Shown here one piece after another: positions 1 to 47,448 of a stretch of 47,448 nt of DNA (positions within the stretch are counted from its first letter, which is position 1; the number at the start of each line of letters is the position of its first letter). A program made the position numbers and the translations under genes. The notes beneath the pieces were generated by a model. That model saw only the letters and a list, made by a program, of their open reading frames with translations. It ran no database searches and had not been told where the DNA came from. Source of the DNA: Gammaproteobacteria bacterium. GTDB taxonomy: Bacteria > Pseudomonadota > Gammaproteobacteria > SZUA-152. Location: assembly GCA_021648485.1 (NCBI GenBank), contig JAKISS010000021.1:1-47448 (forward strand), written 5' to 3'.

Positions 1-559
1 TGTCGCCAGGGTGCAGTGTCCATTCTTTCGTGGCAATGAATTCACGCATGATGCACAAATCAATATCTGGCAGAAAATTATCATCAGGCACGGGGTCTGT
101 GCTGATCTGCCAGCGGCGTGTGCCATGCGCCTGAATCAAAAAGACATCGTATTGATCCGTGTGCGGACCCACGGAGCCTTGTGCCGGAGCATAGCTGGCC
201 ATGACATCGTCAACACGCCAGTTGGGGATGAAGTTAAATTGCTCACGCAATTCTGCCAGTTCGGGCACGTAACGATTGCACTCCTGCACCAGCAATGTCC
301 AGTGGGTTTCCGGCAGTTCAGCAAAGCGGTTTTCAGGAAGGGGGCCGTACTCCACCGTCCAGGGTGCAGCGCCTGCCTGTTCCAGCACCAGCCGGGATTC
401 CACGTCGGGTTCGCAGCAGAGACCCGCCAGTTCTTCCGGTGAAACAGGGGAAGTAAAACCGGGCAATGCATCCCGAATCAACAAGGGCTGTTTTTGCCAG
501 TATTCAGCCAGAAAAGTCTCGGGGCAGCGGTTTCCCAGCAGTGTCAATGGTTCATTCAT
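1..559 (-). CDS. roxA: Ribosomal protein uL16 arginine 3-hydroxylase, RoxA/YcfD type (partial, 3' end outside window)
   Basis: Fe(II)/2-oxoglutarate-dependent JmjC-type oxygenase. The family hydroxylates an arginine of 50S ribosomal protein L16 in the cytoplasm. The reading frame starts at an ATG at 557-559 and is still open at base 1, so about 186 residues are visible. The segment WRVDDVMASY followed by GPHTDQYDVF gives the metal-binding HxD pair at about H133 and D135. The N-terminal WQKQPLLIRDAL and the motif SPEELAGL match the family well. The distal metal-binding His and the C-terminal winged-helix region lie outside the window. It lies downstream of purB on the same strand, with a hairpin terminator candidate between them. 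Recognition is by motif reading and is firm for the family. Confidence 0.9.
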   Translation of the reverse strand, partial: MNEPLTLLGNRCPETFLAEYWQKQPLLIRDALPGFTSPVSPEELAGLCCEPDVESRLVLEQAGAAPWTVEYGPLPENRFAELPETHWTLLVQECNRYVPELAELREQFNFIPNWRVDDVMASYAPAQGSVGPHTDQYDVFLIQAHGTRRWQISTDPVPDDNFLPDIDLCIMREFIATKEWTLHPGD

Positions 560-1102
560 GACGGTAGTGTACGCGAAGCTGTGGTGTGGGTGGACAGAGA
601 GGCGGTTTTACCGGCAGGAAAAATACAACGTAAACACAAAAAAGCAGGCAAAAAAACAGGCCGCGCCAAAGGAGTGCGCGACCCAAAAAGAGGAGAATGC
701 GACGGTTACTGCAATGAGAGGGAGGAACTACCGTCGCGCCCTTCGATATTAAGTATGTAAACATTGGGCGATATTTCTGTGAGCTGCGTCACAGAGTGGC
801 AGAGAAAAGAAATAAAGGTGTTTATCCTGAGAAATGCAGAATAAAAAAAAGGGCGCTTGCGCGCCCTTTAAAAGGGAGAGTAATCATGCAATAAAACCCA
901 GGGGAGGGAGAGGGTTGTATCGCACATGTAGTTATTAGCAATGTGCATGCCAGTTTTATCAGTTGGCGTAGAGCGGTGGTTTGATGTGGCACAGACAAAA
1001 AACGGTGGCGTTGTTGCACAGTTATGCACCAACCCATGGCAGAGCGTGACGGTTTTTTGTTATTCCGGTGTCCGAATTTTGTCGGAAGCCAATGGCCAGG
1101 CG
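560..1102. other. Intergenic region between roxA and purB
   Basis: About 540 bases between two minus-strand genes. Apart from one strong minus-strand hairpin near 842-870, I see no convincing gene. Short open frames on both strands here lack family resemblance and ribosome binding sites. The roxA promoter should lie between 560 and about 840, but no clear -35/-10 pair was identified. Confidence 0.5.
842..870 (-). terminator. Rho-independent terminator candidate on the purB side
   Basis: Read on the minus strand, the sequence forms the stem AAAGGGCGC / GCGCCCTTT with a short loop and runs into an uninterrupted T tract (842-850 on the plus strand is ATAAAAAAAA after the first base pair). This is the classical layout for ending minus-strand transcription from purB. 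It lies about 230 bases beyond the purB stop, so it could also close a small unrecognised transcript. Confidence 0.65.
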
Positions 1103-2515
<1,413 letters not shown>

Positions 2516-2661
2516 CTATATTCGGCGGTCGCAGGGATCAGGACGCATGGCGATTCGCCATTCACCTGAAAAAGGTAATGTTTATAGGGGGCGACAGCTT
2601 GCGCAAAAAAGCTGTCTGCCTATCATCCCAGCTTTATCAACCATCAAGGAAGAATACATTT

Positions 2662-3948
2662 GTGTCACAGTTTATTTTACGTCTGGTTTTTGTCTTTTTG
2701 TTCAGTTTTTATCCGCTGGCGGTTTCAGCCGTGCCCTTTGGCAGCTATGATCCGCGTTCCATTGCCATGGGCGGGGCGGGTGTCGCTTCGGGCAATAGCG
2801 CCAATGCGGTGTTTTTTAATCCTTCCCTGTTAGCGCAATATGCGTCGCGCAAACACCGTGCGCGTAATTCCAGTTATGTGTTTCCGGTCGCCAGCCTGAG
2901 CGTGTCGAAAGTGGCTGAAGATATCGCCGATCTGGCGGATAGCAACCCGGAGCAGATGTTGTCCGACTCGATAGCCGCCTACAACGCCAACCCCACTCAA
3001 GCCAGTGCAGAAGGTGTGCTTACAGCCTCCCGTAATCTGCAAAATGATCTGGATCCCATTGCCAATGAATCGGTATTTTTCGACGGGATGGTTGGCATGG
3101 TGATTGGTATCGGTGATCGCCGGGAGGGAGGTGCATTTGTTATCAGTCGGCGTTTTGTCGGAGATGGCATTGCTGATCAGACCGCCGCCGACAAACAGTT
3201 ACTGGCTGATTATATTGAAGGTCTGGATTTTATCGTCAGCGGGGGTGTCAGTGGTGCGCCGCATCCTGAACTGTTTGATGTTAACGGTAACTTGCTGGAT
3301 CAGACCAACGGCCTGACCAGTACCGCTACGGGTCGGGGATTGTTGTTGACGGAGCTGGGCATTGCTATGTCCTGGGGCGTTGAACTGTTCCGCAATAAAA
3401 TCGATGTGGGTTTTACACCAAAGTTTGTACAAGGCACCACCTATGAATACAACGGTACTCTGGGTAGTTCTCAATTGGGAACCACTGAACGCAAGGAAAA
3501 TGAGGATTGGCAATTCACGCTGGATGTCGGCGTAAGCAAAGCGATGAACGATAAACTTAAGCTCGGATTGGTGGTGAAAAATCTTGTTCCGCTGGATTTT
3601 GGCACGCAGTCGGGTGGAAGCATCAAGGTTCAACCCCAGTTACGTGCCGGGGCCGCTTACCGCACGGCGAAACGGGGGTACTGGGCGCTGGATGTGGATG
3701 TACTGGAAAACAAATCCATCGGTGGTGGTGACAATACACAGTATTTGTCGCTGGGGGGGGAATGGTTTGTAAATACCTGGGCGTTGCGCGCTGGTTACAA
3801 ACAAAATTTCGCGGGTCGTGGTGACTTTGCAAAAGGTGTTTTCACGATGGGAACAGGTTATCGTTTCATGACTGTTAGCCTTGATGTTGCCTACATCAAT
3901 TCCGGACCGGAAAGGGCAGCCTCGTTACAAGTGAGTCGTCGTTTTTAG
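2662..3948 (+). CDS. TraF_2-type outer-membrane beta-barrel protein (conjugal transfer TraF-like family)
   Basis: Predicted outer-membrane barrel of about 428 residues. I chose a GTG start at 2662, preceded by AAGGA at 2646-2650, because it gives a clean signal peptide (hydrophobic stretch then PLAVSA) with the mature protein beginning VPFGSYDPRSIAMGGAGVA. An open frame extends back to 2578 but would put 28 polar residues before the signal peptide. The GSYDPRSIAMGGAGVAS opening and the FNPSLLA motif are typical of the FadL/TraF_2-like barrels. The protein ends in aromatic-rich beta strands and a final phenylalanine, the usual barrel-assembly signal. Annotation as conjugal transfer protein TraF is a family name only: no conjugation genes are nearby, so the role is unknown. 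It diverges from purB. Confidence 0.8.
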   Translation: MSQFILRLVFVFLFSFYPLAVSAVPFGSYDPRSIAMGGAGVASGNSANAVFFNPSLLAQYASRKHRARNSSYVFPVASLSVSKVAEDIADLADSNPEQMLSDSIAAYNANPTQASAEGVLTASRNLQNDLDPIANESVFFDGMVGMVIGIGDRREGGAFVISRRFVGDGIADQTAADKQLLADYIEGLDFIVSGGVSGAPHPELFDVNGNLLDQTNGLTSTATGRGLLLTELGIAMSWGVELFRNKIDVGFTPKFVQGTTYEYNGTLGSSQLGTTERKENEDWQFTLDVGVSKAMNDKLKLGLVVKNLVPLDFGTQSGGSIKVQPQLRAGAAYRTAKRGYWALDVDVLENKSIGGGDNTQYLSLGGEWFVNTWALRAGYKQNFAGRGDFAKGVFTMGTGYRFMTVSLDVAYINSGPERAASLQVSRRF

Positions 3949-4219
3949 GTATTGCAGAAGACGTGTGGAGCGCTTAACACGTTATGCCGGATGTCAGTAG
4001 TGATGAAACTCTCCGGGGCATTTTTTCCTGGATATACCTGTGCGGTTCTTTTGCCTGAAGCCCGGAAAAAATAAAACGCTGTCAATGGATGGATTAAAAA
4101 AGTGATAAATATGTTAAAGAACATCGAGACCATGCTCATCAACATGCCAGAGCAATAAACTGCTTTCTAATATTACATTTCAACCATTATAAAAATTACA
4201 TAATCAGGGGGGGAGAAAA

Positions 4220-4824
4220 ATGAAAATCCATAGTGTGTTTTTTCACATCGTCGCATGCGCCGGTTTTATGTATTCTGTTGCCGTTACGGCTGGTGAGTGG
4301 CGATTTCCTATATCAGCGGCGCAAATGATGTTACCGATTTGTATAGCGAAAATATAGAAAGTGAGGTGGCGGGAGCTGATGTTTCCGCGTTGACGATTCC
4401 GATTGGCACCAGTCTGCACCCTTACTATGAGTTTCACTCCGGGTTTGGGGTCGGCGCAGGCATTGGGCCTGCCACGGTACTTTATGCCAAATCAAGCTCA
4501 GGTTCCCGTGATTATGACTATCTCAATATTCCAGTAAATGTTGATATTCGCTACTCATTTGCGAAGAAAGGCTTTGCACCCTATTTGCGCGCAGGTGTAC
4601 GCAAGAATAATGCCTCCGGTGATTATGTAATTGGTGATAATGCGGGTATGTTTTATGGTATTGGCGCTGAATTCCGAACGTCCAGTCGAGTGCATCTGGG
4701 GGTCGAGGTTGCACAGGATAATTCAGAAATAGCATTCATCGTAGTCGATCAGTCTGGTAACAGAAGCGGCAGCAAAAAAATAAAGCCGACAGGTTTGATG
4801 GTGTCATTTTATATGATCTTTTGA
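4220..4824 (+). pseudogene. Small outer-membrane beta-barrel protein gene with an apparent frameshift after the signal peptide
   Basis: An ATG at 4220, preceded by a purine-rich GGGGGGAGAAAAA, opens a 45-codon frame. It encodes an obvious signal peptide (MKIHSVFFHIVACAGFMYSV then AVTAGEW) and then runs into a stop at 4355-4357. In another frame, from about 4297, the coding sequence continues for 175 residues as a barrel: alternating hydrophobic strands, YDYLNIPVNVDIRYSF, GFAPYLRAGVR and a terminal FYMIF. The change of frame falls in the GAGTGGCGATTTCC stretch at about 4294-4307. The two halves together would make one typical exported eight-strand-like barrel of about 200 residues. This is either a real mutation inactivating export or a sequencing error. 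The frame from 4297 alone has no signal peptide and no good ribosome binding site. Confidence 0.7.
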
Positions 4825-5195
4825 AGAGTTTAACTTTGAACGTTGATGGAAGGGCCGTATCGTTTGCTGCCCGCAGGATACGGTAAGCTTGTGAACCCCA
4901 TCAATTGAGTTGCTTTCTGTTTTCTTATTGAAAAATAAAGCCGGGTAAAAACGATGAGGGTTATCGGTTATTTTCTTATTTGCTTTTTATCCATAACGGG
5001 AAAAAGTGAGTAAATGATTGTAGCGCTTCATTGTTTTTGTATCTCTGGTGTTGAAATGTTTGTTTTAAGTCGATACCATCGACATCAGTTGGCACCGGAG
5101 TTGGTGCAGATTCATCCACTTTTCTCGTGCGCATTGTTGGATAAATGCAGTGAAAGGAAACGGATATTCTCGCTCGTGATTTGAGGACGTATTTT
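4825..5195. other. Intergenic region with a stem-loop
   Basis: About 370 bases. A perfect 7-bp stem, CCGTATC (4855-4861) with GATACGG (4877-4883), has an inner CTGC/GCAG pairing. It sits 30 bases past the preceding stop but lacks a T tract, so it is at best a weak terminator or an mRNA 3' structure. The remainder is A/T-rich and should contain the promoter for the multicopper oxidase gene; no clear hexamers were identified. Confidence 0.4.
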
Positions 5196-7301
5196 ATGCG
5201 CCGTAGCGTTGTAATAAAAACTGTTACGCTGGCAGCTTGTCTTGCTGTCCTGATTGTTTTATCCAGTTGTGGTGGTGGCGGTGATTCCGGCAGTGATGCC
5301 CCTAACCAGAAACCCGTCGCAAAGATTTCACCTGCAACTGAACAGTTTGTTCAGGTTGGGGACTCTATCAACTTTACCGGGGACAGCAGTAGTGATCCTG
5401 ACGGGAATACTCCGCTGAGCTACCAATGGACGTTTTCCGGTGCCGAAACGTCAATTGAGCAATCAACCGACAGCAACGCTGGAATGGTATCGTTTACTGA
5501 GGCGGGTGTGGTTACCGTAAACCTGGTGATAACAGATAACCTGGGTCTGGCATCGGATATTGCTGTTGTTACCATCAATGTTGCGGTTGAGAGCAATCAA
5601 CCACCCTCGGGATCAATCAGTCATGACAACGGTAATGGCAGTCTTGGCAGTACCGGCAACGTCACGATTACCGCAGGTGACAGTGTTGTTTTTGCCAGTG
5701 CAATAACAGACCCGGAAAATGATGCCATAACCTATGCCTGGGCTTTCCAGGGTGGGACTCCGGCAACCTCAAACAGCAGCGACACAGTCACCGTCAGCTA
5801 TCCCGATACAGGTACGTTTTCCGTATCGCTGGTTGTCAGTGATGGTAATGGCAACAGCGTGACCCTTCCGGAAACACCGCTACGGGTAACAGTGGTTGCG
5901 AGGCTTCCGGCGTTTAAGCATTTGCCGGTATTACCACCAACCATGGTGGATGACGTGGCAACCTATACGTTAAATGCCGAAGAAAATGTGAATGTTGTGG
6001 TTGAGACGCCAGAGGGAAACTGGACAACACCCATGATGCGTTACAATGACTTATTGCTTCCGCCGGTTATTGTTGCCAAGCGTGGCGATAGCATCAAGGT
6101 GAATGTTAATAATAATCTGCTTGCCAGCGATGAGGATACAACCGTGCATTGGCACGGGTTCAAGATTCCGGGCTCCCAGGATGGTGGACCTGACTTTCCT
6201 ATCCCTGCGGGTGAGTCGAAAACCTATAGTTTTACTCTCGTGCAGCCAGCCGCTTCTCTTTGGTTTCATCCCCATGCCCACGGCACAACGGCTACGCAGG
6301 TCTATAACGGTCTGGCGGGTGCATTTATTCTGACCGACGATATTACGGATGCGCTGGAAACCAACAATGAATTACCTTCGGGTGAGTACGATATTGCGCT
6401 GTTGGTTCAGGATCGCCGGTTTGCAGAGGATTCCAGTGCAACAGGCATACGCAATCTTGTTCACATTCCCCAGCGCGGCATGAACGTGGTATCCGGTGAG
6501 CACATATTGGTTAATGGTGTTGAAATGCCCGCACTGGAAGTGGCGACACGTCAGTACCGGTTTCGATTATATAATGCCTCCAATGCGCGTACGTATGATT
6601 TTGCGCTGGATAACGGTGCTGATTTTTATGTGGTTGGTACCGATGGCGGACTTCTGAATACACCGGTGCTTACCAAGAGCATTATGCTGGGCGCAGGTGA
6701 ACGTGCTGAAATTGTAGTGGATTTTCGCAACCGTCTTAATCAGCAGGTTAAATTAATCAGTCAGGCAACGCCCAATAATGCCGCAGTATCTGATGTCATG
6801 CGCTTTGATGTGAACAGAGAAATGACAGACCCGGTTATTTTATATAGCAGTTTGCCGACTGGCGCAGAAGTTAATACCCGACTGACAGAAGACCAGGCTG
6901 ATGTTACCCGGGATTTTGTGATGAGTATGGGTATGGGGGCTGGTGGAGTACAGTTTTTGATCAATGGTAAGACTTTTGATATGAATCGGGTTGATGAGAC
7001 GGTTGCTTCAGGTGCGGTTGAAATCTGGAATATTCAAAATACCTCGGTGATGGAGCATCCATTCCATGCCCATGCCATACAATGGCAAGTGCTTGATCGT
7101 GAAATTGGTGGGGTAATTTCTCCTGCCAGTGGTATTGATCTTGGCTGGAAGGATACCGTGCTTGTGCAGTCCGGTGAAACGGTCCGGTTTATTGGGAGAT
7201 TTGATCCGGAGGTAAACACCGGCCTGTATATGTATCACTGCCACATTCTGGAACATGAAGATGCCGGTATGATGGGAACTTTTGAAGTGCTGCCGCAGTA
7301 A
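5196..7301 (+). CDS. PKD-domain multicopper oxidase lipoprotein
   Basis: Predicted membrane-anchored copper oxidase of 701 residues. The ATG at 5196 follows GAGG at 5183-5186. A TTG fifteen bases upstream is also open but overlaps that ribosome binding site. A lipoprotein signal ends in LSSC followed by a glycine-rich linker. Residues from about 35 to 220 form two PKD/Ig-like repeats (QKPVAKISP, then PPSGSISHD). The copper-oxidase part follows, with all four copper motifs: HWHG at about 318, HPHAHGT at about 358, HPFHAH at about 621 and HCHILEHEDAGMM from about 681. Type 1, 2 and 3 sites therefore look complete. The substrate cannot be told (Cu(I), Mn(II), phenolics or bilirubin-like are possible in the family). 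PKD repeats in front of the oxidase are uncommon and suggest surface display. It appears monocistronic. Confidence 0.9.
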   Translation: MRRSVVIKTVTLAACLAVLIVLSSCGGGGDSGSDAPNQKPVAKISPATEQFVQVGDSINFTGDSSSDPDGNTPLSYQWTFSGAETSIEQSTDSNAGMVSFTEAGVVTVNLVITDNLGLASDIAVVTINVAVESNQPPSGSISHDNGNGSLGSTGNVTITAGDSVVFASAITDPENDAITYAWAFQGGTPATSNSSDTVTVSYPDTGTFSVSLVVSDGNGNSVTLPETPLRVTVVARLPAFKHLPVLPPTMVDDVATYTLNAEENVNVVVETPEGNWTTPMMRYNDLLLPPVIVAKRGDSIKVNVNNNLLASDEDTTVHWHGFKIPGSQDGGPDFPIPAGESKTYSFTLVQPAASLWFHPHAHGTTATQVYNGLAGAFILTDDITDALETNNELPSGEYDIALLVQDRRFAEDSSATGIRNLVHIPQRGMNVVSGEHILVNGVEMPALEVATRQYRFRLYNASNARTYDFALDNGADFYVVGTDGGLLNTPVLTKSIMLGAGERAEIVVDFRNRLNQQVKLISQATPNNAAVSDVMRFDVNREMTDPVILYSSLPTGAEVNTRLTEDQADVTRDFVMSMGMGAGGVQFLINGKTFDMNRVDETVASGAVEIWNIQNTSVMEHPFHAHAIQWQVLDREIGGVISPASGIDLGWKDTVLVQSGETVRFIGRFDPEVNTGLYMYHCHILEHEDAGMMGTFEVLPQ

Positions 7302-7451
7302 TCGGTTTTAATGGGTTGTAATGTTTGCCAGTTTACGATGATTCAACTCTCGCGTACATGCGTGTTGAGGGGCTTGTGCAAATGCTCAACAAATAGTTAT
7401 AAGCCGCAAGTAAAGATTTGGTTTTTTTACTCTGATTCCTGGGGGTGGAGC

Positions 7452-7637
7452 CTACCACCACAAATAATAAAAACCAACACTTGCCAAACAGGTAATGATA
7501 AAACCCGTCGCATACTCGGCTATCGAGCCGTGACGTGGGGAATGAAAGCGCGGATGAGCTCTCATAATACCCGCTACTAAAAAGGCGAATAAAAATACAG
7601 AGGCCGCAATCTTTCCCGTAATGATGAAAAAGCTCAT
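7452..7637 (-). CDS. Small predicted membrane protein, function unknown
   Basis: A 61-residue frame with two hydrophobic segments (IITGKIAASVFLFAFLVAG and TGFIITCLASVGFYYLWW) joined by a basic, histidine-rich loop (MRAHPRFHSPRHGS). It lies 57 bases behind the lipase gene on the same strand and could be the last gene of that operon. The ribosome binding site is weak. The two-helix pattern supports a real gene, but I do not recognise the family. Confidence 0.45.
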   Translation of the reverse strand: MSFFIITGKIAASVFLFAFLVAGIMRAHPRFHSPRHGSIAEYATGFIITCLASVGFYYLWW

Positions 7638-7694
7638 AAGCTGTAAACTTTATTGACGATGTAAAACGTGCTGTATGCCGATTGCGGTTGTGTA

Positions 7695-8861
7695 TTATAG
7701 CCGCCTTAAAGCATTGCGCGCTTCTTTGTTGGCTTTTTCTGTAATACGCATAAGCACAACTCTAATTAAACTGTGAGTTAATTCTTCTTTAGATTTCGCC
7801 ACCTTCATACCCAGGGCTTGCATCAATTTGCGCATCAGATGTTCCACCCAAATACTGATGTTCTCGGCCAGATTAATCCCTTTTACTAAAATATAAGCAA
7901 TTTTGTCAGCGATAGTAAAGGCGGTAACAAATGCCCCTTGGATAGAAACTATAGCAGCCAGAGCAACTTTTTTTATTACATAAATCAACGCTGAGTCCAC
8001 CCAGCGCCAAAAAGTGGCGCTGCTGGTATCTGCTAGCGGCGATTTTGATTTTAACCAGGACTCAATGGCTGACTCGACAGTATAAGGGTTTTCCGGTGTA
8101 TCCGATAACTGCTTCCAGGATTTTGTTTTCACGGATTTTTTATATTTGGCCATTTTATGGGCTTCACCTGACGTCAACGGTTCGACAGAAAAAAGGTAAT
8201 GCCCATCCTGATCATAGGGTGCATGCATAAACGGATACAGTGGCACCATAGGCACCGGATCTGTGCGATGATAAACGCGGTGTATATGCTCGCCACCAAT
8301 CGTAGTGGTCGTGCTCTTCACAAACCAATTCGTTCCCACCCTTGGCGCACCGAAGGTGTAGAGTTTGACTGTATGAATCGTATTGCGCGCCACCCAATCG
8401 GCGGCGAGCGATGCGATGGCTCCACCAAGGCTGTGGCCAATGCAATGCACGGTTTTACCGCCTTTAACATGGGTGCTGAAAAACGTGCGGATTTCTGGCA
8501 GCATACTGGTAAAGCAGCGATTGAAGCCAATGTGTACCGGGAGGCCTGCAGAGGAATTTTCAATGCCGATGTGGGCATCAGTAAAGATATCTGCGCCGCT
8601 GTTGGCCATGGTAGTGCCGCGAAAAATCAAAAAGAGATCACGGTTGTTGCTGCCTTGCGCACAAATGCCAAAGCCATCTCTATGTTTGAGTATAATCCTG
8701 CCCCCAACGTCGGCTGTCAGGTGTTTGTGCGGAGAAGAACCGGGTTTTTTAGCCTGCTTAAAGAAGGACTGTTCAAGGAAAAAATCAACTAGGCTTAAGT
8801 CTTGGACATCATAGATTCTTTCTGCCAACTGAGCGGCGTTATCTGGACTCATTTCAGGCAT
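7695..8861 (-). CDS. Class 3 lipase family protein
   Basis: An alpha/beta-hydrolase of 388 residues. The nucleophile elbow GHSLGG places the catalytic serine at about 144, preceded by the oxyanion-region motif LIFRGT at about 78-83. HRTDPVPMVP gives the candidate Asp at about 201, with His 213 or 221 as candidate third residue. These are features of the Lipase_3 fold. No signal peptide is present. The C-terminal 110 residues include hydrophobic helices (ALIYVIKKVALAAIVS and neighbours) that may insert into or lie on membrane. It starts one base after the stop of the DUF6795-like gene, with GAGGA as ribosome binding site, so translation is probably coupled. Known lipases paired with such small partners include type VI secretion effectors. 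That role is an inference here, since no secretion genes are in view. Confidence 0.85.
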   Translation of the reverse strand: MPEMSPDNAAQLAERIYDVQDLSLVDFFLEQSFFKQAKKPGSSPHKHLTADVGGRIILKHRDGFGICAQGSNNRDLFLIFRGTTMANSGADIFTDAHIGIENSSAGLPVHIGFNRCFTSMLPEIRTFFSTHVKGGKTVHCIGHSLGGAIASLAADWVARNTIHTVKLYTFGAPRVGTNWFVKSTTTTIGGEHIHRVYHRTDPVPMVPLYPFMHAPYDQDGHYLFSVEPLTSGEAHKMAKYKKSVKTKSWKQLSDTPENPYTVESAIESWLKSKSPLADTSSATFWRWVDSALIYVIKKVALAAIVSIQGAFVTAFTIADKIAYILVKGINLAENISIWVEHLMRKLMQALGMKVAKSKEELTHSLIRVVLMRITEKANKEARNALRRL

Positions 8862-8862
8862 A

Positions 8863-9375
8863 TCAATCCTCTAATGTTTTCAAGTGTTGCCATTTACAGA
8901 GTGTTTTAACGAGGGCATGATCTAGGTATGCTGTCATTTCCTCATTGGCGAGTTCGCAAGTGAGGCCAACAGGTTGACCACCTAGCTCGCCAAACAAGTG
9001 TGAACTCGATTTCCCAGCCTTCCATATAAGAATCTCTTTCCCTTGATATTCAACGGTAACTTCTTGACCAACAGAGAGTTGGGCCAAGGGGTTATCTTTA
9101 TATACCACTGTTTTCTGAGGGATGTTGAAATTACCCTGGTCATCAGTATAGTAGAGTTCTGTCTCGCCATCTTTATCTTTCCAGGCGACCCAAAGCTTTA
9201 TTGTCGCACCTGCGGCAGGTTTGCCCTGGTAAGTCATTTTTCCTTCCAGGGGTGAAAACAATACCGCCTCGACCTTTTTACCTTTAAAAAATATTGACAT
9301 GGCGGCTCCTTGAGATGAATAAAATAAACTGATAGCCAGCAAGAGGAGAACCTTATCAAGGTGTGAATATATCAA
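8863..9375 (-). CDS. DUF6795-like partner protein of the lipase, with two possible starts
   Basis: The core (SPLEGKMTYQGKPAAGATIKL then WVAWKDKDGETELYYTDD) reads as a small beta-sandwich of the carboxypeptidase-regulatory-like type and resembles the DUF6795 family, which I recall as a frequent neighbour of lipase genes. Two starts are credible. A TTG at 9375, seven bases after AAGGGGTGA, adds a 25-residue stretch that looks like a signal peptide (KVLLLLAISLFYSSQGAA). An ATG at 9300, five bases after AAGGAG, gives a cytosolic protein beginning MSIFFKGKKVEAV, which is the family-like start. Both ribosome binding sites are strong, so two isoforms are possible. The gene is the first of the lipase operon. 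A role as chaperone, immunity or inhibitor for the lipase is inferred from arrangement only. Confidence 0.75.
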   Translation of the reverse strand: MIYSHLDKVLLLLAISLFYSSQGAAMSIFFKGKKVEAVLFSPLEGKMTYQGKPAAGATIKLWVAWKDKDGETELYYTDDQGNFNIPQKTVVYKDNPLAQLSVGQEVTVEYQGKEILIWKAGKSSSHLFGELGGQPVGLTCELANEEMTAYLDHALVKTLCKWQHLKTLED

Positions 9376-9922
9376 TTTGAAATCACCCCTTTAAAGTTAT
9401 TCTGAAGTTAAAGATTTTACTGAGGCAATTTGACATAATCAAGGCGGAATCTATCACGACAAGCTAAATCCAGCAAGCAATATGGTGGTACACGTTGAGT
9501 TAGAGAAGTTGCAGCTCGCGCGCTACTGCTAACTGTGCGGTTTCAGTCGTTTACTTTTTCTTCTAAAGAGCCCCCAATTCGCCTTGTCCCACTTAGTGAC
9601 CGACTGCCATCTTTTGCTTGCTCACCAATAGTGCCAAGGGGTTAGTTTTATGAAACTTTTTTTGGTATGTCGAAGTCAGCGTTGTCATTAACAGCATATT
9701 TCTTTGTTTGGCCTTCTTTATCTTTCCCGGCAACCCAAAGCTTTATTTCTTTTACTTGTTGTTATCCTTTAATCCTTTGCGTCGTCGCATTATATTTTCA
9801 TTTTTTATACCCAGACAGTATCGTATGAATACAGGGTGGCTTAGAGGGTGTTAGCGCAAATTATTGACGATATTTTTCACGGAAAGGAGACTGTTTTTTT
9901 AGCGAAAAACAATAACAGCAGG
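9376..9922. other. Intergenic region containing the decayed partner copy
   Basis: Apart from the pseudogene block, this 547-base stretch shows no intact gene on either strand. The promoter of the DUF6795/lipase operon must lie just above 9375, but no clear hexamers were identified. A 7-bp hairpin (AGGTCAG/CTGACCT, about 9920-9942) overlaps the end of the MerR gene and has T residues only on the plus-strand side. Confidence 0.4.
9595..9755 (-). pseudogene. Decayed second copy of the DUF6795-like gene
   Basis: Read on the minus strand from 9755, the frame gives KEIKLWVAGKDKEGQTKKY followed by NDNADFDIPKKVS and a stop at 9648-9650. This matches residues of the intact gene downstream (IKLWVAWKDKDGETELYY, then FNIPQK) closely. 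After the stop, NPLA reappears in a shifted frame, corresponding to the intact NPLAQL. No start, signal peptide or complete C-terminus is present. A possible remnant of the C-terminus (KWDKANWGLF) lies near 9560. The block is therefore a broken duplicate of the partner gene. Confidence 0.75.
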
Positions 9923-10327
9923 TCAGATTTCCTGACCTTTTTCTATACCCTCAATAATGGGGCAACCTTCTTCACTGCCCGTACACAGGTTCACCAACAG
10001 CGTGAGTTCGTTACGCAGAGTGGTCAGGTCTTGTAAATAGGTTTCAATTTCTGCCAATTTACGATGACTCAACTCGCGTACTTCTGTGCGTGCGTGTTGC
10101 GGGTCTTCGCGCATTTGCAACAGGCCTTTTATTTCTGCCAGGGTAAAATTCATTTTTTGCGCGCGCTGAATGAATTTGAGGCACGATATATCTTTATCGT
10201 TGTAAATACGGATTCCTGATGCCGTGCGACTGATATTTTTTAACAGGCCGATTTTTTCATAATAACGCAAAGTGTCAGCGGTGAGCCCAAGCTGTTTGCC
10301 GATGTCTCCGATACGGTAGTCGCTCAT
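9923..10327 (-). CDS. MerR family metal-responsive transcriptional regulator
   Basis: DNA-binding regulator of 134 residues. The N-terminal helix-turn-helix (YRIGDIGKQLGLTADTLRYY) and wing are typical, followed by the long dimerisation helix. The C-terminal loop has LCTGSEEGCPII with cysteines at about 115 and 122, as in the CueR/ZntR/CadR group. The spacing C-x6-C differs from CueR (C-x7-C), and by eye the residue aligning with the CueR Ser77/ZntR Cys79 selectivity position is arginine. Metal specificity is therefore not predictable. It is the last gene of the operon and overlaps the thioredoxin-like gene by 4 bases, so it is probably autoregulated through the palindromic promoter at 12784-12814. 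Confidence 0.9.
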   Translation of the reverse strand: MSDYRIGDIGKQLGLTADTLRYYEKIGLLKNISRTASGIRIYNDKDISCLKFIQRAQKMNFTLAEIKGLLQMREDPQHARTEVRELSHRKLAEIETYLQDLTTLRNELTLLVNLCTGSEEGCPIIEGIEKGQEI

Positions 10328-10617
10328 GATTGCTCCTGGTTTATTGGTGTTCGCTGCGCAAGAATCGCATTGTGTAATGCCTCTATGTCAGGCATTGTCG
10401 TAAACGTTAATACGCCGTTAATAACGATGCTGGGTGTCGCGCGAATACCCAATTCAACCGCATAATCCAATTCGTCCACAACATTAACCCGACGAAGATT
10501 TATGGATTTATCATCCAGTTTCTTTAATACGGCTTTCACCCATTGAAATGCCTTGCTACATTTATTGCAGCCGGGTGCGGAGAATATTTCGATAGTAATA
10601 ATGGTGTTATCGGGCAT
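10324..10617 (-). CDS. Thioredoxin-like small redox-active disulfide protein
   Basis: A 97-residue protein with a thioredoxin fold of the Thioredoxin_3/small redox-active disulfide type. It shows the dithiol CNKC at about 17-20 after a beta strand (TIEIFSAPG) and the cis-proline segment GIRATPSIVINGVL. No signal peptide, so cytoplasmic. It probably reduces disulfides or hands a thiophilic metal between partners; both roles are known for relatives in metal-response operons, but the choice is inference. It lies 6 bases after the NHL gene and overlaps the regulator gene by 4. Confidence 0.85.
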   Translation of the reverse strand: MPDNTIITIEIFSAPGCNKCSKAFQWVKAVLKKLDDKSINLRRVNVVDELDYAVELGIRATPSIVINGVLTFTTMPDIEALHNAILAQRTPINQEQS

Positions 10618-10623
10618 GTAAGT

Positions 10624-11577
10624 TTATTTTCCAGGATGCCATTTTTGTATCTGATGGTTCGCATAGTCTGCCACGAATACACTGCCATCGTCAGCTTCTG
10701 CTACGGCAATGCTGGTGTGTGTTGGTCCGGTGCTTTTGATGCCGAAGGCATTCAGAAATACACCGTCCCGGGTGAATTTCTGCACCCGGTCATTATAAAA
10801 GTCAGCGACAAACACATGGCCGCCAGGCCCAACAGATATGCCGGTAATAGTGGCAAACCAGCCATTGAATGGGCCAAAAATATTTATCGCAAAAGGGCCG
10901 CCCCATTTATTCAGCAATTGTCCATCAGAGCCAATGGCCAGTACCCGGTCATTATAACCATCGGCAATAAACAGTGTGCCATCTTTTGACAGGGCGACAT
11001 CGGTGGGATAACGCAATTTTTCGCTAAAGGTACCTGCCTTGCCGGTAATACCCCATTGGCGCACGAAGCTGCCATCGGCACGTAATTGCTGGATCCGTTG
11101 TGTGGTGAAACCCGGCACATAAAGATCACCGTTTTCAGCCACAGCAATACCACCAGGAATGCTGAATTCTCCCGGCCCGGTGCCCGGTTTGCCGATGCTG
11201 CGCCGATAATCGCCTTGCAGTGAAAAAACCTTGATTTGATCTGCAAAATAATCCGCCACATAAAGCTCATCTTTTGCAATGGTGAGATTCATGGGGCGTT
11301 CAAGATCATCCATGCCAAACTGACGCAGCATCGTACCATTGAGGTCAAATACCTGAATACGGTGATTGCGACCATCACTGACAAATACTTCACTATCTTT
11401 TACCGTGATGCCTGTGGGTTCATTAAACTGTCCTGCTGCATGACCTTTTCCCCCCCAGGTTTTTTCCAGAACGTATGCAGGCTCTTGTGTTGAAGGCATC
11501 CAGAAAAAATAAATAGCACCCATAATAATAAACACGATAAAAAGTAACCATTGAATGGTTTTCAGTACCTTTTTCAT
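10624..11577 (-). CDS. Membrane-anchored NHL-repeat beta-propeller protein
   Basis: A 317-residue protein with an uncleaved N-terminal anchor (residues about 9-27, WLLFIVFIIMGAIYFFW) and a periplasmic domain of six or so NHL repeats. Repeats recur with the pattern GQFNEPTGITV, VFVSDGRNHRIQVF, LYVADYFADQIKVF, LFIADGYNDRVLAI and VFVADFYNDRVQKF. NHL propellers are usually protein- or ligand-binding scaffolds. No enzymatic residues are evident. It overlaps the HMA-protein gene by 4 bases. An NHL protein in a MerR-controlled metal operon is unusual, and its role there is unknown. Confidence 0.85.
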   Translation of the reverse strand: MKKVLKTIQWLLFIVFIIMGAIYFFWMPSTQEPAYVLEKTWGGKGHAAGQFNEPTGITVKDSEVFVSDGRNHRIQVFDLNGTMLRQFGMDDLERPMNLTIAKDELYVADYFADQIKVFSLQGDYRRSIGKPGTGPGEFSIPGGIAVAENGDLYVPGFTTQRIQQLRADGSFVRQWGITGKAGTFSEKLRYPTDVALSKDGTLFIADGYNDRVLAIGSDGQLLNKWGGPFAINIFGPFNGWFATITGISVGPGGHVFVADFYNDRVQKFTRDGVFLNAFGIKSTGPTHTSIAVAEADDGSVFVADYANHQIQKWHPGK

Positions 11578-11882
11578 AAATTTTTCTCGGTCACGCTTTT
11601 CATGGTGAAGCCGGAATCATTAATGATTTCTTTCAGCTTTTCTTCCTTGAAGGTTTTTCCTTCACGGGTTTTTACAATGACCAAGCCTTTTTGTAAATCA
11701 ATATCCACAGAATCGACACCTTCAGTTTTGGTGAATTTCTTTTCGATACCGTATGCACAGAAAGGACAGGCAAGGCCATCGACACGCATATTGTATTGAG
11801 TGCCTGCGGAAAAACCTGAACTGCTCCATAGCAGGGTAATTGCCGTAAAAAACAAAAGTGTCTTGGTGAGTGAAAATTTCAT
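11574..11882 (-). CDS. Periplasmic heavy-metal-associated (HMA) protein, MerP-like
   Basis: A 102-residue exported protein. A signal peptide (LLFFTAITLLWSSSGFSA) precedes a single ferredoxin-like HMA domain with the metal-binding motif GLACPFC (cysteines about 39 and 42). The domain continues KKFTKTEGVDSVDIDLQKG and ends with the usual GFTMKSV strand. The fold binds Cu(I), Hg(II), Zn(II) or similar soft metals. As in MerP, it probably captures metal in the periplasm, but no MerT, MerA or P-type ATPase gene accompanies it. Ribosome binding site AGGAG lies 8 bases before the ATG. Confidence 0.9.
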   Translation of the reverse strand: MKFSLTKTLLFFTAITLLWSSSGFSAGTQYNMRVDGLACPFCAYGIEKKFTKTEGVDSVDIDLQKGLVIVKTREGKTFKEEKLKEIINDSGFTMKSVTEKNL

Positions 11883-11932
11883 GTTGTTTACTCCTGGAAA
11901 TATTTATAGGAGGTGTTAATAACCATTATGTA

Positions 11933-12757
11933 TCAGAGATGCCATTCAAATGTGGCTTTAAAACGATAATCAGATTTGTTCTGTATACCATTCAAGTCAC
12001 TGGACACAGGAATCTGGATGCCGGATTTAATGGCGAAATTGCGAAGGGTCCAGAAAATTCCGGGGGACACAAACCATTCTGTGCCTCCGCTGTTGGCCTG
12101 TGTCTTGCCGTTCAATTTTGCCTTGTCAACAATTTCACCATTAAGTTCCAGCAGCCATACGGTATCCGTTTTTTTGTATTCCGGCGGGATGGGACGCCAG
12201 CCACCCACAAAATCTATTTTCCACTTATTACCCATTTGAAAACCGGCAGTGTTTTTGCCGGGTAGTGCATAACGTGTACTGGCCCAGCGGTACCATTTAA
12301 TGCTTTCGTAGCCCCAGGTGATTCCGGTGATAATATCAGTCGCGCCATTGCCCAAAGCAGGATTGGTTTTTTCATCAGCATTTTCGCCATTGAGAGCTAA
12401 CATGACGGCGGCAGATTTCTGTAGCCCCAGTGAGTCTTCACGCCAGAAACGATACTTGGTAAATGCCTGGATATCCGTCTGACCACTGGAAGAGTCTATA
12501 CCGTTATCCCTAAATGAGTAGGGCACCTTAATACCCGCAGCCCATTCGCCAGTAATACCGTAAGTCATCTCCAGTCCCACTCCAGACTTGGTTTCCTCAC
12601 CGGCCTTTTTGCGGTCTACCTCAAGAGCGGCCTCCATGCCGTTCTTGAATAATACATGTGGACCAATGCCGAATACGGGGTCGTGGGCAAGTGCGCTGTT
12701 ACTGTGTATGGCCAGCAACACACTTATCCCCCAAAGTGGCCAATTGACAAATTTCAT
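11933..12757 (-). CDS. Outer-membrane beta-barrel protein of metal-response operon
   Basis: A 274-residue protein with a signal peptide (cleavage likely after SNSALA) and mature start HDPVFGIGPHVLFKNGMEAA. That start has two histidines, as seen in barrel proteins next to heavy-metal efflux genes. The remainder alternates amphipathic strands and ends RFKATFEWHL, a plausible barrel C-terminus. It is probably an outer-membrane channel or binding protein. It is the first gene behind the MerR-type promoter, with AGGAG a few bases before the ATG. Substrate is unknown. Family assignment as a transporter is moderate. Confidence 0.75.
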   Translation of the reverse strand: MKFVNWPLWGISVLLAIHSNSALAHDPVFGIGPHVLFKNGMEAALEVDRKKAGEETKSGVGLEMTYGITGEWAAGIKVPYSFRDNGIDSSSGQTDIQAFTKYRFWREDSLGLQKSAAVMLALNGENADEKTNPALGNGATDIITGITWGYESIKWYRWASTRYALPGKNTAGFQMGNKWKIDFVGGWRPIPPEYKKTDTVWLLELNGEIVDKAKLNGKTQANSGGTEWFVSPGIFWTLRNFAIKSGIQIPVSSDLNGIQNKSDYRFKATFEWHL

Positions 12758-12783
12758 GAGGTTTCTCCTGTGATGTTGGGCAC

Positions 12784-12814
12784 AGAATACATCCTGGAGT
12801 TAACTCCAGGTCAA
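12784..12814 (-). promoter_or_regulatory. MerR-type promoter/operator with 19-bp spacer
   Basis: On the minus strand, TTGACC (-35, 12809-12814) and TATTCT (-10, 12784-12789) are separated by exactly 19 bases. That is too long for normal sigma-70 recognition and is the hallmark of MerR-family activated promoters. The spacer carries the perfect 18-bp palindrome CCTGGAGTTAACTCCAGG (12793-12810), with half sites similar to ZntR-type boxes. It lies 27 bases upstream of the outer-membrane protein start and points into the five-gene operon. Confidence 0.9.
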
Positions 12815-13056
12815 GTGTGTGTCACGGATTAATTCAGGATTATGGCGGCATCCTGAATATGAATGACAGACTAAATCACTCTGCCAGTATTTTAGTGACT
12901 GAAATACTGTTATTCCGGTATGTTTTTAGCCGGAATCCAGAGGTGGGAAATGCCTGCTGGTTTTTTTAAAAGTACTGTGTTTTTAACACTTGATTCACAT
13001 TTGATTGAGCGTCAATAAAAGAGGTGCTACCACATCCGGAAATATGAGAAATCCGG

Positions 13057-13086
13057 GTAGGGTGGAACAAGCGTAGCGGTTCCACC
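13057..13086 (+). repeat. REP-like dispersed palindrome, copy 1
   Basis: A 30-base unit starting GTAGGGTGGAACAAGCG and ending GGTTCCACC, with the hairpin GTGGAAC/GTTCCAC. Copies 3 and 4 in this window, near 24.0-24.3 kb, match it in 29 of 30 positions. Copy 2 is inverted 134 bases away. Confidence 0.85.
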
Positions 13087-13219
13087 AAAGGGGAAAGGGA
13101 TATATTCCAGGTTCAATCCGCTATCGACGCTCACCTTGAGTGGTTATTGCAGAGTTTTGATTTTTTGTCAGTGGTTGTGAGCACAGGGGCGATTTGTTTC
13201 TTAATAGTGATAGCTTGTT

Positions 13220-13249
13220 GGTGGAACCGCTGCGCTTGTTCCACCCTAC
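13220..13249 (-). repeat. REP-like dispersed palindrome, copy 2 (inverted)
   Basis: Same 30-base unit as at 13057, in the opposite orientation (GGTGGAACCGCTGCGC then TTGTTCCACCCTAC). The two units form an inverted pair around about 130 bases of unrelated sequence, the arrangement seen in bacterial interspersed mosaic elements. Confidence 0.85.
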
Positions 13250-13808
13250 GGTTTTATTGGTTATACCCTGGTATCAGAAATATTTACAGGCTCTCACAAT
13301 CGATTACCTTAGTATCCGAATGTGGTTGATTTTTTTTCAGATTATACTGTGTGGCATCCGGTATTCCTTCTTTGGTTAATAGTAATGAAAGCTGTTCACA
13401 GGAAATATTCCGGCGCAGGCGTTCTGTTTTCAGTAGATGCCTGACACATCTCGTCCAGTGTTCTTTTCGATATGGTGTTTATAAAGTATGCCAGGTGAAG
13501 GCAATGGATATAACTGAAACAGGTGGTACAATGTTATACCCGGGTTGTTCCAGCCGTTTTCCTGGTGTTTTCACACAGAATTATGTGACTTTTTCTGTTA
13601 TAAACAGGAGAGCTTTTCTAGGAGGCTCTTTAATTGTCGTGTGTGAAGTGATGTATCATTGCTCGATAATTATAAAAAATTGTGATGTTGTTCTATATCT
13701 GCCTGCTCGCCATAAAAAATAAGGAAGACACTTGTCGTTATTTCATTGGCAAGTAGCAGGGAACATGCGTAACGATTTCCACTAAAAAAACCAATTCGGT
13801 CAGTTGTT

Positions 13809-16800
13809 ATGAAATTGTCATACTATTTTACGTTTGCAAGTTTATGTGTTCTTTTGTTTTCAGGATGTGAGAGTAGTGATAATGCCGTTTCGACAAGCAT
13901 TGATTTGAATCCTGTTTTTCAAACACTGGAAGATGAAAGCGTTAGCTTTGATGTTATTCCTGTTACTTCCGAGTTGTTTTTGGCGACACTTGAGCAGCCT
14001 GCGAACGGGGAAATCACCAGCGCAGGTGTTGGCCGATATTTATATGTGCCGGAAAAGCACTTTAACGGTCGTGATGTCGTTGGTTTTACATTGTCGGATA
14101 ATACGCAAGGCACTATCACCTTTGAGGTGATGCCGGTCAATGATGCCCCTCTGGCGGGTGATGATGTCATTGTCAGTATCGATGGTGAAAAAGTGACTAT
14201 TCCGGTGCTCTTCAATGACGTGGAATTCGACACGGCTGACAGTTTGCGCATTAGCAGTATTACACAGCCCGACAGGGGTGAGGTGGTCAATAATGGTGAC
14301 GGTACTGTCGATTTTTCCCCACCTGAAAATTTTGTGGGCACCGTACGTTTTAGTTATGAAGTGAGTGATCTGTCCTCTGCCAGTGACCGTGCGGACGTTG
14401 ACGTATTTGTTATTTCGGGAGAGGCGCGCTTAACCGGTATCGAGCTGACACCGGCTGTTCTCACCTTGCAGCAAGGGGCTCCGGTTCAATTTAAAGCCGT
14501 GGCGACGTTTGCTGATATGAGCAGCGCTGATATCACCACAGTGACGGAGTGGACATCATCTGACCCGACGTTATTACGTTTTAGTGATATGCCGGAAGCC
14601 AGAGGGCTTGCAACCGCGAAGGCAAGAGGGTCAGTGTCCGTCAGTGCATCGTTTAACGGCATTTCTGTTTCTACAACGACGGTCAATATTTTATCGGAAG
14701 CACCCGCAGCCCCGGTGTCCGTGACGGGAAAGTATGTGGGCGAAGGTGTCATTGCGCTTGACTGGTCAGCGGCTGCTGCTGATGTTGATCATTATAATAT
14801 TTACTGGTTTACGGCTAACCAGAGGACTCAGGTCATTAGTCGTGTCACGCCCCCTTTTCAACATACCGGTAATACACTGGGCATCACTTATTATTATACC
14901 GTTAGAGCGGTTAACGTTGATGGCCTGGAAGGAAAACCCAGTACCCGGATAGGCGTTAAACCGCAGGCGCTGTCAGTAGAATCTGAGCTGCTCCCACCCG
15001 CAGAAGTTGAGGCTGTAGTGATAGGTCGGCAAATAGAGTTAAGCTGGCAGGCTGCCGACAACGCGGAATCTTATGTGTTGTACTGGTCGAATACATTACC
15101 GCTTGAGTCGGCAAGTGCTAACCGCATTGAATTGACGGGTGCTGCGTTTGTTCACGAAAATCTGGATAATGGACGGGACTACCATTATGTTATTGCTTCC
15201 GCAAACGCAGATACAGAAAGTGTGCCGGGTACGGTTTTCTCCGTTACGTTGTCACCGGATACTCCTGCATTAACCGCCGAAGCTGGTGATGCCAGCGTTA
15301 CGCTGAGCTGGGATGCTGTTATCGGTGCGGATGCTTATCGGCTTTACTGGTCAATCACCTTGCCCGTTGTGCAGGATGATTCCCGTCGCTTTGAAATAGC
15401 GGCCACCGATCCTTTAACCATCAATCACGATGGCTTAAACAATGGCGAAGCTTATCATTATCTCATCCTTGCCGTGAACAAGGGCGGCGAGAGTCTGCCA
15501 GGATTGGCCACAGCAGTACCAATGTCCATACAGGAGCCACCTGCGCCGCCGGGCAATATCAACGCAACGTTAAATTCAGATCAGATCGAGCTTGACTGGG
15601 CTCCAGTGGATAATGCCAGTTACACTGTTTACTGGTCCACAGAATCACCGATAGATATTGCTGTCGCTGAGAGTGTATCGGTGACCAGTCCGGGCTATAT
15701 ACTCCAGAATATTCTACCGGCCACCCGTTATTATTTTGTGGTGAGTACGCTTATCAACAATGTTGAAGGTGTGCCATCCTCGCCGGAAATAGAATTAAAT
15801 GTGCCACCTGATATGCCAGAGGTCAGCGCCCGTGGAGGTAAGCAACAGGTCATCCTGACCTGGAATGGTGTCACCGGTGCAGATGGTTATATTGTTTATT
15901 GGGCTGAGAAAGACCGGGCCGGGAATGCAGGCGCTGCCCTGTTATTCGATAATGTTATCTCTGTCGATATGAATGATGAGTTCAATACTTATACGCATGA
16001 TAATTTAATTAATGGTAATACTTATTATTATGTTGTGACAGCACATTATAATGGTGAAGAAAGCGACGGCATGGAAGTGCGCGCAATCCCCCGGGATTAT
16101 ACCGTAACAAAAACAGAAGATACCGCCGATGGCAGTTGCGATGCAGACTGCTCTTTACGAGAAGCCATTATCGCTGCCAATACCACTGCGGGAAAAGAAA
16201 CAATTATTGTGCCTCCGGGAACCTATATTTTGAGTATTCCCGGAGCAGGGGAGCAGGAGGGGTTAACCGGCGATCTTGATATTTCCGATGACTTTATATT
16301 GTTGGGTGACGATGCAGCAACAACGATTATTGATGCCAATAATCTGGATAGAGCACTGGATCTTTCAGCAGGCACGGGTCACATTGCCAATATCTCCGTC
16401 CGTAATGGTTTTGCAGGCCGTGAACTGGGGGGGGGTATTCATCACCGTTCGGGTGAACTTCGTATTGATAACAGCATTATTACCGGTAACAGAAGCGAGC
16501 AATACGGTGGTGGTATCGCCAATCGCGGTGCTGTTGAATGCGCCCGGGGAAGTGACGGCGGTCTTGGCGCGCTAGGGGGCGGGTGCCCTGTTCTTACCAT
16601 CAACAACAGTGTTTTATCGGATAATTGTGCAGACGGATCGGGGTCAGCGGTTGAAAATTTTGGTTTGTTAACGCTTAACAACAGCACAGTATCTGCCAAT
16701 GGTCTGGTCGAAGATGTGTGCTCAGACGCCTTTGGCGTTATTCATACCCAGTATGGTGTGACGTTTATTCATCAGTCAACGCTCATCGATAACACTGCGG

Positions 16801-17693
16801 GCTCCGTGCTAAGTGAGTGGAATGCTACGGTCGTCATAACGAATTCAACTATTGCCAATAATCAGACCCGGTCAGGCGCGGTTGCGGCGGGGGCATTAGG
16901 TAAGCTGAGCTTGATCAACAGCACGGTCAGCGGCAATAAAAATGAAGAAAATCAGTCCGCCAGTTTTGGCGCGACTTTGGAAATGGCCAATACTTTGGTT
17001 GCAGGTAACGTGAATGCAAACAATGCCATATCCGATTGTTCTGCGATCATTGTTGGTCGATCAAGTCCAGGTACCGCTTCGTCGTTTGTTTCGCTTGGAA
17101 ATAACCTGATTGGCGATAGCATCACCGACTGTGATTCTTTCCTGGCTCTGGAAGAGAGTGATTTGACGGGCGATGCCGGTCTGGGTGTATTTGTTGATAA
17201 CGGTACACCGGGCGGTGGTTATTATCCTTTACTGGACGACAGTCAGGCCGTCGATGCCGGTGGCAGTGAATATTGCTCCGGTACCGATCAGCGTGGCAAT
17301 TTACGTCCGGCAGACGGCAATGGCGATACCGTGGTTGAGTGTGATATTGGTGCTTTCGAATTGGCCGCGAAAGCCAGTAACCGCCCGCCGTTAGTGGTTC
17401 CGATGGCTCATGCTATTGGGGGTGATGCCCAAGTGACCTTAATGTGGAACGGCGTGAGTGGCGCAGTGAGCTATAACATTTATTGGGCTGAAAATGATGA
17501 TGTCGTGCCATCATCAAGCAATGTTATCAAGATAAGCAGTCGTTCTGCATCCAACCTCTATGTGCATGAGCCATTAAATAATGGCAGTACCTATTTTTAT
17601 CTTATCAAAGCCGTTTCTTCAGACGGAAAGGAAAGCCCGGCTCGCCAGGTGAGTGCCGTCGCCCGTGTGCCTGAGTTTAACGGGGAACAGTAA
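13809..17693 (+). CDS. Large multidomain surface lipoprotein (Ig-like, Big, fibronectin III, CSLREA/beta-helix)
   Basis: A 1294-residue exported lipoprotein (signal ending FSGC, Cys 20). Visible architecture: two cadherin-like/Ig-like domains (about 32-205, ending in YEVSDL); a Big-type domain (about 207-295, starting TGIELTPAVLTLQQG); about five fibronectin III-like repeats (about 297-755), each with a PxxPxxVxA start and an NIYW/TVYW strand; a CSLREA motif at about 780; and a right-handed beta-helix of NNSTVSxN/INSTVSGN turns (to about 1190) closed by ECDIGAFEL. A final fibronectin III repeat covers about 1195-1290. Such proteins act as adhesins or matrix components. It is followed after 79 bases by an autotransporter with a related Ig-like domain, so both may work at the same surface. 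Confidence 0.85.
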   Translation: MKLSYYFTFASLCVLLFSGCESSDNAVSTSIDLNPVFQTLEDESVSFDVIPVTSELFLATLEQPANGEITSAGVGRYLYVPEKHFNGRDVVGFTLSDNTQGTITFEVMPVNDAPLAGDDVIVSIDGEKVTIPVLFNDVEFDTADSLRISSITQPDRGEVVNNGDGTVDFSPPENFVGTVRFSYEVSDLSSASDRADVDVFVISGEARLTGIELTPAVLTLQQGAPVQFKAVATFADMSSADITTVTEWTSSDPTLLRFSDMPEARGLATAKARGSVSVSASFNGISVSTTTVNILSEAPAAPVSVTGKYVGEGVIALDWSAAAADVDHYNIYWFTANQRTQVISRVTPPFQHTGNTLGITYYYTVRAVNVDGLEGKPSTRIGVKPQALSVESELLPPAEVEAVVIGRQIELSWQAADNAESYVLYWSNTLPLESASANRIELTGAAFVHENLDNGRDYHYVIASANADTESVPGTVFSVTLSPDTPALTAEAGDASVTLSWDAVIGADAYRLYWSITLPVVQDDSRRFEIAATDPLTINHDGLNNGEAYHYLILAVNKGGESLPGLATAVPMSIQEPPAPPGNINATLNSDQIELDWAPVDNASYTVYWSTESPIDIAVAESVSVTSPGYILQNILPATRYYFVVSTLINNVEGVPSSPEIELNVPPDMPEVSARGGKQQVILTWNGVTGADGYIVYWAEKDRAGNAGAALLFDNVISVDMNDEFNTYTHDNLINGNTYYYVVTAHYNGEESDGMEVRAIPRDYTVTKTEDTADGSCDADCSLREAIIAANTTAGKETIIVPPGTYILSIPGAGEQEGLTGDLDISDDFILLGDDAATTIIDANNLDRALDLSAGTGHIANISVRNGFAGRELGGGIHHRSGELRIDNSIITGNRSEQYGGGIANRGAVECARGSDGGLGALGGGCPVLTINNSVLSDNCADGSGSAVENFGLLTLNNSTVSANGLVEDVCSDAFGVIHTQYGVTFIHQSTLIDNTAGSVLSEWNATVVITNSTIANNQTRSGAVAAGALGKLSLINSTVSGNKNEENQSASFGATLEMANTLVAGNVNANNAISDCSAIIVGRSSPGTASSFVSLGNNLIGDSITDCDSFLALEESDLTGDAGLGVFVDNGTPGGGYYPLLDDSQAVDAGGSEYCSGTDQRGNLRPADGNGDTVVECDIGAFELAAKASNRPPLVVPMAHAIGGDAQVTLMWNGVSGAVSYNIYWAENDDVVPSSSNVIKISSRSASNLYVHEPLNNGSTYFYLIKAVSSDGKESPARQVSAVARVPEFNGEQ

Positions 17694-17772
17694 CCGGGTA
17701 TCGGGTAGACCTGTCATATCAGCGATAAATAAATTTCGGCACACTCATGCGTGCGAATAACAGGAATAATTC

Positions 17773-19422
17773 ATGCACATTACAATAAAAACTCATTACA
17801 TTTATTATTCACTGACACTGTTTTTGAGTGTTTATTCTGCTTGCGCATTTGCGGTACCGCCCACCGCAGGCAATGTCAGCGTTAATACACCGCAGGGTGT
17901 GCCGCTGGATATCGATTTGTCGAATGCAATAACCGGTGGTGACGGTGTGCTCAGCGTTTCTATTCCTGAACCCCCTGATGAAACCCGGGGGGTTGTCAGC
18001 ATTACAGAGGCACTTGGCATATTGTTCACCCCCTCTGTCAATTTTAAGGGTATTGTTCGATTCACTTATCAGGTGAACGACACAGCAAACCCGGATTTGC
18101 CAGCCAGTGCAACAATTACGGTCACCGTAGCAGAAACCGACAATGAAATTTCGGCAGTGGTCGCCCGGAAGGAAACACCTGGCGCAGCGCTGGGTGACGT
18201 GCTGGATGTCAGCTGTCCGGGCTTGCAGGATGTTGATGTCAGCCTGCTCAATGACGCAGAGCGTGAATTGCTGGCCCGTTGCAATGATCTGCTGGCCGCA
18301 TCGGCCCAGGGATTAACAGCGGAGGTGCTTGCTGCGCTGCGACAAATTGCACCGGAGGAGGTTGCCGCACAGATTCGTGCCGGAAGGAGCTTGTCTGAAC
18401 GCCAGATGAGCAACATCGGCGGTCGTTTGTCTGCCTTGAGACGGGGATCCGCAGGGCTGTCGCTGGCCGGTTTGTCGTTGCAGACACAGCAGGGTGCCAG
18501 TATTCCGGGCGAGTTGTTTAACGATGCATTTGGTACAGGTGGCAGTGCGGGTGAATCAATCGCCAGTCCTTGGGGAGTGTTTGTCAGTGGTGTATTTGGT
18601 CGCGTAAAACGGGATGAAACATCGCAGGAAGATGGTTTTACCCTGCAAACCCTGGGCATGACCCTGGGTGCGGATTATCGCCTTAGTGAGGCGTTGGTTG
18701 CGGGGGGTGCCATGGGATTTGCCAGCAGTGATGTGGATATAAACAATAACGCGGGCAACATGGATGTTGCAGGTATTAATTTTGCGGGTTATGCCACCTA
18801 CTATATTTCTCAAAAAACCTATCTTGATGGCATCCTGTCGTATAACCGCCATCGTTATGATTCGACACGCAACATCCGCTTTGTATTGAATAACAATGCC
18901 GTTGATGCTCAAGCGAAAAGCAAACCCGATGGCCGCTTGCTGGCGCTGAGCATTGGTGCCGGTCATGAGTTCTATGCCAAACAGGGATGGCTGGCCAGCG
19001 CGGAAGGGCGGCTTGATTACGCCAGCTCCACCATTGGCGCTTACGATGAAACGGGGGCCGGAGGATTAAACCTGTCCATTGAGGAGCAGCAATCCGATTC
19101 GTTAGTCAGTAGCCTGGGTTTGCAAATGAGCTATGCGCACAGTACTCGCTGGGGAGTGCTGGTACCGCAATTTAATATGGGATGGCAGCATCAGTTCAAA
19201 GGGGATGCGATACGTATTAAAGGCCAGTTTATCAATGACCGGTTCGGTACCACTTTTCAATTTAAAACAGACAATCCCGACCGGGATTATTTTGGCCTGG
19301 GATTGGGGCTGTCAGCGGTACTTCCAAACGGAAATATGGTTTTCATACAAGCTGCAACCACATTGGGCAGAGACAAGTATGAAGATTATTACCTGAGTGC
19401 CGGTGCGCGTTTTGAGCTTTAA
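17773..19422 (+). CDS. Autotransporter with Ig-like passenger (type Va secretion)
   Basis: A 549-residue protein. A signal peptide (SLTLFLSVYSACAFA) is followed by one cadherin-like/Ig-like domain (about 30-120). Then comes a helical linker with LTAEVLAALRQIAPEEVAAQ and ISNIGGRL-like motifs (MSNIGGRLSALR), and from about 265 a classical autotransporter beta-barrel (SPWGVFVSGVFGRVKRDE to the C-terminal GARFEL). The barrel inserts in the outer membrane and exports the N-terminal part. The passenger is short and has no enzymatic motif, so adhesion or display is likely. The gene lies 79 bases after the large lipoprotein gene on the same strand, suggesting co-transcription. Confidence 0.9.
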   Translation: MHITIKTHYIYYSLTLFLSVYSACAFAVPPTAGNVSVNTPQGVPLDIDLSNAITGGDGVLSVSIPEPPDETRGVVSITEALGILFTPSVNFKGIVRFTYQVNDTANPDLPASATITVTVAETDNEISAVVARKETPGAALGDVLDVSCPGLQDVDVSLLNDAERELLARCNDLLAASAQGLTAEVLAALRQIAPEEVAAQIRAGRSLSERQMSNIGGRLSALRRGSAGLSLAGLSLQTQQGASIPGELFNDAFGTGGSAGESIASPWGVFVSGVFGRVKRDETSQEDGFTLQTLGMTLGADYRLSEALVAGGAMGFASSDVDINNNAGNMDVAGINFAGYATYYISQKTYLDGILSYNRHRYDSTRNIRFVLNNNAVDAQAKSKPDGRLLALSIGAGHEFYAKQGWLASAEGRLDYASSTIGAYDETGAGGLNLSIEEQQSDSLVSSLGLQMSYAHSTRWGVLVPQFNMGWQHQFKGDAIRIKGQFINDRFGTTFQFKTDNPDRDYFGLGLGLSAVLPNGNMVFIQAATTLGRDKYEDYYLSAGARFEL

Positions 19423-19601
19423 AATGCTCGTTGTGTTAGAAAATAAAACGTCGAGGTAGCTGGAGGCCGTACTGTGGCACACTTTCCGAAAGACTTGGGG
19501 AGCTGGCATACGACTCTACTCGCTACAATTGTTGCTCAAACACTGGCAGCGTATATTTGAAACGTTATTGAAAGAGGCTGACGTTAACCATCCATTCTAT
19601 C

Positions 19602-19638
19602 TTGATAAACATAAAGTGATAGTATAGTATCACTTTAT
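19602..19638 (+). promoter_or_regulatory. Promoter/operator of the toxin-antitoxin operon overlapping the start codon
   Basis: TTGATA (19602-19607), a 17-base spacer and TAGTAT (19625-19630) form a sigma-70-like promoter. A perfect inverted repeat, ATAAAGTGATA (19611-19621) and TATCACTTTAT (19628-19638), spans the spacer, the -10 and the first two bases of the antitoxin ATG. It is the likely operator for autorepression. The predicted transcription start falls at or next to the ATG, implying a leaderless mRNA. Confidence 0.7.
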
Positions 19639-19894
19639 GAGGATCGAACTTGTTACCACTTTAAAGCGGCAAGCAACCAAAATATTGGCTGATTTGCATA
19701 AATCTAAAGAACCTGTCCTGATTACCGAGCATGGCAAGCCTTCTGCGTACCTTGTTGATGTAGACGACTATGAGTTAATGCAAAACAGAATGCGTCTTTT
19801 AGAGGGGTTATCCCGAGGGGAGCGTGCAATTCAAGAAGGACGAATGCTGACCCAAAAAGAAGCCAAAAAGGCAATGGCTAAGTGGCTCAAGTAA
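19637..19894 (+). CDS. Phd/YefM-family antitoxin
   Basis: An 85-residue antitoxin. The N-terminal part (TTLKRQATKILADLHKSK then EPVLITEHGKPSAYLVDVDDYE) is the DNA-binding Phd/YefM fold. The C-terminal helix (KEAKKAMAKWLK) is the toxin-neutralising tail. It binds its ParE/RelE partner and represses the operon. No ribosome binding site precedes the ATG, and the operator overlaps it, so translation may start on a leaderless message. The downstream toxin gene overlaps by 13 bases. Confidence 0.95.
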   Translation: MRIELVTTLKRQATKILADLHKSKEPVLITEHGKPSAYLVDVDDYELMQNRMRLLEGLSRGERAIQEGRMLTQKEAKKAMAKWLK

Positions 19895-20202
19895 TATGGG
19901 CAGAGCCGGCATTATCAGACCTAAATGAAATGGCGGAGTATATCGCATTAGATAACCCTGAGGCAGCCGCACATTTAGTTCGGGAGGTATTTTCAGCTGT
20001 AGAGCGTTTAGAGCAACATCCTGAATCCGGCCGTCGCCCTCCGGAACTTGAGAGAAAAACACGTTATCGAGAAGTCATCGTTGGGCCTTGTCGGGTTTTC
20101 TATCGTGTAGAAAACAGTATGCTCTATATTCTGTATGTTATGCGAGGAGAGCAGGAGCTTCGAGTATTTCTTCTTGAGAATCGAGCGAGAGAAAATAGTT
20201 AG
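19882..20202 (+). CDS. RelE/ParE-family toxin
   Basis: A 106-residue toxin starting at a GTG inside the antitoxin gene. The family pattern is clear: IWAEPALSDLNEMAEYIAL, then AVERLEQHPESGRRPPEL, YREVIVGPCRVFYRV and LYILYVMRGEQELR. Family members either cut mRNA at the ribosome (RelE) or poison DNA gyrase (ParE). The helical DLNEMAEYI region and the lack of an obvious RelE catalytic set lean toward ParE, but this is not certain. The 13-base overlap couples its synthesis to the antitoxin. Confidence 0.93.
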   Translation: MAQVIWAEPALSDLNEMAEYIALDNPEAAAHLVREVFSAVERLEQHPESGRRPPELERKTRYREVIVGPCRVFYRVENSMLYILYVMRGEQELRVFLLENRARENS

Positions 20203-20329
20203 CTGTAGTGGTTCAAACCTGATTTGACAGTTACCGGTTTTTTTGAAAACCTGTATTGTCAGGCTAAACTCAGGCCAATAACTTCTATTGTAATATACAA
20301 GCCATTCGTCAAGGTCGGTTCCAGAATGA

Positions 20330-20335
20330 TATAAT
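20330..20335 (+). promoter_or_regulatory. Putative -10 element of tilS
   Basis: A perfect TATAAT lies 7 bases before the tilS ATG at 20343. The upstream hexamer TCGTCA (20306-20311) is a weak -35 at 18 bases. No ribosome binding site lies between, so the transcript would start almost on the ATG. Confidence 0.45.
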
Positions 20336-20342
20336 TCCCCTG

Positions 20343-21677
20343 ATGTTGAACCTTTCCCTAAAATTTTTGCCTTTTTTCCCCAGAATAAAACGCATCATTA
20401 TTGCTTACAGCGGTGGTCTGGATTCCCATGTTTTACTCCATGTGATTGCTGCCATGCGTGCAGGACCGATAGGCTGCGAATGCATTGCTCTGCATATTAA
20501 CCATGGTTTAAGCGAGAAGGCCGGGCAGTGGGCAGCACATTGTGCACGTCAATGTGAGGCATTGAATATACCCTTTGCAAATATTAATGTTGATGCCAAA
20601 AGCAACGCCGGTGAAAGCCCGGAAGCGGTGGCGCGTGCAGTACGTTATCAGGCCTTTCGTGAATTCATGCAGCCGGGGGACTGTTTGCTGACGGCACATC
20701 ATCAGGATGACCAGGCGGAAACATTGCTGATTCAATTATTGCGCGGTGCCGGACCACGGGGTCTGGCGGCCATGCCGGGTTATTCCGATTTTGCTGAAGG
20801 CTGGCATGCGCGACCCCTGTTGAATTTTTCACGGGATGAGTTACATGAATACGCGCAGCAGATTGTTGTGCAAAACAAACAGTCGTCATGGATCGAGGAT
20901 GGGAGCAACAGTGATACACGTTTCGACCGTAATTTTTTACGGCACGAAATCATGCCGAAGCTTAAGTCACGTTTTCCCGGAATGGCAACGACGTTATCGC
21001 GCTCGGCCAGTTTGTGTGCGGAAGCAGCCGGGTTGCTGGTGAGTGTTGCTGCGGACGATTTACAACAGGCAGCAGGCAATGATGGGGTATTTTCAGTGAC
21101 GGGGTTGCGGGCATTGGGGGAGGTGCGGGCGCGTAACCTGTTACATCAGTGTTGTCGTGACCGAGGTCTGCCAACACCGTCAGCCGCGCAGTTGCAGTGT
21201 GTTTGGAATGAAGTGATTGGTGCCTCGGAAGACCGTGAGCCGGTGGTGAGCTGGGCAGGTGGAGAGGTGCGGCGCTATCGGGATGCGTTGTTTATAGATG
21301 TTCCATTATCGCCGCACGATGCCACGTTGTCTTTCTCCTGGAATGGACAGGAGATGTTATCGATTCCGGGTTTGGGCAGACTGCATGGTGAATCTGTGAC
21401 AGGGCAGGGGATCGCACTGTGGGCATTGGAAGGTCAACCTCTCGCTATTCGTTTTCGCCGGGGGGGAGAAAAACTGCGCCCGGTTGGTCGCACTGGCCAT
21501 CATGCTCTGAAAAAACTGTTTCAGGAGGCTGGTATTCCGCCATGGCTGCGTGAGCGTATTCCCTTGCTTTATGCTGATGGACAACTGCTGGCGGTGGCCG
21601 GTCAGTGGGTGGCGCATGAGGCTGCGACGCAGCCGGGTGAAGAGGGTGTGTGTCTGCGCTGGCTGCCCTCAGGCTGA
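20343..21677 (+). CDS. tilS: tRNA(Ile)-lysidine synthetase
   Basis: Attaches lysine to C34 of tRNA-Ile(CAU) so that it reads AUA. It is an essential cytoplasmic N-type ATP pyrophosphatase. The 444-residue product has the PP-loop SGGLDS near residue 23, followed by LHINHGLSEKAGQWA and LTAHHQDDQAETLL, all diagnostic. WIEDGSNSDTRFDRNFLRHEI closes the catalytic half. The C-terminal TilS domains are present (RFRRGGEKLRP and HALKKLFQEAGIPPW). Full family length. The gene stands between the toxin-antitoxin pair and the cytochrome/FGE fusion. No ribosome binding site is visible. Confidence 0.97.
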   Translation: MLNLSLKFLPFFPRIKRIIIAYSGGLDSHVLLHVIAAMRAGPIGCECIALHINHGLSEKAGQWAAHCARQCEALNIPFANINVDAKSNAGESPEAVARAVRYQAFREFMQPGDCLLTAHHQDDQAETLLIQLLRGAGPRGLAAMPGYSDFAEGWHARPLLNFSRDELHEYAQQIVVQNKQSSWIEDGSNSDTRFDRNFLRHEIMPKLKSRFPGMATTLSRSASLCAEAAGLLVSVAADDLQQAAGNDGVFSVTGLRALGEVRARNLLHQCCRDRGLPTPSAAQLQCVWNEVIGASEDREPVVSWAGGEVRRYRDALFIDVPLSPHDATLSFSWNGQEMLSIPGLGRLHGESVTGQGIALWALEGQPLAIRFRRGGEKLRPVGRTGHHALKKLFQEAGIPPWLRERIPLLYADGQLLAVAGQWVAHEAATQPGEEGVCLRWLPSG

Positions 21678-21733
21678 TTGCTGGCCTGTGGTACCATTGG
21701 CATATTTTTCAGGACACATTTGAATTATTCGTT

Positions 21734-22780
21734 ATGCCTCCTCTGTTCTTTTTTCCTGCTTTTATCACACTGATTTTTTCTTCAATGACGGTTGCGGAAG
21801 AGTCGCAGCCGCCTGCCGAAAAATATGTGCATTCACAACAGCAATGTATCCGTTGTCATGACGATAAAGCCGAGTTGCAACAGATACTCACAGTAAGCCT
21901 GGGTAAATGTCAGAGTTGTCACGAAACGGCAACGCCAGACAAAGCACCGGCCAAACATCAACAAAGTGTACGCGAGTCATCGACACAACTGGACATACCT
22001 AAACGCGCTGTGGTACCCAATCGTAAAGCGGATTATGGTATGCGGTATCCACTGTATGCGCAGCGATCACGTTTGGGGGATGCACTTAACAAAATGATAT
22101 TGATTCCTGCGGGCGAATTTATTATGGGTACCAATGATCGTCTGCCCGATGAAGGGCCGGAGCATATTGTGGATCTGCCTGCTTTTTATATCGATCAATT
22201 TGAAGTCACGAATTTACAGTATAAAAAATTCAATGATGCTACACGGGGGCGTTCGCCAGAGCACTGGCGCAATCGCACGTTTCCGCCGGGCAAGGCAGAT
22301 CATCCTGTGGTTTATGTGAGCTGGAAAAATGCTGAAGCCTATTGTCATTGGGCGGGAAAACGCCTGCCCACAGATGCTGAGTGGGAAAAAGCAGCGCGTG
22401 GCACCGATGGGCGCATGTTTCCCTGGGGTGATGAGTTTGATACAGCTAAGGCTAATACGCCAGTGCGCTGGCAGGAAATTGGTGTGTTTGGCGACACCAC
22501 CCCGGTGGGTGCGTTTGAGGCGGGCAAGAGTCCCTATGGGGTTTATGATATGACGGGTAATGTCTGGGAATGGACAGCGTCCTGGTACAAGGCTTATCCA
22601 GGGAATACGACAGCGGCTGAAAGTTATGGTGAACGCTACAAAACCCTGAAAGGTGGTTCATGGTTTGATTGTTCATTTTACAAATGCGGTATTTCCGCGC
22701 CGGTCTTTAATCGTTCTTTTTTTGCCAAGAAAGTGAAAAATGACAGCTTTGGTTTTCGGTGTGCGAAGAGCGCAGAGTAA
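21734..22780 (+). CDS. Exported di-haem c-type cytochrome fused to a formylglycine-generating-enzyme (SUMF1) domain
   Basis: A 348-residue exported protein. I chose the ATG at 21734 because it begins a signal peptide (PPLFFFPAFITLIFSSMTVA); an earlier start at 21650 would overlap tilS. Two haem c motifs follow, CIRCH (about 38-42) and CQSCH (about 59-63). From about 115 there is a complete FGE-sulfatase fold: MILIPAGEFIMGTND, FEVTNLQYKKF, RLPTDAEWEKAARGTDG, GVYDMTGNVWEWTASW and FGFRCAK. Near the end, GGSWFDCSFYKC places two cysteines (about 313 and 318) with the C-x4-C spacing of the catalytic pair of true formylglycine-generating enzymes. Many SUMF1-domain proteins are non-catalytic, so activity is open. 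A second SUMF1 gene follows. Confidence 0.85.
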   Translation: MPPLFFFPAFITLIFSSMTVAEESQPPAEKYVHSQQQCIRCHDDKAELQQILTVSLGKCQSCHETATPDKAPAKHQQSVRESSTQLDIPKRAVVPNRKADYGMRYPLYAQRSRLGDALNKMILIPAGEFIMGTNDRLPDEGPEHIVDLPAFYIDQFEVTNLQYKKFNDATRGRSPEHWRNRTFPPGKADHPVVYVSWKNAEAYCHWAGKRLPTDAEWEKAARGTDGRMFPWGDEFDTAKANTPVRWQEIGVFGDTTPVGAFEAGKSPYGVYDMTGNVWEWTASWYKAYPGNTTAAESYGERYKTLKGGSWFDCSFYKCGISAPVFNRSFFAKKVKNDSFGFRCAKSAE

Positions 22781-22848
22781 AAGGTGTTTTTAAAAGCAGC
22801 GTGTTTTTCGTGCTTGACTCATATTAACGATATAAAGGAATGGTAAGG

Positions 22849-23799
22849 GTGCGTAAATATTATTTACTGATGGGTTTGATGCCGTTGTTACTTGTTGCAT
22901 GTGAAAAAAATACGGCTGATTCTGTCAAATTGTCAGCGTCTTTACATATACCGCAGGTGCTGGTTCCTGCGGGTGAGTTTATTCGCGGCAGTAATCGTGA
23001 CGATGATCCCGTTATGCGCCAGAAATATGGTTTTCCTGCACCGTTGTTTGTTGATGAACATCCACAGAGCAAAATACACCTGGATGCTTTCAGGATGGAT
23101 ACTTACGAAGTCACCAACAAACAGTTCAAGAATTATATGTTAAGCACTAACCGTATGTTGCCTTATGCATGGGTAAGCAGTGGTTACGCCATCAGTGAAA
23201 ATCAACTGAATGCACTGGATATTGAAAGATTGCATAAAATGGTAATGGATGTTTTTGCGATTGAAGCTGATACAAAAAAAATGGATAAAGAGGCATTGAT
23301 CATTGTTATGTTGAAAAAACAACAAGAGCAGGATAATTATCCGGTGACTGGCGTTAACTGGTTTGCGGCCAAAGAATTTTGCACATGGCGCAATGCACGT
23401 TTGCCCAGTGAAGCCGAATGGGAAAAAGCGGCGCGCGGTTCAGAAGGGCTGGAGTATCCCTGGGGGGATTCGTGGGATTCTGATATTGTTAATGCCGGTA
23501 ATGAAACTAAACAGGATGCCGACCTGGTTCCGGTGGGCAGCAATCCCAAAAACAAATCGCCTTACGGGGTGTTTGATATGTCCGGTAATGTCTGGGAATG
23601 GGTAGCTGACTGGTATGAGCCTTATGCAGGGTCAGATCACCAACGGGAAGCCTTTGGTAAACAAAATCGGGTTATACGTGGCGGTGGTGGTGGCGGGCAT
23701 TTTGCCCTCAGCTATTTTTTCCGTGGCGCAACACGACAGTTCGCGGAACCCGAAATGGAAAGTGAAGATGTGGGGTTTCGGTGTGTGAGTGATGTTTGA
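22849..23799 (+). CDS. SUMF1/FGE-domain lipoprotein
   Basis: A 316-residue lipoprotein. The GTG at 22849, nine bases after AAAGGA, is preferred over an ATG at 22840 that sits directly on that ribosome binding site. The signal ends LLLVAC. The FGE-sulfatase fold is complete (VLVPAGEFIRGSNRDDD, YEVTNKQFKNYM, RLPSEAEWEKAARGSEG, GVFDMSGNVWEWVADWYEP and VGFRCVSD), with an inserted helical stretch at about 120-160. At the position of the FGE cysteines the sequence is a glycine run (RGGGGGGHFALS), so a formylglycine activity is unlikely. It is a paralogue of the upstream fusion and is probably co-transcribed with it. Confidence 0.85.
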   Translation: MRKYYLLMGLMPLLLVACEKNTADSVKLSASLHIPQVLVPAGEFIRGSNRDDDPVMRQKYGFPAPLFVDEHPQSKIHLDAFRMDTYEVTNKQFKNYMLSTNRMLPYAWVSSGYAISENQLNALDIERLHKMVMDVFAIEADTKKMDKEALIIVMLKKQQEQDNYPVTGVNWFAAKEFCTWRNARLPSEAEWEKAARGSEGLEYPWGDSWDSDIVNAGNETKQDADLVPVGSNPKNKSPYGVFDMSGNVWEWVADWYEPYAGSDHQREAFGKQNRVIRGGGGGGHFALSYFFRGATRQFAEPEMESEDVGFRCVSDV

Positions 23800-24045
23800 T
23801 TGGCTGCCGGGCTATAACATCGCAAAATCTAACGCAAAGGCGCGGCGAACGCAAAGATGTATTTTTCCGTTATTCTCTACATTTATCCTTTGCACTCTAA
23901 AGTATTTCATCTTCCGCAATATTGCTACACACCTCGATACGGTAAATTTATTGCATAGCCGTCAGGCTAAGCCCTGCCCGGAAAGAGAGTGAAACTGGAG
24001 TATTACCGATTTTTTGTTTCGCTTCTTTCAATACAAAGTAAAACG

Positions 24046-24075
24046 GTAGGGTGGAACAAGCGCAGCGGTTCCACC
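24046..24075 (+). repeat. REP-like dispersed palindrome, copy 3
   Basis: Same 30-base unit as at 13057 (GTAGGGTGGAACAAGCG to GGTTCCACC), differing only at one position in the loop, where GCGCAGC replaces GCGTAGC. It lies inside the MITE-like element. Confidence 0.85.
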
Positions 24076-24246
24076 AATGGACTATTTAGAAACAACAAAT
24101 AGCCTCTGTGCCCACCATCTCTGACAAAAACAACCTGACCGTCTGAAACAGGAGAAAAAGCCTTCATGCAATAACAGCTTACTGGCAAATGGCGGCTCAC
24201 GGTGGACATCGATAACTGATCGAATCTTGATGTCCCTTTTCCGTTT

Positions 24247-24276
24247 GGTGGAACCGCTACGCTTGTTCCACCCTAC
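24247..24276 (-). repeat. REP-like dispersed palindrome, copy 4 (inverted)
   Basis: Inverted copy of the 30-base unit (GGTGGAACCGCTACGC then TTGTTCCACCCTAC), pairing with copy 3 across 171 bases. Confidence 0.85.
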
Positions 24277-24344
24277 CCGGCTTAGCCTGACGGCTATGCT
24301 CCAAATTGGCGGAATATTTTTCGTTTACGCTGAGGTTTTATAAC

Positions 24345-26309
24345 TCAGGCCTTACCCTGTAGCTGAAGTATGATGGCTTCATTTTCCAGGGTGGAGGTAT
24401 CCTGAGTGATTTCCTCACCGGCGGCGATGGTGCGTAATAGACGGCGCATGATTTTTCCGGAACGGGTTTTGGGCAGGTTGTCAGAAAAACGCATGTCATC
24501 AGGTTTGGCAATGGGGCCAATCTGTTTGGCAACCCAATCGCGCAGTTCGGCGGTCAGTGCTTTATCGATGCCGTCTGCCGGGCGTTCACCCCGCAATACC
24601 ACGAAGGCAAAAATGCTTTCACCTTTCACGTCATGGGGACGGCTAACCACGGCCGCCTCGGCAACTTTAGGGTGGGCCACCAGCGCGGACTCCACTTCCA
24701 TGGTGCCGAGACGATGGCCGGAAACGTTGAGCACGTCGTCGATGCGGCCCATGATCCAGAAATAACCGTCTTCATCACGGCGGGCATTGTCACCGGCGAC
24801 ATACAGTTTGCCATCGAACATTTTCCAGTAGGTATCGTAATAACGCTGGTCATCACCCCATACGGTGCGAATCATGGAGGGCCAGGGTTTGCGGATAACC
24901 AGCACACCCCCTTGATTGGGTTCAGTGATGGAGTTGCCTTCGGCATCCACAATGTCTGCGGCGATGCCGGGCAGTGGCAGAGTGCAGGAGCCGGGTTTGG
25001 TGGCTATGGCACCGGGCACGGGCGCGAGCATGTGTGCGCCGGTTTCAGTCTGCCACCAGGTATCAACGATGGGGCAGCGTTCACCACCGATAATTTTGTG
25101 GTACCACATCCAGGCTTCGGGGTTGATGGGCTCACCCACGGTACCCAGCAGGCGGATACTGCTCAGGTCATATTGATTCGGAAAATCATCTCCTGCCTTC
25201 ATCAGGGCGCGGATGGCGGTGGGGGCCGTGTAAAAAATCGTGACGTTGTGATTGTCGCAGATTTTCCAGAAACGCCCGGCATCCGGCACTGTGGGCGCGC
25301 CTTCATACATCAGCATGGTAGCACCTGCGGCCAGGGGACCGAAGGCCACATAAGTATGGCCGGTGATCCAGCCCACATCGGCGGTACACCAGAAAATATC
25401 GGTATCGTTAATATCGAATACCCATTTCATGCTGGTAATGGCGTTGAGCAGGTAGCCAGCGGAGGAGTGTTGGACGCCTTTGGGTTTGCCGGTGGAGCCG
25501 GAGGTGTAAAGCAGAAACAGAGGATGCTCGCTGCCCACCCACTCTGGTTCGCAGGTGGATTCCTGTCCTTCAACAAGCTCATGCCACCAGATATCACGGG
25601 AGTCAGTGAAGTTGATGTCATGACCGGTGCGTTTCAGTACGATGACTTTTTCAATACTGGCACATCCGCTGTTGAGTGCTTCATCCGTTGCGGACTTCAA
25701 CGCGACAATTTTGCCGCCCCGATGGGCACCATCGGCGGTAATAACAATTTTTGCGCCCGCGTTTTCGATACGGTCTTTCAATGATTCTGCCGAGAAGCCA
25801 CCGAATACTACAGAATGTGTAGCACCGATGCGGGCACAGGCCTGCATGGCCACCACGGCTTCGGGGGTCATGGGCATGTACAGAATCACCCGGTCGCCAA
25901 GACCAACGCCCAGTGATTTCAGACCATTGGCGAATTGGCAGACATCACTGTGTAACTCAGAGTAGCTGATGTGCCGGGTGTCGCCTTTTTCCCCTTCAAA
26001 TACGATGGCGGTTTTGTCGCCACGCTCGGCCAGATGACGATCCAGGCAATTGTACGACACATTAAGCGTGCCATCATTGAACCACTGGTAATGAGGCGCG
26101 TTACTTTCGTCCAATACGGAGGTGAAGGGTGTTTGCCAATCCAGCTCAGTGCGTGCCAATTCAGCCCAAAAACCTTCGTGATCGGCATCGGCTTTGGCGC
26201 GCAAGGTGTCCAGTTCAGCGCGGTTTTTAATGCGAGCCTTACTGGAAAATTCAGCAGAGGGTGCAAACAGACGATTTTCTTGCAGGGTGGATTGGATATT
26301 CTCTTCCAT
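24345..26309 (-). CDS. acs: Acetyl-CoA synthetase
   Basis: Activates acetate to acetyl-CoA through acetyl-AMP in the cytoplasm. The ATG at 26307-26309 follows GGGAG and gives 654 residues, matching the family (about 650). The open frame extends further upstream but without resemblance. Diagnostic motifs are all present: [20 protein letters not shown], the AMP-binding loop [39 protein letters not shown], and the acetylatable lysine motif [11 protein letters not shown] near the C-terminus. It is a single gene with a long non-coding region upstream and the MITE-like element just downstream. Confidence 0.97.
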
Positions 26310-27394
26310 GGTGTCTCCCAGGTTTTGCGGGCAAAAATCAGCCCGGGTACAACAGATTTTTGCACAAAATGATACGAATGAGTTCTTGTCGCATGTTAAC
26401 AGGGCGGCGGTGGGTATGCATCTGTATTGGGCATGTATGAGAGGGATGGAGGCAAGAGGCCTGCGATATTCAATACATTCCTGCACCTGTGTCTTCGAGC
26501 TAAAAACGTGCGCAGCAAGGTTGGGAAAATGCAGAGGGCGCGAAAAATTAGATGTGCAATTTTCCATCAAATATGTCCACTTTAACGGGCGCGGATATGG
26601 CCTTTTATAGGCAGCAGAAAGGATTCACTTTTTAAGCGCGTGGTTTTGACGTGGATAAAACCATATCATTTACCTTGTTATCAGTAGCTTATAATCTAAA
26701 TCATTGCGAGTGATCGTGCTAGGCGCTTTAGGCGAGATATTGACTCGCAGGGCGAATGACAACGTTAAGCGTCATCCTTATTGTAATTGCCGAAAAGTGC
26801 CATCTTGCTATACGGGGCAAGAGTTTGTGTTGAGTGAGTGCGAGTACTTGCAGGATTTTTTAGGTAATTAGTGTGTTCCATATTTCAACTGTGGGGATGG
26901 ACCTTTGAATCTGGCGTAAACGAATGTCCTGTTTGTGGGTTGTCCATTTTTTTCTTGTCAGTTGCGATTTATTGCCGCAGTCTGATACTGCGTCGCAAAC
27001 TGATAAGATATTAATATGAAGCTCTTTATTCTGGTTGGCCTGAATATAAGACGATAATTTTTTGTTAAAATGTATTATTTAAGTAAAAATCGGGCGCTCA
27101 TTCTCAAGTTGTTTTTCGCAATTTGCACACAAAAACCTGAACGTTGTCAGCATGAATACAGTGTAGACAGAAAAGTTTATTATGTTAATAATTCCTTTAG
27201 TTTATTAATGATTGCGTTGCAAAAAAGGGTTTTTCATATTCGATATTGAAAATTAAAAAATATCAGGTTAAGCTGTTTGGCCGGGTAATTTTTGGTGATG
27301 GTATCCGGAATGTTTTTCAAATTTCAGGTTTGTTCTGCACATGCTATATTATGGGATGTGTTGATAAAATAATAAAATAAGGAGATTGGTTGTA
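26310..27394. other. Long A/T-rich intergenic region
   Basis: About 1085 bases between divergent genes. It should hold the acs promoter and that of the gene at 27395. Only a 59-codon frame at 27070-27249 (MYYLSKNRALILKLFF onward) is open for any length; it lacks a ribosome binding site and family resemblance. No repeat, RNA gene or terminator recognised. Confidence 0.5.
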
Positions 27395-27877
27395 ATGGAT
27401 GATATCGCAACAACAGAAGAAATTTGGCAAATCGGATCATTTGGGCGAGTGAAACATCAGCCAGTTGGAGACTGGGTATCCGTGTTTGATTATGCAATTC
27501 AGAAAGACCCGGACCCGGTTAACAAACCAACGATGCCTCGCTATATGTCACTTGCAAACTCACGTTACAGGTATGCCAATACCTGCGAGAAACTCAGAAT
27601 TCATTTTAGTGTCGAAGACAGTTATGAGGATGTTAACTTTTTACTCCCAAACGCCAGAAATTTACGTCGCTATCGAATATATGCCCGCTTATCTGTAAAT
27701 GGAGAGTCGCCAATGAATGTTACCACTGACTCTGTACCCCTTGGCTCACTTACTGCGGGCGATCATGTCCTGGAGTTGTCGATGACAGGTAGTTATCGTA
27801 ATGTGGTTGAGTTAAGAATTATGAGTCTGGAAGGTGTTAAAGCCGAACTTGATGCGGATGGAAATATACTTTCTTGA
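27395..27877 (+). CDS. Hypothetical protein next to an orphan glycosyltransferase
   Basis: A 160-residue soluble protein of unknown function. The ATG at 27395 lies ten bases after AAGGAG. No signal peptide or membrane segment. The sequence alternates short strands (LRIHFSVEDSYEDVNFLL, YRIYARLSVNG, HVLELSM, VVELRIMSLEGV) and would suit a beta-sandwich. It is separated by a terminator-like hairpin from the two genes that follow. The region is A/T-rich and flanked by long non-coding stretches, which suggests an accessory cassette. I do not recognise the family. Confidence 0.7.
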   Translation: MDDIATTEEIWQIGSFGRVKHQPVGDWVSVFDYAIQKDPDPVNKPTMPRYMSLANSRYRYANTCEKLRIHFSVEDSYEDVNFLLPNARNLRRYRIYARLSVNGESPMNVTTDSVPLGSLTAGDHVLELSMTGSYRNVVELRIMSLEGVKAELDADGNILS

Positions 27878-27923
27878 TCTGTTGGTAGAGTTGTCTTGAA
27901 AATAGCAGAATAACAACCGGAAA

Positions 27924-27969
27924 ATGGTGTCTTTACTTAGATAACTGTCTTCGTTAGACACCGTTTTTT
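27924..27969 (+). terminator. Rho-independent terminator candidate
   Basis: GGTGTCT (27926-27932) pairs with AGACACC (27956-27962) across a 23-base loop that can itself fold (TAAC/GTTA), and a run of six T residues follows at 27964-27969. It lies 50 bases after the stop of the hypothetical gene. Confidence 0.65.
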
Positions 27970-28044
27970 CGAGACGAGCTTCGGTGTAATACCTAATATT
28001 TAGCGGTTCACAAAAAATGTTACCACAGCCAGAGTAATACAAGT

Positions 28045-28425
28045 ATGACCAAAGAGGCGGGAACGGCAATGCTCAATAAAATGCTTGAAGACCGAATCTT
28101 GGATATTAAAACAACTTTGCGTCTGTACGAGTTGGATGAGGTAATGAATCGTTTGCGAAAAAATGTTGAGGATGAAGAAATATCATCGGATCTATACAGC
28201 TATCTGAAATATGTGGCCCAGAATCAACTACAGGTAATTTTACATTTTAAAATATTACCCGATACGGGATATTTACTAGAAAATGTAAAAAAAAGGACTG
28301 GAAAAACAGTGACAAAAATTGATCGGGCTGAAATCACGCTGGATGAGCTTGAAGTTATTGATTGTGAGGTAATGAAAATTAATTTGGTTCAATTGGAATT
28401 ACTGGCCGGGAAAAAACGATTTTAA
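28045..28425 (+). CDS. Hypothetical protein upstream of glycosyltransferase
   Basis: A 126-residue cytoplasmic protein. The first two thirds are helical (MLEDRILDIKTTLRLYELDE then VMNRLRKNVEDEEISSDLY), and the last third is strand-rich and acidic (DRAEITLDELEVIDCEV). A second possible start is the ATG at 28069. It ends nine bases before the glycosyltransferase gene and is probably co-transcribed with it. It may serve as a partner or substrate of that enzyme, but this rests only on position. Family not recognised. Confidence 0.65.
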   Translation: MTKEAGTAMLNKMLEDRILDIKTTLRLYELDEVMNRLRKNVEDEEISSDLYSYLKYVAQNQLQVILHFKILPDTGYLLENVKKRTGKTVTKIDRAEITLDELEVIDCEVMKINLVQLELLAGKKRF

Positions 28426-28434
28426 TCGTGCCAT

Positions 28435-29652
28435 ATGGCAACTATCTTAATCACCAACTATGGGACGACGGGTGACCAGGTACCTTTTATTTCCTTAGGC
28501 CGAGCCCTGCGAAAACGGGGGCATCGTATTTGTATGGCTGTTTCTGAATATATGTATTCCCGGGTTATCGCGGCGGGTCTCGAAGCTATCCCTATTGGTC
28601 ATCTGGATGTAAACCCAAAGCGTGTGCAGGATTCAGCCATATTATGGGATCATTGGTCAACGGATCATAAAAAACTGAAATCACAGGCCGAAAACCCCGG
28701 CCAACCCTGGTACAATTTTGATCAATGTATTTCTGGTTTGCTTGAATTCTGTGGAGATGCCGAATTAATTATATGCGGGCCTCAGCAGGAAGTATGTGCC
28801 GCTGTTGTTGCTGAAAAGCTGGGGGTTCCACTTGTCCCGGTCATTTTGACACCAGCCTTATTGTATCAGCCAAACAATTGGTGGCGGCTGGCATACTTGA
28901 GTCGTGAACATAGAGTGAAAAGCGATGCCTATCTCCAGGCAAGACGGAGAATTGGGCTTGAAAACTGGAAGGCTCATTGGAATTACAAACGACTAATATT
29001 TTGTGCAAGCCCCACATTATATCCATTCCCTCCTCACTGTGATTTGAATCATCAGACCGGATTCCTGTTTGAGAATGACTGTGAACAGTTAGATTGGGAG
29101 CCATCAGAAAAACTGAAAAATTTTTTCTCAGTAGACCCCAAACCGCTTGTCCTGTCATTTAGCAGCCAACCTGTTAATAATATTCAGCCTTTTTTGGATG
29201 CTTATATTCGTGCTGCCACTAAACTCAACTGCCGCATATTGATTCAAGGGAGTTGGCCTCAACTTAACGAATACGATATTCCTGATGATATAAATCATGA
29301 AAATGTCATGCTGTTGAGTTTTTCCCCCCAGGACTGGATTTTCTCTCAGGCATCCGCACTCATTACTCATGGTGGTATAGGAACCATTGCCAGAGCATTA
29401 CGGAATGGTTGCCCTCTGCTGTTGGAACCTCATACTACTGAACAATGTTTTAATGCACGCAGCGTGCTGTCTTGGAATGCGGGCGCAGCCATACACCCTA
29501 AAATGATATCAGCCGATAGTATTGCGCGCATTTTGGAGAAAAAGACGTTAACCAGACGGTACAAAGAAACAGCTGAATCTATTCAACAGCAGATAAAAAA
29601 AGAAAATGGTATAACCGATGCCTGTAATTTAATTGAAAGCTGGTTGCCGTGA
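28435..29652 (+). CDS. GT1-family (UGT/MGT-like, GT-B fold) glycosyltransferase
   Basis: A 405-residue cytosolic glycosyltransferase. The N-terminal half starts ILITNYGTTGDQVPFISLGRALRKRGH, the typical acceptor-side Rossmann domain of the macrolide/glycopeptide glycosyltransferase group. The C-terminal donor domain has SFSPQDWIFSQASALITHGG followed by GTIARALRNGCPLLLEP, the nucleotide-sugar binding signature with its HGG. Relatives glycosylate natural products, sterols or lipids. No acceptor-synthesis genes are nearby, so the substrate is unknown. The start has no clear ribosome binding site but lies nine bases after the upstream stop, which suggests coupling. Confidence 0.88.
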   Translation: MATILITNYGTTGDQVPFISLGRALRKRGHRICMAVSEYMYSRVIAAGLEAIPIGHLDVNPKRVQDSAILWDHWSTDHKKLKSQAENPGQPWYNFDQCISGLLEFCGDAELIICGPQQEVCAAVVAEKLGVPLVPVILTPALLYQPNNWWRLAYLSREHRVKSDAYLQARRRIGLENWKAHWNYKRLIFCASPTLYPFPPHCDLNHQTGFLFENDCEQLDWEPSEKLKNFFSVDPKPLVLSFSSQPVNNIQPFLDAYIRAATKLNCRILIQGSWPQLNEYDIPDDINHENVMLLSFSPQDWIFSQASALITHGGIGTIARALRNGCPLLLEPHTTEQCFNARSVLSWNAGAAIHPKMISADSIARILEKKTLTRRYKETAESIQQQIKKENGITDACNLIESWLP

Positions 29653-29719
29653 TGCTAAGGGAGCGGACACAGTAATAACTGTCCAGTGGCTCTCGTTGTT
29701 GTGGCACGCGGCACAGGTT

Positions 29720-29898
29720 AGGAATGGAAATTAAATAACTTATACAATTAGCATTTCTACTTCAGCCCGTCTTTGCCGGTTCTTCAATCACAAAAGCTCG
29801 AAATAGAACAACTATTCCTGCACTTTTGCTCAATCAGAGCGAACAAATACGGATCAAATCAAAGCGCCACTTATATAACGTATTTAATTTCCATTCCT
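29720..29898. repeat. Small element with 18-bp perfect terminal inverted repeats
   Basis: AGGAATGGAAATTAAATA at 29720-29737 is exactly inverted as TATTTAATTTCCATTCCT at 29881-29898, enclosing 143 non-coding bases. It may be a MITE-like remnant. No open frame is encoded. The rest of the 29653-30159 intergenic stretch shows nothing recognisable. Confidence 0.6.
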
Positions 29899-30159
29899 TA
29901 CTGACACGGGGCAGGGGTTGATGACGGATGATGGGTCAATACAACTGGTTAGCGATATGTAATCCTGAATATGAGCGATGGCTTGGTAATATCCATATTT
30001 CTCATGGGCGAAAAAAGGGGTATTGGAACCCGAATAAAGGCAGGCCGGAATTCGGGGGTTAATTTTAGTATTTATGAAATATGAGAAACTTCATGAGTTC
30101 AGATTACGTTGAAGGGGAAGGGGGGAATATTATCGACGATATTACCCAGGAGATAAGGC

Positions 30160-31167
30160 ATGGCCGAAGATATCAAGTCCATTGGGAAAGTACTTCAGCG
30201 TGTTTGTAATGATCTGTTAAAAAAACAAAATGTAGTGGCCACCGGCATCGGTTATAAAATCAGTGCTGGAGAGAGAAGTCTGAATCTTTCAATCATCTGC
30301 TCGGTTGAGAAAAAACTGCCCGGAGCACAGCTCAACAGTAAAGACCTTATTCCGAAAAAAATTGACGGAATTACAACGGACGTTGTTGAAACCGGTCGCA
30401 TACGGGCGCTTAATGCGCATACCCAGCGCCATCGACCGGCACCCGGCGGAGTCAGTATCGCTCACCGTGATGTTACGGCTGGCACACTCGGTTGTATGGT
30501 GAAAAAAAACGGTCAACAGGTGATTCTTTCAAATAATCATGTGCTGGCTAACAGCAATGCTGCCGGGATTGGTGATGCTATTCTGCAACCTGGCCCGGCT
30601 GATGGTGGTAAATTTCCGGATGACCATATTGCGAACCTGCTTGAGTTTGTTCCCATCAACCTGAGTGGCGGTATTGGTTTACCCAGTGACTGTCCAATTG
30701 GCAACGGTTTCGCCGCGATACTGAATGTGCTTGCGGCCTCCACAGGGAGTCGCACCCGTCTGCAAGCGGTGAGGATTCAGGTCGAAGATAATCTGGTGGA
30801 TGCCGCCATTGCCAAACCGTTTGATGACAATGATATCTCCGCTGACATTCTTGATATCGGTGCTATTGCCGGGACGACACCAGGGGTATTGAGTATGGCG
30901 ATCCAAAAAAGCGGTCGCACTACGGAATACACTACGGGGACTATCGAACAAGTGGATGTCACCGTCAATGTGCAGTATGGCGGGGGACAGGTTGGCCGGT
31001 TTACTGATCAAATTATGGCTGGGCCCATGAGCCAGGGAGGTGACAGTGGTTCGGCGGTGCTGGACAATGACAATAATCTGGTGGGATTGCTGTTCGCCGG
31101 GAGTGATGCAACAACGATTATCAATCGTATGGAAAATGTTTTTTCTGCCCTGGACCTGAGTCTTTGA
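30160..31167 (+). CDS. Trypsin-like serine peptidase with N-terminal pre-domain
   Basis: A 335-residue protein with a chymotrypsin-type catalytic region. LSNNHVLANS gives His at about 127, VDAAIAKP gives Asp at about 214, and QGGDSGSAVLD gives the nucleophile Ser at about 296. No signal peptide, so cytoplasmic or secreted by another route. The first 80 residues form a separate domain (NVVATGIGYKISAGERSLNL then CSVEKKLP). A similar pattern (VVSMGIGLYEGETVIRIGL) makes up the small protein encoded directly downstream. AGGAG precedes the ATG. The downstream gene overlaps by 4 bases. The peptidase target is unknown. Confidence 0.8.
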   Translation: MAEDIKSIGKVLQRVCNDLLKKQNVVATGIGYKISAGERSLNLSIICSVEKKLPGAQLNSKDLIPKKIDGITTDVVETGRIRALNAHTQRHRPAPGGVSIAHRDVTAGTLGCMVKKNGQQVILSNNHVLANSNAAGIGDAILQPGPADGGKFPDDHIANLLEFVPINLSGGIGLPSDCPIGNGFAAILNVLAASTGSRTRLQAVRIQVEDNLVDAAIAKPFDDNDISADILDIGAIAGTTPGVLSMAIQKSGRTTEYTTGTIEQVDVTVNVQYGGGQVGRFTDQIMAGPMSQGGDSGSAVLDNDNNLVGLLFAGSDATTIINRMENVFSALDLSL

Positions 31168-31445
31168 AGCAGGTTGGCTTTTTTCTGTTATTGTTTTTTG
31201 CCGTTACGTTGACTATTGCGGAAACCAATATGCAAATGACCATTCAGCAGGTAAAGGAAAAATACCAGACAGAATTAATGGCTCTGCCGGGTGTGGTTTC
31301 GATGGGTATCGGTCTGTATGAAGGAGAAACGGTCATCAGGATTGGTTTGGATGGCAGGCATCCGGATACTGAAAAAGCATTGCCAAAAGCGCTGGAGGGG
31401 TACAGGGTCGTCAGTCAGGATACAGGCACCATCAAAGCAAAATAA
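31164..31445 (+). CDS. Small exported protein resembling the pre-domain of the adjacent peptidase
   Basis: A 93-residue protein starting at a TTG that overlaps the peptidase stop (TTGA), so translation is probably coupled. A signal peptide (FFLLLFFAVTLTIA) precedes a single small domain: KYQTELMALPGVVSMGIGLY, then EGETVIRIGLDGRHPDTEKA and a C-terminal strand. The order of a VVxxGIG strand, a charged second strand and a helix with K-A-L-P resembles the N-terminal 80 residues of the peptidase. It could act as a detached propeptide or inhibitor, which is inference. Confidence 0.7.
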   Translation: MKQVGFFLLLFFAVTLTIAETNMQMTIQQVKEKYQTELMALPGVVSMGIGLYEGETVIRIGLDGRHPDTEKALPKALEGYRVVSQDTGTIKAK

Positions 31446-31553
31446 GAAGCGTGCCGGGGAGTACACAACCCGGTGTGCTGTTGTCTGTGCATGCGTTGTT
31501 CTGGAAGCAGTGAATCCCCATCGCTTCAAACAAGTCGTTTCAAACAAAGAGAA

Positions 31554-31640
31554 TGGTACCGAGGGCCGGAATCGAACCGGCACTCCCGTGAAGGAACCGG
31601 ATTTTGAATCCGGCGCGTCTACCAGTTCCGCCACCCCGGC
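31554..31640 (-). tRNA. tRNA-Leu (anticodon CAA)
   Basis: On the minus strand the sequence begins GCCGGGGTGGCGGAACTGG, has the D-loop TGGTAGACGC, an anticodon arm CCGGA-TTCAAAA-TCCGG with anticodon CAA, a long variable arm as expected for leucine, the T arm GCCGGTTCGATTCCGGC, and an encoded CCA end. The acceptor stem is complete, with a G1-U72 wobble and A73. It overlaps no gene and lies opposite to queA. Confidence 0.95.
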
Positions 31641-31744
31641 ATTCTCACTTGTTGAGACGGCGCAATGATATGCGTTTAGCGCGCCACAGGCAAGTTGCAG
31701 GTGGGGGAGATTTTGTACGGGGTAGTTTGCTACACTCCCGCGCC

Positions 31745-32770
31745 ATGCGCCGTTGTGATTTTCATTTTGACCTGCCCCCTGACTTGATCGCCCAGCATCC
31801 ACTCGCAGAGCGGACGGCCAGCCGTTTGCTGGTGCTGCGGGATAACGTGGTTGAGGATGCCTTGTTTGCACAAATTGGCGCGCTGTTGCAGCCGGGTGAT
31901 TTGCTGGTAATGAATAATACCCGGGTGATTCCGGCGCGTCTGCTGGGTCAGAAAGATACGGGTGGCAAAGTAGAGGTGCTGGTGGAGCGGGTGCTGGATG
32001 AGCACCGTGTATTGGCCCATGTGCGGGCCAGCAAATCCCCAAAACCTGGCAGCAGCTTATTGCTGGAAGGCGAGGTGCGGGCCACGGTAACGGGACGTGA
32101 GGATGCACTTTTTTGCCTGAGTTTTGCAGGTACGGAATCGGTGGTGACGCTACTGGAGCGTCATGGCCATATGCCATTGCCGCCGTACATCGAGCGCGCC
32201 GATGAATCCGAGGACCGTGAGCGTTATCAAACGGTATTTGCCCAGCGACAGGGAGCGGTTGCGGCACCGACAGCGGGGTTGCACTTCAACCAGAATTTGC
32301 TGGATGAGCTGGCGAAGCAGGGCGTTGAATCGACGTTTATCACATTGCATGTAGGAGCCGGTACGTTTCAGCCTGTGCGTGTGGATAATATTGCCGAACA
32401 TCACATGCATAAAGAAACTATTGAGGTGTCAGCGGACACGGTGGCCGCAGTGCAACAAACACAGGCCCGTGGTGGCCGTGTGGTGGCGGTGGGTACAACC
32501 AGCGTGCGCGCATTGGAAAGCGCGGCCCGTGGAGGAGAACTGGTCCCTTTTCAGGGGGATACGGATATTTTTATCACTCCCGGTTATACATTTCGTGTGG
32601 TGGATGCCCTGATCACCAATTTTCATTTGCCGGAATCCACGTTATTAATGCTGGTGAGTGCCTTTGCCGGTTTTGAGGAAATAAAAACAGCCTACGCACA
32701 TGCCATTGCACAACGGTATCGTTTTTTCAGTTACGGTGATGCGATGTTTTTGCACCGGAAAAATACCTGA
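31745..32770 (+). CDS. queA: S-adenosylmethionine:tRNA ribosyltransferase-isomerase
   Basis: Transfers and rearranges the ribosyl group of SAM onto preQ1-tRNA to make epoxyqueuosine, in the cytoplasm. The ATG at 31745 gives 341 residues. [70 protein letters not shown] and [11 protein letters not shown] are all diagnostic. The open frame extends upstream into the tRNA and should be ignored. No clear ribosome binding site is present. The usual partner tgt is not downstream; an RpfE-like gene follows after 5 bases instead. Confidence 0.97.
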
Positions 32771-32775
32771 ACCCC

Positions 32776-33861
32776 ATGGCTCATGAGCAAAACACATCAG
32801 GACGGCGTTGCACGTTAGTGTTGCCGGGCTTGCTGGATTTGCCACCTGCCGAGCGTGAATCCGTGTTTGCTCAGGTGGGGCGTTTGCCTGAGCTGGAGTG
32901 TTTCTTTTCTCGCGCGCAAAAGCACCGTTTTTCAGGTGCCAGTTTTGAGGCAGTGCTGTTTGCGCTTTTTGACGTTCGTATACCAACGGATGTTGATTTG
33001 CCTGTGGCAGCTGTCGGTTATATGGGTGACACCGGACAGTCAGCAACGGGTTGGTGCTTGCGGGCTGATCCGGTGCAGTTGATTCCGGACCGTGATCATC
33101 TGGTGCTGATGGGGCCGGAAAGTCTGTCCTTGTCTCAGGCGGAGGCTGATTTATTAGTGGCTGACCTGAATGCACAATTTGCGCAGGATGGTTGGCATAT
33201 TGAAGCAGCTACCCCCACACGCTGGTATTTACATCAGTCTGATACACCGAGGTTGCGTACTTACGATTTAACGCAAGTGCGCGGTCGGGCCATTGGTGAA
33301 TACTTGCCCGGTGGCGCGGATGGCAAACAATGGCATCGTCTGATGAACGAAGTGCAAATGGTTTTGCATATCAGTGCAGTGAATCAGAGGAGACAAACCG
33401 CTGGGCAGCCGCCAGTGAGCAGTTTGTGGTTTTGGGGTGGGGGCGAAACGCCAGCGATACCATCCGGTAATACGGATAGCCAATGGAGTCAGGTGTGGAG
33501 CAATGAACCTGTGAGTCAGGGGTTGGTTGCACTTTCAAATATAGCAAATACAGCACGTAAGGGGTTGCCAGAAAATGCAGCAACGTGGTTAAGTGCGGCC
33601 CATTCACCTGGCAAGCATTTACTGGTGCTGGATGATTTATTACGTTGTTGGCAAAATGGAGAAATGGAGGGCTGGGTGCAATGGGTGCGAGCATTCAATC
33701 GTGAATGGATGCTTCCTTTGTTGAACGCATTACGTCGAAACGAGATTGACGAACTTAGCCTTTACGCCTGCAATGGTAATCAATTTACCTTATCGCGTAC
33801 TGGGTTAAGGCGTTGGTGGCGTCGAAAAAAAGCACTCTCGGTTATTGCTGCACGAGTATAA
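32776..33861 (+). CDS. RpfE-like protein (COG4255 type), function unknown
   Basis: A 361-residue cytoplasmic protein. The strongly conserved segment WHRLMNEVQMVLH then ISAVNQRRQTAGQPPVSSLW and FWGGGE is the signature I associate with the Xanthomonas RpfE family. Members are sometimes annotated as phosphoglycerate-mutase-like. The N-terminal half (VLPGLLDLPPAERESVFAQ, then VDLPVAAVGYMGD) and the C-terminal half (LLVLDDLLRCWQNGEMEGW) also fit. No biochemical role is established that I know of. It starts 5 bases after queA, so the two are likely one transcript. Confidence 0.8.
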   Translation: MAHEQNTSGRRCTLVLPGLLDLPPAERESVFAQVGRLPELECFFSRAQKHRFSGASFEAVLFALFDVRIPTDVDLPVAAVGYMGDTGQSATGWCLRADPVQLIPDRDHLVLMGPESLSLSQAEADLLVADLNAQFAQDGWHIEAATPTRWYLHQSDTPRLRTYDLTQVRGRAIGEYLPGGADGKQWHRLMNEVQMVLHISAVNQRRQTAGQPPVSSLWFWGGGETPAIPSGNTDSQWSQVWSNEPVSQGLVALSNIANTARKGLPENAATWLSAAHSPGKHLLVLDDLLRCWQNGEMEGWVQWVRAFNREWMLPLLNALRRNEIDELSLYACNGNQFTLSRTGLRRWWRRKKALSVIAARV

Positions 33862-34466
33862 AAGGTTGCAATTATACGGTTGGCATTTTTTTAGTGGCAG
33901 TAGTGGTGAAATGTGGAATACCACTGATTTACGAGGTGTCTACAGTTTTGTTGTTCCTAACTATTGGCGGGAAATCACATCACTGGATATAGAGTGCAAA
34001 TTGCAAATTGCAAAAAAGTATTAGTTGGCAAAGACTTAAATAAAAAACTAAAGAATAGGAATGTGTATTCGTCGTTATATTCTGTTATGCTGACCTCAGG
34101 GGAGTGTTATCGATTTCAGAGTTTTGGGAAAGTGAGTAATATTTGCGTAAGTCTCATGGTGTGTCGTCATCGAAGCTTGCGAATGATTACTGGTTTCATA
34201 TAAAAGCTATTTTATAGAACTATATAAAGCGTATGCAGGTGAATAGAATTAACCTTTAACTGTGTTATTTCTGTTTCTTCTTAATGACCGCTCAGGGGTA
34301 TATGCCCTGTAGTTTTCCGTATAAAAAATCAAACCCGATGATTTCCGAACATTTCTTCTTGTTGATGTTTCATCAGCTTGCCGTGTAGGTGTTTGAGCTG
34401 ATGAATGTAATACCCCGCTTCACGTCGAGTGCGGCGAGACAGCTTGCTGCGGGGTGAATTATTTGA
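33862..34466. other. Intergenic leader region before the exopolysaccharide operon
   Basis: About 605 bases. The first 400 show no convincing gene: a 79-codon frame at 33964-34203 lacks a ribosome binding site and family resemblance. The last 100 bases contain two hairpins listed separately. The operon promoter should be in this stretch, but no clear hexamers were identified. Confidence 0.5.
34369..34456 (+). promoter_or_regulatory. Leader hairpins, the second able to mask the operon's ribosome binding site
   Basis: Hairpin 1: TTCATCAGCT (34369-34378) pairs perfectly with AGCTGATGAA (34396-34405). Hairpin 2: ACCCCGC (34412-34418) pairs perfectly with GCGGGGT (34449-34455), which contains the GGGGTG ribosome binding site of the BcsB-like gene (ATG at 34467). 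Such pairing would block initiation and permit translational control. It could instead be a dispersed palindrome by origin. Confidence 0.5.
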
Positions 34467-36533
34467 ATGGACTTTAATAATATGCGTTGGCAGAACCCTG
34501 CTTGTTGTAAAATACAATTTCTTAAATGTGCAGCTTCAATTTTATTTCTGTTTTTTGTTTTTCCATCTGTAGGGTTTGGCTCAGGTGTCAGTATAGTGAC
34601 CGGCATTGCCGAACCGGGCGGGCAGGTATCGATTAGTCTGGAAGAACTCGGGTATGCAGACGGTATTCATTTCGCGAATACTGAAATCGGCCATGAAGCA
34701 AAGCTGGCTTACTCCCTTCCGCATGATACAAAAGTATCTTCTGCCAGTATTCACCTCCGTTATAACGCTTCATCGTTACTGGGTCAGCGTTCAAATATCC
34801 TGCTGCTGGCGAATGGTCATCCACTTAAGCAGGTGCAGTTGACGGATGAGCAATACCGCCGTGATCTCAGGGTCGAGATTCCTGTCAATGTAATACAGCC
34901 GGGTACTCTGAATATCACCATTAAAGTCACCTTGCTCACCACAAATGATCGTCATCCGGATGCGCGTACCAGCGGTGCTTTACTGCATATTGAAGCAGAT
35001 TCAACACTAACCATTGGCTATCAGGACGATATTGCCTCACTGCGTGATGCCTGGATACTGTTACCCGGGAAGGTGATTCTGACAATACCGGACAGACCCT
35101 TTTCCGAAGATGAATTTAATGCCGTCTGGGGGATCATGGACCATCTGTACCGCCAGGGAAAAAATGTTGTCATTACGCATTATCCTGAAATTGGTCATAT
35201 CGTCATCGGGGACAGATCAAACCTGAAGAAGCAGTTGCTGCTGGAATTACAGTCAGCACAGCCGAAGCAGGAACCCCCGGGCCTGTTGCAAACCCTTGAT
35301 GATGACAACACGATTATGTTGCTGAGCAGCCCGTTGCGCAGTGTTATTTCTATTACCCGGCCTGCTGAGATATCAGCTTCGGCATTGATGAATACCACCT
35401 GGCAAAAACTGGTGGCAGGACACCAGTATAAAGTGCTGACAACCGGTTCCGGTGAAAAATTTACCGGTTCGGATGATGGCATGCATGAGATAAGACTTGC
35501 CGATTTTGGTATGGACACATCAACCCGTTATATTTGGGCCAATACGGAATGGAATCTGTTACTGGATCCTTTCAGGATGCCGGCCGGCACACGCCCGGCG
35601 GTATTGTTTTTGGATTTGATGGTGCCGCCGCCGTCCAATAAGGCAGCGTTCAGTTTATATGCCTATTTGAATGATATTATGGTGCATGCACAACACCTGG
35701 ATGGCCGTGATGGTGTACAGCATCTTCAAATTTCACTACCTGATCGATATCAGCAATTGTATAATAATTTGCGGATACAAATTATGAATACAGAGTCAGT
35801 CAGTGACAATTCTGAACAGGGGCTGACTACATTCCCGGTGCAACTATTGCCAGAAAGCACCTTGATTGTTGAACAAAACACCACGAAACCTGAACGATTT
35901 GTCGATCTTCCGGCCTATCTTGCCGAACAATTTGATATTTACCTGCCTTCGGCCTATCTCGACAGCCCGGAACAGTCATTGCTCTTTACCGCTGCTTTTA
36001 CCGCAAACTTTCCGGTACCTTTTGCTGAGCGTAAGGCTGTTTTTGTCAAACCAGGCAATACCCTGACTCCTGTACGCCCGTTTATTGCATTGGGCGATGT
36101 TGTGTTTTCAGAACTGGATGCACCGGTGCGTTTTGACCAGGGTGTTATTGAGGTCAGGGACAGAAAAGGCGAGTCTTTGTTGAAAGTGAATGAGTTATCG
36201 GGAATCGCCATTGCGCAGCTTGTTACCAGTCATGGTCAGCACGGATTGTGGTTACGTTCCGGTGACAGTGACCCTTACCCGGATGTACGCAGGTTATTTC
36301 TCAATGAAGATGATGTTGCTTTTGCGGATCGCAATGGTTTGCTGTTCAGTCTGAATAGTACGGAGCCTACTTTGGCTAGAGTACATTACCCATCAACCCG
36401 CCACTGGCTGGCAACCATCAGTGAATATCGTTTTTGGATTATGGCTTTTGTATGGCTGCTTCTGGTGCTGGGTATTGTTTATTTGTTTAGACGCCAGCGT
36501 CAACAGCAAAGCAATAACCGTAAGCCTGTGTGA
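34467..36533 (+). CDS. BcsB-like periplasmic subunit of a polysaccharide synthase
   Basis: A 688-residue protein with an N-terminal signal (CAASILFLFFVFPSVGFGSG), a long beta-rich periplasmic region and one C-terminal transmembrane helix (FWIMAFVWLLLVLGIVYLF) followed by basic residues. This is the BcsB layout. The segment LRYNASSLLGQRSNILLLANG and the following VEIPVNVIQPGTLNITIKV resemble the carbohydrate-binding/flavodoxin-like modules of BcsB. BcsB helps the synthase pass the growing chain across the periplasm. ATG 34467 follows GGGGTG by ten bases. It is the first gene of the seven-gene operon and ends 13 bases before the synthase gene. Polymer identity is unknown; it need not be cellulose. 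Confidence 0.8.
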   Translation: MDFNNMRWQNPACCKIQFLKCAASILFLFFVFPSVGFGSGVSIVTGIAEPGGQVSISLEELGYADGIHFANTEIGHEAKLAYSLPHDTKVSSASIHLRYNASSLLGQRSNILLLANGHPLKQVQLTDEQYRRDLRVEIPVNVIQPGTLNITIKVTLLTTNDRHPDARTSGALLHIEADSTLTIGYQDDIASLRDAWILLPGKVILTIPDRPFSEDEFNAVWGIMDHLYRQGKNVVITHYPEIGHIVIGDRSNLKKQLLLELQSAQPKQEPPGLLQTLDDDNTIMLLSSPLRSVISITRPAEISASALMNTTWQKLVAGHQYKVLTTGSGEKFTGSDDGMHEIRLADFGMDTSTRYIWANTEWNLLLDPFRMPAGTRPAVLFLDLMVPPPSNKAAFSLYAYLNDIMVHAQHLDGRDGVQHLQISLPDRYQQLYNNLRIQIMNTESVSDNSEQGLTTFPVQLLPESTLIVEQNTTKPERFVDLPAYLAEQFDIYLPSAYLDSPEQSLLFTAAFTANFPVPFAERKAVFVKPGNTLTPVRPFIALGDVVFSELDAPVRFDQGVIEVRDRKGESLLKVNELSGIAIAQLVTSHGQHGLWLRSGDSDPYPDVRRLFLNEDDVAFADRNGLLFSLNSTEPTLARVHYPSTRHWLATISEYRFWIMAFVWLLLVLGIVYLFRRQRQQQSNNRKPV

Positions 36534-36546
36534 GGCGATAAGATCT

Positions 36547-38448
36547 ATGGATGGCTCAACCATTTTTATGAAGGATACGCTAAGCGATTCTGCTCCGCTT
36601 GGGGAGTTATTGATTGCCCGTGGATTACTTCAACAGAAGCAGCTGGACACTGCGCTTGAATTGCAAAAAAAATGGGGTACACGTCTGGGCGATATTCTGC
36701 TCTCCAAGGGATGGGTGCGTGCTCAGGACTTTTATCTCACGCTTGCCATTCAGTATCAAAAACCATTTGTTGATCTTTTTAAAGAGCGTCCGGATAAAAC
36801 GTTATGGAAAAATGACGAGCTTACCCGTTACACAGAACTGCTTGTGTTGCCTTTGCGTAAAATGGATGAAGGAATTCTGTTTGCTGTGGCCGACCCGACA
36901 CCCGCAGTGTTTGAGTATATGGATGAGCATAGTGATGGTGTGTATGATTATGTCATAACCTCCAAGTTTGACATTATATGGTCAGCGCAAAACGAGGCAG
37001 ATCATCATTTTAGTGACCGGGCCGTGAATGAGCTTGCCCGAGAGCAGCCAGTGAATTCCGCCGGACAGGTCTTTACCCGCGCACAACTGTTCTGGATATT
37101 TGGTTTGTTATCTGTGGTCATTGTGTCCACTACATTCTGGCCCATTGCCACTCTGGTTCTGGCGAATGTTTTTATCAGCCTTTTTATGCTGTTGAATTTC
37201 GGTTTGCGTATGTTGTTTGCATGGGTCGGCAGCCATGCAAAAATTGATGTCAAGGTCACGGATGAAGAAGTTCGTGCGATCAATGATCGTGACTTGCCTT
37301 TTTATACGGTTCTTGTCCCCATGTACAAAGAGCCCAGCGTATTGCCAATTATTACCGAATCGCTGAGAAATATTGACTATCCACTGTCAAAGCTGGATAT
37401 CAAGCTGATACTGGAAGAGGATGACGAGGAAACCATTGCCGCAGCCAAAAATCTTAACCTGGAAAGTATGTTCGAGATTATTCGTGTTCCGGTTTCGCTG
37501 CCGAAAACCAAGCCCAAAGCCTGCAATTATGCACTGAGTTTCGCGCGTGGCGAACTGGTGACGATTTATGATGCCGAGGACAAGCCTGAACGTGACCAGT
37601 TAAAGAAAGCGGTTATCGCTTTTCGCAAAGCGCCGGAGAATACGGCGGTCATTCAGGCGCGCCTTAATTATTTTAACGCCAATGAAAACTGGCTCACACG
37701 GATGTTCACGCTGGAGTACTCCCTCTGGTTTGATTTTTATCTGCCTGCACTTGAGGCACTGAAAATACCCATACCTCTGGGAGGTACCTCTAACCATTTC
37801 AAACTTCGGATTCTGAAAAAAGTTAACGCATGGGATCCCTATAATGTCACGGAAGATGCGGATCTGGGTGTCCGCCTGACGCAGCTGAATTACCATGTGG
37901 GTGTGGTCAACTCGACGACCTATGAAGAGGCTACTAACCGGTTTGGTAACTGGATCAGGCAGCGTTCACGCTGGATCAAGGGTTATATGCAAACGTACCT
38001 TGTGCATATGCGTCATCCTGTGCGCTTGTATCGATCACTGGGGCATGTTGGTTTTTGGGGTTTCCAGTTTTTCATCGGCGGAGCTGTTCTCAGTTGTCTG
38101 TTGGCACCCCTCCTTTATTTAACATATTTCGGCTGGCTGTATACTCAGACCCATGTGCTGGATGTCATTTTCCCCTCTATTATTCTGTATGCCAGTCTGT
38201 TCAGTCTGTTGCTGGGTAACGGGCTGTTGATCTACCTGTCAACATTGTGCGTCTTCAAACGTCACTTGTATCACCTCATACCCTGGGCACTGACGGTCCC
38301 GGTTTACTGGCTGATGATGTCAATTGCGGCCTATAAAGCACTTTGGCAGCTTATTCATAAACCTTTCTACTGGGAAAAAACCACGCATGGCTTGACTAAT
38401 TTTTTGCATGTTGACCCGCGTAAGAAAAAAGATCAGGCCGACGTATGA
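36547..38448 (+). CDS. Processive GT2 polysaccharide synthase with N-terminal MshEN domain
   Basis: A 633-residue inner-membrane glycosyltransferase, BcsA-like. ATG 36547 lies after GAGG; an earlier open start overlaps the BcsB-like gene and adds nothing. Residues about 15-140 are a GspE/MshEN-type domain with two tandem motifs (LGELLIARGLLQQKQLDTAL and RLGDILLSKGWVRAQDFYL), a type known in MshE and NfrB to bind c-di-GMP. Two membrane helices follow, then the GT2 core: VPMYKEPS, DAED (about 342), TEDADLG (about 436) and QRSRW (about 472-476), the full D, DxD, TED, QxxRW set of processive synthases. Four or so further helices close the protein. No PilZ domain is present, so MshEN may replace it as the c-di-GMP switch. 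Confidence 0.88.
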   Translation: MDGSTIFMKDTLSDSAPLGELLIARGLLQQKQLDTALELQKKWGTRLGDILLSKGWVRAQDFYLTLAIQYQKPFVDLFKERPDKTLWKNDELTRYTELLVLPLRKMDEGILFAVADPTPAVFEYMDEHSDGVYDYVITSKFDIIWSAQNEADHHFSDRAVNELAREQPVNSAGQVFTRAQLFWIFGLLSVVIVSTTFWPIATLVLANVFISLFMLLNFGLRMLFAWVGSHAKIDVKVTDEEVRAINDRDLPFYTVLVPMYKEPSVLPIITESLRNIDYPLSKLDIKLILEEDDEETIAAAKNLNLESMFEIIRVPVSLPKTKPKACNYALSFARGELVTIYDAEDKPERDQLKKAVIAFRKAPENTAVIQARLNYFNANENWLTRMFTLEYSLWFDFYLPALEALKIPIPLGGTSNHFKLRILKKVNAWDPYNVTEDADLGVRLTQLNYHVGVVNSTTYEEATNRFGNWIRQRSRWIKGYMQTYLVHMRHPVRLYRSLGHVGFWGFQFFIGGAVLSCLLAPLLYLTYFGWLYTQTHVLDVIFPSIILYASLFSLLLGNGLLIYLSTLCVFKRHLYHLIPWALTVPVYWLMMSIAAYKALWQLIHKPFYWEKTTHGLTNFLHVDPRKKKDQADV

Positions 38449-39932
38449 AAGTGAATCGACAGAGAGCGGATTTTGCCTGGCTATTGTTGCTTGGGGTTTT
38501 GCTGACCGGTTTTTGTCTTTGGTTGACAGGAAACAACTTCAGCCATGAAATGGCACTACGGGACTGGGTGAAGGTGCTGGGTGTTCTGGATGCAGATCCA
38601 TTCCGCCTTGAGAACCTTGGCCTGGATACACCTCATCTGCCTTTGTATTTATTGATACCCTTTGCCTGGTTGTCGCCAGATGCTCAAGGTGTGGCACCGT
38701 ATCTATTATCTACTTTATTGATCGCGCTATTGCTGACGGTTTGGAATCACCAATTGCGTCATCAGGCATTTGTATTGTGGCAACGTCTCCTGCTGCTCAT
38801 GCTGGTATTGTTTCAGGCACCTTTGTTATGGGCAGCCACGACAGGTGGACATCTTGCACTTACCCTTCTGATTTTTTATTTCATCTATCTGGCCTGTTTG
38901 CGGATGAATTTTCAGGCGGATCTGCGTTCTTTTATTATGCTGGGTCTGTTGCTGGGCCTGTTATTTTTTGTTGATGCTGTGGCGTTGTTTATCTTTATCG
39001 CCCTGTTTCCTTTTTTCGCATTAATTGCACCACGGCGTATTTTTCTGGAAGCGCCCTTGAGTGTTTATATTGTTATCTGTATTCCGCTGGGTGTGGCTGT
39101 GTTGGCATGGGCGTATCTTGGCTGGATTTTTGAAGGCGGGCCAGGTCATTTTATTCATCAACCTGGCTCCACATTTCTTGGAGCCAGGCAGTATGCCGCT
39201 GATTCACCCTGGCTGATTCAGTATGGTGGCCAATGGTTTGCGCCACTGGCTGCGGCGTTTATGCTGCTGCTGGTTTATTTTCCCGTTGTTTTTCTGTTGT
39301 TGGCACTGGCCGCAAAACATAAGAATCACCTGAAGGTTACTCTGGCATTGATGTCAGTTCCACTGATTGCCATCGCTTTTGCGACCAGTAAATTTTACCT
39401 TGAGCGTCCGGTTGAACTATTGGCGCTGGTCATGGTGGCGGTTATGGCGGAGCTAAGCGTTCTCCAGGTTAGAAAAGGCTGGACGTTCCCGGCTGTCGTA
39501 CTGCTGCTGATTGCGGGAGGGGCATCTGGCTGGCACAGTTTTCTACAAACGCCGGATCCTATCGTGCGTGACTGGCAAAATGCGCTTTTTGCCCGTTTGG
39601 ATAATGCGCATGCGGCAGATGTTGCATTGGGACAATTCCTGTCTCATCAGCAGGGTAAGGTGCTTATCGATAATTTTACTGCCTATCGTGTTATTGCAGC
39701 TCATGGCGATACAGAAAAAATGGCATTGCCCAAGTCTGACTTGTTCAAGTTACAGGTTCGTCGGCAGGTACCGGATATCCAATACATTGTCGTGCCTGAT
39801 CCGCGTGCAGGCCAGGGGGGCTGGGATCGTATCAATAAACATTTTCCTGACCTGTATCGTTCTGGAATGAAAGACTATCAGCAGGTTTATGATTATCAGG
39901 GTTGGCGGGTATTCAAACATGTTGCTGGCTGA
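38445..39932 (+). CDS. Polytopic membrane protein of the exopolysaccharide operon (GT-C-like)
   Basis: A 495-residue inner-membrane protein with about ten hydrophobic helices, and a periplasmic C-terminal domain from about 395. The early loop motif MALRDWVKVLGVLDADPFRL and the alternating helix/loop plan recall GT-C (ArnT/PMT-like) glycosyltransferases that use lipid-linked sugars, but no decisive catalytic motif was found. It overlaps the synthase gene by 4 bases and the hydrolase gene by 14. It may decorate the polymer with lipid-delivered residues; this is inference. Confidence 0.75.
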   Translation: MKVNRQRADFAWLLLLGVLLTGFCLWLTGNNFSHEMALRDWVKVLGVLDADPFRLENLGLDTPHLPLYLLIPFAWLSPDAQGVAPYLLSTLLIALLLTVWNHQLRHQAFVLWQRLLLLMLVLFQAPLLWAATTGGHLALTLLIFYFIYLACLRMNFQADLRSFIMLGLLLGLLFFVDAVALFIFIALFPFFALIAPRRIFLEAPLSVYIVICIPLGVAVLAWAYLGWIFEGGPGHFIHQPGSTFLGARQYAADSPWLIQYGGQWFAPLAAAFMLLLVYFPVVFLLLALAAKHKNHLKVTLALMSVPLIAIAFATSKFYLERPVELLALVMVAVMAELSVLQVRKGWTFPAVVLLLIAGGASGWHSFLQTPDPIVRDWQNALFARLDNAHAADVALGQFLSHQQGKVLIDNFTAYRVIAAHGDTEKMALPKSDLFKLQVRRQVPDIQYIVVPDPRAGQGGWDRINKHFPDLYRSGMKDYQQVYDYQGWRVFKHVAG

Positions 39933-40983
39933 TAAATTGCGTAATCTGCTGCTGTTATGGGCTTGTATGCTGCTGTTAATCACTCAGAGCGCTGATGCAA
40001 GCTGTTCGTCACCCGTCCTGCATGGATTCAATTTTCTACAGGACAGACAGACTGCACTGGACTCACCAAAGGTTTGCCAGTCGCTTCAGAAACTTCATCA
40101 GACCGGTGCCAATTCTGTCGCTTTTATCCCTTTTATGAAACAGGAAAGCCCACAAACAACGAATCTGTTTTTAGCTGACAATGTGTCTGATAAGGAACTG
40201 ATTGCGGGGATACGTGAAGCAAAACGCCAGGGATTGCATGTTGTTGTTAAGCCGCAATTGCTGGTCAGCGGCTCCTGGGCTGGACGGATTCAACTGGCGA
40301 CAGATGCGGATGAGAAAACCTGGTTCAAACGTTATATTGCGCATTTAACCCACTATGCCAGGATCGCGGAAACCAACAAAGCCGATGCTTTTGTGCTGGG
40401 TACCGAGATGAAACGGCTGAGAAAGAGCAAATACTGGCCGGATGTTATTCAGACCATACGCCGTCACTTTAGCGGGCACATCACCTATGCCGCGCATGGC
40501 ATAGATGGCGTTATTGCATTTCCATACTGGGACTTGCTGGACAGTGTCGGCGTTACATTGTACCCGGTGTTCCCGGAAAAAGCCGATGCCGGCCAAGTGC
40601 GTGAGGTGATTAAACAGCGCATTAACAAACTTGGGGAAATTATCCGCAAACAGAAGGGAAAAACCGCCTGGATACTTGAAATCGGTACACCATCGGCTGA
40701 AGGTTGGGAGCGATATCCCTGGGACTGGCGGAAATTACGCGAGGAAAACCCACGGGCAGACAGCCAAATGCAGGCTGTCATTATGAAAGAGTGGTTAATG
40801 TCTATGGACAGATCATGGATTGAAGGTGTCTGGATATGGAAATGGAGAAGTTCACCGCAAGCCGGGGGTGAAGAAGACCCGGGTTATACGGTACAAAACA
40901 AACCGGCACAGCGGGTGATTCAGACAGCCTGGCAATGTGCCACGTCAATTCCGGATTATGGGCAGGATCTATGCAAAGACTAG
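39919..40983 (+). CDS. GH113-like glycoside hydrolase, exported
   Basis: A 354-residue protein. ATG 39919 begins a signal peptide (LLLLWACMLLLITQSADA). A TIM-barrel of the GH113 type follows: HGFNFLQDRQTALDSPKVC, then GANSVAFIPFM and GLHVVVKPQLLV. VLGTEMKRL supplies the probable acid/base Glu (about 163), and TAWILEIGTPS the probable nucleophile Glu (about 254). GVWIWKWRSSP closes the barrel. Family members cut beta-mannans and related chains. In an exopolysaccharide operon it would trim or edit the polymer in the periplasm, as BcsZ does for cellulose. It overlaps both neighbouring genes. Confidence 0.82.
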   Translation: MLLADKLRNLLLLWACMLLLITQSADASCSSPVLHGFNFLQDRQTALDSPKVCQSLQKLHQTGANSVAFIPFMKQESPQTTNLFLADNVSDKELIAGIREAKRQGLHVVVKPQLLVSGSWAGRIQLATDADEKTWFKRYIAHLTHYARIAETNKADAFVLGTEMKRLRKSKYWPDVIQTIRRHFSGHITYAAHGIDGVIAFPYWDLLDSVGVTLYPVFPEKADAGQVREVIKQRINKLGEIIRKQKGKTAWILEIGTPSAEGWERYPWDWRKLREENPRADSQMQAVIMKEWLMSMDRSWIEGVWIWKWRSSPQAGGEEDPGYTVQNKPAQRVIQTAWQCATSIPDYGQDLCKD

Positions 40984-41816
40984 TTTGTCCAAAATATTTT
41001 AAACAGATGCTGTTTGGTGTGGCCATGTTGACATGTGCAACCATCGTGCAGGCTGCCAGTCCCTGGATGCGTTCTGAAGCAGAGCGTTTTTACTGGGCAG
41101 GTATCACGTATTCAACAGGGGATCAGCGTTGGGACGACAAGAGTAACCAGAAAAAGGTGGACTGTCGAAACAGTGACTGGTACATGCACCAAAAAGTCGA
41201 ATACGGGTATAGCTACTATTACACTCTGATTGCGGGATTAAGTGCCGCCTCTGCCAATTGTGGCGATGACAGTCTGACCGGAGCGGGAGATCTGACCCTG
41301 GGTATCCGGGGACGGCTGGATAAGTATAGCAATGGTAAAAGCTGGGAGATTACGACCATTATTCCGACGGGGTATGAGCGGGATAATTCGTCGCGTCCGG
41401 GTAATGGCCGGTTTGGTATCGAGGCAGGTGTCGCCTGGTTACTCAAAGAGGGAGAGGGAGAATTGACCAGTTCCTGGTCATGGCAGGGAGGGGTTGCCAT
41501 TCGACTTTGGCAGGGGCCACCTGCGGACCAGTTTCTCGGTTACTTATCGGTACAGCGCCGTATTGCCGCCGTTGGTAAAATTGGTATGCGCATCAGCGGT
41601 GATTTTTCTTTTCGCAATGAATCGCCTGAAAAAACAAAATTTGAAAATCGTACCCGCTTGACGGATTTCGATAAATTAAGAGCCGCAGTCTCATGGTCCA
41701 GTCGTATCAATGCGCGCTGGTCCTGGCAAACTAATGTTGGTCATGTCCTGTGGGGTAGAAACGTAACTGACAATCTGACTGTTGGTTTAAACATCAGCTA
41801 TGACTGGAGCCAGTGA
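40971..41816 (+). CDS. Outer-membrane beta-barrel protein of the exopolysaccharide operon
   Basis: A 281-residue protein. ATG 40971 lies 5 bases after AGGA inside the end of the hydrolase gene. A signal peptide ends at about VQAAS. The rest is rich in amphipathic strands (YEYGYSYYYTLIAGL-like, AGDLTLGIRGRLD, WSWQGGVAIRLW) and ends NLTVGLNISYDWSQ, a plausible barrel terminus. It is a candidate outer-membrane channel or anchor for the polymer. No match to BcsC or AlgE is evident. It overlaps the CotH gene by 4 bases. Confidence 0.72.
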   Translation: MQRLVCPKYFKQMLFGVAMLTCATIVQAASPWMRSEAERFYWAGITYSTGDQRWDDKSNQKKVDCRNSDWYMHQKVEYGYSYYYTLIAGLSAASANCGDDSLTGAGDLTLGIRGRLDKYSNGKSWEITTIIPTGYERDNSSRPGNGRFGIEAGVAWLLKEGEGELTSSWSWQGGVAIRLWQGPPADQFLGYLSVQRRIAAVGKIGMRISGDFSFRNESPEKTKFENRTRLTDFDKLRAAVSWSSRINARWSWQTNVGHVLWGRNVTDNLTVGLNISYDWSQ

Positions 41817-43654
41817 ACCTTGTGAAATTATCCATTGATTTTATTTACCGACCTGCCGGGATAGTGGTGTTATCCAGGGTGCTTGTATTGTTTTTTCTGA
41901 GTATGGCTGTCCATGCAGATGAGCGATGGACCGCAGATAAAGCGAGCATGGTTAAAAATGCCGAAGAGCAAACCGGTTTATCCCGGATAAGTATCGGTAC
42001 CCTGCATCTCAAAATGCGACCGATTGATGCAGACGTTCTGTTTCGTAAAGATCCGCACGATAAATCCTCATTCGCCGTCAGCATCGTGGATGACACCGGA
42101 GAAATATTGAAAGGGCGTATCAAGGTATCAGGTAGTTTCACTCGCCGTTTCCCTAAGAAAAGTATTTCTATCAAGCTTGAAAATGGACAGCTGTGGAAAG
42201 GCCAACAAAAAGCATCCCTCGATGCCATGGCAACCGATGGCTCGATGCAGCGTGAATGGCTTGCCTGGCAATTGGTGCATGCGCTGGGCATGCCTGGCCC
42301 TGAACTGCAATACGTGCGTGTCTATATCAACAACCGCTACAGCGGGCTGTTTATGCATACCGAGTGGCTCGATACCGGCGTTATGGCACGTTACAGACTG
42401 GGTGCTGACGGACAGTTTTTTCATCCTTCAGACTCACAGTTCTGTGGTGATTTTCTGCCACATAGCAAAAAAAACCTGAAAGACTGCTGGTTTAAACTCT
42501 CACCACGGGATAAGGATTTTTCACCTTTGCAGACACTTATGGATGAAATTGCGCAAACACCGATTAAAGCATTTCATGAATACCTTGAAACGCACTTTGA
42601 CGTTGATTCGGTAATTAATTGGCTGGCACTCAATGTGCTCACCAGTAATGGTGATACCTATAATAAAAACTACTTTCTTTATCGGTCAACGGTTACCGGG
42701 AAGTGGGTGGTTATCCCCTGGGATTATGACCTGTCTTTCGGGCGTAACTGGGATGCTTATCTTCCCTTTCCCGAAAACATCCTGAATGATAATTTTCAGT
42801 ATTTTTATCCTCCTGAACTGGGTGCGCCCAATCCATTAAAAGAAAAAACATTACGCAACCCGGCACTCAATCAGCTTTTCACTGAACGAATGTTGCACTT
42901 ACTGGGCGAGGAACAACATGGGGCAGAGGCAACTTTTGGCTGGTTCAGCCCGCAAGCCATGCAAGAACGTATTAACAGTACCGCGAGCAGATTACAGCCT
43001 GAACGCATTGATGACCCCTATCTTAAAGACAGTGCGATTGATTTTGCGCAGGAAACGGAAAGCCTTTGGCATTATGTACAGCGACGGCATGCGTATTTAC
43101 GTGAAATTTTCACAGGCGTTGTTCCCTGGAACCCGGAGCTGGCAATCTGGAATCCGGTGGATGCACCACCACGCCCGGCATTGAGCGTCAGTTTATTTGC
43201 CAGCCAGCAAGTCTCCGGTAACGGACAGTATGCAATAATCGCAGCACCGGCTTATGGGTATTTGCTGGCGGCGATAAAACTGAAAGATAATAACGGGGAG
43301 GCTGCCAAGTTCAACGTTGAGTCTGACATAAAGCACACACCCGCTATTTTCCCGCCCGGCTATGATCCTGCATCCTGCATTCAGCGCAGCTGGTTTATTA
43401 CTTTGCGAACACCCTTCACATCGCGGGTCATGGATTTGCAACTGGATTATTTACAGGAAGACTCACGGCGACAGGAACTGGGAAGCGGTGGTATTGAGCA
43501 AAATCTTACACTTTGGGTGTTGGATGGACAGCGCTGGCACAAGCTCAAAACGCAGGTCAATCCCTTGTCAAATGTGATCAGCACTCAAAATATGACAATC
43601 AACCCATCACAAATGCTGCGTTTTGTTGCCTGTCCGGAAAGTACAGAAAGTTAA
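41813..43654 (+). CDS. Exported CotH-family kinase-like protein
   Basis: A 613-residue protein with an N-terminal export signal (IVVLSRVLVLFFLSMAVHA), so it acts outside the cytoplasm. The CotH kinase core is clear: GRIKVSGSFTRRFPKKSISI with lysines at 115-116, VRVYINNRYSGLFMHTEWLD, NWLALNVLTSNGDTYNKNYF with candidate catalytic Asp at about 281, and VVIPWDYDLSFG with metal-binding Asp at about 304 and 306. CotH proteins are atypical ATP-dependent protein kinases. About 170 residues at the C-terminus form a separate beta-rich domain with the sequence FPPGYDPASCIQRSW. The GTG start overlaps the previous stop; a second GTG lies nine bases later. It shares one base (TAATG) with the transporter gene. 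Confidence 0.85.
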   Translation: MNLVKLSIDFIYRPAGIVVLSRVLVLFFLSMAVHADERWTADKASMVKNAEEQTGLSRISIGTLHLKMRPIDADVLFRKDPHDKSSFAVSIVDDTGEILKGRIKVSGSFTRRFPKKSISIKLENGQLWKGQQKASLDAMATDGSMQREWLAWQLVHALGMPGPELQYVRVYINNRYSGLFMHTEWLDTGVMARYRLGADGQFFHPSDSQFCGDFLPHSKKNLKDCWFKLSPRDKDFSPLQTLMDEIAQTPIKAFHEYLETHFDVDSVINWLALNVLTSNGDTYNKNYFLYRSTVTGKWVVIPWDYDLSFGRNWDAYLPFPENILNDNFQYFYPPELGAPNPLKEKTLRNPALNQLFTERMLHLLGEEQHGAEATFGWFSPQAMQERINSTASRLQPERIDDPYLKDSAIDFAQETESLWHYVQRRHAYLREIFTGVVPWNPELAIWNPVDAPPRPALSVSLFASQQVSGNGQYAIIAAPAYGYLLAAIKLKDNNGEAAKFNVESDIKHTPAIFPPGYDPASCIQRSWFITLRTPFTSRVMDLQLDYLQEDSRRQELGSGGIEQNLTLWVLDGQRWHKLKTQVNPLSNVISTQNMTINPSQMLRFVACPESTES

Positions 43655-45003
43655 TGAAGAATACGATAAAGCTGCTGGCTGGCCGCGTGATGTCACTGTC
43701 CGCAACGATACACAGTGACGAAATAGGCCCAACACTTAAACTGGCGCTGCGGATTTTTCTTATTCTGTTTGCTTATTACCTGCTCAAGCCTGCTCGTGAA
43801 GCTTTTATTCTCACTGATGGTAGTGCGGAGCTGCGTAGTTATTCTGTGGCTTTACAGGCATTGGTGCTTTTTATTGTTATTCCGTTATACAGCACGCTCT
43901 ATAAACGTGTGGCCGGTGAAAAGCTCTATAACAGAATCACACTTTTTTTTGTTGTGACATTACTGGGTTTCTGGCTGCTTGGTGTTAATGGTATGGCAAT
44001 CAGTGTGCCGTTTTTTATCTGGCTGGGCATTTTCAGTGTCACACAGGTTGCCCAGTTTTGGGCGCTGGTGACGGATTTGCATCATCCCAAATCAGGCAAG
44101 CGTCTGTTTGCAATTATCGGTTTTGGGGGCTCTTTAGGGGCAGTGCTAGGGTCCAGTTTTGCTTCAGAGCTGTTTGTCTATTTTGGACCCTACAATCTGT
44201 TATTACTGGCGGCCGTCATTCTGTTGCTCAGCAGTATTGCTGTGCGGGTTAAAGCGACGAATTCCAGCGCCGCCACCCAGGCCGCAAAGGCGGTTGACTG
44301 GCATGCCATGCTGGGTGGTCTGCATCTGGTGATAAAGTTACCTTATCTGCGGATTCTGGCCATATTCGTTGTATTACTGAATTGTGTTAATTCAATCGGC
44401 GAGTATATTCTGGCAAGCATGGTTGTTGATCATTTTGCTGCGATCACCACCAGTAGTGAACGCGGCATTTTAATTGGCGAATTTTATTCGGACTTTTTCT
44501 TCTGGGTAAACCTGGCCAGTTTGTTATTGCAGTTTTTTATTGTCTCAAGAATTTACCGCTTGATTGGTGTGTCCGGAGCAATATTGTTACTGCCATTGAT
44601 CACCACGATTGGTTATACATTAATTGCGTTTTTCCCCATTTTTGCAGTAGTGCGTATGATCAAAATTATTGAAAACAGCACAGATTACTCGATAACGGCC
44701 ACTAGCCGCCATGCGCTTTTCCTGCCCGTGTGTACGGACTCAAAATACCTGGGGAAAACCACAATTGATACCTTCTTCTGGCGGCTGGGTGATTTGATTC
44801 AGGCAGGAATCGTTTTTGCGGGTACCACTTTGTTCAAATTAGAGCTTGGTGCCTTTGCTATGCTCAATGTTTTGCTTTCACTATTGTGGTTATGGGTCGG
44901 TATACGAATAGGGCGGTACTATAAACATTACACAAGGCAGTCGGCACTCACCGGTACAATTGACATGAGCAAGCCCGTACTCTCTAAAAAACAGAGCCCT
45001 TGA
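43654..45003 (+). CDS. Nucleotide-transporter-family (NTP/NDP exchange, TLC-like) membrane protein
   Basis: A 449-residue inner-membrane protein with about eleven or twelve helices. KLALRIFLILFAYYLLKPAR, SYSVALQALVLFIVIPLYS and FWALVTDLHHPKSGKRLFAI followed by GFGGSLGAVLGS are typical of the Npt/TLC-like branch of the MFS fold. Members in intracellular bacteria swap ATP for ADP across the membrane. The function of members in free-living bacteria is not settled. The ATG overlaps the CotH stop by one base, so the two are translationally coupled. It is the last gene of the compact operon. Confidence 0.82.
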   Translation: MKNTIKLLAGRVMSLSATIHSDEIGPTLKLALRIFLILFAYYLLKPAREAFILTDGSAELRSYSVALQALVLFIVIPLYSTLYKRVAGEKLYNRITLFFVVTLLGFWLLGVNGMAISVPFFIWLGIFSVTQVAQFWALVTDLHHPKSGKRLFAIIGFGGSLGAVLGSSFASELFVYFGPYNLLLLAAVILLLSSIAVRVKATNSSAATQAAKAVDWHAMLGGLHLVIKLPYLRILAIFVVLLNCVNSIGEYILASMVVDHFAAITTSSERGILIGEFYSDFFFWVNLASLLLQFFIVSRIYRLIGVSGAILLLPLITTIGYTLIAFFPIFAVVRMIKIIENSTDYSITATSRHALFLPVCTDSKYLGKTTIDTFFWRLGDLIQAGIVFAGTTLFKLELGAFAMLNVLLSLLWLWVGIRIGRYYKHYTRQSALTGTIDMSKPVLSKKQSP

Positions 45004-45191
45004 TAGCCAGCTTACTATTACGTCACACGGCGGAATTCTGCATTATCAGGTGCGGTGTTGAATTTTGATGATATAATGAACAAGTTCGTACCTTGCAATG
45101 CGAATTAGGTGACGAATCACGCTGTTAGGGTAGCGCTTAATTCACATTTCAGATTAATTTAACCAACTTATAAATTTGCTGATTGATATCC

Positions 45192-45677
45192 ATGGAAAAA
45201 GTTAACGTTTTATTCGTTTGCATGGGCAATATATGTCGCTCACCGACGGCTGAGGGGGTTTTTACCCGGCATGTAGAGGAAGCTAATCTTACCGATGTTA
45301 TCGGCATCGATTCAGCAGGTACGCATGCCTATCATATCGGGGAGGTTCCTGATCCCCGCTCGCAAAAAACGGCACTGAAGCGCGGTTATGATTTATCTTC
45401 ACAAAAGGCACGACGCGCGATTGCCGAGGACTTTACCATCTTTGATTATATTCTGGCCATGGACAGAGACAACCAGCAGGGTTTGCAGGCCATTTGTCCA
45501 GTGGGTGCAGAATACAAATTACATTTATTTTTAAGCTATGCGCCCAACCTTGAGCATGATGAAGTACCAGACCCGTACTACGGTGGCCCGATGGGATTTG
45601 AACGAGTACTGGATATGATTGAAGAGGCTTCAGCAGGTTTGCTTCAGGATATACAACTACGCTATTTGCAGAATTGA
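45192..45677 (+). CDS. Low-molecular-weight protein tyrosine phosphatase
   Basis: A 161-residue cytoplasmic phosphatase. ATG 45192 gives MEKVNVLFVCMGNICRSP with the CX5R loop at Cys 10 to Arg 16. The general-acid loop is VPDPYYGG near 120. ILAMDRDN is also typical. Family members such as Wzb and Ptp control exopolysaccharide assembly by dephosphorylating tyrosine kinases; no cognate kinase is visible here. It lies 188 bases after the transporter gene with its own likely promoter, and it ends shortly before a strong terminator. Confidence 0.93.
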   Translation: MEKVNVLFVCMGNICRSPTAEGVFTRHVEEANLTDVIGIDSAGTHAYHIGEVPDPRSQKTALKRGYDLSSQKARRAIAEDFTIFDYILAMDRDNQQGLQAICPVGAEYKLHLFLSYAPNLEHDEVPDPYYGGPMGFERVLDMIEEASAGLLQDIQLRYLQN

Positions 45678-45706
45678 TACCAGACGCACCGGGTCTGGCT
45701 GGCACT

Positions 45707-45743
45707 AAAAAGCCCCAACTGCATAATGTGGTTGGGGCTTTTT
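45707..45743 (+). terminator. Rho-independent terminator
   Basis: AAAAAGCCCCAAC (45707-45719) pairs perfectly with GTTGGGGCTTTTT (45731-45743) around an 11-base loop, and the stem's T run follows the GC core. It works in both directions in principle, and ends the phosphatase transcript 30 bases after its stop. Confidence 0.92.
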
Positions 45744-45800
45744 ACGTTAGACAAGGGTGCCAGCGCAACAGGAGGTTATGTTGCCGTGGCATTAATTATA

Positions 45801-45829
45801 AACGCAGAGATCTCTGCGACCTCTGCGTT
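45801..45829. repeat. CGCAGAG palindromic repeat
   Basis: AACGCAGAG (45801-45809) and CTCTGCGTT (45821-45829) are inverted. A second palindrome, CGCAGAGATCTCTGCG, lies inside at 45803-45818. It may end rne transcription on the minus strand, although its T tail is mixed. A related direct pair (AACGCAAAGGCG and AACGCAAAG) lies at about 23830-23855. Confidence 0.55.
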
Positions 45830-45862
45830 AAATACCCGGTAATTTTTGAAAGTAACGTATTT

Positions 45863-47448
45863 TTAGTCGTTGTTTTCGGGTTTGCTGACGGGTTTTTCCA
45901 CAGGTTTTGTCGCAGGTTTTGCGACGCGCGATGCAGCAGCAGGTGTGTCCACAACAGGTGGTCGTGATGTGCCCGGCGGTTTTGTTTCAACGGGTACAGG
46001 CTTTACTGGCGCGCTGCTGACCGGTTTTTCACGCTCTGCCGGTTTTGATGCAGGGGCGGGCGTAGCAGGTGGTTGCTTTGCCGGACTTGTCGAGCCCATG
46101 CTGTTTGCTGTTTTTGCCAATGCGGGTTTTGTTTCAACCTGTACCAGCGCTGCTGATTTTGGTTCTGTTTTGGTCGGTGTTGGAGCTGGAGTAGCAGACG
46201 GTGTCTTTTTCGCAGGGCTATCGGGTTTTGCTTCCGGTGGCTTCTGCCTTGCTTTCTGCGTAGTCGTTGCAGGTTGTGTTGCGGCCTGCGGTGCTGCTGG
46301 TTTTTTCACCGGTTTACTGGTTGCAGGTTTCGGCTTGTCTGTACGTTCAGCAGGTGGTTGAGTCGCTGCTTCGCCTGATGCAGTTGCGGGTACAGTATCC
46401 GTTTTTACCAATGCTGTTGATTGTTTGGTTTCGGTAGTATTTCCATTGCTTTTGTTTTCAGCCGCACTGTTTTCATGCGTGCCGTCGTCGTTGCCATTGG
46501 CTTCCACATTCTGGGTGCGATTACCGCTATCGCGCCGACGGCGTCGTCCACCACGACGCCCACGACGTGATCCCGTTTTTTGCTGGCCATCATTTTGTGC
46601 GTTTTGCTCGGAGTCCACCTGCTCATTGTTCGCGGTTTCGCCAGTGCCGGCATCCTGGTTTTTGGTTTGGTTTCGATTTTGCGTACGAGGAGCGGTTTGT
46701 TTATCGTCGGTTTTTGATTTTTCGTTTCTATCTGTGGATATTTTTGCTTGTTGTACACTACGGTTCTGGGTACTCTTTTTTTGCTCGTCCCGATCTTGTG
46801 TGCCGTCCTGGTTGTCACGGTTCTGATTGCGTCGGGCAGGGCGGCGGTTTGAATTGCTGCGATTGCCAGAGGTGTTGCGGTTACGCCCACGGTTCTGCGC
46901 CGAATTTGTACTTTCGGTTTTTTCAACCGGTTTTGCAGGCGCGGTTTCGGGGTTTTCAGCGCCACCCACCAGACTGCTCCAAATGCGTTTGATGAAACCA
47001 CTTTGTTGCGCGCTTTCGTTTGCCGCTGCGGTTTGTGGTACGGGGGCTGTGGGCACCACACCTTTTACTGCTGGGGTTTCGGATGTCAGCTTGGGTTTGT
47101 CATCCAGTGATTCCGATGCGTCTTCGCGTTCCACTGCCAGGGAATAACTGACTTGTGAGTCTGCATCGTGTGCGAGGTCGCTGGCGCGTTCACGCTGCAC
47201 TTCATAATGAGGTGTGTCAAAAGTGGGATTGGGAATCAGCACCACTTTGATACCTTGACGTTGCTCAATATCCGAAATGGCCTGACGTTTTTCGTTGAGC
47301 AGGAAGGTGGCTACGTTGACCGGTACCTGTACGATGATGCGTGCTGTCTGTTCCTTCATGGCATCTTCTTCGATGATGCGCAGGATGGACAGGGCTAACG
47401 ACTCGGTGCCACGAATGGTGCCGTGACCTTCGCAGCGCGGGCAGATAA
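45863..47448 (-). CDS. rne: Ribonuclease E, C-terminal part (5' end outside window)
   Basis: The frame enters from the right edge with CPRCEGHG (the zinc-link CPxC) then SLALSILRIIEEDAM, followed by PVNVATFLLNEKRQAISDIE and PNPTFDTPHYEVQR. These are the small domain of the RNase E catalytic half. After a short linker, SGFIKRIWSSLVGG is a good match for an amphipathic membrane-targeting helix. Next comes a long low-complexity tail: an Arg/Asn-rich stretch, GSRRGRRGGRRRRR (RNA binding) and a 200-residue Ala/Pro/Lys-rich end. The tail is the degradosome scaffold and evolves fast. RNase E starts most mRNA decay and processes rRNA and tRNA. The stop is at 45863-45865. Confidence 0.96.
   Translation of the reverse strand, partial: ICPRCEGHGTIRGTESLALSILRIIEEDAMKEQTARIIVQVPVNVATFLLNEKRQAISDIEQRQGIKVVLIPNPTFDTPHYEVQRERASDLAHDADSQVSYSLAVEREDASESLDDKPKLTSETPAVKGVVPTAPVPQTAAANESAQQSGFIKRIWSSLVGGAENPETAPAKPVEKTESTNSAQNRGRNRNTSGNRSNSNRRPARRNQNRDNQDGTQDRDEQKKSTQNRSVQQAKISTDRNEKSKTDDKQTAPRTQNRNQTKNQDAGTGETANNEQVDSEQNAQNDGQQKTGSRRGRRGGRRRRRDSGNRTQNVEANGNDDGTHENSAAENKSNGNTTETKQSTALVKTDTVPATASGEAATQPPAERTDKPKPATSKPVKKPAAPQAATQPATTTQKARQKPPEAKPDSPAKKTPSATPAPTPTKTEPKSAALVQVETKPALAKTANSMGSTSPAKQPPATPAPASKPAEREKPVSSAPVKPVPVETKPPGTSRPPVVDTPAAASRVAKPATKPVEKPVSKPENND

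What the first reader, a model, noticed from the sequence alone, without database searches (positions are those of the whole stretch)
41813..45003. Exported CotH kinase translationally coupled to a nucleotide transporter
The CotH-family protein has an export signal and intact kinase-type residues (NGD and WDYD motifs), yet the periplasm has no known ATP pool. The very next gene shares one base with it and belongs to the family that contains ATP/ADP exchangers. The simplest reading is that the transporter delivers nucleotide outward to feed a periplasmic phosphorylation reaction on the polymer or on a protein of the exopolysaccharide machine. I know of no described system of this kind.
Basis: partly seen in the sequence, partly recalled or inferred. 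Interest (0 to 1): 0.78.

Follow-up and report, generated by a model that had tools for sequence, protein, structure and literature searches.

The report
Exported kinase paired with nucleotide transporter
In bacteria that build stalk-type surface sugars, a kinase sent outside the cell membrane is inherited beside a transporter with the fold of the known ATP/ADP exchangers, which suggests, without proving it, a way to supply energy for phosphorylation outside the cytoplasm.

Summary
Observation confirmed. A CotH-family protein with an export-type N-terminus and both catalytic aspartates (41813-43654) shares one base with a TLC-family transporter (43654-45003). They end a seven-gene exopolysaccharide operon starting at 34467.

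The operon is a gammaproteobacterial form of the published sfz ("stalk formation in Zetaproteobacteria") cluster. That paper lists a CotH protein (Sfz6) and a neighbouring "ATP-ADP antiporter" but, in what I read, proposes no link.

The pair recurs. Of 69 orthologous clusters with enough flank, 18 have CotH and 17 of those also have the transporter nearby; none of 51 without CotH has it. One CotH sublineage carries a different TLC transporter. Ferriphaselus keeps both gene types unlinked. Relatedness leaves only two independent contrasts, so this is conserved co-inheritance.

Best reading (0.5): the transporter delivers nucleotide to the periplasm for CotH to phosphorylate the polymer or a partner. 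Nucleotide specificity, direction, activity and substrate are inferred.

The parts
34467..36533 (+). BcsB-like periplasmic subunit (Sfz1-like)
   Evidence: PF03170 E=4e-15; conserved in order in related loci
36511..38448 (+). MshEN-type (c-di-GMP motif) + GT2 synthase (Sfz2/XagB-like)
   Evidence: Glyco_trans_2_3 E=4e-22; NF053729 c-di-GMP motif E=5e-16; orthologues at 63-89% identity in 6 of 368 other class genomes, the next match by score being 27% identical
38445..39932 (+). 495-aa membrane protein of no named family
   Evidence: no Pfam or NCBIfam match; conserved in order
39889..40983 (+). GH113 glycoside hydrolase (Sfz4 position)
   Evidence: PF22612 E=4.4e-44
40935..41816 (+). 293-aa protein of no named family, perhaps an outer-membrane protein (guess from sequence)
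   Evidence: no family; conserved beside CotH, also in an unlinked CotH locus of Ferriphaselus
41813..43654 (+). exported CotH-family kinase (Sfz6-like)
   Evidence: PF08757 E=1.1e-56; phmmer 5jd9 E=6e-22
41813..41917 (+). signal peptide of CotH (residues 1-35, cleavage after AVHA)
   Evidence: sequence, hydropathy; cleavage site by eye
42653..42655 (+). codon of D281 (NGD), equivalent of B. subtilis D228
42722..42724 (+). codon of D304 (WDYD), equivalent of B. subtilis D251
43654..45003 (+). TLC/NTT-fold transporter, sfzA subtype

Best explanation
The two genes form an accessory phosphorylation module of a synthase-dependent exopolysaccharide machine of the sfz/xag type, probably c-di-GMP-responsive. 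The TLC-fold transporter in the inner membrane exchanges nucleotides and so brings a phosphoryl donor (most likely ATP, against ADP plus phosphate) into the periplasm. There the exported CotH kinase phosphorylates the nascent polymer or an envelope or matrix protein of the same machine. Shown here: gene order, family membership, fold, export-type N-terminus, intact catalytic Asp, conserved co-inheritance. Inferred: that the transporter carries nucleotides, the direction, that CotH is active, and its substrate. GH113 here, and a ManC-like gene after the transporter in one genome of the Mariprofundus family (L203), hint at a mannose-containing polymer (weak inference).
Against: The window's transporter keeps 1 of 4 charged residues important in AtNTT1; K155 and K527 mutants of AtNTT1 lose or greatly weaken nucleotide binding (passages of PMC3306366). 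Only two phylogenetically independent contrasts exist for CotH/transporter co-occurrence, not significant. One orthologous cluster (G088, L052) has CotH and no adjacent transporter (the genome has a TLC of another clade, L046). A second sfz-type cluster in M. micogutta (L202) has none in the 16 kb fetched, although the genome has one elsewhere. Two relatives that branch outside the CotH-linked sfzA group have no CotH found in their genomes (L251, G468, 99% complete; L043, G028, 62% complete). Lipoprotein-like CotH in G709, G754 and G245 live in genomes without any A4-type transporter at E up to 1e-10. The TLC relatives beside Tat-signal aldo/keto reductases keep none of the four charges, so the wider group may carry other substrates.
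Confidence: 0.5

Rival explanations
1. The transporter has diverged from ATP/ADP exchange and moves another solute for the machine (another nucleotide, a nucleotide sugar, phosphate, or a dinucleotide); CotH gets its donor by some other route.
For: K155, E245 and K527 equivalents are missing in every sfzA member aligned; relatives without these residues sit beside aldo/keto reductases, mostly with Tat-type signals (22 of 57 non-sfz loci examined), enzymes that use NADPH as a family (recalled).
Against: The fold is closest to the NTTs, 6 to 9 Z units above the next MFS; the transporter follows CotH, not the synthase: 51 clusters with synthase and without CotH lack it nearby; the replacing sfzB lineage has near-canonical residues.
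Confidence: 0.27
2. CotH and the transporter are neighbours by shared ancestry of one operon only; they act independently in stalk/EPS formation.
For: All sfz CotH are one clade (97/97; the outside rows were fragments); only 2 independent contrasts; an sfzA-like transporter occurs without CotH in G468.
Against: Replacement of the transporter by another TLC lineage in one CotH sublineage; both retained, unlinked, in Ferriphaselus; overlap of 1-4 bases in five loci.
Confidence: 0.15
3. CotH acts in the periplasm without ATP, with polyphosphate or another donor, or as a structural pseudokinase; the transporter recycles products.
For: In some non-sfz CotH loci the neighbours are a VTC-domain protein (polyphosphate polymerase family) and a DUF4956 protein (L053, L055, L205, L212), as published for Gram-positive Pel loci (passages of PMC7112168).
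Against: No VTC or DUF4956 match in the window's genome (86% complete); both catalytic Asp are invariant in sfz CotH.
Confidence: 0.08

Closest known systems
sfz cluster of stalk-forming Zetaproteobacteria (Koeksoy et al. 2021, PMC8250860) and the xag-like genes of iron oxidisers (PMC4643136)
   Same: BcsB-like, EpsE/MshEN-type + GT2, glycoside hydrolase, CotH protein, and an ATP-ADP antiporter in the neighbouring cassette; one search finds the same order in M. ferrooxydans PV-1 and M. micogutta
   Different: Window CotH lacks the long SH3-bearing N-terminus (613 vs 1,415-2,270 aa) and is coupled to the transporter by a 1-base overlap; the sections read propose no CotH-antiporter link, and say that stalk-forming Betaproteobacteria lack sfz6 and the cassette, whereas Ferriphaselus R-1 has both gene types elsewhere
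B. subtilis CotH, spore coat kinase (PDB 5jd9)
   Same: Kinase domain and both catalytic Asp
   Different: Here with signal peptide and an extra C-terminal part of about 170 aa without a significant PDB sequence match (best E 0.14), in an EPS operon
Plastid/chlamydial ATP/ADP translocators AtNTT1 and C. pneumoniae NTT1 (9j3l, 9j3n)
   Different: 16-17% identity; K155, E245 and K527 equivalents missing
CotH-VTC-DUF4956 accessory genes of Pel and other loci (PMC7112168, PMC12345266)
   Same: Secreted or membrane-anchored CotH attached to a synthase-dependent polysaccharide operon
   Different: VTC and DUF4956 instead of a TLC transporter

Membership tests
CotH kinase family (PF08757) | profile match above curated cut-off | tested here: met
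   193.2 bits vs 23.8
CotH kinase family (PF08757) | catalytic Asp equivalent to B. subtilis D228 and D251 | tested here: met
   D281, D304; aspartate in 21 of 21 sfz-type copies
CotH kinase family (PF08757) | ATP-dependent phosphotransfer | not testable with these tools
   needs protein
TLC/NTT ATP/ADP antiporters (PF03219) | profile match above curated cut-off | tested here: met
   35.1 bits vs 21
TLC/NTT ATP/ADP antiporters (PF03219) | NTT fold | tested here: met
TLC/NTT ATP/ADP antiporters (PF03219) | charged residues K155, E245, E385, K527 (AtNTT1 numbers) | tested here: not met
   V65 (or S64), G125, E250, D380: 1 of 4; so a TLC-family member by profile and fold, not filed as an ATP/ADP antiporter
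TLC/NTT ATP/ADP antiporters (PF03219) | ATP/ADP exchange | not testable with these tools
   needs transport assay
sfz/xag exopolysaccharide cluster | ordered BcsB-like, MshEN-GT2, membrane protein, glycoside hydrolase and 293-aa-type genes with orthologous synthase | tested here: met
   synthase tree
sfz/xag exopolysaccharide cluster | role in stalk formation | not testable with these tools
   no phenotype known to me for the window's unnamed organism
CotH-VTC-DUF4956 module | VTC and DUF4956 genes beside CotH | tested here: not met
   none in the operon; no match in the window's genome, 86% complete

The most novel reading that the evidence does not exclude
A dedicated bacterial periplasmic phosphorylation system: a TLC transporter run outward supplies ATP to an exported Fam20-like (comparison recalled) CotH kinase that phosphorylates a matrix polysaccharide or protein, in stalk-forming iron oxidisers perhaps to give the anionic scaffold on which iron oxides form. 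More widely, TLC relatives would supply nucleotide cofactors to exported enzymes (ATP to CotH, NADPH to Tat-exported aldo/keto reductases).
Probability: 0.35. Interest if true: 0.88.

Novelty: new variant of a known kind. Interest (0 to 1): 0.66.

Why it matters
Kinases outside the bacterial cytoplasm need a phosphoryl donor; for B. subtilis CotH the source of ATP is called an unanswered question (passage of PMC7821199). A conserved CotH-transporter pair, present in cultured iron oxidisers such as M. ferrooxydans PV-1, makes the question testable, and gives a mechanistic proposal for two sfz-associated genes that the 2021 paper left without a joint function.

Tried and rejected
Chance adjacency was rejected by recurrence in 17 clusters, near-copies included. 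The idea that the transporter serves the synthase itself was rejected because 51 synthase clusters without CotH lack it nearby. The idea that CotH is a dead kinase was not supported by sequence. Statistical proof of coupling failed: two independent contrasts only. The C-terminal part of CotH gave no significant PDB sequence match; no structure of CotH could be obtained because the queue was full, so its fold was not tested. Foldseek's own listing was not obtained for the transporter model; the second-look aligner was. Stalk phosphorus as support was dropped: PMC4643136 (passages) reports Fe and P in stalks of OYT1 and R-1 and calls the P likely phosphate adsorbed on iron oxyhydroxides. The phosphatase gene at 45183-45677 was found beside the cluster only in the same genus among the loci scanned.

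Its printed table is 16/2/0/51; I count L103 as positive. L094 carries the transporter in two overlapping frames at a contig end, and L093 in two overlapping frames; both were counted as present. M. micogutta's second cluster (L202) is not in that table. Of the 51 negatives, unlinked copies were looked for in only four genomes: L101 (both gene types found), L104 (no transporter), L112 (one transporter of undetermined clade) and L128 (no CotH). L095's genome gave no CotH, L108's gave one on another contig. Among the 17 non-adjacent CotH hits, the G594 fragment and the G485 C24 copy lie near a contig end.
Full report
What is there. The CotH gene (41813-43654) and the transporter gene (43654-45003) are as described, sharing one base. 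They are the last two of seven closely packed genes from 34467: BcsB-like, MshEN-type/GT2 synthase, an unnamed 495-aa membrane protein, GH113, an unnamed 293-aa protein, CotH and transporter. The GT2 gene is a good marker. Of 369 genomes of the class, six besides the window's own have an orthologue at 63-89% identity; the next match by score is 27% identical.

The cluster is known. A full-text search (terms CotH and ATP-ADP antiporter) found one paper, PMC8250860. I read its outline with abstract, sections 15 to 18, and search passages. It describes the sfz cluster of stalk-forming Zetaproteobacteria: Sfz1 BcsB-like, Sfz2 EpsE-type N-terminus plus GT2, Sfz4 glycosyl hydrolase, Sfz6 SH3 plus CotH, and an adjacent five-gene cassette whose first listed gene is an ATP-ADP antiporter. 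It says no potential function can be conferred on sfz6, and in these sections does not connect it with the antiporter. PMC4643136 (passages) describes the related xag-like genes. The listings of searches showed no paper with a nucleotide supply for CotH in title or abstract start; the library holds open-licence papers only, and I read passages of a few, so this is not proof of absence.

Recurrence. A scan of named genomes with the synthase alignment gave 80 loci. Of 69 clusters with enough flank, the printed table is 16 with both genes, 2 with CotH only, 51 with neither, 0 with the transporter only. One of the two CotH-only cases, Mariprofundus erugo (L103), was an artefact of the locus end: its genome (G767) shows transporter coordinates identical to those of G410, where the transporter match starts 788 bases past the CotH domain. 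That leaves 17 of 18, the exception being L052 (G088). Clusters with both genes come from several gammaproteobacterial families, a Thiobacillus and Mariprofundaceae. The Xanthomonas, Pseudomonas, alphaproteobacterial and acidobacterial clusters in the table lack both nearby. Fisher's p on the printed table is 8e-14, but the tree puts all clusters with CotH in one group of 25 rows and treekit finds only two independent contrasts, so the p-value must not be read as independent evidence; near-copies (for example L033, 98% identical in GT2) are in the count.

In a phylum sample of 398 genomes, CotH was found in 31 (36 hits) and TLC-like transporters in 62. 19 CotH hits have a transporter within 3 kb downstream on the same strand: the window, 17 genomes of one family (f207, the Mariprofundus family judging by identical coordinates of L098, L100 and L103) and G460, whose locus is also sfz-type (L200). 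The other 17 hits do not: second copies in G404 and G485, a contig-end fragment in G594, and all CotH hits of G245, G417, G486, G493, G544, G664, G709, G717, G732, G754 and G766.

Two facts go beyond shared linkage. First, CotH of L093 (Thiobacillus) and L096 (Piscirickettsiaceae) are sisters (99/98) inside the sfz CotH clade, yet their transporter belongs to another TLC lineage (here sfzB); holding sfzA and sfzB together as one clade is rejected at AU p = 0.016, with the program's cautions about long branches and about groups named after seeing data. In L093 it lies upstream of the operon, in two overlapping frames. Second, Ferriphaselus R-1, whose sfz-like operon lacks both genes nearby, has a 1489-aa sfz-type CotH directly behind a GT2 (bcsA-type), bcsB and GH8 genes, a 708-aa CotH beside a protein of the 293-aa type, and an sfzA-type transporter beside feoB, on three other contigs. 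That transporter is 49% identical to L092's and branches next to the CotH-linked sfzA group with weak support.

The kinase. All 21 sfz-type CotH proteins have a hydrophobic N-terminal stretch, mostly followed by an A-x-A-like site by eye. L088 has LAAGC, a lipobox by eye; the script's own pattern flagged L096 instead, at an unlikely place. D228 and D251 equivalents are present in all 21. In M. ferrooxydans SH3 domains precede the kinase domain.

Other CotH proteins. Non-sfz CotH in L053, L055, L205 and L212 have VTC and DUF4956 neighbours, and L206 a DUF4956 neighbour, as in Gram-positive Pel loci (PMC7112168, passages); PMC12345266 (passages) describes the S. intermedius CotH as secreted. L207, L208 and L209 look like lipoproteins by eye in genomes without an A4-type transporter. 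So an exported CotH does not generally need a TLC neighbour. VTC and DUF4956 gave no match in the window's genome, which is 86% complete.

Verdict. Co-inheritance and fold make nucleotide supply to an exported kinase the best single reading (0.5). The missing charged residues are the chief objection, and a changed substrate the chief rival (0.27).

Noticed in passing
L034, L035, L036, L037, L039, L040, L041, L042, L048 and 13 of the 40 loci L214-L253: TLC-like transporters of a sister clade sit beside an aldo/keto reductase: 9 of 17 loci from relatives examined (L011 and L044, short contigs, were not) and 13 of 40 from the phylum sample; a twin-arginine (Tat-type) motif was seen in 18 of these 22. 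A cofactor-supply pair for an exported reductase is possible.
   Followed up: partly
L046, L047, L050, L238, L240-L243: A third TLC clade lies next to exported-looking Beta-lactamase2-family proteins, including the second transporter of several genomes of the Mariprofundus family.
   Followed up: partly
L257:1442-12174: Ferriphaselus R-1: a 1489-aa sfz-type CotH follows GT2 (bcsA-type), bcsB and GH8 genes of a cellulose-type operon; PMC8250860 says stalk-forming Betaproteobacteria lack an sfz6 homologue.
   Followed up: partly
L053, L055, L205, L212: CotH flanked by or next to VTC-domain and DUF4956 genes in Pseudomonadota, like the Gram-positive Pel accessory genes.
   Followed up: partly
L260 (G773, 3.3-kb contig): The Desulfobulbaceae genome of L108 has a CotH match (E 5.8e-38) just after a protein of the 293-aa type on a short contig; whether a transporter follows is cut off.
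   Followed up: no
window 5181-7301: 706-aa protein that reads like a secreted multicopper oxidase with PKD-like repeats (by eye; no family search).
   Followed up: no
window 45183-45677: Low-molecular-weight tyrosine phosphatase (PF01451) about 180 bases downstream; seen beside the cluster only in the same genus among the loci scanned.
   Followed up: partly
L203:5894-7309: In G500 (Mariprofundus family) the next gene on the strand after the transporter is ManC-like (GDP-mannose supply), which fits GH113 in the operon and a mannose-containing polymer.
   Followed up: no
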